Program-made: the position numbers and the translations under genes | Shown: positions 1 to 64,000 of the stretch, piece by piece | Layout: each line of letters opens with the position of its first letter | How positions within the stretch are numbered: position 1 is the stretch's first letter | The notes under the pieces: generated by a model | Databases searched by the model: none | Seen by the model: the letters and a program-made list of their open reading frames with translations, nothing else | Told to the model about the DNA's origin: nothing | Assembly: GCA_032718865.1 (NCBI GenBank) | Contig: JALUTQ010000007.1 | Span: 310,001 to 374,000, forward strand | Origin: Tilletia caries | Lineage: Eukaryota > Basidiomycota > Exobasidiomycetes > Tilletiales > Tilletiaceae | Length of the DNA stretch: 64,000 nt | Direction: 5' to 3'

Positions 1-3000
1 GTCTGGACAAGCTCAAGGAGACGGTACGTGGACAGTCGTTGCGTCTCTCTCAGGCCAACATCTTCTGGTATCATATTCTCTCCCTGAAGCTCACTGTCTG
101 GTCAATTTCAGGTCGCAGCCGTGTCTGATCTCCAAAAGTCTCTCGCGGTCAAGAGGACCCAATTGGAGGCGAAGAATGCGGAAGCCAACGAGAAGCTCCA
201 ACGCATGGTAGCCGACCAAAAGTCAGCAGAAGAGAAGAAGGCCGCTTCGATTCAGATTCAAGGCGCGCTCGAGGTCCAAGAGCGCGAGATCCAGGAGCGG
301 AGACAGGTCGTCATGCGCGACCTCGCCGACGCACAGCCCGCCGTCGAAGAAGCCCAGTCCAGTGTTAGCAACATCAAGAAGCAGCACTTGACCGAAGTCC
401 GTTCGATGGGTAACCCGCCCGCCCCCGTCAAGAATGCGATGGAGTCCGTCTGCATCATTCTCGGTCATAAGATAGAGAATTGGAAGACGGTCCAGGGTAT
501 CATCCGTCGCGACGACTTCATCGCGTCCATCGTCAACTTTGACACCGACCGGCAAATGACACGCCAGATCCGGGAGAAGATGATGCGGGAATACCTCAGC
601 AAGCCGGATTACAACTTTGAGAGCATCAATCGCGCCTCGAAGGCGTGCGGTCCTCTTGCCAAGTGGGTGATTGCTCAAGTCCGCTTTTCCGACATTTTGG
701 ATCGGGTCGGTCCCTTGCGGGAGGAGGTTCACTCGCTCGAACAACAGGCGCTTGAGACGAAGGAGTCGGCGTCCGAGATCGTCACCATGATCGCCGATCT
801 CGAGGCCAGTATTGCGCGCTACAAGGACGAATATGCGATGTTGATCTCTGAGACGCAGGCGATCAAGGGCGAGATGGAGCGAGTACAGAAGCGCGTCGAT
901 CGGTCGATCCAGCTTCTTGACAGCTTGGGGTCGGAGAAAGAAAGATGGGAGGCTGCCAGTCGGACATTCGACACGCAGATGAGCACCATCGTCGGTGATG
1001 CGATGTTGTCGGCGGCATTCCTAGCGTACGCGGGCTTTTTCGATCAACAGTATCGAGAGGCGATGTGGTCTGGCTGGGTGGTCCACCTCTCGGATGGGGG
1101 TATCAAATTAAAGCAGGAGCTCAGCTTTGCGGACTATTTGTCGACAGCGGACGATCGGCTGGATTGGCAGGCGAAGAGCTTGCCCCCGGACACTCTTTGT
1201 ACCGAGAACGCCATCATGCTGAAGCGGTTCAGTCGTTATCCCCTCATCATCGACCCCTCGGGACAGGCGACCACATTCCTTGTCAACCAATACCGTGACC
1301 GCAAGCTCACGGTGACTTCATTCTTGGATGAAGCCTTCCTTAAGAATCTGGAGAGCGCCCTCCGATTCGGTAACCCCATCCTCATCCAAGATGTCGAGCA
1401 TCTGGATCCGATCATCAATCCCATCCTGAACAAGGAACTTCGCAGGACCGGTGGGCGAGTGTTGATCAGACTTGGTAGCCAGGAGATCGACTTCAGCCCT
1501 TCGTTCACCATGTTCCTGTCGACCCGGGATCCGTCGGTCGACTTCACGCCTGACGTGTGCAGTCGCGTCACCTTCGTCAACTTTACGATGACTCGCAGCT
1601 CGCTGCAAAGTCAAAGTCTCGATCAGGTGCTCAAGGTTGAACGGCCTGATACGGACAAGAAACGGACGGACTTGATGAAGCTGCAGGGTGAATTCCGGCT
1701 GCGACTCCGACACCTCGAGAAGAGTTTGTTGAATGCGCTCAATGCGAGCGAGGGAAACATCCTCGATGACGACAAGGTTATCGACACGCTCGAAACACTC
1801 AAGAAGGAAGCGGCCGAGGTCACGGCGAAAGTCGAGGAGACGGACGCTGTCATGCATGAAGTGGAGGCGGTCACGGCCGACTACATCCCCCTTGCCAAAG
1901 CATGCTCGTCCGTCTTCTTCGTGCTGGACCAACTTCACCTCATCTCGCACTTTTACCAATTCAGTCTACGCTTCTTCCTCGACATCTTCGACTACGTTCT
2001 CCGCCGGAATCCCAATCTGCAGGGCGTGACGGATACGAAGGAGCGCCTGGCCATTCTTACCCGCGATTTGTTCGTTGTCATTTTCGAGCGAACGAGTCGG
2101 GCGTTGGCACACAGAGACCACATTATGCTCGCTGTTCTGTTGGCGCAGATCTGGGATCGAGAAGGCGGTAGCTCGAGCGATGCAGCTGGCAACTCAGCTT
2201 TAGAGGGCGACGAGTTCGACTTCCTGCTGGAGGGAGGTGACGCCATCCCTGTCGGAGCTGCACCGGTCGAGGCGGGCGAGGCTGTCGATGCGCTTCTGTC
2301 CCCGGAGCAAAAGCAGCGGGTCATGGCCTATCGGAGAGTTCGGTCGCTCGCCAAGATGGAGGAGCACATGCGAAGCCAGTCGGAGGCTTGGACGACTTTG
2401 CTGACTGCGGGAGAAGCTGAGAAGAATGTGCCTAAGTTCTGGGAACGAGCCGAAACTGAGGAGCCTTCGAGTGAGTGCTGGTTCCCTGCTGGTTTCCCTG
2501 TAGTGTAGTACGGGAGTCGCCTTACTGACACAGCTGGAGCTTACAGACGAGTTGAGCGAACTTGTGCGCTCGATCCTTGTGGTGAAGTGTCTTCGACCGG
2601 ATCGGATCGTATCGGCCATGTCCCTGCTCGTGAATGCTGTGTTCAAGAAGGACATTCTGGCAGACACTTCCTACGACCTACAAGCGCTCGTCAACGACGA
2701 AATCTCTGCGTCAACACCTGTCGCCTTGTGCTCAGTTCCTGGCTTTGACGCCGCTTACCGAGTCGACAATCTCGTCAAAATGGAAGGCGCAAGGTGCACG
2801 TCGGTGGCCATGGGTTCGCAAGAAGGATTCACCCTGGCTGATCAAGCCATAACGAACGCCGCACGGTCGGGTGCCTGGGTCCTGCTCAAGAACGTGCATT
2901 TGGCGCCCTCGTGGCTAAGTCAGCTGGAGAAGAAGATGCTCAGCCTCAACCCGAACCGCTCCTTCCGATTGTTCCTCACCTGCGAGACCAATCCGGTCAT

Positions 3001-4653
3001 TCCGGTCAACTTCTTGCGCGCCTCGCGGATTCTGATGAACGAGCCACCACCAGGATTGAAGGCGAACATGCTCGACAGTCTTCGTGGCTTGGCGCCATCT
3101 CGCCTGCAAAAGGGCCCTGCAGAGATTGGCAGACTGTACTTCCTGCTGGCTTTCTTCCACGCGACGCTGACGGAGCGTCTTCGATATACGCCGCTTGGGT
3201 GGTCAAAGCCTTTCGAGTTCAACGACTCGGACGCCGAGACGGCCGTGGAGACCATCGAGGCTTGGGTGTCACGGATTGCAAAGGGCCGAGCGAATATTGA
3301 CCCTGCGACGATCCCCTGGGACGCTCTGCGCTCTTTGCTCAAGCAGAGCATCTACGGCGGCAAGATTGATAATGACCCGGACCAGAGATTGCTGGATTCC
3401 TTTGTGGACAATCTTTTCAGCCCCAACGCCTACGAGTCTGGATTCGCGCTCGTCAAAGATGCTGAGAAGCCGCTCCTGGCTCCAGAGGGTAGCAAAATGG
3501 AGCACTTCATCGAATGGGTGCAGGCACTGCCGGATCAACAACCGCCACAATGGCTCGGCTTGCCACCCACCGCCGAGCGTGTAATTGCAAGTGCGCAAGG
3601 TGTCGCGTTGTTGAACAAGCTTGTGCGTATGCGACAACTTGCGGACGATGACGAGACGGCCAGCGGCACGGCGGCGAACGCGACGGAGAAGGAGCAGGTC
3701 AACGCACAGCCAGCTTGGATGAAGGCTTTGAAGGCGAACGCAGAAGAATGGCTCAAGACGCTGCCTGATGCTCTGTCGTCGTTGAAGACAGATGCGGAGA
3801 GTCTGACAAATTCCCTCTTTAGGTACGCTGAGTCCCCGTCTCGAATGCGTCTCATCGTTGTACTGACCTAAGACTGCATCTTATTTCTGTGCAGATTCTG
3901 GTCTCGAGAGGTACGGAGCGGGCAGAGTCTTCTGAAGACGGTCCAGGATGACTTGAAGGAAGTCATCGCTGTCTGCAATGGCGACGCCCGGCAAACCAAC
4001 CACAACCGGTCCCTTCTCAACGATCTCCCGAAAGGTATGCGTAAAAGCTGACATTTGTATTGATAAAGAAGCCAGAGCTGACAGTGCTTGTCGTTTGAAC
4101 AGGCACCATTCCCAACTCCTGGCGTCGCTACGCTGTCCCGAAGAGCATGCCCCTGGGTCTCTGGATTGCTGATCTTGCACAGCGACTTGCCCAGCTCGAG
4201 GCTGTCTCGAAGGAGGCACGGTATGAGCGATTCAGCGTCACGCTTGGCTTGCTATTTGCTCCCGGTGCATACCTGACCGCCACTCGGCAAGCGGTGGCCC
4301 ATCGGACTCGGGTCAGTCTGGAGAACTTGCGGCTCGAGCTGCGGGTGAACGATGGCGGACGGGCCGAGGGGGGCTTTGCGCTGCAAGGGCTCAAATTAGA
4401 AGGCGCGGAGTGGAGGGAGTCGCACATCCATTTGAACGACGGGACGACGGTCGGGCTGGGCGCGAGTAGCTTGCTCTGGATGCCCCTTGGTCCCACAGTA
4501 CCGACGGTCACCTCCGATCCAGGCTCGATTCCGATCACGTTGTACCTCAACTCGGACCGGGACAACAGTCTGTTCAGCATTCGGTTGCCTGCGGGCCAAG
4601 GGCTTGAGCAATCGGAGTCTGCACAACGCGCTGTCGCCCTGCGTGCCGCGTGA
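1..4653 (+). CDS. Cytoplasmic dynein heavy chain, C-terminal part (5' end outside window)
   Basis: Minus-end-directed microtubule motor ATPase. The visible 1448 residues cover the stalk coiled coil, the microtubule-binding tip, the second stalk helix, AAA5, AAA6 and the C-terminal domain. Proposed exons are 1..23, 112..2470, 2547..3822, 3895..4034 and 4103..4653; all four introns have GT-AG ends and the phases join without a frameshift. Seen directly: a long charged heptad region near the start, the MTBD-type motif [13 protein letters not shown], a second coiled coil, then AAA5/AAA6 motifs such as [16 protein letters not shown] and [16 protein letters not shown], and finally SWRRYAVP near the C terminus, all typical of dynein heavy chains. 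The order fits cytoplasmic dynein rather than an axonemal form, as expected for a fungus. The upstream motor ring (AAA1-4) is not in the window. Stop codon TGA at 4651-4653. Confidence 0.95.
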
Positions 4654-4863
4654 AGGTCGCTCGGCCGTCCTCTCTCTCTTTTCCATACCCTCCCACTGTT
4701 GTCCCTTACATCAATCTTGATAACCATCCATATTTTGCAACTCTCCTCCTCGCGGACCTCGCTGGAGGAGCTCCTGAACGCTTAAACGCGGGAGCGTGCG
4801 GGCCTCGTTAGCCTCGGCGTCGTTATTGACGATCTTGTTGAACTTTGTGGTTTCACCTCGGTG

Positions 4864-5838
4864 ATGGGCCCCAACACTTCGCCAGCTTCACCAAACACTC
4901 ACTCACTCACTCTGCCACTCGTGTACCTCGACCTCGACGGACTCCATCATTCTCCGACGAGCGTAAGAGCGAAGATGCCGTCTGATTACACCCTCGATCA
5001 CACCAAGGCTTCGTCGCCGTCGTCGTCCGGGCAGGAAAATGAAGGCGCATCGACCTCGTCCTCGGCACTCCTACCCTCGTCCATAGATACGATGCCCGCG
5101 CCCGAGGCCGAGCAAGCGATCCTCGAGTCTGCGCTCGAAGTCATTGCTCAGCCGCTGCCATTGCTGCGTTCGGGAACGCTCAGCGACGACGCGCTGGCAT
5201 TCAAATCTGCAGTGATCCCAGGCAGCACGGCGGGCAAACATCTCCGACACGTGCATTCGCACTTTGAGATCTTGATCGAAGCCATGCCAGATGCTGAGCA
5301 TCTTCGTCGCGAGGGGCGCCAGCAGGGAGCAGGGGCGGAGGGGGACGATTCGCTACCTGTGGTTGACTACGACCGGAGAAGTCGGGACCTCAAGATGGAG
5401 AGTTCGAACAAGGTGGCCATTGCCGAGTATGAAGGCCTGATGGAACGCTTCCGGCGCAAGATGGCCGACTCGGGGGGATGGCTGTTCGACCGTGAGCTCA
5501 AGGTGCGAGCGACGACGCCTGTCGTGCAAGAATTCAGGACGACCTTTGGGCGAGAAGTGAGTTTGTTGCGAGGCTCTCTGGCCCTTGTCCGTTCCCCTTA
5601 CCCTAAGCTGACCTCTCGCCGAACCCTTCCTTAGATCTGGTTCCTGGCTCTGCACGCCATTCACCACTATGCGCTGCTGAGAATCTGTCTCCACGAGCAA
5701 GGCATCGCCCTCCAATCACCATCATCAGCGAAGGACAGCACAACGAAGCACGGCGTAGACCCAAGCCAGTTCGGCGTCGCTCCGTCGACCCTCGCCCAGC
5801 GTACATGGAAGCAAGAGCTGGAGAAGAGCCGGCTGTGA
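4864..5838 (+). CDS. DinB-like (DinB/YfiT superfamily) four-helix protein
   Basis: Two exons, 4864..5556 and 5635..5838, joined in phase 0 across a 78-base intron. The product is 298 residues from the first ATG (4864), or 261 from the ATG at 4975. The N-terminal 60-70 residues are Ser/Pro-rich and may be leader or untranslated; the ATG at 5092 is a third option. The C-terminal half has histidines placed as in the metal-binding triad of DinB-like proteins: KHLRHVHSHFEIL in one helix and LALHAIHHYALLR in a later one. The region between them contains VVDYDRRSRDLKMESS. Relatives bind a divalent metal and are often annotated as thiol transferases or stress proteins; no substrate can be inferred here. 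It follows the dynein gene by 210 bases on the same strand. The domain call rests on motif pattern only. Confidence 0.6.
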
Positions 5839-6272
5839 GGAAGCAGCTCATTCAAGCGACTCTGCTCCTACTTAGCATCACATACACCGTCATCGTTACC
5901 CTCGTTCATTCCGGACGGGTCCCGCCTCTGCACGGTGTCCCGCGCGGATCCCACCCACATTCAGCCGTCATCCATTCTCCAATTTCGCCCATTAGGCCAG
6001 TACCTGCCAATCTTGTCTTGTAACATCTCTTCCTTCCCGCTATCTTTCTTGCCATGGACAACCACTTCTCTTGCAACAGCGTGCTAGGGTCGACAATGAG
6101 TGATCCGAACGTCAAAGGAGATACCTCCCTCGAGGTTCCCTTCGTGCAGATCCAGAAAATCACAGGATCAGATGTACCCCGGGTAGAGTGAGGAGGAATG
6201 CGGGTGTGAATTTCCGGGATGCCTTTCTAGGGATCGAAGCGCGATTCTTGAACGGCAGCGGTCGGGACACGT
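5839..6272. other. Intergenic, nothing recognised
   Basis: 434 bases between the convergent 3' ends of the DinB-like gene and atp18. No coding signal, repeat or RNA recognised. Confidence 0.5.
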
Positions 6273-6557
6273 TTAGTGGTGGGATGCCTTGGCGACCTTT
6301 TGCGCTGCGGTAGCCGGCCAAAAAACAACAAGAAGCAAATGGATCAGCATATACAAGGCCAGGGGCAGCAGGAACATGAATGGAAAAGTTCGGTGCAGGC
6401 ACTCACCGTAGGGGTTCTTGGGGTCGTTCTTGTATGCGTCGCTGCTAACCAGAGCGTTCTGGACGGCGTTGATGCCGAAGAAGACGATGGCACCGCCGGC
6501 GAAGAAGGGCGCAAGCGGCCGCAGGATGGGTGTTGGGTATGCCTTGAGTCCGAACAT
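6273..6557 (-). CDS. ATP18: Mitochondrial F1Fo ATP synthase subunit J (Atp18)
   Basis: A 60-residue protein from two exons on the minus strand, complement(join(6273..6304,6407..6557)). The 102-base intron has GT-AG ends and the phase joins cleanly to a stop. The N-terminal part reads MFGLKAYPTPILRP followed by a single hydrophobic segment (FFAGGAIVFFGINAV) and then NDPKNPYAQK. That is the standard layout of fungal subunit J: a short matrix-side start, the PTPIL motif, one membrane span and the NDP[KR]NP motif. It is a small membrane component of the Fo sector in the inner mitochondrial membrane. If the intron is read through, an artificial longer hydrophobic tail appears, so splicing decides the annotation. 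It is divergent from the Dad3 gene, sharing about 0.4 kb of upstream DNA. Confidence 0.9.
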   Translation of the reverse strand: MFGLKAYPTPILRPLAPFFAGGAIVFFGINAVQNALVSSDAYKNDPKNPYGECLHRTFPFMFLLPLALYMLIHLLLVVFWPATAAQKVAKASHH

Positions 6558-6966
6558 GGTGTGTGTGTGTGTATGCGCGTGGAAAGGAGAGACTGTGAAG
6601 GAGCGCACCGGGTGGAGAACACGCAGGAGAACAGCACAGGGAAGTGGAAGGAAAGAGTCAGCCACGCCAGCGCAGACATCCTTGCCATCGCCATCGCCAT
6701 CGCCGCCCGCACGATCGTCACTCACAGAAGTTGAAGCTGGCGGAGGTGGATGTCGTCCTTCCCTCCATCTCGAGTCTGGACGGCGGTGAGCAGCGGGAAG
6801 GCCGGGATCACGGATGATCGGTTGCGATCGATCGATCAACGGTCTTGCATCCAAAACACCGAATCACCGACGCGACGCGCTCGCGAAACCAACACCCCAA
6901 CACCGATACGGGTCTTCGCGACGACAACGAGCATCACCTCAATCTCAAATCTCAATCTCAGCAGGA
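6558..6966. promoter_or_regulatory. Shared divergent promoter region of ATP18 and DAD3
   Basis: 409 bases separate the two start codons, which point away from each other, so both promoters must lie here. A short (GT)n run lies next to the atp18 start at about 6560-6570, and a GATCGATCGATC-type run lies at about 6820-6840. I see no clear TATA box. Confidence 0.45.
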
Positions 6967-7410
6967 ATGTCATCAGACGGTGCAGCGCTCCTCAGCGCGT
7001 CCAGCTCTGGTCGGTACTCCCATCACGATGCCGCAGCAGGGGCCGGGGCAGGACGAGAGGACGACGAGATCGCCAACTTCGACACAGCAGACGAAGGCGC
7101 TCTCTCCAACCCATACGCAAACCACCCACAGCTCAGCCAAACCGAGGCCGCCCTCCTGTTCGAATACCACAAGCTCGCAACAACGATGAAGCGCATCCAG
7201 GAAATCTCGTACTCGCTCGCCTCGCCGACCACACATACCGCGCTCCTACACTCCATCCGCGTGCTCGAGCGCAAGATGGGCCTCGTCCTCACCCTCTTCA
7301 AGGCTTCTGTCTGGGCCTTGCTTGTCGAGAGGCAGGATGCTGCGGAGGCGGAAGCTGCGGCGGCCGCTGCTTCATCATACATACCAGCACAACATGCGGG
7401 TCTGGTATGA
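6967..7410 (+). CDS. DAD3: DASH complex subunit Dad3
   Basis: 147 residues, single exon. DASH/Dam1 is the fungal-specific outer kinetochore complex that couples kinetochores to spindle microtubules. Diagnostic motifs are NPYANHPQLS at about residue 50, EAALLFEYHKLATTMKRIQEIS, and RVLERKMGLVLTLFKASVWAL near residues 100-125, the most conserved segment of Dad3. The ATG at 6967 is chosen because it lies just upstream of the conserved core; the frame is open further upstream to 6814, but that stretch is basic and low in similarity. The N terminus is Ser/Ala/Gly-rich, and the C-terminal tail after the core is an Ala-rich extension. Length is somewhat above the usual 80-120 residues of the family. 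Confidence 0.9.
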   Translation: MSSDGAALLSASSSGRYSHHDAAAGAGAGREDDEIANFDTADEGALSNPYANHPQLSQTEAALLFEYHKLATTMKRIQEISYSLASPTTHTALLHSIRVLERKMGLVLTLFKASVWALLVERQDAAEAEAAAAAASSYIPAQHAGLV

Positions 7411-8282
7411 CTCCTACCCGATTCGGCCCACTCGGAAATCTCGCCTTTGCCTCCTTCGAACATCTCATGGCCGAATCGATCTTCCTTCAATACCCCCCTC
7501 CCCTCAAGCCCATCCTCCTCAAATTCGGATCGCGCTGGCAGCGCTACTTCCCAGCCAACGCCTGGAGAATCTAGCTGTACTGTATTTGTACTCGTTCCAA
7601 ACATCGGATTCTTCGCCTTCCAATCTGCCTCGTCTGAAACCTGCCGTTGGGTAGCCGGTTTCTGGGCAAAGTCATCGCGCCAGACCTTCAGGAATGCGCC
7701 GCCCTGTCAAATCACGCCAAGAAGGTTGGGGAGGGGTACGAGGTTCGTCACATGCGATTCGTGAAAATGCTGCTGATGCAAGTGAACAAACAAGAGAATC
7801 AAAATGGGAGGGAAGAGGGAGGACACGCAGGTACGCAGGTGCTGAGGAGAAATTGTGGGAAACTGAACAAGAAAGATGAAGAAGGAGAAGGAGAAGGAGA
7901 AGGAGAAGGAGAAGGAGAAGGAGAAGGAGAAGGAGAAGGAGAAGGAGAAGGAGAAGGAGAAGGAGAAGGAGAAGGAGAAGGAGAAGGAAAAGGAGAAGGA
8001 GAAGGAGAAAGTTGTACTGGAATTCGCCCGTGTGACTTCTTGAGAATGTTTGGTATACCGTCAGGATTCCGTGTTTTCCTTGCGGTTTTCGGTCGTCCGC
8101 CCCTCTCCGCGCTATGTAGCCTCTCGTCCAGTTGTGTGTGGGTTGAGTCCCGAGAGACGAGAGGAGGCGCAGTAAAACTACGTGCATGGAAATTGTCGAC
8201 GCATATACAAGAATGAGAAGTGGTGTGGTTGCTGGGGAAGGCAAGACGGCCCCACGTAGATCGGTATTCGTCCAAGATACCC
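7411..8282. other. Intergenic between convergent DAD3 and forkhead gene
   Basis: No coding gene supported. The long frames here, including Leu-only and Gly/Glu-only translations, come from the hexamer satellite at 7878-8010. Confidence 0.6.
7878..8010. repeat. (GGAGAA)n hexanucleotide microsatellite
   Basis: About 22 copies of GGAGAA with one visible interruption near 7988 (GGAAAA). Purine-only on the + strand. It lies in the gene-free spacer between DAD3 and the forkhead gene. Confidence 0.95.
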
Positions 8283-11009
8283 TTAGGCTCGAGACATCGA
8301 CATGGCCGGCGTCGTGGTGTGCCGGATACGCTTGAGACCAACCGCCGCTTCGCATCCGCCGACGCCTGGCAGGAGAGCAGACCCTGCCGTCGGAGACGAT
8401 GAATACGACAGCGCGGCGCCGTTCGCGTTTAATTGCGCTGTTCAAGGAAAGGAAAGGAAAAGAAAAGTTGGAGTTTCAACGGGTCAGCGGGAACTTGCTC
8501 GTCTTTTGGATTCAGCAGCGAGGACGAGGCGCGACTTACGTCCATGGGAGGTGCTCAAAATGCCAGTCATATTTGGCCCTCCCGCGATGCAACTTACATG
8601 GAAACCTCGGCCACCTTGCCAATCGTGCATGCCTCTAGAATCGCCAGCTCGTGAGGAGCCTGCCTGATCATCCTCCTTAGCGGCAAACATGGCCAGATGC
8701 TGCTGCTGATGCGCCTGTTGTTGTTGTTGTTGCTGCTGCTGCTGCTGCTGGTGTTGCTGATGTTGCTGTTGCTGGTGCTGATGCTGTTGCTGATGCTGTT
8801 GATGCGCTGCATTTCCGGACCCAACCGGACCATCAGCGTATTGATACGCAGCACTGCCGCTCGGAGGGAATTGCATCGCCGGCGTATCACCAGAGGAGCT
8901 GAGGATGTTTGCGGAGACCGTGGTTCGGGTGCCTGCGCCGGGCATAACCGAGGCGGGCCCTTCGTAACTACGTAAACCGCCGCTCCGCGCAGCTGAGAAG
9001 TCGCCCGCTCGGCCGGCCGATGCACCAGCGCCTTCTCCCATGGGGACCTGATTCCCTCCCAGAGCTGCCATCGAACTGACCGAAAATCCCTGGCTGGTAG
9101 GCACGTTGGAAGTGCTCGAGGCAGTGATCGACCACTGCGGAGTCGAGCGCTGAGGAAAAGGGACAGAATATGGAAGAGAACTTCCACCCGCAGAGTGCAG
9201 GCCCGTTGAAGCAAACGACGTACCGGCTGCCACCGGAACTCCAGTGCTGGTCTGGTGTCGTGCGCGCATGCCATACCGGTCTAAACCGCGCTGATCGAAG
9301 GAAGCAGAAGTTGTAAAGTTGGCAGTGCCGTTACCACCATCGGTCGGGTAGTTTATTCCATATGACGTTCCGGGCATCGAACCTGGCGTGGACTGGGTGG
9401 CCAGGGTAGTCGGGAACCAAGAATGCTCGCGGTTGGGATCCGTTGTGCCCACCGTATAGCCACGAGGTCGAACCGTCGCTTCAAAGGGCATGGGTGGGTA
9501 AAGAGGTGATTGTAGAGGGGCCGTCTGAGGAGTCGAAGGCACTGAGGGCAAAGCAATCTGATAGAATGTGCTGGGCACTGACGAGGGCTGGAAGAGCCCC
9601 GGCGTGGAAGCGGACAAGCTTCTGGCCATCTCACTGTCCTCATTGGAACTGTTTGACCGAAACCGAGTAAGCAGAACCGAAGGATACGTGGCGGAGCCCG
9701 TTGCTGACGAACCGATCGATGACGACCCTGATGGCCTAGATGTCGAACTACCGGCAACAGGGCTCTTAGACGTCGGCGAGTTGCGTCGCCCTTGCCGTCC
9801 AGCCGTGGACGAAGCTTCCTTTGCGCGCTCCCGATCGGACGCATCTTCAGTGTTGTCTCCTCGCGTCGCCGCATTCAGCAGCGCTGTCCCGCGTACGGGA
9901 TCCAAGACCCAAAATCCACCCTTTCCCTTCCTGCCCGACCCCGAACCTTTGCCTTTTCCCGGTGAGCTGTTCCCGTCAATGTTTTCAGGTGGATCCCGCG
10001 CGGTTCGTGTTTGTCTCTTGAAAGCCTTATTCAACGAGAGATTGTGACGCACGGTGTTCTGCCAACCTGCGCTCTCCGGTCCGACCATTGGGTACAGCGT
10101 CGGAAACTGAGACGAGATTTTTTGGTAGATCTCCCGAAGTGTGAGTCGACCTTCAGGCGCCGAGTTGATGGCTTGTGCGATCAGCCCTGCATAGCTATAT
10201 GGCGGTCGTCGCCGACGGCGGATGTGAGGAGTTTGGTCCTGCGGTAAGACAAATTGCTGCACGATTCGCTTGGCACTGGCGGAGACAGACGAAGGGCCCT
10301 GGTTCCTGGATGGACCTGCTCGTGAGTCGGACATGTGAGCAAATGGCAAGGGTCCTAGCCGGCCATCACGTGCAAGCCCGGACTCTGTTTCTTGTCGCAT
10401 GGTGGAAGGATACGTAACAGCCTGGGCTTGATTGAAAGGACCTGGATTGGCGGCGGGCATCCCAGTCTGTGCCGACAAGTGATGCGGCCGCAATTCTTCG
10501 CCGGGTCCCATGGCGTTGGATGTGTAGGGATGATGTGGATGCTGAGAGTTATTGGAAGGATAGCCTGAAGAAGATTGTTGGGCCATGTTGGAACCCATGA
10601 GTTGATTCGAACTATTTGCCGGGACTTGTAAAGGCCACGTGTTGTCTGAGTTCCGCGCTGGCCACTCAGGTTGCTGTAATCTTGTGTTAGATTCTCGCCC
10701 TTTGGGAGTGTTCGCATGCGCCAGGAGCGAATATCCCGGCGATGGGAAGGAGGTGAACGGTGAGTCAGATGAGCGTGGAGGCATTGGAAATGGTGCCTGG
10801 CTAGTTGTTATTGAGGTTGTTGTTGTCGGGGCCCTTTCACGATGTGACAGGCTGGTGTGGGGAGAAGGGGGCTGACGCGACCAGTAGGGTGGACTGTCGT
10901 TGAGAGGGTTGTGGTTCGTACTGCCATGTGCATATGCGTCTGACTGTTCTGAAGGTCGCGATGGCGATGAGGAATGAGTGCCTTGGGTATGCGGAACCCT
11001 TCCTTTCAT
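8283..11009 (-). CDS. Forkhead (FKH) transcription factor with polyglutamine C-terminal region
   Basis: Minus strand, proposed complement(join(8283..8437,8540..11009)), about 874 residues. A fork head winged-helix DNA-binding domain lies at about residues 266-365: [18 protein letters not shown] starts it, [16 protein letters not shown] is the recognition helix, and a Gly/Lys-rich loop leads to [10 protein letters not shown]. Both flanks are low-complexity Ser/Pro/Gln-rich sequence typical of fungal regulators; the C-terminal part has a long Gln/His tract encoded around 8700-8815. The last intron (8438..8539) has GTAAGT and CAG ends; using it gives a 51-residue tail ending [19 protein letters not shown]. 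Without it the frame ends near 8484. A second potential donor (GTAAGT) lies near 8600, so the 3' end is less certain than the rest. Target genes cannot be inferred. Confidence 0.88.
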
Positions 11010-13826
11010 GTCCCAGTCCGTCGCTTCAAAAGGAGGCAGCAGTGAGCAAGACAGTTCAGTTTTGGAAGACGAACCAGGAAGAAGAAGGCGATACCGGGCG
11101 GAGAGAAAGGTCTTGATGCTCAGCGTGTTGTCCTACATGGTCTTCAGCGGATCTGCACTCACGTTCCGCCTCCAGATGAAGATCTTGGCCCGGGATGGAA
11201 TGAGGCCTTCCGGAAGCTTGAAGCTCAGTTTTCGAGCGGCGCGCTGCAGAAATAGACGAGGTCGGGTTCAAGTTCTAGTCCCCCTATGTAGTTGCTGCAC
11301 GACCGACAACTGGCGCGCACAATGGGAGGGAATCAAGGTCGATTTGGAAACGACCTGAGCTGGATGATGGTAGTTCGGTCGCAGCGTGGCAGAGTAGAAG
11401 TTTGATGCAGGACGTTCTGAACGAATACCGGATCGAGAAGCGAGGAACAAAGATTCGGCCCCGACTTGGCGGCCTGGGAGAACACAGTCGCTTTAAGGAG
11501 CTTCGGCCTTTGGTAGACGAGAGATGCAGAGTGATAGTGGCAACAGCGGACTGGGCACAGATCTGATGATACTTCTCTCTCGTCGCGTGCAACTGGAAAG
11601 GAGGGCGTCTGTGAGTGCCAGGCGCGGAGCAAGGAGGGGATGGGACGGGAAGGAACAAGGAAGCGTCGGGTGTGCTATACGTAGCCGAATGCTAGGATGA
11701 CTGAGGGGAAGAAGAGGCAAAAGAAAGGGCGGAAAGAGACAGACTGTGGGTGAGACGCAGCGGAAGAACGAGCGAGGGGCTGGGCTGTGGGCCTGGGCGC
11801 TGGGCCACCGTCACGCACGGAAAGTAGTAAACAACAGCACGACTGGCAGGCAGGGATGTGTCGTGATGAGCAACGGGAGTGGGATCGGATCGCGTTGATC
11901 GGCCGGAATTCGCCTTCGTACGGCCGGACTGAGTGCTTGGATGCGCCTTCCCTTGTTGGCTGTGGCGGTTCCCGGGTCGAGCCCTCTGCTTTGGCGTTGC
12001 TTTGACAGTCAGTTGAGCAACTCACTGGCGTGCGGCGTGTGCAGTATGAGACGGATGGCGGACGAAGCAAGAGGAGTTGTCCTACATCCTTTGAGGAAAG
12101 ACTCAGATCTTTTGTTTTTTGTTTGCTGACTTTCCTTGTCTATTTACATCTATTCCCGTACTTAATATTTTTAGATAAATTCACGCGCCACGACCTACGA
12201 CGCCACGACTTGAAGCTTGAATATTGAATATCGAAAATGGTTTATTGTCGGAACTTATTTTCTTTCCACCTCACCACACAGGTGGTCCAGCGTGTCCAGA
12301 CGGTGATTCCACCTAAAGCGCAAGTTAGTATTTCCGACCTCTCCCAACAGGCTTTTCGCCTTCATCTCTGAGTGATAACATAGGGCTTTTGGCCGTGCTG
12401 CCACAGGGTTTTCAGGCTGTAACTTTTCGGTATTTCCATCGTGTAACAGCAGGCAATCGTTCACGTTCAGACAGTCTTTTGACCAGATTAAAAGCAATAT
12501 TTCCACCTTAGAAGGATGGACATCTTAACGGATAACATATGTCATTTGACCGTCACTGCATGTTATTTCGTTCTGGTCAAAACAGGATTTCTGCCTCGTT
12601 ATGTATAGCACTTAGCACAGTGAGCGCCTCAGAGTCTCACACCAGAGTATGTAACTACCGAGACTCAGACTTCGATCGATCTATTCTACAAGGCCTTACC
12701 TCCTTTACCTCCTCCCTCTTACGAGTATGTGTATACCTTTGTACCTTCCGACATCCTGTTTACGATTAATCCACACCCTCGCTGCGCATCAAACTCTCCC
12801 CTAGTGAACAAGAGGCCAGTCAGCTGCCAGGCTTCGGCTGAAGGCTAGGCCCATTAAAAGGGCCGGTAAGATCCAACTGCTTAACACATAAGCCCATACT
12901 TTTATATGCTGTGTTTGCCTAAAGAAATAACCAAAACTCACTGGCCGAAAGGCCATTCATCGTGGTGTATTGCCTCAACTTAGCAGGGTAAAATACTGTG
13001 TCCAGAGGCGCCATGACATTGACAGCCGGCGGAATGCCTGTCCTGAGAGCCTCAAAATGCCGTGGATGCAGGATGAAATGACAATGATTGCTGTTTCGAA
13101 AGCCCATGCTAACAGGGTGAAAACCCCTTTCCCTCATCAGGTCAAAATACCAATCTTATCGGACAATATGGGTACGTGCATTGAATATGCTTCCTGCAAG
13201 CCCCGCAGGACCCTACCCTACACCCTTCTTCCTTCTCTGCATTATTCTTCTGAACTATTCTTCGCCTATATACACAGTTAGTAGTGACTAGTGGCCAGTA
13301 GACTCAAGACTAAGGCAGGCGGGAGTTCCGAGCGCCCGAGGTCTCACCGAAGCAGTTACTGGGGTTACTCTGATACCTCCACAGAGACCGCTTCGCAGAC
13401 ATTCAAAACAGCGCTCCCTTCCGATGATGAGTGCGAGGAGTGACTTGCTGACAGACAGTGTCGTGGGTAAGTACGATGGGCGCGGGCTACTTCGCTCCGT
13501 TGATGTAGTTGATCTGACAGTTTTAGGCGAAGGACCTGTTCTTCGGCATTATTACTGTATGTAATACTGCTCCGTCCGCAGTTGAGTAATCGTAGATCGT
13601 AGATATGTTAAAGCTGTAGTCGAGTCTCTCGCCTCATATCGTCGCCGCCTCATCTCATTTCATTTCCCACCTTTTCATTCAGTCCGGTCCGGGTGAGCTC
13701 TCCCTTCTCTCCGCCTGCTTCCTCTTCATCTCACTTTTTCGGATGGGTCCGGTCCGGGTGAGCCCGACAGGGAGGCAAGCAGCGCTTTTTAAGGTTTCGG
13801 CTCCCCCGTCATCAGTTGCCACAGCC
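11010..13826. other. Intergenic: upstream region of the forkhead gene and unassigned DNA
   Basis: No gene, RNA or clear transposon end recognised in 2.8 kb. The part next to the forkhead start (11010 to about 11750) is probably its promoter and leader; the minus strand there is pyrimidine-rich. From about 12100 the composition becomes more AT-rich and no frame shows protein-like content. Confidence 0.5.
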
Positions 13827-13829
13827 AAT

Positions 13830-14471
13830 CACTGCTACCATGGGGGTTGTTTTAAGCGGTGTAAAACGCTTCGTAATAATTTGTTTTACAATGATTTTAC
13901 GGTTCTCTCAAAACATCCCTGTTGTGCAGGAGTTTTAAGGGCTCGGCAAAAACTGCAGCGTTTTACGTGGTGCGGAATCATGTCTGAAAACAATGACGTA
14001 TTGGAGGTTGTTCTACGGCTGCTAGAACCGAAGACAAGATAGACTTTCAGTTTCTCTATTTAGAATGGGTCTGCTTGGTGGTCTCAGAGTCTCTGCCCTG
14101 TATCTCAAAAGGTTCACAGCTGCTTCCACACTCAATTGATGCTGCTCTCTGAAGACAGAAACCCTCGATTTACAGTATTGCTACCCGTGGATGACATGTT
14201 GGGGTTGGCTGGGCATGGCGGGTGGGTGTGGTGAGGGCCGTGGTGTCGAGCAAGGTGGTGGCGGTGAGGAAGGCGTCTGGAGACGCCTAGTCTCACTTCC
14301 CGGGTCGCTGCAGCAGTCACGTGATCACTATGCCTACTGGGTTTTAACACTATTAGAAAGGTGTTTTAACACCCAAATCAGCGGAACAAAATAGAAAATT
14401 ATAACATGAGGTGAACACGTGCGTTCCACAAGCGTCTTACACCCCTTAAAACAACCCCCATGGTAGCAGTG
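13830..14471. mobile_element. CACTA-like non-autonomous DNA transposon (MITE)
   Basis: 642 bp flanked by AAT (13827-13829 and 14472-14474), consistent with a 3-bp target duplication. Terminal inverted repeats of about 43 bp start CACTGCTACCATGGGGGTTG at both ends with two mismatches that I can see. CACTG ends with a 3-bp duplication are typical of the CACTA/EnSpm superfamily. The interior carries no transposase. A second look would be needed to link it to a full-length basidiomycete CMC element. Confidence 0.8.
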
Positions 14472-14555
14472 AATGCTTGCTCAACGTCTACGGTACCACA
14501 TCAGTGTATAAGAACAGCAATGCGGGAGCGAAGGGTGTACATTAGATCTGTTCTG

Positions 14556-14634
14556 TGGCTTAGTGGGGTTGGACGCTTCCTTGCTTTTCTGCAGACAGAC
14601 AGATGTCCGGGGTTCAAACCCCGGTGCAATCAAA
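14556..14634 (+). ncRNA. tRNA-like sequence, possible SINE head or tRNA relic
   Basis: Contains a plausible pol III A box (TGGCTTAGTGGGGTTGG) and a strong B box inside a good T arm (CGGGG TTCAAAC CCCCG). The 3' acceptor-like strand (GTGCAAT) has no pairing partner at the 5' side, so it is not a functional tRNA. It is best read as a tRNA-derived SINE head or decayed tRNA gene. Confidence 0.35.
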
Positions 14635-14939
14635 AATGATTGTGAAAAATGGCATTGCATGGGAATTGGTGGCTTAACCATAGGTGGTCACCATGAACCA
14701 TGAGGGTTGGGGAGAATTGGGGGAGCCCTTTGGGCGTTCTTTTATTGCCCGAAGGGCTCACTTCCAATTCGCGGGCGAATTTTTTTGAACCAATACTCGA
14801 TGGGGAGCAAACGTTATTGTTATCTCAAATCCATACTGTATGTTCCTCCTGCTTTGAGCGGCCAGCTGTGACTGTGGTGGTGGTCCGTGCCGCTGAATCG
14901 GGGTGACAAATTCTGAAAGGCTCCGGAGTGTTCACCTCG

Positions 14940-16872
14940 ACCTCTCACCACTGACTTACCACCACCGCGTCTACCACCACTGACCACTGCACTTCTTCAC
15001 CCTGTTCATTCCTCACCACTTCTTCAGCCGACACCATCTTCATCTCTCCAACACCCTCTTGATCTCTCTATATCTCGCCCTCTATCACCACGATCTCTTC
15101 CTCTCCCCTACTACCGTATCGCAGGCAACCAGCTTTCAAGCAGGGTGAGTACTTGCTACCGACTCTTGCTGTCGCATGCAGCTTTACTTCAGAGCTCCAC
15201 TGACCGTCAAACCCATGCATTGCCAGGCTCTCAATCTCGATGTCAGCTCGCTTGAGCACTCTTGCCCCTCCGATCCGGCAGCGCGTCTCCGGCCCACCCA
15301 CATCCAATGGCTGCAGTACAGCTTCGGTTGCAACCACGGCAAGGATGTACCGGAACCTCCTTCTCGAAGCAGACAGCACAGCACTCCCGCGCCCTGCACA
15401 CGACCGAAGCCCCAGCCATGTGTGACCACGACCACTCAGTCCCTGCGATCGCGGAACTCAACGGAGACATCAGCCACACACACATCGCCGTCGAGACTCG
15501 CACTGCACACGTCCAGAGGGAAGACGTGCCGAGCATGTCACACAGCGCATGCGCTACTCCGACTTCCTCTCCAACGTATCCAATCAACATGATCGAGCGC
15601 ACCCTCCGTGTCCGTGTGAGTACGTCGCTTGCACCGAGATACCAGCACCCAACTGACACAGCACTCTTTACTCCTTTCCTTGCATTGCAGCGCCTGCAAC
15701 GACGACGAGTGACACGGATCTCTGTGTCGGGTGCCGGCAAACTCCTCGGCTAGCAGGCTGCTGTTGAACTCGACGATAACCAGTGTCCCTCTCCCGCAGC
15801 CCATACACCAGTTCACATCAACCCCAGCATGGACGCATCCAAGCCGCACACAGAACAAGCTTCCCACTGCTCCAACCTCATACTCAAGTGTCAAGGTATC
15901 CAGCACAGAGTGAGTCTCTCCCATGCAGAGAAGCACTTCTTCTAACATGCTCACCTTGGCTTTCATTCTCGAAGTCTATTCGCATCACAGGTGGTGCGCG
16001 CATCCGTCCGCTACGGTCGCACACGCGCCATGTTCTCCTGGAAGCGATATGGCATTGCCAAGAAGCACGAGGACGGCACCGTCGAGAGAGTCAACGCATT
16101 CACGCCCTCGGACTACCTCGACCTCGACCTCGCCCCACGGGGCTGGACACCGTGGTCCAAATCTCTGGCTTCAAAGTCGGTGGTGAGTCCTGTCCAACAT
16201 ACATTGCTGCACCTAGCGCATACCAATGGATTGACCGTCTCCTTCTTCCACAGAAGACACAACATCGCAACCTCTGCCCCACCCTCAACCTGACCGCAGC
16301 CACAGCGGCGCCATGACCTCCTCACGAGGCATCAGCACCGTGGCCGCCGGATACATCATCAGCACCGTGGCCGCCGGATACAGAGGCCCACAAAGGACCA
16401 CCTCACGCCCTCTTCCGGCGTGCTCGCCGACGATACAGCGACCAGCTCCGTCGGTGGACCGGACTTCGCTCTGCATACAGGTCTGAGACCGCCATGGGCG
16501 ACACGTCACAACATCATGGAGGACCGTCAGTACTTAGTGTCGCACATCCATGATCCAAGCAAGCGGGAATGCAGACTACCTCGACCTCGCCCCACCCGAG
16601 CGCCCCGCCCATCGAGCGCCCCGCCATCGGCGGGGACGTTACGATATCGTGGAGGACGGTCGGTGTCCTTTTGGCTACGGGTGATTTCAAACATACATAT
16701 GAGATAACACATATCACTTCTTCATCAGGCAATGTTTCGGATGTAGAACCGCGGCCCGCCCCTCCAGGTTTGACCTTCTCATTTATGATTCCGCGTATTC
16801 CGAGCATTATCCTCTCTCTATCTTGCTTCAAGCCGACATCATCAGCATGACCGCAATCACCGCCGACCAGCA
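14940..16872 (+). other. Introned coding-like region upstream of the Helitron Rep-helicase, unresolved
   Basis: Several segments have GT-AG boundaries and protein-like reading. The clearest is 15991 to about 16184, preceded by TCACAG and followed by GTGAGT, whose reading contains YGRTRAMFSWKRYGIAKKH and PSDYLDLDLAPRGWTPW. Another lies near 15510-15730, with cysteine pairs in two exons joined across a GTGAGT...TTGCAG intron. I could not assemble one continuous frame. It may be the 5' exons of the Helitron protein, a second Helitron gene, or a captured host fragment. A 27-bp tandem duplication (ATCAGCACCGTGGCCGCCGG...) sits at about 16330-16383. Confidence 0.35.
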
Positions 16873-19800
16873 ATGCGCTTCAATACTTTGAGGCTGTTCC
16901 TTCTTGGGATCATTGTCTACATGGCGGACCCGGTGAGAACACAACTAACAGCCCGTTACCAGTACCAGCTCTAACACTCCACTGACTTCTCTGGCGCGCT
17001 CTACTCAGATTCCCAACGGCCTTCCGGAGCCACCAATTGTGCCTTCGCAAGCTCGAGATCACAACCACATCCAGCTAAATCATCCTCCCGTCGTCCCATC
17101 ACAGCTCCGCAGGCGTGATCCACTTGCCAATGTTTTGGAAGCTCCGGTAGTGCCTTCACAGCATGTGCGTGGGCCGGCTCGAGGACGAGTCTTACCGCCC
17201 GTGAGTTCGTCGCCGAATGTTACTCTCCCAACTTTCCTCCTACAGCATGGCTCACCGCTCATGCTTCTGTTGAGTGCTTCAGAACGAACTCGCTCACCTC
17301 GCCGAAGCAATACTGGCTGTCCCTTATGAGGCTGCTGCCGAGGTCGCCGACATCCCACCACCAAACCAACCCCTCCAAGCACCGAACCCGGTCAACCAAG
17401 CTCGACAGTCCCCTCCCCTCCCGAACCCTCAGGTCCCACGAAGAAACCGACCATGGTGGACCAAGCATGCGGATGCGATAAATCGCCTGCTCGCCAAAGA
17501 GGCAGACCTCCTTCAATCTCATTGGCGACCCGAGCCATGTCAACATTGTGGAGCACTGCTGCTCGACTCCGAGGCCCTTTCCTTCTGTTGCGCAAACGGT
17601 CGGGACGTTCTACCGCCTCTCCCTCCTCTACCTCCGTTCCTCGCTAGCATTGAGCTTCATTCAAGAGGCGGAGAACTCTCTCTGAGGCTGAATCAAGCCG
17701 TTCATTTTACCGCCCAAGGCTACTCCGGCACACGCTTTCAGCTCAGCCCCGGTCCACCAGCGATGGCAATCCAGGGAACCATCTACCAACGTCTCCTTCC
17801 GGTGGATAAGCATCAATCTCCCCTGAACATGTTCATCTACCACCCGGAACAGCAAGGGGCTCTGCACGGCGGAAACGGAATGCCGGATGCATGGATCCCC
17901 GCTCTGCAGAATGAGCTTCGTCTGTTCAACCCACTAGCAGCAGCCTTCCGGTCGCTCGCCGAAGTCCACGCCGATGTTCCGTCTGCAACGCTTGAACTCC
18001 AATATGAAGGCCCCGCCAACGAGGTTGCGGCAATCATGCATTACGGGGCAATCGCCCGCAGAAACCCAAGATCGATCTACATACACGTCCGCGAAGAACA
18101 AGGCGCATTCCGACTTCAGTCCTCACACAGCCTCTACGACGCCCTCGCCTACCCAGTCCTCTTTCCTCATGGAACCGCATTCGAGATCACCCCAGGCTGG
18201 ACCCTCCGCAAGATTGCTCGGATGCTTCTTCTTACCGAAAGCCGCTTTCAGAACTTCTGGAGAGTCGGCAACCTCTACATGCTCGACATTGTCTGTCGCC
18301 TGGAGGAGAATCGGCTGCGGTTCATCACCGACAGCATCGCTGCCGCCGCGGACCAAAATTTGCCGCCTCCTCATGAGATTGCTCAGCTAGACGTGAACGA
18401 CAACGACGCCGATCGTCACCAGCACGCCGCGCTTCCGTCTTCTTTTGTCGGTTCAAGGGCAAACCGAGCAGAGCACGTCGCCGACGCTCTTGCGCTCTCA
18501 AGAGTCTATGGACGTCCTCACGGGATGCTCACCGTCACAACGAACCCAGACTGGCCGGAGATCAAGACGGTCCTCCGCCGAGGCCAGTCTGCAACCTCTG
18601 TGCCTCAGATCACCTGCAGGGTATTCTCTTTGCGCCTACACAAGCTCATGCGCAAGTTTAAGGCGCTCTTCAGCAAGATCGCCTACCTCATTCAGGTCAT
18701 CGAGTTCCAAAAGCGTGGCTTACCTCATGCCCATATCGTCTTTGCGGTGAGTTCTTCATCCTCCCTTCAGCCCTTTCTATCCAGTGTCCAACGCTCACAC
18801 ATTATCATGACGTCCGTCAATGACAGACTAAAGACGAACTACCGATCACTAGCATTGATGCAGTGGTGTCTGCTGAAGTTCCCGGGCTCGACCAGCCACG
18901 ACTACGAGAACTAATACTCAAATACATGATACATCCCCAGACTCATATCTTCAATGCTGATGGATCTTTAAACACTCGCTCCCGTTGTCAACGAGATGGG
19001 CAGTGTGTGTATGGCTTTCCTCAACCGCTTGCAGCGGAAACACACCTCGACGCAAACACTCAAGGAATCGTATACCGAAGACGCTCCGATGATGACACCA
19101 TGATTGCGCAGTATTCTCCCGCCTTGCTGCTGCTGTGGGAAGGCCATTGTCACATCGATATCGCAGTATCGCCTCACACATTCCTCTACATGTTCAAATA
19201 CATTGCTAAAGGCCCCGACTACGCCGCCTACAGAGTCAATCATCCTCAAGGCCAGAACATACTCCAAACGGCACAGTCTGCAGCTTCGGACTACATCAAT
19301 GCGAGATACCTCTCTGCCACGGAAGCCATGTGGCGCATCTACGGCAACACGTTGACATCGAAGACTCCGGCTGTCATTCGCCTATCGATACATGGCCCAC
19401 AAGCCAGCCGCGGTCAATATCGAGGGGGACGGGACGGGGGGGATCAGAGGCAAGCACGCTGCTCAGGTACCTTCTCCGGCCCGCCGTCTTTGCGGCCTTG
19501 ACATACACGGAATATTACGAGTCCATCACGCCAGTCCGGACCGCGACCCCCGAAGAACAGGAGCATCGAGACCTATCCCTGCGGGCGCCTTCCTTGAAGC
19601 CACCGAGCCTGGCTTGAACTTCCCTCCGATGCTGATACGTCGCCGTCAGCGTGGCACAGTTGTCGCCAGGATCAACATCGTCCGCCCTTCTGCCGGTGAT
19701 GCGTTCTACATTAAAGCCATCCTTCTCCATCGACCGGTTCGATCGTGGCTGGACCTACGCACGACACCCGACGGACAAATCCATGCAACGTTCAGAGACG

Positions 19801-21693
19801 CTGCGATCCATGAGGGTTTGATCGAGCATGACGACGAGGCAAATGCGGTCTTGGTGGAGGCCATCAACCTGCACATCTCTCCAGCAGACCTCCGCTTTCT
19901 CTTCGCCCTCCTCATCAAGGAAGGAGCACCACAGCCCTTGCACCTGTGGAACAACCACAAGGATGCCTTCTGCCGGGACTTCCTCCCGCTCGCGTTCAAC
20001 ACCCTGACCGACGCCCCACAAGAGACGAGGCTACTCGCAGAGCGGGCGACTTTGACGGCAATCGACAGTGTGCTACTCTCATTCGGCCTCAGCAACGCCA
20101 TGGTTGGCTTGCCCGCTGTCCCTGCCCACAGTCCCCTCGCTCAGGATGATCGAGACTTTTTCGCTCCCCAGCAACACCGACTGCGCACTCAAGCAGCCCA
20201 AGCTCGCGGTCTATTCACTGAACAGCAACGTGGCGTTAGAACTGCTGTTTTACAAGCGATCCTCGATCCAGGCCCACAGACTTCGAAGCTCCACCTCATT
20301 CAGGGTCGAGCAGGGCGGGGGAAGACGTTCGTGGTGAAGACCATCGTGGACGAGCTTCGCGGTACGGCCATATCGTTGCAGTCTGTGCTGCCACCGGGCT
20401 GGCATCTTCCGCCTTCACACGCGGCATGACTGTCCACAAGAGGTTTGCCATTCCGGTAATCGAAGACGACGAAAACAATCACGTTCGACCTCCCCTTCGC
20501 AGCACACTCCATCTCCAATCACAGCAGGCAGACTTCCTCCGGCAGTCATCGGTCGTCATCATTGACGAGATCTGGGCGCTTCCTGCCGAGGTTCTTGAGG
20601 CTGTGAGCACCTTCCTCCAAGACCTGCTGCAATCCGAGCAGCCCTTTGGGGGAAAGGTGGTGGTCGGGGTAGGAGACCCTAGACAGACGGCTCCTGTCAC
20701 GAAGGAGAACTCAGAACAATCGACCATCGAAGCATCGTTTCTCTCTTCCGCCCTTTTTCCCTTCCTTTACCGTTCATGAGCTGGAAGTCCCGCAGCGACA
20801 AGCAGGTGACGAGCAATTTTCTGCGGGGGTAGACACCATTGGCGACGATTACACGCGACATCCAGTTGAACTATCGGACATGTTCAATACAGTGGAGACC
20901 TTGGCGGACGCGAAAGACTTCCTATTTCCTGTTGAAGTGCTTTCCGATCCCAGACAGACAGTCAAAAGGTGCTTTCTCACACCGCTTAACTACAACGTGG
21001 ACACGTTCAATGACATGATCCTTGACAGCCTTCCAACGTCGTTCCGTGAGTACAGCCCCTACCCTCCGTCCTCGATTCCTGGATCGCATTGCGCACTTAC
21101 ACTATCAGTCTATCACGATCTCTGTCACAGACACAAAGCTTTCTCGCGACGCAATCAAAGAGGCCGATCAGGCCGGCATGCACGCAGACGAAATCGCTGC
21201 CGCGCTCGAGACTCTCGCCTTGATCAATCACCCTCGCGTCCCACCCCACGAGCTTCGCATCAAAGAAGGACAGGTCTGCGCAATCATGCGCAACTTGAAT
21301 GTAAATGCTGGATTAGTTAAACACGCACGCGTGGTCGTTCTTCGCGTCAATACAGCCTCAATCTCCATCCGCTTGCTCGCCACCGGTCGAACCTTCACAC
21401 TTCCCCGAGTCAGCTTCGAGTTCCGCCCGCACTCATCTCCCTTCCGCATCGTCCGCAAACAGTTTCCGCTTCGCCCGGCCTACGCATCAACTTTTCACTC
21501 CTGCCAGGGCCTCACTCTCGACCGCTCAATCATCGATACCACCACTCCAGTCTTCACCCACGGCCAACGGTACGCCGCTCTTTCGCGCACGCGCCTTCGA
21601 ACACACACTCAGACATACGCTCCTCCCGAAACCCCGACGGAAGTCAACAACATCGTGTATCGACCCTTTGTAACTCTTCAGCTTGACGATTGA
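16873..21693 (+). pseudogene. Helitron Rep-helicase (RepHel), frameshifted
   Basis: Rolling-circle transposase fused to a Pif1-type helicase. Early exons join in phase: 16873..16932, 17009..17200, 17283..18746, then 18827 onward. Seen in order: a Cys pair motif (CQHCGALLLDS), the Helitron N-terminal domain (SSHSLYDALAYPVLFPHG), the HUH endonuclease motif (RGLPHAHIVFA, spanning the 18747 intron), the Tyr motif (LYMFKYIAKGPDYA), helicase Walker A (GRAGRGKTFVVK), Walker B (VVIIDEIWAL), GDPRQTAP, and the C-terminal helicase motif (YASTFHSCQGLTL...YAALSRTR). The reading frame changes at least four times: near 19410-19440 (next to a run of seven G), 19580-19620, about 20380, and about 20755 (a T run). 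A further intron lies at 21046..21130. It is either a decaying copy or one carrying homopolymer indel errors. Element ends (5' TC, 3' hairpin-CTRR) were not located. Confidence 0.85.
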
Positions 21694-21733
21694 TATTTTC
21701 TACACCTCTCCCATCTTCTCCCTTACTCTGTAA

Positions 21734-22525
21734 TAAGGTTGTCCCCGGAGTTGACGCGGAGCTGGGGTTTTGCGGACTCCGTACTCCTCCGACGGAGGGC
21801 TCCGCCGGAGGCGGAGCGCGGAGCTCACTTTTGAGAGATTTTTGACCTTAAAAAAGCACGGAGTCCGCCTGGAGGACTCCGCCGGAATTTACGCGGAGCG
21901 CGGAGCCCAATCCTGGGCCCACTAGTCAAAAGTACGGAGCGCGGAGTCGTCAAAATTGTGCGAAAATTCCGGCGGAATTTCCGCGGAATTCCGTCGGAGC
22001 TGTGAGGTCACGTGATCGTCGAAAATAGGGGTCACGTGACCTTATTTTTGGGTGCGCTCCGCCGGAATTCCGTCCAAGTTCCGCGGAAATGTGCGGAATT
22101 CCGAGAAAATAGGCATCGCCGAGACACGCGCAGGAGATAAAACAGGCATCATCATCCGTTGAGAGCTTCAGAATAGCACTGGAGTCAATACCGCAACAAT
22201 GTTGGATGGTGAATGTATAGCTCTGATTGTGTTAGAGTCATTCTGAGAGCAAATTATACCACCACTGCGCTCCGACGGAATTCCGCGGAATTCCGAGCTC
22301 CGCATACACGGAGCACGGAGGAGCATTATGAAAACGCACAGAAAAAACCGCGGAGCGCGGAGCTGGGATTTCAACTTTTTGTATAATTCCGTCGGAACGC
22401 GGAGCTGAGTTTTTTCAGCTCTGTCTTAGTCTGCGGAGGCGGAGCTCGCCTCAAAAAGTCAAAATTCCGGCGGAATTTGGAAGTGCGGAGGCGGAGCCCT
22501 CCGCGTTACTCCGGGGACAACCTTA
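21734..22525. mobile_element. hAT-like MITE, copy 1 (792 bp)
   Basis: Ends are TAAGGTTGTCCCCGGAG and its inverse. The flanking 8-bp direct repeat CTCTGTAA (21726-21733 and 22526-22533) is the target duplication and fits the nTnnnnAn preference of hAT elements. The interior is full of short palindromes (CCGCGGAATTCCG, GCGGAGCTCCGC) and encodes nothing. It lies 40 bases after the RepHel stop codon. Confidence 0.85.
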
Positions 22526-22533
22526 CTCTGTAA

Positions 22534-22918
22534 TAGCAATTAGCAAGGCCCAATCTCCTCCACAGCACATCGCAAGCCTCATGCCCTCATTTAGTGCCAC
22601 CCAGCCCCCAGATCCCAGCGGCCAGCATCCCATTCACCATCTGCCGTCGGCCCGTCGCCCGTCGGAGAATGGGCACTGCACACCGTGCGCTTCCATTCTT
22701 ACCGTTGCTATCCCCAACACAAGGTGCGCCTGGCTCGCTCCTCCAATCTCGCACCCCTAACACCCCAACAGATCGTTTGTCCCAGCTCATTTCTTCCTGC
22801 CGTCTCCTTAATCCAGCTCCACTCCTACGCGGTATCCAACGCATCCAGTCTCCAAAGGAAAGGTATATAGGTCCCCAATCCCCCTCCCCCCCCCACCGGG
22901 GCCTCGCTGTCGTCCATC
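22534..22918. other. Short spacer between the two hAT-like MITE copies
   Basis: 385 bases of probable original Helitron-region DNA. No gene recognised. A TATATA at 22864-22869 may be the TATA box of the gene starting at 23807, displaced by the second MITE insertion. Confidence 0.4.
22864..22869 (+). promoter_or_regulatory. Possible TATA box of the OB-fold-like gene
   Basis: TATATA in GGTATATAGG. Removing the inserted MITE and one copy of its duplication places it about 140 bases before the ATG at 23807. Confidence 0.3.
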
Positions 22919-22926
22919 ATCCACCT

Positions 22927-23719
22927 TAAGGTTGTCCCCGGAGTAACGCGGAGGGCTCCGCCTCCGCACTTCCAAATTCCGCCGGAATTTTGACTTTTTG
23001 AGGCGAGCTCCGCCTCCGCAGACTAAGACAGAGCTGAAAAAACTCAGCTCCGCGTTCCGACGGAATTATACAAAAGTTGAAATCCCAGCTCCGCGCTCCG
23101 CGTTTTTTTTTTGTGCGTTTTCATAATGCTCCTCCGTGCTCCGTGTATGCGGAGCTCGGAATTCCGCGGAATTCCGTCGGAGCGCAGTGGTGGTATAATT
23201 TGCTCTCAGAATGACTCTAACACAATCAGAGCTATACATTCACCATCCAACATTGTTGCGGTATTGACTCCAGTGCTATTCTGAAGCTCTCAACGGATGA
23301 TGATGCCTGTTTTTATCTCCTGCGCGTGTCTCGGCGATGCCTATTTTCTCGGAATTCCGCACATTTCCGCGGAACTTGGACGGAATTCCGGCGGAGCGCA
23401 CCCAAAATAAGGTCACGTGACCCCTATTTTCGACGATCACGTGACCTCACAGCTCCGACGGAATTCCGCGGAAATTCCGCCGGAATTTTTCGCACAATTT
23501 TGACGACTCCGCGCTCCGTACTTTTGACTAGTGGGCCCAGGATTGGGCTCCGCGCTCCGCGTAAATTCCGGCGGAGTCCTCCAGGCGGACTCCGTGCTTT
23601 TTTAAGGTCAAAAATCTCTCAAAAGTGAGCTCCGCGCTCCGCCTCCGGCGGAGCCCTCCGTCGGAGGAGTACGGAGTCCGCAAAACCCCAGCTCCGCGTC
23701 AACTCCGGGGACAACCTTA
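22927..23719. mobile_element. hAT-like MITE, copy 2 (793 bp), inverted relative to copy 1
   Basis: Near-identical reverse complement of the element at 21734-22525, with its own 8-bp target duplication ATCCACCT (22919-22926 and 23720-23727). Different duplications show two independent insertions rather than one inverted duplication. It sits in the promoter or leader of the downstream gene. Confidence 0.87.
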
Positions 23720-23806
23720 ATCCACCTGGCTAACCCCTCCTCTTCCCTCCGTCCTCACTCATCACTGACTCTTTACTCTGCTCTTCACTCTCCTTCTGCT
23801 CTCGCG

Positions 23807-24800
23807 ATGGACGCTTTGCTGAACTGCAACTTCAGTGGCTTCGTCCAGTTCGACTCCGTCACTAAGGAAGCCAGCAAGAAACACTGGACGATAGAGATTT
23901 GCGTAAGTAATACCGATGTTGCATGCTTTACGATGGCGATCCAATTCTCAATCACTGTTCTCATTACGCAGTTCGCCCTCGGTGTGAGCGACGACGCCAT
24001 CACGTCCGCCACCGCCACTCTCTACTCCCCTTCCCAGCCGCTGACCGAGCATCTGTACTTCATCAAAGGTCAGTTTCCCAACTCCAACTCCCCACTCCCC
24101 GGACATCCAGCCTGACTTCCTCACTCTTTTCTGATCCAACTTTCTGGGTTCCTACAGCATCTTGGATCGGCACATCTCCGCCCCACCTCACCATTCACTC
24201 TTTCGAAAATCCTTTTCCGGACGGTCCTCCCCCCCTCTTCAACGCCCCGACGCCAGTCCTGTCCGGCACGGCGCAGATCGTCCATATCAACGAGCGAGAG
24301 AAAAACATGCGCGCAAGGAGCATCGGCTACCATCGTTCTGTGAGTCTCTCTCCTTTTCTTAGTTCCTCTATTTCTACATACCAATCTATCTCACCATCTA
24401 ACATTCTCTCTCCGGCTACACCCTTTCACGAATGACGCAGGACAACATAAGGAAGCAATCAGAATTCGTCATCATTCGCGCCGATCCTCGCTGGGACCGG
24501 GTCCCCTGGCCTCCGCTCAATGCTTTCGCCACGATAATCGGCCCACTGCATACACAGGACCCCGTCTCCGCCAAGTTCAGCATCATCTTGGACGACATTG
24601 CCTGGATCTCAGGCAACACCTCTTCCGGCTCAAACAGCTCGCCCACAACGGGCAACACCCCCAACAAACGCTCTTTCCTAGGCAAGCGCAAGTTTTCTTC
24701 CTCCCCGTCCTCTCCAAGCTCCTCATCATCGCGGGCCGCTTCAACCTCCACATCCAATCTGGGTGCCAATGGCAGTGGCTCTGCACCCCAGCGCGAGTAA
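23807..24800 (+). CDS. Helitron-neighbour protein, OB-fold-like, function unknown
   Basis: Four exons, 23807..23902, 23972..24068, 24158..24339 and 24441..24800, giving 244 residues with every phase matching. The first half (FSGFVQFDSVTKEASKKHW...) and second half (RADPRWDRVPWPPLNAF...IILDDIAWISGN) each read like a small beta-barrel. The pattern W-x-x-x-P-x-P, a hydrophobic strand, G, then a strand ending LDDIAWI is what I associate with OB-fold single-strand-binding-like proteins found near mobile elements in basidiomycetes; this is recognition by feel, not by search. The last 70 residues are a Ser-rich, disordered tail with one basic patch (NKRSFLGKRKF). It lies directly downstream of the Rep-helicase on the same strand, so it may be a Helitron cargo or accessory gene acting on single-stranded DNA. 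A plain host gene is the alternative. Confidence 0.7.
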
Positions 24801-25551
24801 CTTCTTCTTTTTCCAAAAAAGCTCTTTCCACAACCTGCCGAAATCTGAAAATTGAAGTTTCGAAATTGTGAAATTTGAAAATTCGGTTTGATTCTCAACT
24901 ACCTCACTGACTCACTGGGCGGGCCGCAGGCTCCTCAAAAGACTTGTATATACCCGGGGCATTGCGTATCGCGTGCCGCGTGCGTCGGCCATTTCCTATC
25001 TATCTATGCACTGCCGTCTGCTGGGATCGTGTAAGATGGATCCTGAGGCCTGAGGCCTGAGGCCTGAGGCCTGAGGCCTGAGTACTGAGTCCTGACAGTC
25101 TCAGCAACTATCTGCAACACGGCTGCAAGCTCGCAAAGCAGCCCCTGCCTCCGACTGCGACGCTGGGACGTGAGTGTGTGGGGGTTATCAGCGACCAGGA
25201 ACTCTGGCCAAACCGCCAGGGCCAGAGGCCCAGAAGGTGGTCTCCGGTGTTGTCAACAAATGCGATGAGGCTCTCGGCGCGCGTACGACACGCGCCTGAG
25301 ACCATTCACAACACACACATGCTGCTGCTTCTCAGTTCTCACCGCTCACCCAAATAAAGTGCCAAGTACACATTGGCGACTGGCGTCCCGCTGCCCCTCA
25401 CTACTACTCCCCACGGCCCACGCCTGTTTGTGCCGTGTACGGGGCGGTATGTTTATGGGCATGGCTAACAATAGCTTATTATATAGGGTTGGATCTCCGA
25501 TCACTCGTATACATATGTATCTTTTTGATATCGATTATTATGGACATGCAT
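24801..25551. other. Intergenic, contains a heptamer tandem repeat
   Basis: No gene recognised. The element at 25042-25082 is listed separately. The Helitron 3' terminus may lie here but no hairpin plus CTRR could be fixed. Confidence 0.45.
25042..25082. repeat. Heptamer tandem repeat (CTGAGGC)n
   Basis: Five to six head-to-tail copies of a 7-bp unit. A shorter palindromic version (CTGAGGCCTGAGGCCTCAGG) recurs at about 26631-26660. Confidence 0.9.
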
Positions 25552-25558
25552 ATGTAAT

Positions 25559-25835
25559 AGGACTTTTCTAATGGCCGCCCCGGGGCGGGTACGTATGGAG
25601 AATGTTCTTAAGCCCGCCCCCCACCTTTCAATGCCCCTCAAAATTTCCGCCCCCCCCATGATCATTACGTAAGTCTCAATTATCTCACGGCTCGCATATC
25701 GACACGTTAGAGTGTAGTTGGTGATTGGTGATCACGCTATGAAGACCGGGGCGGTTTTTGGTTCGGAAAGCAGCGGTGCTAGGGGGGGCGGGCTCAATTG
25801 GAGGGCCGCCCCGGGGCGGCCATTAGAAACGCCCT
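25559..25835. mobile_element. Palindrome-ended MITE with 7-bp target duplication, copy A
   Basis: 277 bp. Both ends read AGGRCKTTTCTAATGGCC followed by the self-complementary GGCCGCCCCGGGGCGG. The flanking direct repeat is ATGTAAT (25552-25558 and 25836-25842). No coding content. It is related in layout to the element at 27194-27504. Confidence 0.75.
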
Positions 25836-25842
25836 ATGTAAT

Positions 25843-27186
25843 ATCACTTGACTCGCGCTGTCGCGCAGGCCGCAGCGGCCCACTTGGACGCATCACGCAC
25901 GGCTTCGAGTACATAGCCGACCAATTGGTCGGATATACATACTGCTTATTAAATCATTAAATCACCACAGAATACATAAATGGCTGCTGAAAGACAGCCT
26001 TGGACAGGCCTCTAAAAGATACAAGATACAGACAGATCTGTTAAGAACTTAAGGGACCAAACCAGACCATGCCATTATTATATCATTCACACCGGAGGAA
26101 AGTATCTTCGACTTACACGAAGAACCTCTTCTGGGAGCTCTAAGCTCCTGAGAAGGTGGTTGAGGCGAGTCTCGTTCGTGATGAGACTCAGAAGAGTCTT
26201 TGCCTCAGTCTACAGCTCATCGCTCATCCGCGCATCCGCTACTTCTAATTCCCCTATAAGTAGTCCCATGCTGTTCGCTGATCCAGCGCTGATTTGCTGA
26301 TCCTCGTGCCTCGTGCCTTATGAGTGATGCCTGGCCAGTACAGTTAAACCTCCCTAAAGTCATATGTACGGTCGGTGCGGACATTTTCCTAAGGGCTTCA
26401 GAAAAAGGTCCGCACCGACCATGTGACTTGAGGGAGGTGGGGAAGTCTAACTGTAAATCAACGTCCCGGTAGACAACTGTAGTGTATTGGAGGCTGGAGC
26501 GCCTCAGCATGACGCTGATCATCGAAGCAAATCACTTAACCACTCCCTGTTGCAAAACTACTGGCTCTATGTAATATATACGCATTGTTTGCTCCTTTTT
26601 GTCATTCAGTACTCCCTATCTATTTAGTCCCTGAGGCCTGAGGCCTCAGGCCTCAGGGCCTCAAGCTTTTTCTCCACAGCGGCGAATCTGTGACCTGCTC
26701 AAGCCAATAATTTGAGAATGACTCTCACAAAGGAAGTCATTGTTATGGCTGGCCAGCGCGTGTCGATGGGGCCTCAAAATCCTATATAAGGACTTAGTGG
26801 TGTTCAGGACAGAGTAGTCCAAAGCGTTCAACCAGGTGATCTTGGCAGATAAAAGATGGAGCCATAAACGCATCAGCCATCAACACATGAACCTGCTCAG
26901 TAGGGTGCGTTCTTCCCAACAGCCGCCTAACCTGGCTCAGCGAGAAGACTGACTGCCCTCCGCCTTCCGCCTTCCGCCCTCCGCAATCTTCAAAATGATA
27001 TGCACAATTTTCAAGTGTTCAGCGGAACGTTCAGCGTTCAGGTTCGCAGGTTCAAAGTTCAAGAAGTCGCACCTTTCCTTGCAGTAGTCATTCCAGCCAT
27101 AGCCGGCGGCATTATTCATTTATAATAGGATCCCAAAATATGTACATGCTCCCGTTCCCAGATCCCAGATCCAAATCTCAAGCGTT
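25843..27186. other. Repeat-rich intergenic DNA
   Basis: Contains the 113-bp mariner-like MITE at 26341-26453 and a GTTCAGCGTTCAG heptamer fragment near 27020-27040. No gene supported. Confidence 0.45.
26341..26453. mobile_element. Tiny Tc1/mariner-like MITE
   Basis: 113 bp flanked by TA at both sides (26339-26340, 26454-26455). Ends are CAGTTAAAC and CAGTTAGAC, followed by imperfect inverted arms with a shared core GGTCGGTGCGGAC, so the whole element can fold into one hairpin. TA target sites and CAGT ends suit Tc1/mariner. Confidence 0.65.
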
Positions 27187-27193
27187 ATTTTAA

Positions 27194-27504
27194 GGGTTTT
27201 GTCTATTGGCCGACCCCGGTCGGTACCCGACCCCTCTGAGTTACCCTCCTTGACCGTCCCAGCAACCTACTTAATAAAGCGGGCTCAAATTTTGCATGGA
27301 TGTCAAGGATACCTGTACGCGTACTCATGCGAGATTTGAGGTCAATCGATGCAGAATTGCTGTTGAAAGTAAGGGAGGAGCCGTTTTCTTTGGCTTAAAG
27401 AGGCGAAAAGTGGAAGTCTTTGTGGTTTTAGAGCTCTGACTGCTCTAGTGCCGGGGTCGGCCCGTCGACCTAAACCGACCGGGGTCGGCCAATAGACACG
27501 ACCT
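27194..27504. mobile_element. Palindrome-ended MITE with 7-bp target duplication, copy B
   Basis: 311 bp. Ends are GGGTTTTGTCTATTGGCC and AGGTCGTGTCTATTGGCC, followed by GGCCGACCCCGGTCGG. Flanks are the 7-bp direct repeat ATTTTAA (27187-27193, 27505-27511). The layout of terminal triplet, TCTAWTGGCC and inner palindrome matches the element at 25559-25835. Confidence 0.75.
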
Positions 27505-27779
27505 ATTTTAAGCAGCTTCAAGAGTCAAGAGCGGAGCTGTGATCGTTGATCCCAAGGTTCCCAAAGCAAGTATGTACATAAAGGCGTCTATAACCTTTCG
27601 GTCTCTGCTCGGTTCTACAAGAAGCTTAACAGTCAGTTGAGTGCCTTGCTAAAAACACTTGTATGGCACCACGTGGCGCAGCAAAACCCAAGCTTCCGTC
27701 GACAACACGATCACGCTTTTTATTCTTTTGGCCAAGGAGCCGGCTTGGACATATGGGTATAAATGGGAAGAGTGCTGCC

Positions 27780-27814
27780 TTCATGCTTCATGCTTCATGC
27801 TTCATGCTTCATGC
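27780..27814. repeat. Heptamer tandem repeat (TTCATGC)n
   Basis: Five consecutive 7-bp copies. Confidence 0.9.
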
Positions 27815-28918
27815 CCTGAAGCCTGAAGTTTGAACCACGCGGTTGACAAATGTATCCCATACGCATATGTACCACGTAAACCGGGGTGTGTAAAAGCAAC
27901 AGGAAGACGGATGGTTATGTATAGTACGCAGAGGGCTCAGGGCGTCTCCATCAGTTCGCTCGTATACATAGGTCAGGACGATCAAACGCTACTGGCCGAT
28001 TAATATGCATGCTGCCAGCCTTCAACGCGGCCCTAGTCCCTGCATATGCATGAAGTTAGTGTATACACGAGCACCGCCTTGCGTTTCGATCAACATATCC
28101 GCTTGCTGGCACGTTTGCCTTGAAATAGCCGCGATCCTGGTTCTTGGGACGCTGAACGCTGAACGCTGAAATCTGAAACGCTGAAAGCCTGCAACTCTGA
28201 AATCTGAGATCTGACCACTATCTGAGATATATTCACGCTTCGCGCTGCGACTTGCGAGCTGGCAGCATCTGGCAGCTGGTATGTAACAATAATGTATTAT
28301 TACATCCATCATTTTGAGTTTGAATAAGATGCACGCTAATAATCGTTATATTGAGTGTTGAGGAAGCACGTTAGCGGCGACTATAGCCATCGTCCCGCAT
28401 CCCGAAGTAGTGTGAAGGTACTATTCCCAGACAAGGCTTTAACAGAGATGAAGATTAAATATGTGAAATCTAAAAGCGTGAGAAAAACCTACATGTGTCG
28501 TGTTCGAACGTCATATTAGTCATTAGTCATTGTTGTATAATGTTATTGTTCATCGTTCGTCACATTGAGGGTTCGATACAGCGTCTGACATCTCCATTCT
28601 CGGATCAAATGGACTGTCTCGAATCCATCTTAAAAAGGTGCAATCGTAATAATGCGAGGCTCAGCTGACTTTCTTTGCCTCGCCTTTTCCGTTGGTGGGA
28701 GCAGCCCATCACACCTGCTCGGCTGCTCTAGTAGGCGATCTCGGACCATGCGCCTCGGCGGCCGTCACCTTCAAGCTTCCTCTCTCCCACTCCAGCAGAA
28801 TGGGACTGGTGCAGCCTGCAACACCTTGCGCCCTCTGTTAGGACGACTTGGGTCAAGCCCACGCTCCGCGTAACGTATCAAAGCGTTCGGAATTGACCAC
28901 AGACATGAGCGCATGAGC

Positions 28919-28942
28919 TCTGACATCTGACATCTGACATCT
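28919..28942. repeat. Heptamer tandem repeat (TCTGACA)n
   Basis: Three and a half consecutive 7-bp copies. Confidence 0.85.
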
Positions 28943-29264
28943 AACCTGGACTGTCGCTATTGCATGATCTTGAAGCCAACGACTTCGACTTCTGGAAGTT
29001 GACAGTTTGTCCCTTTCCCAATTCCTAGCAGGTGAAGCATCGTGCAGCAGCCATGATTTATCGAGGGGGCGCTGTGGCCTCAGCCACTTACAGCCCGAGG
29101 CGCTCGGGTCAACTTCACCAGTCACCATCCTGCGCCTGCGCTGCTTGGGTCTGAGTATCCCACCGTGCGAAGGACTGAAAGGGAACATCACCGCTGTAGG
29201 TAAACTGTTCAGGGTATAGATGCAAAGGCGATGAAGGTCCTGTCATCGGCTCTCTATCTCAATA

Positions 29265-29860
29265 CAGCGAGTTGCGTAAGTTTTGAGACAGCGCGAAAAT
29301 ATGACTCGAAAATTTGAGCCGCTCTGAGATCTGAGAATTCGATCAATTTTGAGAGGATCACGCCGCGACACGCGACACGCGACACGACATCACTCAACCA
29401 ACTCTCTCTCTCTCTCTCAACCAACACGACATAACCATCTCGCCAGCGTACATCATGCCTTCCAAAGCTAGCTCCTCTCGCTCTTCTGCTCGCACAAACA
29501 AGGTGCACGTCGGTCAGGCTGCTGGTGAGGATGGGCGGGACGAGACACTGCAGGACAATGAGGATATCGACGAGCCTAGTCACGATGACGAAGAAGAAGC
29601 GAGCCAAGGTAGATCTTGTGATTGAGATCCTTGCGCGCGCGTGACATGATGCTCCAGCTGAAGATGGTTGATAACAGGCTTGCCGCTTAATGGAGTTGAG
29701 AAGGGTATTAGATGAGTGATGCTGCTGGGCGCGTCAAGTGTCAACACTGATGCTGGCTGTACATTCGAAGGTGTGGCTCAAACGCTTTCTCTTGGAAAAT
29801 TGGCCCTCCACATTTTTGGGAACCCGTTTTTGCCTGTCTCAAAACTTACGCAACTCGCTG
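29265..29860. mobile_element. Tc1/mariner-like deletion derivative
   Basis: 596 bp between TA dinucleotides (29263-29264, 29861-29862). It has perfect 27-bp inverted ends CAGCGAGTTGCGTAAGTTTT plus GAGACAG. Inside, 29455 to about 29610 reads as a short N-terminal frame MPSKASSSRSSARTNKV ending in an acidic stretch, then breaks off. This looks like the start of a transposase left after internal deletion, but I could not assign its family. Confidence 0.75.
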
Positions 29861-29880
29861 TAATGCCTCAACGCCTCAAC

Positions 29881-31080
29881 CCTCAGAGCCTGTCCAGTAT
29901 CAGGTACGCGGCAATGAATGCAGGCCAATTCAAGCCCAGTTTTGTTAAGATCATTGAACAGGTTTGATCGCCTCTGAGCGGTAAGCTTGTGACTGGACAC
30001 AGGCCCACATCCGAAAGCGAGAATAAAAGAGACGCGTCACGTGCGTCGCCTTTCCTCCTCTTTGCTCCCTGCTACTACCATTGATGGAATCACCAACTAC
30101 CACATCCCAACACCCACGTCCATCGAAGCCAGAACCTGGGTGAGAACAGCTCTTGAATAGCTTCTGGGCACAGCGGTGGAGTCAGGGTGAAGTGAAGTGG
30201 TCTGTGGTAAGAACCAAGGCCCGGCGACTGTATAACTGTGCCCACTGTAACTGTAGGTAAGTTGACTTAATAAGTCATAACTGTAACTGTACTGTAGGCG
30301 GCGGAGCCGGAAAAATAATTGAGTTGACTGTAACTGTAGGGCCCGGGTACAGTCAACTTAATAGTTGATTAAGTTGGATTTTTTTCGGGCCCCAAACTGT
30401 TCAAACTTACTATGACTATACAGCACTGTTTAAGTTGGAAAAAACTACTGGCAGTCACTTTCAGTTTGAGAAAACACTTACCGCCACTGACAGCCACGTA
30501 CAGTTACTTACAGTTGACGTACAGTTACTTACAGTTGAAAGGCAAAACTGTGACTTAAAAATACTTTTTTTAAGTTACAGTTACTTTGAGACTTTTTCTA
30601 CAGTAACTGTTAGTAACTGTTACAGTGACTTAAACTGGGATTGGAGGTCCGTGCGCGGCGAAAAAAATACAGTAACTGTAGTAACTTAAAGTCACTTAAT
30701 TGTAACTGTAACTGTACTGTAGGCGCTGGCGGTAAGTTATAACTGTAACTGTACTGTACTGTATACCCAAAATGGACAACTGTAAGTAACTGTCCGAGCC
30801 TTGGTAAGAACTGAGATTGCATTGAAGAAAAAAATTTGAAGGTAACGCGGTCCTCACGCGTGGCCAGATCACGTTGACGCGCGTGGGAAGGGCGTGCTCT
30901 TCGAGACCCGCACTTTTTTGCGTGCCTGGCTTCGATATGGGCGGGCCTCAAAAATGAGCCCGTGCCAAATTGTTTTAGGCCCGGCACTGTGACTGAACGC
31001 AGGCCCAAACAAGTCCGGACATGTTGAGGCCCGGGCCAAAGTTCAATACTAGAGAGCCGGATACTGGACAGGCTCTCAAA
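29881..31080. mobile_element. TIR element hosting a nested hAT-like MITE
   Basis: Inverted ends AGAGCCTGTCCAGTATCAGG (29885-29904) and its inverse with one mismatch (31057-31076). Possible flanking repeat GCCTCAAM at 29873-29880 and 31081-31088 (7 of 8 bases match). About 0.6 kb remains once the nested element at 30215-30803 is removed. No coding content. The exact ends are less certain than for the other elements. Confidence 0.5.
30215..30803. mobile_element. hAT-like MITE, CAAGGCYCGG family, member A
   Basis: 589 bp, ends CAAGGCCCGG and CAAGGCTCGG inverted, 8-bp target duplication GTAAGAAC (30207-30214, 30804-30811) matching the nTnnnnAn hAT preference. The interior is almost wholly built from AACTGTAA/TTACAGTT-type motifs in both orientations. 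Member B at 42180-42900 is the same family in reverse orientation. Confidence 0.85.
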
Positions 31081-32090
31081 GCCTCAAAACGTGAGGCGTG
31101 AGGCTTGGGGAGTTTCGGACTGTCAAGGATTTGGAAATTGTGGCTGGTGGCGATGCGCTATAAATACGACTCTTGCCAGGACCGGGAGAAGGATCCAGCT
31201 CCCTCTCAAAAAAATTCCTGACCTGGGTGCGTACCTTACCAGAGTGTTCCCCTAACTTTTTCGCCTTGTTGAATAACAGGTCGCTGGGGGCTGGGAGTGG
31301 GATTTAAATACAGACTTAGTCAACAAAGTTAAGTAGCAGCAACTTACGCCTTGGAACCATAGTGACCTGGCTGTCGGCTGAAGCCCAGAGGCCAGGGTGT
31401 CCCTCAGACTCGATGTGGACCTCAGACCCTTATGACCTGGTAGAGATGTGCGAAGACGTGACTGGGGGCGGGCGTCCTCTCCCCCCTCCCCTTTTCGCGA
31501 ATCTTTTGTATCAGAAAGGTCACCAAATCTCAGCCCAGCACGGCTACGCAGAAGCTCAAGGTAGCTTCGCTACCCTTCGTCTGCTTCGCCATGCGGCTGC
31601 GACTTGCGATCGTAGCTACGAGCATCTATATCATTGTCCATGTAACATTTTTGAATGTTGATCAAACTTGCGTGAAAAAGGGATTGAGGAACTTCACACA
31701 CGTAATCATCCCGCACGGCTGTATCTACCAAGGAAGCAGAAAGCAAAGAATGATATGTCATATGATGGCTTCGCGCAGAGAGAGACAATTGACAAACAAG
31801 ACGGAGAATAGCTGCGAGCGCAATGAAGATAAGATTAAAAGACTGAGGAGAAAAAAGCGTGAGGCTAATGCAGAAGGAGAGGTTAGGGGATAGGAAACAT
31901 AAGCGGCCGGGGAAGCAGACGGAAGGGACGTAGAAGACGGGTGAAGGCTGAGACCGGAGACGAATGGGCAAAGGAATGCCAACAGAGCTTGATGCGAAGG
32001 TAAGGGAATATAGAAGAGGCAAGAGCACAGCAGAAAGAAAGTCAGATCAGGTCAGGTCAGGTCAGGTCAGGTCAGCCGTCAGGTCAGGTC
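31081..32090. other. Intergenic, nothing recognised except a (GGTCA)n repeat
   Basis: No protein-like frame. A pentamer satellite lies at 32041-32094. Confidence 0.5.
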
Positions 32091-32094
32091 AGGT
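32041..32094. repeat. (AGGTC)n pentanucleotide repeat
   Basis: About ten copies, interrupted once by CCGTC. Confidence 0.9.
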
Positions 32095-32099
32095 CCAGT

Positions 32100-32518
32100 G
32101 TTGAACATACTATTGGAGTATGGAACCCTGGGCGACTTGAGAGAGGAGAAGCACAATGGTGACGCCGAAGGTGGCCACCGACGACGGACACATTGACCTC
32201 GGCGGGCTTGACGTTGGCAATGTCGAAGTGGAAGGTGGAGGCGCGTGTGATGTCAAAGGTGGTGACCCGTGACACAGAACAGACTGTACGAAGATATGCA
32301 GTGATGAGCACCATTTTTAACTCATGAAGCGTCAGAGCCGTTAGAAGAAGGAGAGGGGGTCGGGGGGGAAAACCCACCGCTTGGGGTCGTAAAGACTTGA
32401 AGACCTCGGCGACGATGGGCACGGTGGAGTTGACGGGGTTGGAGATGACGAGGTGGTGTGCTTTGGGAGCAACCTTGGCAGCGGCTTTGTCGAGGGAGAG
32501 AGCTGTCCGATGGGGCAT
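32100..32518 (-). pseudogene. Malate dehydrogenase fragment, decayed
   Basis: Minus strand. The reading KAAAKVAPKAHHLVISNPV then NSTVPIVAEVFK matches the NAD-binding half of mitochondrial-type malate dehydrogenase (canonical ISNPVNSTVPI motif). After an intron-like gap with GTGGGT and TACAG ends (about 32290-32375) come TTFDITRAS and NVKPAEVNV, then VVGGH. Lesions: extra bases where VYDPKR is expected, a 7-bp insertion at the LFGVTT motif, and one extra base just after VVGGH that shifts the rest. The catalytic and C-terminal parts are missing. The retained intron position argues against a processed copy. Confidence 0.75.
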
Positions 32519-33312
32519 GGTGAGTGAGGAAAGTCAGTCTACTCATCTTGACGACGTCGACCGGATTCATAAGAGCAGATAGCTGAAAAACGAATGGGTG
32601 AGTAAGGACCTAACCCGGAGCACCTGATGCAGATGCGCGTATAAACACGAGGCTCACCTTGGATGACAATTCGGGAGTGCTGACTGCTGGGCCGGACTCA
32701 GAATGGGAACAAAGCAGAGACTGGTATGGGTAAGTGGTATCAGCCATCAGGTTAAGCAAGAAAAAGCAAAACAGCGGTGAGCATCATTAACTTGAACCTT
32801 GGTGAGCAGAGAGCGGTTAAAAAAAAGAAATCGAGGGGGGGATTGTTCAATTCGCATGATGCTTGTCGGGCTTCGATGGAAGCGTGAAGAAAGGCTGGCG
32901 GTGTTGGTTGTCGTCTGTCGAGTGTCGAAATGAACTGATTACGTATGCAAGATTTCTGCACTCTGTGCTTATGTAAGGAAAAACCAAACTTTGGCTCAAG
33001 GACAGATCAGTCAATTATGATGCTACAACCACGAAACCTGTGCCAGAAGTTGCAGGACTAGATTTGGTCAAGGGTCTACTGATTCAGAATGGTGTGTTGT
33101 GTTGGTAGTTGCGAAGAAAAGTCCCAAACTACGAGCCTGAATGGCAAAAAGCTTACGGCCGTAAGGCGGGAGCCGCCCTATAACCCCTTAACTAAAGTTA
33201 GGGGAACTAGGGTGACGATGATCATGATCTTGATCATTGATTGATCTTTCTTTCTTTCGCGCGAGCTCCAATCTTTGTGATCATAAAGGCAGAGCAGAAA
33301 GGTTGTCATCAT

Positions 33313-33384
33313 CAAACCGCCACTATAGTTCAGCGGTCTGATATGCAGGCCAAATCTGCGCAGGTCGTCGGATCGATTCCCACT
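33313..33384 (+). ncRNA. tRNA-like sequence, possible SINE head
   Basis: A-box-like TATAGTTCAGCGG, a good 5-bp anticodon-type stem (TGCAG/CTGCG) with a 7-base loop, and a B-box-like GGATCGATTCC, followed by a T-rich run. No acceptor stem pairs and base 33 is not T, so it is not a working tRNA. Confidence 0.35.
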
Positions 33385-34562
33385 CTTTTTCATTCATTTT
33401 TTTTCTTTTTTTGCCCACCGTCGCTGGGTTAGAGAACTTGGTCGCTGGGTTAGCGCGTAGCGAGTACAGTTAGGGTTAGTGGGTGCGTGAGCACCCGTTA
33501 GAAAACTTAGGGAATATGTTGAAATAACTTAGTGAAGAGTTAGGTTGGGGGGTTAGGGGGGGCTGGCCCCCCCAGCCGATTTTCGCGACACGGTGTTGCA
33601 CCCTAGTTTTTTTGAGAGGTAGCTGGGGAGGTTGGACCGGGAGTCCGGGAAGGAGCAAGCCTATCTGGTGGGTGCGTGTTCTTTCCTTATCCCTGACCTA
33701 GCTTTCTTTGTCGCACAGTGTGCACACCGAACTATGTCTTTTTTCCCCAGACTGGTGTGCTAGCAGTCGTTGCAGCATCATGTAAGTGATCGATCTACAG
33801 ACGATGCGAAGCTATAGTATGAAGACAATAGCTGCGGCTGCAGCACAATTTTGATGGGTCCAGGCTCACCGCTCACCCTTTAGTCTTTCCCTCCCTTGCG
33901 CCCCACTTTCCTAGTGTGCAGTACGATGTGGATGTGCCGACGATGGTCACGTATTCTTCAAATTCTTGTCACAGCTGGGTCAAGGCTCGGCTACCCCATA
34001 ATGTCGACGAGGAATCGTCCAAAAAGAGGAACAGCAGGATCCATCGCTCCATCTCACCATCCGCTTTGCAGCAGCAGGTTGCACGACGCAGGCACTCCCA
34101 AGGCTTAGAACCGAAGCGACCAAAAACGCGAACGACATAGGTTCCGACTCCCGTCCCCCACAGGATATGCCGTGAGTTCTTGACAGACATGCAGGCCTGT
34201 GCAGATAAAGAAAAGCTCATCCTGCGAGTTCTTGTTTGCGATCGCGTACTATTCCTCGTCGGTAATTCGCAAGGCTGAACTCTCGAACATTCAGGAGCTG
34301 CTCGATTCCTTCGGGTTCGGATTCGGGTCGCCTTCGCCAGTGAGTCTTTGGAACACTCACTGATTACTGATTTCACGCACCTTGTACAACTGAGCTCGCC
34401 CTCTTTGTCTTTCTTTTCAGTTCCGGCTTGGTTCATAATCGACACGTACGTGAGAGCACAATACCCTGCACCAGAAATCAGCTGACTTCAATATCACTTC
34501 CTTCCCTCTTCAGATTCGGACGACGGGCACTGCTGTTCATGATCCCATCCTGGCCATACCCC

Positions 34563-34618
34563 TTCTCCTCGTGGGCTTCTCCTCGTGGGCTTCTCCTCGT
34601 GGGCTTGTCCTCATGGGC
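34563..34618. repeat. 14-bp tandem repeat, four copies
   Basis: Unit TTCTCCTCGTGGGC; the last copy has two changes. Confidence 0.85.
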
Positions 34619-35910
34619 TTCTTTCTCCCTCTTCATCCCACTCGATACACGCAGACGGCAGAGATCATCTTGCCCGGTATCTCTCCCTCAACTCGCCGCC
34701 CACCATCTGCCTTGCCCAGAATCTCGCCGACCTGGTTTAGTATCACCACTGACTTTCACGCTTCTTCTCCCTTCCTCAGCATCCATTTCCCTTGTTCCTC
34801 TGGTCGTTATCACTCTCTTCACTTTCTTCGCATCACTGGCATCACTGGCCCACAGGAACACAGAAGGTCTCGTCCCGGACAGTCCTCATCCTCGATGGGG
34901 GCGTAGTCAGGCTCGGTGTAAGTATCACACAACTCGAACGGTAGAAGCGGTCGCAGGAATCCTTGGTACTCAAAGTCATGCTTGCCTCGAACCACCTTTC
35001 CCGAGAAGTCGATCGTCAGCTCTGCCCCAAAGAGAGATGCCTCCACGTGTTTCCCGCCCGAACAGAATCGGTATATACGTCTCCATACCTGCCTTGCACT
35101 CCGTTATGACATATGACAATGCTGGGCAATACTTGCTGACCATTCTTGTTCACTATGTGTCAGTTCTTTCTTTCCCATACTATATTCCTCAGGAACCATC
35201 TGCGCTCCATTTTTAAAGGGTCTGGGCAAAATGCTCCCAGGACCCTCTTCGTCCAAAACGTCCCAGGAGCATCCTGGCACTGATATGACCTCAGGAGCAT
35301 CCCACAGGCCACCACTGACACCATTAACAAATATGAATAGAAAGCAAAAATGGATTGCTAAAATGAGCCATAGCATACAGCAGCGAAAAGAGAGGTCAAT
35401 TGACCGAGACGCCTGGGAGAATTCCATCAAGCAACCTCTGAATCCGATGTCTTGGGCGGTTGGGCCGCCCGCCGTAAACCGTCGAGCTTTTGAAGGCGAA
35501 GACTGAAAGGCATCAGCAAGCGAGAACGTCGAGACTTGGAGGGGAACACTCACTGATTGAGGCCTGCAAAGTCATTTCCACAAAGACCCATCTATGGAGA
35601 GGTGTGCTGCGGTCATGAGAAGCACAGAACAGACGCGAGTCAGTAAACCAGTGACTGTCCACAGTCCACGCAGCCAAAGTAAGGAAGACGTACGTGCTGA
35701 TACTTCTGTTGAGATAAATCAGAAGAAAGGAAGAGAGCAGACAGAAAGTGTGCACATCTATGATCTACTCACCTCTGTCTTAGCGTCGTGGAAACGGCAT
35801 CGGAGCTGACCAGAAAAGATGGGAAGAAAGATGTCAGCGTCTAGCGATGAGCGGGGTATGACTCTCGGGTGACTGAAGGTGGTATGAAGAGCTGCTGCTG
35901 CTGAAGATGC

Positions 35911-35996
35911 AGTGAGTGAGTGAGTGAGTGAGTGAGTTAGTGAGTGAGTGAGTGAGTGAGTGAGTGAGTGAGTGAGTGAGTCAGTCAGTCAGTCAG
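35911..35996. repeat. (TGAG)n then (TCAG)n tetranucleotide microsatellite
   Basis: About 17 TGAG units with one TTAG interruption, then four TCAG units. Confidence 0.95.
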
Positions 35997-37283
35997 CCGG
36001 AGTGTCTTCGCAAGCAGAGGGGTTAAGGGAGCAGCGCGTACCCTCTGCGCGTCATCCACCATGCCTTCGCACAGGCCCCAGTGTCGAGAGGCGTTGGTGG
36101 GGTAAGATTGCGGAGGAGGGCGAAGAGAGGCGCGGGCTGGTTGTGTCTTGAGCTGCTGATGGGGTGCAATTGAGGTCAGTGAGGGAGTGAGAGGGACAAG
36201 TGAGGAGAGGAGGGGGAAGAACCACTGCGGATCGTGTGCTGTGATGGTGTGCTGTGACGGTGTGAGCGAGTTGAGGATGTGTGCCGTGTGTGAGAGGCTG
36301 TGCCCTGTGGTGGTCAGGAAGAAGGGAACGTGGTTCGTGGAGGGGCGAAAGGGGCGAAGGCGCGAGGCGGAGAGGCCCATGCGCGCACACGCGTCTGCTT
36401 GAGCTTGGGCCATCCTGGTGCGAGATCCAGAGACAGTCGGCCTGTAGTTGATTCGGGGAGGGTCTTCTGTTGGATCTATCCGGGGATGGTTGGCTTGAGG
36501 ATGCTCCCAGGATGATTTGCCTCCATAACGTCCAGGGACGATCGGCGATCGGCAGAAACGTTCGAAATACATTTTGGGAAAACGTTATGACTCAAATTCT
36601 CAGATTCATCCCCAGACGCTCCGGCCAAACCATCCTCAGAAGGTCTACACCGCCAAATCACCCATGGGCCAGTTCACTCGTTTGGCGGTGTACGAAAGAG
36701 TACACGCTCTTTATAGGGAATCAGAAGAGAGACTGGTATAGTCGTGAAGGAAAACGTAAAGTCCAGAGAACTCCAAAGGGGAAATGAGAAGATCGTCGAG
36801 CTTAGATATCGTCCTGGGAGAAGGGATCCGAGTCAGGAAAGGATGGAAACAAAGCGGGATAGGGGAAAGTTCGAGGGTCAGTGCTCATGAGAAGGAGGCC
36901 GAGCAAAGATCGTGTCGGTTCATCACGGGAGAGATGACCGCGGATGTAATGAGTCATGAGAGAGCCGTGAACAAGCCGCATCATGCCGATATCGGATTCC
37001 AACACTACATAATGTATCCTGGATTTGATGCAACCAACCAGCTGCATAGACCCTGCAAAGACAAAGCAGCCCCGAAAGGAAGGGATCTGAGCGACCTTTG
37101 TACGTAACTTCCAACCTGGTACTGCTCTTGGGCCATCCCTGGAGGACAAGGAATGGGCCACCTGCGTACATGAGGCTGAGAACGCAGAGCCTTTCCACAG
37201 TAACATACATCAGCTTGAGAAGTGGAAAGTGACCTCGCGGCCTATACATATTTGAGGTGGTGATAAAATGCCTTACCGTACGC

Positions 37284-37897
37284 CAAGGCTCGGCAAGCTA
37301 CTAGAGTTACCACTTTTCTGCGAAATAGTATAGTCAAGTTATAGTGAGTGGTCACCTCGGCGGGAAATAGTATAGTCAAGTGAGATATAGCTACTATAAA
37401 AACTAATAGTTACTATTTCAGCCATGCAAAAATTTCGTTGGCTTTTTCGCTGAACTAGCCACTATAGTCACTTCCAGTAGCTACCTGTGACTAGTTCAGT
37501 ACAGCATGAGATCGACATAGTCACTATATGTGGCTATAAGTGACTGGAGCTACTATATAGTAACTATCCAGCAGCTGTCTCAGCCAGCCCCTGTCCAACA
37601 CAAAAGTTACATTTGGTTGAAATAGTCACTATATGTGGCTATGAGTAACTGAGATAGCGACTATATGTGACTAGGAGTAGCTGGAGCTACTACATAGTGA
37701 CTATCTAGTGGCTATATCAGCCAAGTGCGATTTTTCATAACTATTTCAACTATTAGTTACTCCGCGCCGATCTGAAAAAGTAATAGCTACTATTTTTTCT
37801 AGGCGGCTTCGCCGCCCAAAGTATAGTCAAGTTATCACTATAAGTTATAACTATATAGTTATCATAGTTCCATAGTGAAGATAGTTGCCGAGCCTTG
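37284..37897. mobile_element. hAT-like MITE, CAAGGCYCGG family, member C
   Basis: 614 bp, ends CAAGGCTCGGCAA and its inverse, exact 8-bp target duplication CCGTACGC (37276-37283, 37898-37905). The interior is made of TAGTGACTATAGTCAC-type motifs rather than the AACTGTAA motifs of members A and B, so it is a separate subfamily with the same ends. It lies 96 bases before the start codon of the FAD oxidase gene. Confidence 0.85.
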
Positions 37898-37993
37898 CCG
37901 TACGCTCTACTCACTGCAATCTTCTCGTCCCGCTCTTCCACCTCTTTCTCCCCTTCTTCTGCTCTTCTCCCCACTCCTCCCTTCTTGATTTAG

Positions 37994-39753
37994 ATGCGTG
38001 TCATTTCTGCCCTTCTCGGCGGTATCGCTTTTTCGTCGCTCGCTGCAGTCACGTACGCCGTGACGGCAGCACCTCCCCTCGCCGGTCCAGGTGCTCCCTC
38101 TGCCAACGCCAGCACCGACGAAATTTCTCAGGCCTGTTCCACGCTGGCCAAACAGCTCGGTGAGGACAAGGTTCATCGACAAGGGATTCTGGATTATGAG
38201 TACAGACAGAGTGTCGAGCGGTCGTGGAATCTGCAGCAAAGCTTCTACAAGCCTGTCTGCATCGTCTTTCCTGAGGAGACCAACGACGTCGTCGTGGCGT
38301 ACCAGACGATCATCGAGAACGGACTTCCGTATGGCGTCAGGAGCGGCAGGTGAGTATATCGCCTGCCTCAGAGCCAAGTGTGCAACTGTGCTGACCCGTT
38401 CCTTGCTCTTCGACAGCCACGGCGTCGCATACGGCTGGTGTTCGACTCCAGGAATCTTCATCGACCTGCAGAGAATGAACAAAGTTGAATACGACGCCAA
38501 GCGAGGTGTTGCTCAACTTGGCCCAGGAAACCGGTGAGTTGAGAATGCGTTTGTCCGGAGGGTAAGAGAATAGTTAACATCCTGACACGCTTCGCGATAC
38601 CAGCTGGAGCCGCGTGTATGACATCCTGGGAGAACAAAATCAAACTGTCATCGGCGGTCGAGTCAGCGACGTCGGAATGGGCCTAATGCTCAACGGAGGT
38701 GTCAGCTACATCTCCGGAGAGTACGGCTTTGCTTCTACCAACTTTGTCGAGGTGGGTCTCCATTCCAATCGTGATGGTCTTTACTATTGCACTGACATTT
38801 ATCTCTGATGGTCAATCTGCATCAGGTTGAAGTCGTCTTGCCGACAGGTCAACTTGTAGTCGCCACACCCACGAATAAATACAAGGACCTGCTCTGGGCG
38901 ATGCAAACTGCCGGCAACTCATTCGGTATCGTGACCCAGTTCACAGTCAAAGCTCATCCGCTCAGTAGTCTATTTTGGGGAGGCTTGATGATCGATGATC
39001 TACCCTGCCGAACAATTCGATGCCGCTTCGGATGCAGCGATCGACTTCTTGAATGAAGTAAAGGATCCCAAAGCAGCCCTCACCCCAACCTTTGATATCA
39101 TTAACCCGCCGATCGGTGCACTCGTCAAGCCCCTCGCCATCTTTGCTTTCAGCTACGCGACGCCTACTCCTCCACCGAAGATTTTCGATCGACTGTTGAA
39201 CATCCCTCACATAAGTAAAGACGTCAGGACTCGGCCCTATGCCGGGAACGGAGGCATGGTGCACCTCTGGGACGGCTTCGGTTCCATCTATGGCGACGCC
39301 CAATCATTCCGTACCCAGACTCACAAGCTTACGAAAGAAGTTGGTCGTCTCGCCCTTGCTGCTTCCCGCAACCTCACAAAGACGCTCGGAACCGACGTCG
39401 ACACCTTCTCGCTTTCGTACGACCATATATTCGCGAATACGATTGCCATTTCGAACAAGCAAGGAGGAACACCGTACGGATTCAAGGCGGAGCCGACCAC
39501 GTGCATTCTGTACAACGTTGCCTACAAGGCTGAACTTCCCACGGAACGCAAACAGAACGTCCTCAAAGTGTTCAACGAGCATGTCGACAGCGTCCCCTCG
39601 ACCGGGAAGTTCCCGCTCTATCTGCCCTACTCAGGCGCCGATCAGAATGCGTTGCAGACTTACAACAATTATGACCGCTTCAAGAGCATCAAGCGCAAAT
39701 ACGATCCTAAGAACTTCGTTCAGACCCACTCGGGTGGACCCAAGTTCGATTGA
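37994..39753 (+). CDS. Secreted FAD-linked oxidoreductase (berberine-bridge type), frameshifted
   Basis: Oxidase of the FAD_binding_4 plus BBE family. Exons 37994..38349, 38417..38533, 38604..38751 and 38826..39753, all GT-AG. A signal peptide is evident (MRVISALLGGIAFSSLAAVTYA). The FAD-binding half shows FPEETNDVVVAYQTII, RSGSHGVAYGWC (a His and a downstream Cys at the usual FAD-attachment sites) and GGVSYISGEYGFA. The C-terminal BBE part ends FKSIKRKYDPKNFVQ, the usual terminal motif. A perfect 7-bp tandem duplication GATGATC-GATGATC at 38987-39000 shifts the frame between GGLM and YPAEQFD; apart from it the gene would encode about 513 residues. No splice site can remove it. So the gene is either a recent pseudogene or carries an assembly error. 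Substrate cannot be inferred; relatives oxidise alcohols, sugars or alkaloid-like compounds. A hAT-like MITE occupies its promoter. Confidence 0.85.
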
Positions 39754-40557
39754 CGAGGCCTTTATGTCCCTCTATCTTCAGCGGACCACATATGATTCTC
39801 TACAGAGTTACCCTGGTCGCTCATCACCCGTTTACATCCTTCTCTAACCCTATTCCTCATACTCTCCATCTTGCATCAGGCTTTGTACACCGCCGTCGTA
39901 CATTGAGGATCGAGTGTTTCCCACAAAATTGAACGTCACTTGTTCCGTGTTCGTCCGAATTGTGGGTCACATCCTTTAATCCTATAACGCAAAGTCCATA
40001 GTGCGGATATCACGGATACAACCCGGACATACGGTTCGGAGTTAATATGTCCCTTTGTCAAACTCTCCCAACGCTTCAGATGATCGACAGAACCACATCC
40101 TCATCCTCAGTCGTCTCTAACCTCGGCACCTTGCCAGTTGCCACCTTCCCAGAAGGCATTGCGTCTGACTATTCCCTTCATGGCGTCTCCACACCTCGGC
40201 GTCCCTGCCGTTCTGACCATTCTGTTGTGAGGGTTTGTGTGATCATGATTCACGGAAGTGGCTGATAATTTTCTGCTCTCTCTCAATTACCATCATCACG
40301 AACATCACCCCCTCTTACCCTCCCTGTCCTCCTATCCACACCGCTGGGCGCTGTCATTCCCACACCCTTTCTCTCTCCCACAGGCAACTTTACGTCAAAT
40401 AACGTCCACCGCTGACCGCTGCAGCACCCGTGGCCTGCGTTGCAACATCGCGCGCCGCAACCCCCCGAGAAGACTGCCTCGGGCCCTCGGCCAATCTCGT
40501 CTGCTCAAAACCCACACAAGCCAACTCCAACGCCAGATACTCCTCCGACCACCACGG
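39754..40557. other. Spacer between the FAD oxidase and the chimeric pseudogene locus
   Basis: The first part should hold the FAD oxidase terminator. From about 40420 the sequence becomes coding-like (a frame with PSANLVCSKPTQANSNARYSS) and may be a further Sip5-derived piece, but I could not anchor it. Confidence 0.35.
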
Positions 40558-40740
40558 CCATACGATTTCGACGAGATGCGCCAGTTTAAGGTGCCCAACC
40601 TCACCATCAAGGAGCTCCTCTCCGCCATTCCAGCACACTGCTTCGAGCGGCCCCTCAAGAGCTTCCTCTCCCTCAGCATAGATGACATCAAGGTCTCCGC
40701 CCTTGCATACGCAGGAACTTACATCGGCCCTCTCCTCAAG
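40558..40740 (+). pseudogene. Delta-12 fatty acid desaturase fragment, N-terminal part
   Basis: The reading FKVPNLTIKELLSAIP then AHCFERPLKSFLSL and DDIKVSALAYAGTYIGPLL matches the conserved start of microsomal omega-6/delta-12 (FAD2-type) desaturases before the first histidine box. It breaks abruptly at about 40740, where the reading continues in another frame as Sip5-like sequence. The next desaturase part is found 1.25 kb downstream on the same strand. Confidence 0.7.
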
Positions 40741-41760
40741 TCCGTAGATCCTTTGACGACGACCAGCCAGACGCACAATCCATCGCAGACGCTTATCCAC
40801 ATCTCAGCCAGTCCCTACACTCCCTAGAGCACCAGCACCAGCACAAGCCAGTATCGCCTTCGTCACACGCTCGCTCTGCCTCCGCCTCCTCTGCTTCCGC
40901 TTCAACCTCGCCATCTTCTTCGTTCTTCAACCTCCTCTCCACTCAGATCAGGCGCAGACTCTCCATCCCATTACCATCCCCAGTAACCACCACCACTTCC
41001 AACCTCGCTGCTCCCGCACCCCCTGACCGAGTGTCCCATCCGCTTCCTCTGCTAACCCTCCCCACTCAGCTTTACCCGCTGCTGCGAACAGCCCATCTGC
41101 ACAGAGTGCTTCGTCCAGATCAAGAGAGCAGACCCCAACCACACCAATCCGCCCTCGTCCGAACCGGCTACATGCACTTACTGCATGGAGGCCAACTTTG
41201 GTGTCGTCTATCGACCGCCGCCTAGCTTTCTTGCCAAGGGGCCAGGAGCGGGGGCGGGAACGGGGATGGTGGGTGGGAGAATGTCACGGTGCTTTGGCTG
41301 CTGTAGCAGCTGCTGGCAATATGGCGTCTACCATCGGAGCCGCAGCCACAGGCACCATCGCGAATGCCCGTCGGCGGAAGAGCTTGGACATACCGACCCA
41401 GAGGTCATTACCATCGGTGAGTATGAAATTTACTCGGCGAAGCAACCGCTGGCTTGCGTACATGGACAGACCCTTTCTCCCGTCTGACATGCCCACATCC
41501 TCAATTTCATAGACATGATCCGCCCCGACTGGGAAGACAAGCTCCGAAAAGCACACGCAGCCATCGCACGACGCGCCAACAAACGCATCATCATGCGCCA
41601 AGTCGGCGACCGTCTCACCCCTATCGCCGTATCCTCCTCCCGCGCCGGCGCCGAGTTGCCCGATGGTCTCATACAGGGGCCGGGCGGGAGCCATCATCAT
41701 CACCACTACAGGCGCTGCCGTTGCTGGTGCGGGGAGTGGACAACAACAGGCAATCGTTAG
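40741..41760 (+). pseudogene. Sip5-like zinc-binding protein fragment, decayed
   Basis: Protein-like segments in shifting frames: RRSFDDDQPDAQSIADAYPHL, a Ser-rich stretch, then the hallmark [18 protein letters not shown] (41071 on) and [17 protein letters not shown], then TDPEVITI joined over an intron (GTGAGT...CATAG) to DMIRPDWEDKLRKAHAAIA and RIIMRQVGDRLTPI. These match fungal Sip5 (Snf1-interacting) family proteins. The expected first zinc pair is damaged: the codon after ECPI reads Arg instead of Cys, and the residues linking it to TRCC are lost. A further frameshift sits before TDPEVITI. It lies wholly between two parts of a desaturase. Confidence 0.7.
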
Positions 41761-41984
41761 TGGGAGTGGGAGATGGAATATCGGAATGGCGGGGGCGGGT
41801 AATGTCGTCCTCCCAGGCGACGCTTCCGGCGGTGGACGCGGCGGGTCAAGCGGCGCAGCAGCATCGTCGTCAGCAGCAACACAAGGAGACTATGCATTAC
41901 AGACTCTGCCCCGAATGGAGCGCGGAAGTTCGCGTCTCGACGCGTCGGAGGAATCAGGAGCTCGCTTATCTCCAGGCGCCACCC

Positions 41985-43066
41985 AGTTCTCACTCGCCCG
42001 CTTCGTCGCCTGGGACTTCTGGCCTTTCTGGCAAGGACTCGTCTTCACCGGCATGGCGGCATCTGGGTCCAGGGTCGTCGCACACGAGTGTGGTCATCGG
42101 GCCCTCAGTCCTAGCAAGACCATCAACAACGCCGTCGACTGGGTCTTGCACTCTGCCCTGATGGTGCCTCACCACTCATCAAGGCTCGGACAGTTACTTA
42201 CAGTTGTCCATTTTGGGTATACAGTACAGTACAGTTACAGTTATAACTTACCGCCAGCGCCTACAGTACAGTTACAGTTACAATTAAGTTACTTTAAGTT
42301 ACTACAGTTACTGTATTTTTTTCGCCGCGCACGGACCTCCAACCTCAGTTTAAGTCACTGCTTAAGTCACTGTAGCAGTAACTAACAGTTACTGTAGACA
42401 AAGTCTCAAAGTAACTGTAACTTAAAAACTCTTTAAGTCACATAACGGAACTTAAAAAGTGTTTTAAGTCACAGTGTTGCCCTTCAAAATTGTCACCTAA
42501 CAGTCCTCGAAAGTGACTGCAACTGTAACTCGATTTCCGGGTAAATGTTTTCGCCAAGGAAATGAGATTTGACTTAAGTAGGTGTGATTGTGTGAAGTAA
42601 CTGTAAGTAACTGTACGCGGCTGTCAGTGGCTGTAAGTGCTTTCTCAAACTGAAAGTGGCTGCCAGTAGTTTTGTTCAACTTAAACAGTGATGTATAGTC
42701 ATAGTAAGTTTGAACAGTTTGGGGCCCGAAAAAAAATTCCAACTTAATCAACTGTTAAGTTGACTGTACCCGGGCCCTACAGTTACAGTCAACTTAATTT
42801 TTTTCCGGCTCCGCCGCGTACAGTACAGTTACAGTTATGACTTATTAAGTCAACTTACCTACAGTTACAGTGGGCACAGTTATACAGTCGCCGGGCCTTG
42901 CCACTCATGGCGCATTTTCCACGCACGTCACCACGCCGGCACCGGTCACCTTTCCCGCGACGAGGTCTTTGTCCCCCGCACACGCGTCCAGCGTGGTCTC
43001 ACGAACCTCCGCCCGCTTCCCACTGATGAGGACGAAGCTGATACCGTTCGCTGCCAGGCAGCGTGA
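41985..43066 (+). pseudogene. Delta-12 fatty acid desaturase fragment, split by a MITE
   Basis: Reading LARFVAWDFWPFWQGLVFTG, then VVAHECGHRALS (first His box, HECGH) and NNAVDWVLHSALMVPHHS, stops at the MITE at 42180. It resumes exactly after it as SWRIFHARHHAGTGHLSRDEV (second His box, HARHH) and FVPRTR, ending at a TGA at 43064-43066. About 15 extra bases sit between FTGM and VVAHE and look like short tandem duplications. The third His box and the rest of the enzyme are absent. The family desaturates oleoyl chains in the ER membrane; this copy cannot. Confidence 0.8.
42180..42900. mobile_element. hAT-like MITE, CAAGGCYCGG family, member B
   Basis: 721 bp, ends CAAGGCTCGG and CAAGGCCCGG inverted, exact 8-bp target duplication CCACTCAT (42172-42179, 42901-42908). 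The interior repeats AACTGTAA-type motifs as in member A but in reverse orientation and with extra length. It interrupts the desaturase reading between the PHHS and SWRIF codons. Confidence 0.88.
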
Positions 43067-45021
43067 AGCACCGAAGAGAGAAAAGAGGAGACTTGGAGGG
43101 GAATATCAAATATGGGATATGGAAGCGAGTAGCTTCGGCAGTGGGGAGACAAGCCGGAAGGGAGGAGGTAGATTGACATTGAAGGGAGGCAGAACTGCAG
43201 GAGCGGTGAGCAAAGGAAATGTGAACAGTGCACCTGTGGCACCTGTTACACCGCCTCGTAGATGCCTTGTAATTCAATCTGGGGCACCCACAAGGCACAA
43301 TCTGGGCCAGATGAGCTAAAACGGAAATTATGTAAGAGTCTGCTCACCATCGGCGTCAGATCGCCGACTGCCCAAGTCGCACCGACAATGATCAAAACAA
43401 CACTCTGAAAGGGGTGCCATTCCCCTTCATCTTCCATCCCTTTCCTCAATGGCGACCTCAAGAACTACAGCTTTTTGCAGCCAGAGTGTAGCTGAAGTAT
43501 TCAGGTAGTGAATGAGGTAGCTATTCCTTATTTTCAGCGTGCTTAGAGCTGATTCCGACTGGTAGCTGACGCCTGAAGATGACCAATGCTGACTTTGCCC
43601 AGTGATTTCAAGCATTTCTTGCCTCTCTGTGCGCTGGCGACTGTTAAGAAACATCATTTTGCTCACATTTTCAATCCCATCCATACCGATTACTCACACA
43701 TCCTTCCTTTTCATGACTTCTAACTTCTCTCATATGTCAACAGTATAGACCTCTTTGAAATACAGCTCTTTTCTCTCTCTTCCTGATTTCGTAGACCCCT
43801 CTGCTGCCCTCTGAGCTCTGACAGCCCGACTCGGGTCTCAATACCTGTCTGCTTTTCGGGCCGCATATCGAGAATAAGGTACGTACAGCTCTTAAATCTC
43901 TATGGGAGTATCTACGTATACTGATGCACCGATCCCCCGTTTTTGGTCCTCTCTCAGATTCTGTCTGAGTAGTTATGAAGGTAGATGTCCTCTGATTCTC
44001 GAGTTTTCAGTAAGCACACACTTTCTCTCATTGTTATGGTATCTGACCTCAAAACACTTTTCTAGAGGTATTTCCTGACTCTATAGCTCTACACGATCCT
44101 TTCAAGGTCTCGATCGCGCTCCTGGGACCATTTTGCGCGTCTCGAGATATGCCATTTCTGTTTGTACCTTATCATAGTCAATACATGTCGTTTTTCCCTG
44201 CCAATCCTCATAGACTGGTCCGAATCTCAATCGGAAAAGCTCTATGAGCTCTCCTTGACTATACCTTTCGAACGAACCTATCATTGTTTTTGGAGATTTG
44301 GGTGTTGAAAATCGAGTTGCACTTCGTACACCAAGAAGTGTCTAGAGGTACACGTCGCAATTTTTGCATGGGATTTACGGGTTACCACAAACGACCACAC
44401 ATCCATACAACAAAAATAATATACAACAAAAACGGTACCTACGTGTTTTAATGGATTAGAGGACCTTGTCCTCCAGATTTGAGAGCATTCTGGGAAGTAT
44501 TGGCTGCACACGACAGGAAAAAGAGTGGTTTGATCGAATCCCTATTGAATCCCCATCGATTCCACATCGATTCCTGACCATCATCCTTCACAAACACGGA
44601 TTCAAGAAGAGAAAAAAGGCAGCTGTCTGATTGCTGGTACTTACAGCTACCTATAGAGCCATCATAAACAGCTTTCTGATGATAGGGATAGGCTAGTCTT
44701 ACATTTCAATTGCGAACATGTTAAAAGATGAGAAATAATGATTCCAGTATTGCTTCCACTCAGAGGAATTCCCGAAGTCGACGCGTCTGCTAGACTCACT
44801 TTCTATCTACTGATTTATCATGAATACATGAAGCAAGCATTGAGAGCCTTTACCGTGTTGGAACAGGGATTCTATAGAACATGGGCATCAAAGTAATGCT
44901 GCAATTGACATGATTCCTATCGATATCTCGAGCTATCATAAACCAATGATCCATTTTCTCCCATTCAAAGTACTCCCATAGTGCAGAGTAATACCAGTAG
45001 TGCCATTTCCAGGTGCTTCAT

Positions 45022-45392
45022 TGTGCTAGCAGAGGTATGATGATCACCTTGATGATCACTTAGGTTTCCATTTCTTCCGTTTCCCTTCTCTCCGATTCAT
45101 TCCGTTCCGATCCGTTCCGCTCTCCTTTCTCTCGCTCCACGTTTCCTCCACTCCACGACTCTCTATTCGTTGCGTAACGACTTGCCACTTTCCTAGCTCC
45201 CTCTCACTCCTCTCACATTGCGATCTTTCCATATATACTTCCCCGAAGCTACCAAGCACAGTGTACGTATATAGCGACTCGATTCTCTTCTTCTCTCCCT
45301 CTAGCAATGCAGCCTTCACAAGATACATTTTCCGCCCCTTTTCTTCCGAGATCTTCCCTATTCTTTCAGGTAAATACACTCTTGCCAACATA
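45022..45392 (+). repeat. 5' LTR of the gypsy element
   Basis: 371 bp starting TGTGCTAGCAGAGG and ending CTTGCCAACATA. The target duplication forces the 3' end to be ...CATA rather than the usual ...CA. It contains ATATATAC at 45231-45238. Confidence 0.93.
45231..45238 (+). promoter_or_regulatory. Possible TATA box in the 5' LTR
   Basis: ATATATAC about 210 bp into the LTR; the only TATA-like site in it. The same site is in the 3' LTR. Confidence 0.4.
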
Positions 45393-45404
45393 TGGTGATG
45401 AGAG
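45393..45404 (+). promoter_or_regulatory. Putative primer-binding site
   Basis: TGGTGATGAGAG begins directly at the end of the 5' LTR; the TGG start is the usual complement of a tRNA CCA end. The priming tRNA was not identified. Confidence 0.4.
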
Positions 45405-45740
45405 GGACTCTCTGCTGACACCGACAGCCGGAACTGCAGATCCCACCCCTTGCCCCAAGCATACTCTTCGGTCCTCAATCGCACACGGTCGCCATAACCC
45501 ACCTGATTGTTGCACCCACCCCTCCGGTCTCTGAACCCACACATTCGGTCCTTGTACCCACCAACTCGGTCTCATCCACCAACTCGGTCTCACCCACCAA
45601 CTCGGTCTCATCAACCAACTCGGTCTCTTCGACCTTCTCCCGTCGCTCGCCTTCCTTTTTCTTCAGGCTCTGCGTCGAGGTATCCTCCGCTTCCTTGGAC
45701 CGGCTCGCCACATCCGGCTCCAAACCAGCTACTCTCCACG

Positions 45741-47582
45741 ATGTCCGACAACAACTCGTTCACCATTCCGCCCGGCCAGTTCGACAACGACGTCTTTCAT
45801 GACCAGGCCACCGAACAAGTTCCGGTTACTCCTCGACCGACGGACATTCTCCTGGAGATCCGGTCGGTGTCTGCGCGCTTGGATGGGTTCAACAGGCGGC
45901 TCGGCGACATGGAACGCTCTCAGCGTCTCCAAACAAGCCACCCCCCTTCTCCCTCTCCAGACGTCCGACCATCGACCACCATCGAACCAGTCGCAGCAGT
46001 GACAGCGCCTTCCTCGGATTCCGGCATTCTCGCTCGGGATACCGCTCCGGCCGCTTCGTCGAACGTCAATGACCAGCGAGGCGCATATCGAACTCGACAG
46101 GATGCCCCCGTCCCGCCCCACATGGGCCGCACCGCGGCTGCTCTTGCCGCCACCACGTTCTCCCTCCCGCCTCGCCCAAGTCCCGGGACCGCTGCTCCGG
46201 ACTCCCCAACTCCTGGAGAACGATACAAGTCCATGAGCAAGGGCGAGAAGTCGAACGTACGGCGAGCGCTGGCGGGTCTCGGCCTCTCGGTTCCGATCTT
46301 GATGGGTCTCGTGTCCGACCCAACCGAGGATCAAGACTTCGGATCCTCAACCGAGGCCGGTGACGACTCCAACCCACCCGCACAAACTTCTTCGTCCAGC
46401 GAGGAGAGTCCTCTTCGACCAACCACCGCCTCCGTCGACACTCCGGTCCTGGGGGTCGGATCTTCCCCCGTCACCAGTTCACCGACGTCGCGCATCGAGC
46501 CAGCTCCTAACATAGGAGCTGCTGTATCGAACAACACTCCCGTTCCTGTGTCGACCAGGCCGATGACCTGCAAGACGGAGTGGATCGGCGAGTTCGATGG
46601 AGACCCATCCCAGCTGGAGGACTTCCTCACTCGGCTTCGTGATCTGATCAGATCGGAGACGCAACCAGACCTGATTTCCGCCTGGATCAAGGCCGTCCTT
46701 CGCACCCTACCACGGACGCTAGCTGGAAATGCTGCTGTCTGGCACCAGGGCCTGTCGGATCTTGAGGCCGCCGACCTCACCTCTCTCGACGCCTGGTCCG
46801 CTGCCATGCGTGCGGCCTTTCCCGTCAATCGTGGGCAACTCCGTCGCGACGCTCGGGCACGACAGTGGAACGCCTTGGACGAAACGTCCATCGCGTACTA
46901 CTTTCACAAGGTTCGGCTGCTTCGCCAAGCGTTCGGCAAGGACCAGCCCGATGATTCCCTGGTCACAGACATCAAGGACGGACTGCCCGAAACGCTCATC
47001 GGGCTGTTGCGTCTGCCTCGTGTCGGAGCCTCTCTGGCTGACCTTCGGGCTGAGCTCGGCGATTGGGAACCGAACTGGCGGATCCAGTACAAGACTCCCC
47101 TTCGCTCTTCTCGGCTCACCGATCCAGGCACGGCTTCCTCTGTGGCATCCACGTCCACACCAGCTCGCGTCGGTCCAGTCGTTGCCCCGGCTGCGACCCG
47201 CATACTCCAGACGACCATGGGACGCTCCGCCTCGGCGCCGACGACTCCCGCTCCTTCGATGAGCTCGTCGTCTCGCGCCGCCCCTCCCATCTCAACCATC
47301 CCGCGCTCGATCTCCAAGTTCGCGGCCGCATACGATCCTACACGGGTCATCCAAGCTAGCAACGGTCAGCCTCGACGCTACCGGCCGCCCGGCAAGGATA
47401 CCGTCATGGATCTCAAGGCCCCATGCTCTTACTGTGGCGGCGACCACTTTAACTTCGAGCACGACTACCTCAAAGCTCAGGTCCGCACGCTTACCGTGGA
47501 CGACGATGACTATGAGGAGTACTTGTGGGATGGCACACCTGAGGAGGACGGAGAAGGAGAGGATGACGTTGACCCTCCGTGA
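45741..47582 (+). CDS. Gypsy Gag polyprotein
   Basis: 613 residues from the ATG at 45741; the frame is open upstream to 45507, but that stretch is leader sequence rich in repeated Thr-Arg-Ser. The N-terminal half is Ser/Thr/Pro-rich and probably disordered. The middle (about residues 275-450) carries the retrotransposon Gag core: EWIGEFDGDPSQLEDFLTRL, then AWSAAMRAAFPVNRGQLRRD and AYYFHKVRLLRQAFG. Near the C terminus lies one knuckle-like motif CSYCGGDHFNFEH, a CX2CX3HX4H pattern in place of the standard CX2CX4HX4C. An acidic tail (DDDDYEEYLWDG) precedes the stop. It assembles the virus-like particle and binds the element RNA. Confidence 0.9.
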   Translation: MSDNNSFTIPPGQFDNDVFHDQATEQVPVTPRPTDILLEIRSVSARLDGFNRRLGDMERSQRLQTSHPPSPSPDVRPSTTIEPVAAVTAPSSDSGILARDTAPAASSNVNDQRGAYRTRQDAPVPPHMGRTAAALAATTFSLPPRPSPGTAAPDSPTPGERYKSMSKGEKSNVRRALAGLGLSVPILMGLVSDPTEDQDFGSSTEAGDDSNPPAQTSSSSEESPLRPTTASVDTPVLGVGSSPVTSSPTSRIEPAPNIGAAVSNNTPVPVSTRPMTCKTEWIGEFDGDPSQLEDFLTRLRDLIRSETQPDLISAWIKAVLRTLPRTLAGNAAVWHQGLSDLEAADLTSLDAWSAAMRAAFPVNRGQLRRDARARQWNALDETSIAYYFHKVRLLRQAFGKDQPDDSLVTDIKDGLPETLIGLLRLPRVGASLADLRAELGDWEPNWRIQYKTPLRSSRLTDPGTASSVASTSTPARVGPVVAPAATRILQTTMGRSASAPTTPAPSMSSSSRAAPPISTIPRSISKFAAAYDPTRVIQASNGQPRRYRPPGKDTVMDLKAPCSYCGGDHFNFEHDYLKAQVRTLTVDDDDYEEYLWDGTPEEDGEGEDDVDPP

Positions 47583-47680
47583 GTTGAGGCTCGAGCAGTT
47601 CTTGCCTTGCCTTCTCTACACCCTTTTACGACGAGTTCCATGTTCTCATAATTGTTCCCTTCCCCCTGTTGTAGCTATCC

Positions 47681-50600
47681 TTGGAGCCTGGCCTTGCGCC
47701 CTCCATGTTCCCTGCTGAAGCTCTCGAATCGAAACCGACTCTCACGTCCAATGATCATCCACAACCTTCGTCTGATTCAGCTGGGCTATACTTCGCGGAT
47801 AAGAGCATCTTTTCCATCGAACGCACGTTACGGCCCAACGAGTCCGCCCCTCCGCTCGCTCAGGAGAAGCGTGCCTTCGGGCGAGTCGTGGTCCTTCCCG
47901 TTCCGTCTTCGACCGGCACTGGCCAGGGATATCGCAACCACGTTCCGTTGTCCACGCATGTGCGCGTGAACGACACGGATGGTCGGGCTTTGTCCACCCT
48001 GTTGGATACGGGGGCGTCCCTCTCCTGCATCGACGCCGCTCTTCTCGCCAAGATGGGTGGCACTCCGTCCGGCCGGCCCATGACCGTGCACGGTGTTGGA
48101 TCCTCAAAGACGCTGGGATGGGTGACTCTCCCCCTCTTCCTTTCCGCCCAGGATCCGCACGGCAAACATGTCCATCTGGAGGCTTCGCAGGATTTCCACG
48201 TCCTGCCGAGTTTCCCTCCCGGCATGTGTCTTGGCTTAGACTTCATCGATGCACACAGCATCAGCATCTCCCCCGTCCGTGGACGGGCTCGCTTGGGTCG
48301 GTATACCTTTTCGGTCCATGAACGCTTGGACAAGCCTTTCTCGGCCGACGTGGAGCTTCGCACGACTGCAGCCGTCACCATCGCTCCGCGGACCCAGGCT
48401 TGGGTGCAGGTCAACGCAGCCTGTCTTGCGCCCGGCGTCGACTACACCATCGTCCCGCGTCTCAGCATCACTCCAGATCAGGGTGTGTGCCTGACCGGAC
48501 CGAACGGCCTGTTGACCCATGGGCCTGTTTGCCACATCTTGCTTGGGAATTACGGAGACGAATCGTTCACCTTGGAGCAAGATACCTCGGTCGCCGACGC
48601 CGCTGCTGCTCACGTAGGGGACGTCATGACCGCTGCCACCCCGGACGTGTTCACTCTCACTCCTGGATCCACCTCCTCCGCGGCGGAACCGCCCCCCCTT
48701 CGTCCTTCCGCCCTGGAAGTATCCGGATTACCATTCGACCCCTTTGAGGAGGACACCTCTGACGTTTCGGCGCTCACGAAGGATGCTGCGACCGTGATGG
48801 TAGACGAGATGTTCAAGGTTGGCATCGACGCCCATGGTCATGCCCCACCCGCGGTCGTCACACTCCTTCGCCATCATCAGGCAGCCTTTGCCCTGGATGG
48901 GCGGCCAGGCCAGGTCGTCGACGCCGAGATGGCGATCCGTCTGCAACCTGACACGAACCTGCAGTCGGAGGCTCCGCGACGGGCCAGTCCCGACAAGCGC
49001 GCCGCAATGGATTCCGCCATCGATCAATTGTTAGACTGGGACGTGATCGAACCATCTTCCAGTCCGGTGTCCTTCCCAGTGGTTATGGTCAAGCAGCGCT
49101 CCAAATGGCGATTCTGCATAGACTATCGCCGTCTCAACATGCACACGGTTCCGGATCGCTATCCGCTTCCAACAATCGATGCGATCTTCAACACTTTCTG
49201 CGGAAAGAAGGTCTTCAGCTCGCTCGACGCCATTCGTGGCTACCACCAGCTCGGTATCCAGGAAGATGATCGTTGGAAGACGGCATTCGTTTGCCATCGT
49301 GGGCTATTCCAGTACAAACGTATTCCATTTGGCCTTCGGAACGCCCCAGCGTTCTTCCAACGCTTCATGGATCGGGTTCTCGGACCGCTCCGATGGAACC
49401 AGGCCGTCGTCTACATTGACGACTCCGTCATCGCGTCGGATACCATGGACGAGCATGTCGCCGCGCTCGAGAAGCTGTTCGTTTCGGCGGAGAAGGTCGG
49501 CCTCAAATTCAGCCCGGCCAAATGCACATTCGCTGTGCCCTCCCTCGTTCTTCTCGGTCGCAAGATATCCGGCGCCGGTGTCGCCATTTGGAAGGACCGT
49601 GCCTCGGCGGTGGAGAATCTTCAGCGGCCCACCACCCTCCAGGAGTTGTACCATACGCTGGGACTCTTCGGATATTATCGGGCGTTCGTTCGCGGTTTCG
49701 CTGAGCGTGCCTCCCCGCTCACGCGTCTCCTGAAGGGTTGGAGGTATGAGTCCGCCGATGGCCAATCCAGGCTGGTCAGCGCCGACGGCAAGACCGTGAC
49801 TGCGAGCCGGGTGCCGATTGCGTGGGGGGACGAGCAACAAACCAGTTTCGACGCCCTCAAACATGCCATCGCTCACCCTCCCGTCCTCGCCCACCCCGAC
49901 CCCTCCAAGCCATACATTCTCTACACAGACGCAAGCAAGGACGGCCTCGCTGCCATTCTTCACCAGGTGCATTCGGAACCGGTGCCGGCTGCTGTCGATC
50001 CAGTTCTGGCCTCGATGACTCACATCTCCATGCCGCACTTGCCGTCCGGTTTGGCTCGCGGTCAATGGGAACAGTGGCTGCTCGCGGACCCCTTCTTTGG
50101 TCCCGTCCTTCGTCGCGTGCAGGCGTCCGGGATCGATGAGGAGTGGGTGGTGTCGGACGGTGTGCTGGTTCGTCGGTCGGACGACCGTGTCGCTCTACCC
50201 GTCGCTGCTGTTCCGATCATCATGCGCGCTGTCCATGACGATCAAGGACACTTCGGCTTCACCAAGACGTTCTTAGCCGCGACACGACACTTCTGGCGGC
50301 CCCAGTTGTCCTCCTTGGTTCGGGCTTGGGTGAAACATTGCAGCACCTGCCAACGCACCAAGTCTCTCCCCAAGGTCGGCCGCCTCGACATCTCAAACGA
50401 CCCCTCGCTTCCGTTTGAGACCATCTCCTTCGATCTCTTGTACGGGTTCCCTCGTTCTCAGGCCGGGAATGACGCCGCCCTCGCCATTCAGGACTTGTTC
50501 TCCCGGATGGTCTTGCTGACTCCTTGCCATAAGGAGATCACGGCCGAGGGCGTCGCCGCCATTCTCGCCGACCGGGTTCTTCGGCTGGGTTGGAGGCCTA

Positions 50601-51928
50601 AGCGGCTTGTCGCCGACTCCGAGTCGCGCGTCTCGGGCGCAGTTGCCTCGTCCCTGGCGGCCTCGCTCGGCGCCTCGCTGACTCCATCCTCACCCTATCA
50701 TCAGCAAGCCAACGCTGTGGAGCGGGCAATCCAGACCGTACAGCAGGTCTTGCGGTCCATGGCAGTTGACTCCAAGAGTCATTGGGACAAGCGTATCCTC
50801 CCCGCGGTGGAGTTGGCGATGAACAGTTCCCCGGCCTTGTCCACTGGTTTCCGGCCGTTCGACTTGGTGTTCGTTGCCCATCCCGACGTCGTTCATGCTG
50901 TCTTCGATTCGCAGGAATATGGCGGCGTGGCCTCCTTTGACGAGCGGCTGGCGGTGGCGGCGGAACGCTTGGAGGATGCACGTCGTGCTATCGTCGTGGC
51001 GCGTTCCGATCAGAAGCGTCGGTATGACGGTCGGCGTGCTGCGATTCCGGTATTGCGGCCCGGGATGCAAGTCTGGGTCCGATTGCGCGATCGCCCTCTT
51101 CCGAGGACCATCCGGGACAAGATGGATGCACGAAAGAGCGGGCCGTTCGAGATTGTCGAAGTTCTGTCCGCCCATCGCGTCCGTCTGCGGCTGCCGGCCG
51201 ATGTCGATGTGGATCCGATTTTCAGCGTCGAACAGCTGGACTTCTTGCCCACTGACGATGATCCATTCGTGGCCGACCGTTCCCCCTCCACCACCACACT
51301 GCCATCCTTCCCTTCCGGTCGTGCAGTTGCCCCAGCTTCCGATGCGGTGATTGAGGACGCGGCCGCGCTGGCCCCCGACCTTGAGGTGGTGGAATCGGAG
51401 GAGGTTGCGATGGAGTCACGAGTGCGTCGAGAACCAGGGAACCTCCGCGAGTTCCAACTGGGCTCTCTCGCTCCCGCCCGGTCCGCTGACCTGGATATGA
51501 TCCTGCGGGGCCCGCTATTCCGCCCCCGACGCCTGACCATCGACGGGGAGGAGCTCGTCTTTGCCGAGCGGCCGGTGGCATTCTTGTCTCGTCTGACAGG
51601 GATTGCGGAACGGAAACTGGTGGCCGCCGAGTTGGAACTGGTTTGCTTCGCTTGGGCATTCCACAAGCTCGCACATCTGCTCGAAGGGGCATCAGTTACC
51701 GTCGTCACCGACCATGCACCCATGGAACGGATGCTTACCTCGTCCAATGCCACTGCATATGGCCCCACCATTACACGTTGCCGGGCTTGGATTCTTCCAC
51801 ATCTGTCCAACATCCGCTTCGTTTACCGACCAGGTCCACGCCACACGAACGTCGATGCCCTCTCCCGCCTTCCGATCGACCAGGGACGGTCTTCTTCCGA
51901 GGGGGGGGATGTGCTAGCAGAGGTATGA
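47681..51928 (+). CDS. Gypsy Pol polyprotein: protease, RT, split RNase H, integrase
   Basis: 1415 codons, open from a TTG at 47681; the first ATG in frame is 47705. Frame is -1 relative to gag, with about 100 bases between the gag stop and this frame. Protease: LLDTGASLSC (Asp109). Reverse transcriptase: RFCIDYRRLN and VVYIDDSVIA (Tyr578-Asp581). RNase H first strand: ILYTDASKDGLAAIL (Asp750). Integrase zinc domain: His852, His857, Cys887, Cys890; catalytic core Asp918, Asp979, Glu1014; GPY/F module SGPFEIVEVLSAHRVRL. After a Pro/Glu-rich linker comes the rest of RNase H: PVAFLSRLTG, LVAAELELVCFAWAFHKL (Glu1317/Glu1319), VVTDHAPMERML (Asp1344) and YRPGPRHTNVDALSRLP (Asp1392). In ordinary gypsy elements this segment directly follows the first strand, before integrase. 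The stop codon lies 19 bases inside the 3' LTR. Confidence 0.95.
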   Translation: MEPGLAPSMFPAEALESKPTLTSNDHPQPSSDSAGLYFADKSIFSIERTLRPNESAPPLAQEKRAFGRVVVLPVPSSTGTGQGYRNHVPLSTHVRVNDTDGRALSTLLDTGASLSCIDAALLAKMGGTPSGRPMTVHGVGSSKTLGWVTLPLFLSAQDPHGKHVHLEASQDFHVLPSFPPGMCLGLDFIDAHSISISPVRGRARLGRYTFSVHERLDKPFSADVELRTTAAVTIAPRTQAWVQVNAACLAPGVDYTIVPRLSITPDQGVCLTGPNGLLTHGPVCHILLGNYGDESFTLEQDTSVADAAAAHVGDVMTAATPDVFTLTPGSTSSAAEPPPLRPSALEVSGLPFDPFEEDTSDVSALTKDAATVMVDEMFKVGIDAHGHAPPAVVTLLRHHQAAFALDGRPGQVVDAEMAIRLQPDTNLQSEAPRRASPDKRAAMDSAIDQLLDWDVIEPSSSPVSFPVVMVKQRSKWRFCIDYRRLNMHTVPDRYPLPTIDAIFNTFCGKKVFSSLDAIRGYHQLGIQEDDRWKTAFVCHRGLFQYKRIPFGLRNAPAFFQRFMDRVLGPLRWNQAVVYIDDSVIASDTMDEHVAALEKLFVSAEKVGLKFSPAKCTFAVPSLVLLGRKISGAGVAIWKDRASAVENLQRPTTLQELYHTLGLFGYYRAFVRGFAERASPLTRLLKGWRYESADGQSRLVSADGKTVTASRVPIAWGDEQQTSFDALKHAIAHPPVLAHPDPSKPYILYTDASKDGLAAILHQVHSEPVPAAVDPVLASMTHISMPHLPSGLARGQWEQWLLADPFFGPVLRRVQASGIDEEWVVSDGVLVRRSDDRVALPVAAVPIIMRAVHDDQGHFGFTKTFLAATRHFWRPQLSSLVRAWVKHCSTCQRTKSLPKVGRLDISNDPSLPFETISFDLLYGFPRSQAGNDAALAIQDLFSRMVLLTPCHKEITAEGVAAILADRVLRLGWRPKRLVADSESRVSGAVASSLAASLGASLTPSSPYHQQANAVERAIQTVQQVLRSMAVDSKSHWDKRILPAVELAMNSSPALSTGFRPFDLVFVAHPDVVHAVFDSQEYGGVASFDERLAVAAERLEDARRAIVVARSDQKRRYDGRRAAIPVLRPGMQVWVRLRDRPLPRTIRDKMDARKSGPFEIVEVLSAHRVRLRLPADVDVDPIFSVEQLDFLPTDDDPFVADRSPSTTTLPSFPSGRAVAPASDAVIEDAAALAPDLEVVESEEVAMESRVRREPGNLREFQLGSLAPARSADLDMILRGPLFRPRRLTIDGEELVFAERPVAFLSRLTGIAERKLVAAELELVCFAWAFHKLAHLLEGASVTVVTDHAPMERMLTSSNATAYGPTITRCRAWILPHLSNIRFVYRPGPRHTNVDALSRLPIDQGRSSSEGGDVLAEV
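51899..51909 (+). promoter_or_regulatory. Polypurine tract
   Basis: GAGGGGGGGGA directly before the 3' LTR; the expected plus-strand primer site. It also encodes part of the last residues of Pol. Confidence 0.8.
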
Positions 51929-52280
51929 TGATCACCTTGATGATCACTTAGGTTTCCATTTCTTCCGTTTCCCTTCTCTCCGATTCATTCCGTTCCGATC
52001 CGTTCCGCTCTCCTTTCTCTCGCTCCACGTTTCCTCCACTCCACGACTCTCTATTCGTTGCGTAACGACTTGCCACTTTCCTAGCTCCCTCTCACTCCTC
52101 TCACATTGCGATCTTTCCATATATACTTCCCCGAAGCTACCAAGCACAGTGTACGTATATAGCGACTCGATTCTCTTCTTCTCTCCCTCTAGCAATGCAG
52201 CCTTCACAAGATACATTTTCCGCCCCTTTTCTTCCGAGATCTTCCCTATTCTTGCAGGTAAATACACTCTTGCCAACATA
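51910..52280 (+). repeat. 3' LTR of the gypsy element
   Basis: 371 bp, identical in length to the 5' LTR and differing at one position that I can see. Followed by the TTCAT duplication. Confidence 0.93.
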
Positions 52281-52920
52281 TTCATCGTGAATTTCAAAGC
52301 ATACAGGTGGTCATTGCGGTCAAAGGAAGGAAGTAGGTACGTAAAATTGCAATGACAATTGAATCATCTGCAGTCTTCCCACGCTCCCAAACGATCTCCA
52401 GTGCTTTGAAATCTCTGATAGTCATGAGAAGATAACTATAGGTATCCTCTGAAGAGATTTTATTGCATATAACTTAGTATACTGATGCTCATGGTAGCAA
52501 AGGCAGTGACGTGGTCCTGATGATGAGGAAGGCTCTTTCTGCACAGCATCTCCCCTCCTGGGTCACTGAGGGCCTCCAAAGTCTTGAATTTTTGCGCAAG
52601 TTAGTCACTGAATACATATGCTTCGATACTTTTTGAGTCTTTGCTCCAAGTGGTATGAGCATCGAGCGGTTTGCAGGCATTATGAAGGAAGGCAGAGGAG
52701 TGGATCTCACGATTATTCCGACTTGGGCAATGGGGCATTTCCACGTGGGGGGTCCCGCTTTGCCGCGTGCCACAGCTTGAGCCTGATGGTGAGCAGATTA
52801 TCTAAGACTTTAAAATTTCCGTTTTAGCTCATCTGGCCCAGATTGTGCCTTGTGGGTGCCCCAGATTGAATTACAAGGCATCTACTAGGCGGTGTAACAG
52901 GTGCCACAGGTGGAACAGTG

Positions 52921-55047
52921 AACATATGTATCTATGAGACATCAACCTTCCACGACGAAACTCGAGAGGACGAAACACCCTGAAAACCAGGTGGCGCAAT
53001 GTACTCAATCATTGTCGAAAAGTCCACGTGTTAGACGCCCGCGCTGTGCGCGGGCGTTAGTTACTCCTTGTGAGAAACAAAGCCGTGAGACTCACATGAA
53101 GGACAGGTTGTCGCTCAAGTGAACCTCAACTTGAGAATCAAGTGAGCAACAGACTGACCTTCACATGATATTCAATTTAGAAACAGCAGCCTGAGGGACG
53201 AGAAGGGGGCTACGTCCCTCGCAAACAGTTGCAGACACCATGTAGCGACGTCGTCTACAGGGTAGGAAGCTATGACAGCCCGTCACTCGTGTTTTGAAAG
53301 TTTACACAATGGTATATATAACACAATTTTCGGGATCTTTTATCATTGTGATGCGTGCGTCACAGTGGTAGGGTGCCCGTCTGGGGTTCGGACCTCGTGA
53401 GTTCGAGTCCACCGTCGGATAAACGTTTTTGGCCTAATGCGGTTGAGAAACACTTGAGCCTCAAGTTGAGAATCACATGAACCTCAACTTGACTCTCAAA
53501 TGATCAACACGTATGAGGTTGCCTGTTCTCAATTGACTCTCAACTTTTTGAATTGCTTGAGGCTCATGTGAACTCAAGAGTTGATACTCGGTTGAGCCTC
53601 AACTCGTATCACGTATGCCTCATTTACGAACAATTTCTGGCCTGCCACAGTACGACTTCCACCTCAGGCTCGATTGCCTGATGGCAGGTATGTAGGTTAC
53701 CTATTTGACCCAACGGACAGTTACAGTTCAGGACGCGAGCCGGTCGATTCAAGTCCAACCTCTGACGTTCCTGGTCTCTCGTATAAGATCGAGAAGTGCG
53801 GATTTGGGCTTGCTCACCATCTTTGCCTCCCCCCCTCTTCTGATCCTCGCTCGTCTTCTGTTTTCTCCCAAACCTGGCACCACACTAACCCACTACGCTC
53901 TGATCTACAGCTTCGTTCATTCAATAATCCCACTTCTCGTTCCTCTCCAGGTTCTCTGACAGCGATCAACCTTGACATCCGACACCAGTGCGCCATCTTT
54001 CGCCGGGCTAGGTGCACCATCTGCTCCAGTCGCGCTCATTAAGATTCGCCAAGTGGGCCTGAATCTTGGCAACAAACGTTCGACGGTCGAAAAACGTACA
54101 TCATTCGTTGCGTACCACGCAATCGCGAACGATTCTGACCCGGTCGGGGAAACGTAAGAAGGGTGCACTCAACGTCCCCGAACGACGTCGCCGACCCTGA
54201 AGCTGTGCCTGTTAGGTCTTGCAGGCCCTCCTTTGGGCGATCCCACTCAGTTCATCGCCAATCGTCGCTCTCCACTAGCAGGACGTCGAACCAACATCGT
54301 CCACCCCTCCCTGCGCATCGCAGATGCGTGCCTCGATGTTGGGATCGTCCATGTACGGGAACGGAACGAGCATTCTGCACTCTGGCCGTCCTGGTATCAC
54401 CCAGGCTCGCAACGTACGCCGAACGAGTTCGCCCAGCAGCCCATTGCGTTCGCCGCACAATCAACCTGGCCTCCAAGGACCATCTGCAGACGGAAACGCG
54501 TTCTGGAGAGCTTCAGGGACAAAAAGTTGACAAGGTAATTGTGACTGGGGAGTGAATGGCCGCTACACCACCAGCTGTCCCCCCTTCTTGTCTTCCGTTT
54601 GTACTTCTTTTTCACCACCAACTTCAATCCACCTTTTCACCACCAGCCTGCGTCGCGGACGTACCACAAGTAGGGTTGTCCCAGTACCAATATTCTCACT
54701 GACGCTCACGCTGGCGAACGTATACGCTCGATCGAGGGAACATTCCAAAGCACCCTTCGCTTCAGTCACATCCTGGCATTCCTGAAACGAATAAGTGTAT
54801 TCTGATCTGAAAAGAACCTTGAAGTGCCAACTCTGTGCCCACGAGGAAAGGTCTGCTGGTATTCACGTTGCGGCCGCTCCAACGTCGGCCTGAATGTGAT
54901 GGCCAGCTAAGGTCGATGTCCATCGCGCTTTCGAGACACATCGGAAGGCGGCCCACGTTCTTTGTCGGCAAGGCTGCAAGAATGAAAATTGTGCCGTTGG
55001 CGAAGAAAGGAAGAGGAACAATGCATTTTGTGCCTTCCTACCCCCCC
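52921..55047. other. Repeat-rich spacer with coding-like scraps
   Basis: 53095-53620 is packed with CTCAAGTTGAG/CTCAACTTGAG-type motifs in both orientations and surrounds a tRNA-like stretch. 53972-54157 (LGAPSAPVALIKIRQVGLNL...) and 54233-54538 read like protein but in different frames and belong to no family I know. Nothing else recognised. Confidence 0.35.
53352..53422 (+). ncRNA. tRNA-like sequence, possible SINE head
   Basis: A-box-like GTCACAGTGGTAGGGTGC and B-box GAGTTCGAGTCC at tRNA spacing. The anticodon-type arm has only a five-base loop and the acceptor ends do not pair. It is flanked by repeated CTCAA/TTGAG motifs. Confidence 0.35.
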
Positions 55048-56626
55048 TCAGAAAAAGGCAAACGCATTCGGAGGACTGGCCGTCGCGCCGTAGACGTTGT
55101 TAGGGGCCGAGGTCATAAAAAAGGTCCAACGACGCGTCCGCACACAGTGACGCGTGAGCGCCTCCAAGTCCCACTGCATGCCCACAGGCATGCCCATCAT
55201 GGGCACCAACAGCTCACGAAGCGAGGCCGGTCGACGTGGACGGCCGTCCTTGCCCGTGTTTGCGCTCGGCCTGGGAGGCCACGATTCGAACGTGGGAGAA
55301 TCTGAAGCCGCAGCTGCGAAATGATTATCCCAGAACCAGGCGGCAACGGCGGTACCTTGGTCGACGCCTGCGAAGGCTTCCTCCTCCGGTTTCCGGGCTG
55401 CCCATGCCTCTCGTTGGGCGGGGGTTGAGTTATAATACGAGTTGGTAACGCCGGCTGATGGAGGAATTTTACAATTCACACGTCAGAAAAGCAATGATGA
55501 TGCGAGCTTCTTCTCTTTGAGGACACATACTGCGGATCAGAAGGATATCGCCCTGACGGAACTTGACACCTTGAGCGCGCGCTGTCTCCTTCAAATCTTG
55601 AAGCGTGATGGCATGAGTCGTCCTACATGAACATGACCACGTGCAGCCAAGGATCAAGCTGTCAGAGCTGGAAACAATGTGACCCCTGGCCCAATGCAAA
55701 ACACTCACATAGGGTCGTACGCCTTCCCTCCAAGGTTTCTGCTCTTCCGCGCCGCATTGCGCAGCTTGTATCCCCATACGTCCAGGAGCACTCCGCGCCC
55801 GCTAATTCCGTGTCGCGCCCAGTGCTGAATCCCGAGCTGGTTGGCAATATCACCAGGTGCCTCTCCCGCAGGCCGATGGGCGCGTATGGGATTCTGCTGG
55901 AAGGCAGCCTCGAGCTCCCAGGCGGGCACGCCTTGGTAGTAGACGCGGTTTTTGGAGAGGCTCACGCTGCGGAGACCTTCCCAGCGCGATCCGGAGTGGG
56001 AGGAGATAGTGATCTGATCAATTGCGCCTGAAGGGCTCGCGCTGACTTTGTGCGCGAGCGGGGGTTGGTGGAAGAAGGGCTGGATGGGGAGATGCAAGGG
56101 CCAGCTGAGAGAAATGGCTGTGCCAGACTGATTGTACGAGAAAGTGTGGGACAAGAGGGAGATCAGGTGAGATGAGCAAAGAGAAGGAAGGAGGGAGGGA
56201 GGATGCGCGCAGCCAAAAGCTCACCTTGATCTCCTCCTTGGCAGCCTGCGCAACGACGCCGTCTGTCAAGAGGTTGACCGTCCCCAACTGATCCTCGTAC
56301 CCGAACAACTTCCACGCACATCCAGGCACACCGTCCATGACAGGCAGCTGGGAGAACGTGGGGAGGTGCTTCCAGTCGCGCTGAGCGTGCGCTCGGGCCG
56401 AGGGCGGCGGACGAGCGCGAGAGAGCGACTCGACCGCGTTTCCCGGGATGGCGCCCAGCTGCTGATCGATGGCAGCCAGCCGCGTCGAGGCTTGCTGGTG
56501 GGGTGTTGCTGTCGCTCCTGCGGCGGGGACCGACTGCGGCTCCTGTGCGCCGGGAGGGGGATGATCCGACGCCGGCGATCCGCCGATGGTGATCTTGCGA
56601 CCCTTGGAGGTGGACCAGTTTGACAT
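55048..56626 (-). CDS. Fungal cyclase-family protein (putative metal-dependent hydrolase)
   Basis: Minus strand, complement(join(55048..55454,55531..55622,55709..56127,56225..56626)), 439 residues; all junctions are GT-AG and in phase. The N-terminal 80 residues are Pro/Ala/Gln-rich. The core resembles the Cyclase family (kynurenine-formamidase-like fold): GYEDQLGTVNLLTD, then AISLSWPLHLPIQPFF, the metal-site region SSHSGSRWEGLRS, GRGVLLDVWGY, HAITLQDLKETARAQGVKF, GDILLIRTGVTNSYY, and near the C terminus VGMQWDLEALTRHC and RWTFFMTSAPNNVYGATASPPNA. That last block closes most fungal members. In bacteria the family hydrolyses N-formylkynurenine or related amides; the fungal clade has no agreed substrate. 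The usual metal-site Asp appears as Glu (RWEG). The start is fixed by the only ATG directly before conserved reading (MSNWSTSKGRK). Confidence 0.85.
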
Positions 56627-57088
56627 GATGTGGATGTGGTGCCGTGCTGTGGTTGTCAATAATAATCAGTGATTGCTGCAAGTTCTCAGCTCGCTGCGTG
56701 CTTGTCGTGGTTCAGCGTTCAGCGTTCAGCGTTCAGCTTCAGGGCTGGAGAGTGGAGAGAGGTCGGGCCTCGCTTGACGCTTCTGACAATGGGAGGAGGC
56801 TTGCAAGCCAGTGGTGCGCGATGCGATGACGGCGGCGGCGACATCTTTCATGAGTTTCACGCGCGCGCTTTGGCTTCATCGTTTCATCAGCGGAATCCTG
56901 GGGCCCCGAGAATCGAGATCCAGGACGGACGAGATGAGAATTCTTAGGGCGCACTGATCACTTCGTCCAACTCCATCTCAGCGGGACAAGACGTTCGACG
57001 CATCGTGCCCGTCAGGCATGAAAACAAAGCCATCTCCTCTGCCTATAACAGACCCGCGGGCTTCAGATTCCAGATCTCAGAGCAGGTG
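56627..57088. other. Upstream region of the cyclase gene with a heptamer repeat
   Basis: 462 bases between the cyclase start and the 3' end of the Sae2/CtIP gene. A (GTTCAGC)n heptamer repeat of four copies lies at about 56710-56737. No gene. Confidence 0.55.
56710..56737. repeat. Heptamer tandem repeat (GTTCAGC)n
   Basis: Four copies. The unit is the reverse complement of the GCTGAAC repeat at 28151-28171. Confidence 0.9.
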
Positions 57089-59302
57089 CTACCGACCGGA
57101 ACGGGCCCTGTATCTAGGATCCCGCGCGAGCCGATCTTGCTGGGCCTCACGCCGCGCCTCCGCCTCTTCGTTCATTTCCAGGACCTTCTGCGTAGAGGGG
57201 AAGGCGATGTCCCTGTATGTGCCAGCAGGACAGGCAGGAGCGACATTTGTCAGAATTTGGATGGGGGAGAATCTGTTGCATGGTTATTGACTTGCTGGAC
57301 CATTCATGACTCACCAATACCCTGGGGGAGTGGAGGATGGAGGCGCAGTATTGCGATGTCGTGAGATAGCCTGTCGGTGCGACTGCCGCCGGTCGTCCTC
57401 TGTGAGCTGATATACAATGACCTTCCCGCGTTCGGAGGATTGGGCTGCATCCGTGGAATGAGTGCCGCCAATCGCAGCTCTGTCGCCATGTGCACTCGCA
57501 GTAGACGCAGAAGCCTTGGCATGATGTCTGCACCGTGTGTGATGTGGAACGATTGCCGACGAAGATGCTGTTGCGCTCTCCCTCATCTTCCGTTCCTCCC
57601 GTGCAGCTTTCATCCCTTTGCCGAAGGGAGTGTACGGAAGGTACACGGGACCAGGCGGAGAAAGCGACGGCCCAGCACGCTCGTACCACTTAAAAGCAGA
57701 CCCAAAGACGAAGTACCGAGAACAGAACATTTCGCGTTCATCAGCAAACGCCCTCGGAAAACGGGAGAGAACAAATCAGACTCACCTCTTTGCATTCGAG
57801 GCATTCAGTCGCAATCAAATTTCTGCGCGCCTCTCGGCCCCGGATCACCTCTTCGTATTCGTATGCTTCTCCTCTGTTCAGGGCCGGGTCCAGGTCGTAT
57901 CGTATCCGCTTCGGCCCCATGCTCGTGCTTGTACTTGTGCTCGCGCTTGCGCTCGTACTCATCATCGATGTTGCAGCTTTGACGCCCTGCAGGGCGACTC
58001 CCGGGGCACTTGCGACTCGTTTGGTCGGCGAAGCCGGATGGAAATCCACAAGGTTGCCGGATCGCTTCACAGTCTGGGTGAGAAAGTCGAGCGTCTTGGA
58101 CGCCTCCGCATTCGAAGGCGTCTTCCAACCGTCGTCTGTGTTCAGCTGCGTCTCTACCTTCTCCGATGGTAGCGACGAGCTCTCGGAAGCTGTCATGGAC
58201 TCCTCGTTCGACACAAGTTGCTGCGCCTGAGGATCTGGCGTTGGAAGTGGCGGGACGAGGGCATCGTTCTGCAGCGATATTTGCAGGCCCAGAGCGGAAC
58301 TGAATGGCTGCTCAGCGGCGGACGTTGCATCGATGGGCTCAAGCTCGGCAACCTTCTTGGCCGGACTCATGGGCACAGAGAGCCCCATGTCCCGGATCAT
58401 GTCTTTTTCGGCACGGCTGAGTTGCAGATTCGCAAAGGAGGTACGGAGGACCGCGGAGGACTTTTCGGGTGATGATTGGGGGTCTGCATGAATGGTCGCA
58501 TGGGCACTGCGCGGAGACATTGCGATGAGAGCGTCCGATGGGATGACATCGTCTTGCATAGCAGGTACCATATCTGTGGTTGTCGAAAACCGTCGCTTAG
58601 CGGGTGTGAGCATTTTGGTTGAGCCTTCATGCAAGGCAGGAGGAGCCTTGGTAGGGGAACCGATGCGCCGTTTCTTGAGCGGACTCCCTTCGGACCCTTG
58701 CTGCGCTGTCGGAGCGGCTAACATCGCTCCCAGGTTGGCTTCCCACCACGCCTTGAAGTTTCTTTGCTTCTTTCGTTCGCTTTTGTATTTCTCCTTGATA
58801 CTGTCGCGCTCCTGTTCCACTTGAGCAAGGCGGGAGGCGAGCTCTGCGTTTCGGGCTTTTTCTGCCTTGCTTGTCGAGTTGGACCGCTGGGAGACGGACG
58901 GCAAGTTGACATCGACTTCCTGGAGTGCCGAATTGCGGTCTCCTTGCCTGCAAGAACAAGCATGCTCAGCTCAGGGTACCGCATTCTCGCACTTGATCAC
59001 GGAGAAATGAACAAAACTTACCATGACTCGCCCAGTGAAGAGCCTGTCGCAGTACCTTGCTCGACCATTGACCGCGTCGGGTGACGATGAAGATGCTCTA
59101 CAATCGCATGTAGGCGAGCGTCCGACTCCCGGCATGCCTCGTTGACAGCATGTTGTAGGAGAGTGCCGAGGTCATTGTACTGTTGCTGATTTTGTATGAT
59201 GGCTAGTTGGACGAGAGCGCTCAACTCGGTGTAAGTCGAAGTCGCAGTCGATCGCGCCACACCGCCAGACACGGGCGAGCCGATCTGCCCACTGGAGTTC
59301 AT
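57089..59302 (-). CDS. Sae2/CtIP-family DNA end-resection factor
   Basis: Minus strand, complement(join(57089..57212,57315..57688,57786..58947,59022..59302)), 646 residues; the phases of all junctions match. The family cooperates with the Mre11 complex to clip DNA double-strand breaks. The N-terminal 110 residues are helical (YTELSALVQLAIIQNQQQYN), then a coiled coil (ELASRLAQVEQERDSIKEKY), then a long Ser/Pro-rich region with several SP sites. The conserved C-terminal domain contains YEYEEVIRGREARRNLIATE plus CLECKEWYERAGP (a CxxC pair), a CRHH stretch, and the terminal SRHRNTAPPSSTPPGYWDIAFP motif, the signature of Sae2/CtIP/Ctp1. The acceptor at 57688 is AAG rather than CAG but restores the known CKE-[WY]YER reading. 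It is divergent from pyruvate carboxylase. Confidence 0.85.
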
Positions 59303-60339
59303 CCTTTTTACCAGACTGCGCTGCCTTCTCAACGCTCGCTGCTTCTCTCACGACGCCAGAGAGAATTCGACCGAAGGTAGTGACGGGCTGTCATCTCAAG
59401 GACGAGGAGGCGAGGAGGCCACAAGAGGTGCCATGTTTCATTCACTGTTATTTTTGAGACACGCTATATGCAGCCACGTGGTGAAATGTCCACGCGACGC
59501 GACGCGACAAGGGAACGGGATCGGGTAGACCCGGGATGGGCACAGAACGGGAGGCGCGCTCGCTTCGCCCCGCCCCGGGTGTTGGGGTCCAACAGTCGCC
59601 GATGAACATGAGAGCAGAGAGAGATAAGACGATAACACAACAGCTCGTATCTAGAGCGTGGGCGACTGTGGACGACGATCGCGGTGGAGAGCGAGAGGTT
59701 GGAGATTGTGCGCGATGTCCGCGTGTGGACTGTGTGTGCGTATGTCATCGCTCATAGGCGGTGTGCGTCGGACGCTGGAGATGAAGGTGGGGGGCCGCGG
59801 CCGAGGCGGTTGTGCGACCTTCGTTCCAAACAGGCGCGTGCGTTGTTCCCGATTTGTGGGAGGCGTTCATGAAGTGGAAGCAGCGATGCATGCATGAAGG
59901 CCGAAGCTGGAAGCTGTCTTCCTTCCCCACGCGCTTTCCCCTTATCAACGCACGAGTTCCTCAGGTTCCTTCCCGCCTCGTCCCCGCTCTCTCTTACATT
60001 CCCCTCCTCTCCCACTGTCGCGGTTGACATCTGTCCTGGTGAGTATCCTTACGCATCTCTCCAAAGGCGCACCGACGGAAGCACGCACAGGGCATCACTT
60101 TCTTGGACACCTCGGTCTTGGGCTGGGGCTGCGAAGGTGTCTGTCTGACTTGCTGCTGTCGTCTGCTCCTGTCTTATCGCGTCGCTTGACGCGTTGAAGT
60201 CGGCGAGTCAACCAATACTGACTGGTCTGCTTCTTCCTCTCACCTCTTCTCCACGCGCAGAGAGAGAACCTGTCACCCCCTAATTCCCGCCTCTTCTCTC
60301 GCACCCTTCCCTCCCTCACCCGGGACTCCCTCCCTCAAC
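59303..60339. promoter_or_regulatory. Divergent upstream region of the Sae2/CtIP and pyruvate carboxylase genes
   Basis: 1.04 kb between two start codons pointing apart. The last 300 bases are pyrimidine-rich, a common leader composition for highly expressed basidiomycete genes. No gene recognised; a possible 5'-UTR intron (GGTGAGTATCC near 60038) cannot be confirmed. Confidence 0.45.
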
Positions 60340-63300
60340 ATGCCCGCCCCGCCCGTCATGGAGAAGGCCGAAGCGCCGAAGGGCATCCCCCGCTCCGTCT
60401 TCGTCGACACCTCCATCGAGTCCGGCGTCAACACACCCGGCGCCACTACCGGCCATGTCTTCCCCACCATCAACCGGATCCGGAAGGGCATGGGCGGAAA
60501 CCAGCCCGGCCCGCTCAAGAAGCTCATGGTCGCTAACCGTGGTGTGAGTAGCCCTTCTTTTCTGTCAGCTGGAGCAGCGTGTGCCTCAGTGTTGAACGCG
60601 TTTCTCCGTCACGTTACGCCAGGAAATCGCCATCCGTATCTTCCGGACAGCCCACGAGCTCGCCATGAGCACAGTCGCGATCTACTCCTTCGAGGACCGC
60701 ATGACCGCCCATCGTTACAAGGTATGATCACCCCTGTATGCGCCTTGTATGCGCTCAAACGTCACTAAATGCTCCTCTCCACGCGCATATTTCCCGTGTC
60801 AACTCCCCTATGACAGGCTGACGAGGCATACCAAGTCGGCGCTGGTCTTTCTCCAGTCTCTGCTTACCTTGCCATCGACAGCATTATCCAGACTGCCCTG
60901 GAACACGGTGTTGACATGATCCAGTGAGTACGCCTTTTAGTTTCCGCAAAGCGTTATATTGGACGCGTTCTGACGTCTCGCTTTCTACTATTAGCCCTGG
61001 TTACGGTTTCCTGTCAGAGAACCACGAATTCGCTCGCAAGGTCGAGGAGGCTGGCATCAAATTCATCGGCCCCCGGCCAGAGACTATCGACGGTCTCGGT
61101 GACAAGACCAAGGCGCGTGACCTTGCTCGCAAAGCAGGCGTCCCCATCGTGCCCGGTACACCTGGTCCTATCGAGCGGTGGGAGGACGCCGCCACGTTCA
61201 CCGATGAGGTTGGCTTCCCCGTCATCATCAAGGCTGCCATGGGCGGTGGTGGTCGCGGTATGCGCGTCGTCCGAAAGGCAGAAGAGATGAAGGACTCCTT
61301 TGAGCGAGCAAAGAGCGAGGCCAAAGCCGCCTTCGGTGATCCAACCGTCTTCATCGAGCGCTTCCTCGACCGACCCCGTCACATCGAGGTCCAGCTTCTT
61401 GCCGATGCCGAGGGCAACTGTGTTCACCTTTTCGAGCGCGACTGCTCCGTGCAGCGTCGTCACCAGAAGGTTGTCGAGGTCGCTCCCGCCAGCAACCTCA
61501 AGGACGAAGTTCGACAGGCTATCCTCAACGACGCTGTCAAGCTCGCCAAGACGGCCAACTACCGCAACGCTGGTACCGCCGAGTTCTTGGTTGACCAGCA
61601 GAACCGTCACTACTTTATCGAGATCAACCCGCGTCTGCAGGTCGAGCACACCATCACAGAAGAGATCACCGGAATAGACATTGTCGGCGCTCAGATCCAG
61701 ATTGCCGCAGGCGCAACGCTCGCGGACCTCGGCCTGACCCAGCAGACGATTCAGAAGCGCGGCAGTGCCATTCAGTGCCGTATTACCACTGAGGACCCTG
61801 CACAGAACTTCCAGCCCGACACGGGCCGAATCGAGGTGTACCGATCCGCAGGCGGTAACGGTGTCCGTCTCGACGCGTCATCTGGTTTCGCCGGTGCCCA
61901 GATCACTCCCCACTACGACTCCCTGTTGGTCAAGGTTACCTGCCGAGGTGCCACGTACGAAGTGGCGCGTCGAAAGATGCTGCGTGCCCTCGTTGAGTTC
62001 CGTATTCGCGGTGTGAAGACGAACATTCCTTTCCTGTTCCGTCTCCTTACCCACGAGGCCTTCCAGACCGCCAACACATGGACGACGATGATCGACGACA
62101 CGCCGGAGCTCTTCAACCTTGTGCAGAGTAAGAACCGCGCTCAGAAGTTGCTCGCGTACCTTGGTGACATGGCTGTCAACGGTTCCAGCATTGCGGGACA
62201 GTCGGGTGAGCCTGGTCTCAAGGAGGAGATCCCGATCCCCGCCTTCTCCGACCCCAAGGACCCTACGAAGGCGCTCGATGCCACCGAGCCATGCACCGAG
62301 GGCTGGCGTAACATCATTGTGAACGAGGGACCTGAGGCGTTCGCCAAGGCTGTGCGCGCTTACAACGGTACCCTGATCATGGACACCACCTGGCGTGATG
62401 CCCACCAGTCTCTCTTCGCGACGCGTCTTCGCACGATAGACATGATCAACATCGCCAAGGAGACCAGTCATGTGATGAAGAATGCGTTCTCGCTCGAGTG
62501 CTGGGGCGGCGCCACGTTTGACGTTGCCATGCGTTTCCTGTACGAGGACCCTTGGGAGCGACTCCGCAAGCTTCGTAAGCTCGTGCCCAACATCCCCTTC
62601 CAGGCGCTCATCCGTGGTGCCAACGCTGTCGGCTACACCAGCTACCCCGACAATGCCATCTACGAATTCAGCAAGAAGGCCGTCGAGTGCGGTCTCGACA
62701 TTTTCCGTGTCTTCGACTCGCTCAACAACGTCGACTCGCTCCGGTTGGGTATTGACGCCGCCAAGAAGGCGGGTGGTGTGGCTGAGGGCACAATCTGCTA
62801 CACTGGTGACGTGGCCAACCCCAAGAAGCACCCCAAGTACACGCTTGAGTACTACCTCGGTCTGACCGACGAGCTCGTCAAGATGGGCATCCACGTTCTT
62901 GGTATCAAGGACATGGCCGGTCTGCTGAAGCCCACCGCTGCGAAGATGCTCGTTGGCGCGATCCGGAAGAAGTACCCCGACCTCGTCATTCACGTGCACT
63001 CACACGACACGGCCGGTATTGCCGTCTCGTCGATGCTTGCATGTGCTGAGGCTGGTGCTGACGTTGTGGACGTAGCCATCGACAGCATGTCCGGCATGAC
63101 CTCGCAACCCTCGATGGGTGCTATTGTCAGCGCGCTCGAGCAGACCGGTCTCGGCTGCGGTATCCGACACGAGGATATCCAGTCTCTGAACCTGTACTGG
63201 ACCCAGGTTCGCCAGCTGTACTCATGCTTCGAGGCCAACGTCAAGGCTTCTGACTCGTCCGTCTTTGACCACGAGATGCCCGGTGGTCAGTACACCAACC

Positions 63301-64000
63301 TGATGTTCCAGAGTCAGCAGCTCGGTCTCGGATCCCAGTGGAGCGAGATCAAGAAGGCGTACATTGAGGCCAACAAGCTGTGTGGTGACATTGTCAAGGT
63401 GACGCCCTCGTCCAAGGTTGTCGGTGACTTTGCTCAGTTCATGGTCGCCAACAAGCTCACGGCGAAGGACGTCGAGGAGAAGGCCGAGACTCTCGACTTC
63501 CCCAACTCAGTCATCGACTACTTCCAGGGCAACCTCGGCGCCCCTCCTGGTGGCTTCCCAGAGCCGCTGCGGACAAAGGTGATCCGCGACAAGCCGCGAA
63601 TTGACGGCCGTCCCGGTGCAGGAATGAAGCCTCTGGACTTCATCAAGATCAAGAAGGATCTTACGCAGAAGTACGGTCGTCAAATGACCTCCACGGACGC
63701 GCTCAGCTACGCAATGTACCCGAAGGTGTTCGAAGAGTTCCAAGACTTCCTCGAGAACTACGGCGACCTGTCGAACCTGCCGACGCGGTACTTCCTCGGC
63801 AAGCCCAAGATGGGTGAGGAGGTACACGCGTACATTGACCGTGGCAAGCTGCTCATCCTCAAGATGCTCGCCGTCGGTGCGGTCAACGAGCACGGTCAGC
63901 GCGAGGTCTTCTTTGAGCTCAATGCGGAGCCGCGTTCGATTGTGGTCGAGGATAAGAGTGCGGCGGTGGAGACGGTGCATCGCGAGAAGGCGTCGTCGGA
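60340..64000 (+). CDS. PYC: Pyruvate carboxylase, truncated by the window end
   Basis: Anaplerotic biotin enzyme converting pyruvate, bicarbonate and ATP to oxaloacetate, cytosolic in most fungi. Exons 60340..60543, 60623..60721, 60817..60923 and 60995 to the end; phases are continuous, and 1138 residues are visible of the roughly 1190 usual. The biotin carboxylase domain shows KKLMVANRGEIAIRIFR, HPGYGFLSEN, the ATP-grasp loop MGGGGRGMR, and FIEINPRLQVEHT. The carboxyltransferase domain shows DTTWRDAHQSLFATRLRT, FRVFDSLNNV, HVHSHDTAG and DSMSGMTSQPS. The biotinyl domain with its lysine lies beyond the window. The N terminus (about 60 residues before KKLMVANRG) is longer than in yeast but has no obvious mitochondrial presequence. 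Confidence 0.97.

What the first reader, a model, noticed from the sequence alone, without database searches (positions are those of the whole stretch)
49880..51928. Ty3/gypsy Pol with RNase H split by the integrase
Sequence: one uninterrupted frame encodes protease, RT, only the first RNase H strand (YTDASKDGLAAIL, Asp750), a full HHCC/DDE integrase with GPY/F module, and then the missing RNase H strands with their acidic residues (ELEL Glu1317/1319, VVTDH Asp1344, NVDALSR Asp1392). Known: in Ty3/gypsy elements all four acidic residues sit in one domain before integrase. The downstream piece lacks its own first strand, so it is not an added second RNase H. Near-identical LTRs and an intact frame imply the element moved recently in this form. 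Inference: the two parts may reassemble within or between Pol molecules, or integrase sits as an insertion in a loop of RNase H. I know of no described element with this order.
Basis: partly seen in the sequence, partly recalled or inferred. Interest (0 to 1): 0.92.

Follow-up and report, generated by a model that had tools for sequence, protein, structure and literature searches.

The report
Retrotransposon integrase nested inside RNase H
A family of jumping genes in bunt fungi of wheat carries its DNA-inserting enzyme in the middle of another enzyme, the one that clears away used RNA; both halves of the interrupted enzyme stay conserved across many copies and several species, and the searched papers gave no description of this arrangement.

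Summary
One open frame (47675-51928) of an LTR element (LTRs 45022-45392 and 51910-52280, one mismatch; TSD TTCAT) encodes PR, RT, the first RNase H hairpin (strands 1-2, Asp752), a complete HHCC/DDE integrase with SH3_Tf2-1 module, then the rest of RNase H (Glu1319/1321, Asp1346, Asp1394). The break lies in the strand 2/3 turn: Ty3 908|916, Pfam RT_RNaseH_2 52|55. Contig lengths point to Tilletia caries TC1_MSG. There, 96 of 104 RT-RHn matches are followed by IN and then RHc; none was seen with RHc directly after RHn. All 123 listed proteins that hold the three pieces in this order are named Tilletia (five species); the only 3 with the normal order are not. Catalytic residues of both halves are nearly invariant in the 110 rows aligned. 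An RT tree of 57 rows puts split elements apart from normal-order ones. Splicing and misassembly are not supported. AlphaFold models and structural alignment favour one RNase H fold with integrase looped out, with low pTM. Nine paper searches showed no report of this order. In-cis assembly and activity remain inferred.

The parts
45017..45021 (.). target-site duplication TTCAT, left copy
   Evidence: sequence read; same 5 bases at 52281-52285
45022..45392 (+). 5' LTR, 371 bp
   Evidence: one mismatch (45366) to the 3' LTR
45741..47582 (+). Gag ORF from the ATG where several homologs begin (open frame 45507-47582)
   Evidence: P0002, P0032 and six others of 15 long homologs align from Gag residue 79 to their residue 1
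47675..51928 (+). Pol open frame, 1417 codons
47960..48133 (+). aspartic protease region
   Evidence: Pfam Asp_protease_2, E 6.5e-5, 24.0 bits, just under its cut-off of 24.3
49091..49558 (+). reverse transcriptase core
   Evidence: Pfam RVT_1, E 9e-31
49823..49978 (+). RHn: first part of RNase H (strands 1-2, catalytic Asp752)
   Evidence: Pfam RT_RNaseH_2 positions 1-52; Ty3 857-908
50210..50365 (+). integrase zinc-binding HHCC domain
   Evidence: Pfam Integrase_H2C2, E 5.5e-15
50417..50740 (+). integrase catalytic core with Asp920, Asp981, Glu1016
51068..51238 (+). integrase C-terminal SH3_Tf2-1 (GPY/F-type) module
   Evidence: Pfam PF24626, E 4.8e-7
51530..51874 (+). RHc: rest of RNase H (strand 3 onward; Glu1319/Glu1321, Asp1346, Asp1394)
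   Evidence: Pfam RT_RNaseH positions 30-90 and RT_RNaseH_2 positions 55-100; Ty3 916-1009
51899..51909 (+). polypurine tract, inside the end of the Pol frame
   Evidence: sequence read
51910..52280 (+). 3' LTR; the Pol stop is bases 17-19 of it
52281..52285 (.). target-site duplication TTCAT, right copy

Best explanation
This is a Ty3/gypsy-type LTR retrotransposon lineage whose integrase is nested in the strand 2/strand 3 turn of RNase H. Shown: the order, its spread over one genome and over proteins of five Tilletia species, and conservation of the catalytic residues. Inferred: the Pol chain folds RHn (attached to RT) together with RHc (attached to the end of integrase) into one RNase H that follows RT as in Ty3, with integrase looped out on two flexible linkers; protease may later cut one or both linkers, leaving RHc held non-covalently or RT and IN joined through RNase H. 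Inferred origin: one event before the lineage spread, most simply a tandem RH-IN duplication followed by loss of the inner RHc, second RHn and last IN, or capture of an integrase in the loop with loss of the old one.
Against: pTM is only 0.41 and 0.48, so domain packing is uncertain. I had no coordinates, so contact between RHn and RHc is read from strand assignments and aligned lengths, not measured. The integrase core has an RNase H-like fold itself, and some foamy and HIV RT chains were aligned into it instead (model ranges ending at 609-639). The Ty3 RT-RNase H chain 4ol8_B was aligned over the RT part only (1..337). Fold searches with the second model returned mostly integrases and do not test RNase H. 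No RNase H activity or processing data exist here.
Confidence: 0.75

Rival explanations
1. Two-chain RNase H: protease frees RT-RHn and IN-RHc, and RNase H exists only when the two proteins pair, within one virus-like particle, tying reverse transcription to integrase. (A sub-case of the reassembled fold, differing in covalent state.)
For: Long linkers (RHn to HHCC median 95 residues, range 43-113, 106 rows; SH3 module to RHc median 133, range 78-188, 110 rows), with residues 492-549 of the second model under pLDDT 50, would allow cutting.
Against: No cleavage site was tested; the in-cis fold needs no cutting.
Confidence: 0.35
2. The integrase segment is a spliced or retained intron, so that spliced RNA makes a normal RT-RNase H and unspliced RNA makes integrase.
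For: The RHn end reads CAG|GT in 20 of 24 loci and an intron-like GT..AG gap lies between Gag and Pol.
Against: GTRNGT (consensus recalled) at the H-Q-V codons in 0 of 24 loci, and anywhere near the RHn end in 0 of 25; the codons vary. No copy with RHc directly after RHn among 104 RT-RHn matches. 28 copies are open through all three pieces.
Confidence: 0.05
3. RHc is a relic and RNase H activity comes from the host enzyme.
For: Activity is unproven.
Against: E1319, E1321 and D1346 kept in 110 of 110 rows; dN far below dS in RHc.
Confidence: 0.04
4. Misassembly or a single rearranged copy.
For: None found; no reads were available.
Against: Many dispersed copies, 123 proteins of named Tilletia species, an assembly reported at 317x ONT and 1269x Illumina coverage (PMC10684912 passages).
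Confidence: 0.01

Closest known systems
Ty3 of Saccharomyces cerevisiae (Ty3/gypsy, Metaviridae)
   Same: RT, RNase H and HHCC/DDE integrase recognisably homologous
   Different: Ty3 RNase H is contiguous (857-1009) and integrase follows it (1086 onward); here integrase lies within the turn at 908|916
Normal-order gypsy-type elements of the same genome
   Same: same domains; RT 35-46% identical over the first RT piece in the closer ones
   Different: RHc lay between RT and IN in 11 of 20 sampled loci with a chromovirus query; in the other 9 that query did not place it there. All 20 were chosen for full or nearly full RT_RNaseH matches
Gmr1 lineage (Ty3/gypsy with Ty1/copia-like pol order)
   Same: a change of integrase position inside Ty3/gypsy Pol (named so in PMC2774666, passage; details recalled)
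   Different: there integrase lies before RT and no domain is interrupted (recalled)
Dual RNase H elements (Athila/Tat, retroviruses)
   Same: RNase H architecture altered (PMC9040795, abstract beginning in search listing)
   Different: they have a dual RNase H; here one RNase H is divided and no second complete one was found

Membership tests
LTR retrotransposon | LTR pair with target-site duplication and polypurine tract | tested here: met
Ty3/gypsy | RT, HHCC/DDE integrase and RNase H homologous to Ty3 | tested here: met
Ty3/gypsy | RT groups with Ty3/gypsy rather than Ty1/copia or BEL in a tree with those outgroups | not tested
   the tree holds no copia or BEL outgroup
Ty3/gypsy | usual Pol order PR-RT-RNase H-IN with contiguous RNase H | tested here: not met
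   I treat order as usual rather than defining because Gmr1 is counted in Ty3/gypsy with another order
Gmr1-like | integrase before RT (recalled) | tested here: not met
   integrase follows RT
chromovirus | chromodomain | tested here: not met
   no Chromo match in the Pol pieces at E up to 1, whereas P0132 has one
dual-RNase H element | a second complete RNase H | tested here: not met
   only complementary halves in Pfam
split RNase H functioning as one enzyme | both halves in one active fold | tested here: inconclusive
   models and alignments favour it; no assay

The most novel reading that the evidence does not exclude
A whole lineage of LTR retrotransposons has a discontinuous RNase H whose active site can form only through the integrase-bearing part of Pol, so that RNA removal, DNA synthesis and integration are physically tied in one nested or two-chain enzyme.
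Probability: 0.6. Interest if true: 0.85.

Novelty: new variant of a known kind. Interest (0 to 1): 0.78.

Why it matters
Pol domain order is used to sort LTR elements, and RT-RNase H is treated as one unit that evolves together (PMC3248453 passages). A successful lineage with integrase inside RNase H would show that the unit tolerates an insertion of about 515 residues in one turn, give a natural test of fragment complementation in RNase H, and make it testable whether RT and integrase work as one complex. It also warns domain-based annotation pipelines, which could call this RNase H truncated.

Tried and rejected
Intron reading: tested on donor consensus (recalled GTRNGT) and on spliced retrocopies; not supported.

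Single rearranged copy or misassembly: not supported.

Chimera idea (RT-RHn from one lineage, IN-RHc from another): RHn is 65% identical to P0197 and 56% to P0196, two normal-order proteins without a name, while IN and RHc are only 24-30%; but the deep split copy L059 has just 40-41% there, so I did not pursue it. P0196-P0199 were found after the tree and are not in it. L057 also contains a split copy (C4:12158), so its high IN and RHc values are not those of a normal element.

Fold searches with model 2: the listed rows were integrases and Pol polyproteins; RNase H rows absent from the lists, which shows nothing.

dUTPase-like match between PR and RT (E 0.28): no dUTPase match at E up to 1 in six relatives; dropped. 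Rfam over 43000-53200: no match at gathering scores.

Wider host range: three protein searches. The 120 listed rows (of 240 matches) all carry Tilletia names; the other 120 were not shown. Searches listed all their matches (17 and 88, within their length limits); 7 rows there bear no Tilletia name, of which 5 (P0132, P0196-P0199) have an RNase H contiguous before integrase. P0133 shows only integrase domains in its listing; P0134 was used only in the piece searches. Length limits and scoring limits mean absence elsewhere is not shown.

Papers: nine searches. I saw search listings with abstract beginnings, and passages of PMC3248453, PMC2774666, PMC9172201 and PMC10684912. None of what I saw described this order; no whole paper was read, and subscription papers are mostly not in that library.

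Full report
What is there. The window holds a complete LTR element: TSD TTCAT (45017-45021, 52281-52285), LTRs of 371 bp (45022-45392, 51910-52280) with one mismatch, a polypurine tract at 51899-51909, a Gag frame (45507-47582) and a Pol frame (47675-51928). Pol carries, in order, protease, RT, the first part of RNase H, HHCC and catalytic core of integrase, an SH3_Tf2-1 module, and the rest of RNase H. Pfam RT_RNaseH_2 is matched in two complementary pieces, positions 1-52 and 55-100 (the second at 25.0 bits, under its cut-off of 29.8, but the same stretch passes RT_RNaseH at 47.3 bits). Against Ty3 Gag-Pol the pieces align to 857-908 and 916-1009, while integrase aligns to 1086-1427 (the RNase H stretches have i-Evalues 0.0026 and 0.36). 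The break is therefore in the turn between strands 2 and 3. The finding said that only strand 1 lies upstream; in the model strands 747-753 and 757-769 both do (numbering shifted by 399). The finding's residue numbers are two lower than those counted from the stop.

Host. The window's contig (C7, 2,689,501 bases) and contig C36 (1,798,756 bases) have exactly the largest-contig and N50 lengths reported for Tilletia caries TC1_MSG (PMC10684912 passages); total size is 38.10 Mb in 40 contigs here and 38.18 Mb in 46 contigs there.

A lineage, not an accident. With RT_RNaseH the genome gives 150 scored matches, many full length and many covering only about positions 29-90, the window's copy among the latter. 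I then searched with RHc, RT+RHn and IN, and combined coordinates (repeated with 16 more RHc rows). Of 104 RT+RHn matches reaching the end of RHn, 100 are followed on the same strand by IN within 700 bp, and 96 of these by an RHc row that reaches the RNase H core within 2500 bp after IN. Four have no IN row within 700 bp and four no such RHc row; I did not study these further. No match had an RHc core directly after RHn; the nearest was 950 bp, a 50-residue fragment. Twenty-eight copies have the same open-frame length at all three pieces, 14 of them of 1229 to 1626 codons; in 5 of the 28 (2 of the 14) the RHc match stops early, at query position 163-183 of 242. Counts are lower bounds because the tool scores only the best candidates.

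Other species. Three protein searches gave 199 listed proteins. Searching the pieces in all of them, 123 have all three pieces in the order RHn-IN-RHc, 3 have RHn-RHc-IN, 72 are incomplete and 1 shows none. The 3 have no Tilletia name; all 123 do (T. indica, T. controversa, T. laevis, T. caries, T. walkeri, as named by the sources). Identity to the window ranges from 42 to 78% in an alignment of the window with 109 of the 134 proteins then at hand, chosen for coverage.

Selection. In that alignment D752 is D in 107, N in 1, gap in 2; E1319, E1321 and D1346 are kept in 110 of 110; D1394 in 104 with 6 gaps; integrase D920 109 (1 gap), D981 108 (1 H, 1 gap), E1016 107 (2 K, 1 gap). Between the window and the 29 other best RHc loci RHc has dN 0.09-0.26 with dS at least 1.19 or saturated; saturation makes exact ratios unreliable but the direction is clear. 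The C-terminal piece does not look like a relic.

Phylogeny. An RT tree of 57 rows (36 split, 21 normal) puts the split rows on one side of a branch with SH-aLRT 98 (quick search, long branches flagged, no bootstrap, no copia outgroup; split rows are a sample). In 20 sampled normal elements of the same genome a chromovirus query finds RHc between RT and IN in 11; in the other 9 it did not place RHc there, and in two of those (L050, L057) a weak RHn hit of 21 bits lay beyond IN. All 20 have full or nearly full contiguous RT_RNaseH matches.

Alternatives. Splicing: none of 24 loci has GTRNGT at the conserved H-Q-V codons, none of 25 near the RHn end, and no spliced retrocopy was seen. Misassembly: made unlikely by copies and species. 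Host-supplied RNase H: disfavoured by conservation.

Known or new. Gmr1 shows that integrase can change place in Ty3/gypsy (PMC2774666 passage), but there no domain is interrupted (recalled). Two Tilletia genome papers name gypsy as the commonest LTR type; the passages seen and the word counts there (no 'integrase', no 'RNase H' in the main text) give no such detail. Nine paper searches showed no description of this order. I rate it a new variant of a known kind.

Noticed in passing
47560-47720: Gag and Pol are in different frames and do not overlap; an intron-like GT..AG gap with a pyrimidine-rich end (to 47674) lies between them, and 15 relatives are listed as fused Gag-Pol proteins of 1919-2093 residues. 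Pol may be expressed by splicing.
   Followed up: partly
43231-43329 and 52814-52912: 99-bp inverted repeats, 99% complementary, flank the element with 9484 bases between them; perhaps it inserted between two opposed copies of another repeat.
   Followed up: partly
51899-51928: The polypurine tract and the first 19 bases of the 3' LTR are part of the Pol frame; the last RNase H catalytic residue (Asp1394) lies 23 residues before the Pol end.
   Followed up: no
P0196, P0197 (proteins, no locus): Two normal-order proteins of unnamed source have an RHn 56-65% identical to the window's but integrase and RHc only 24-30%; the deep split copy L059 does not share this.
   Followed up: partly
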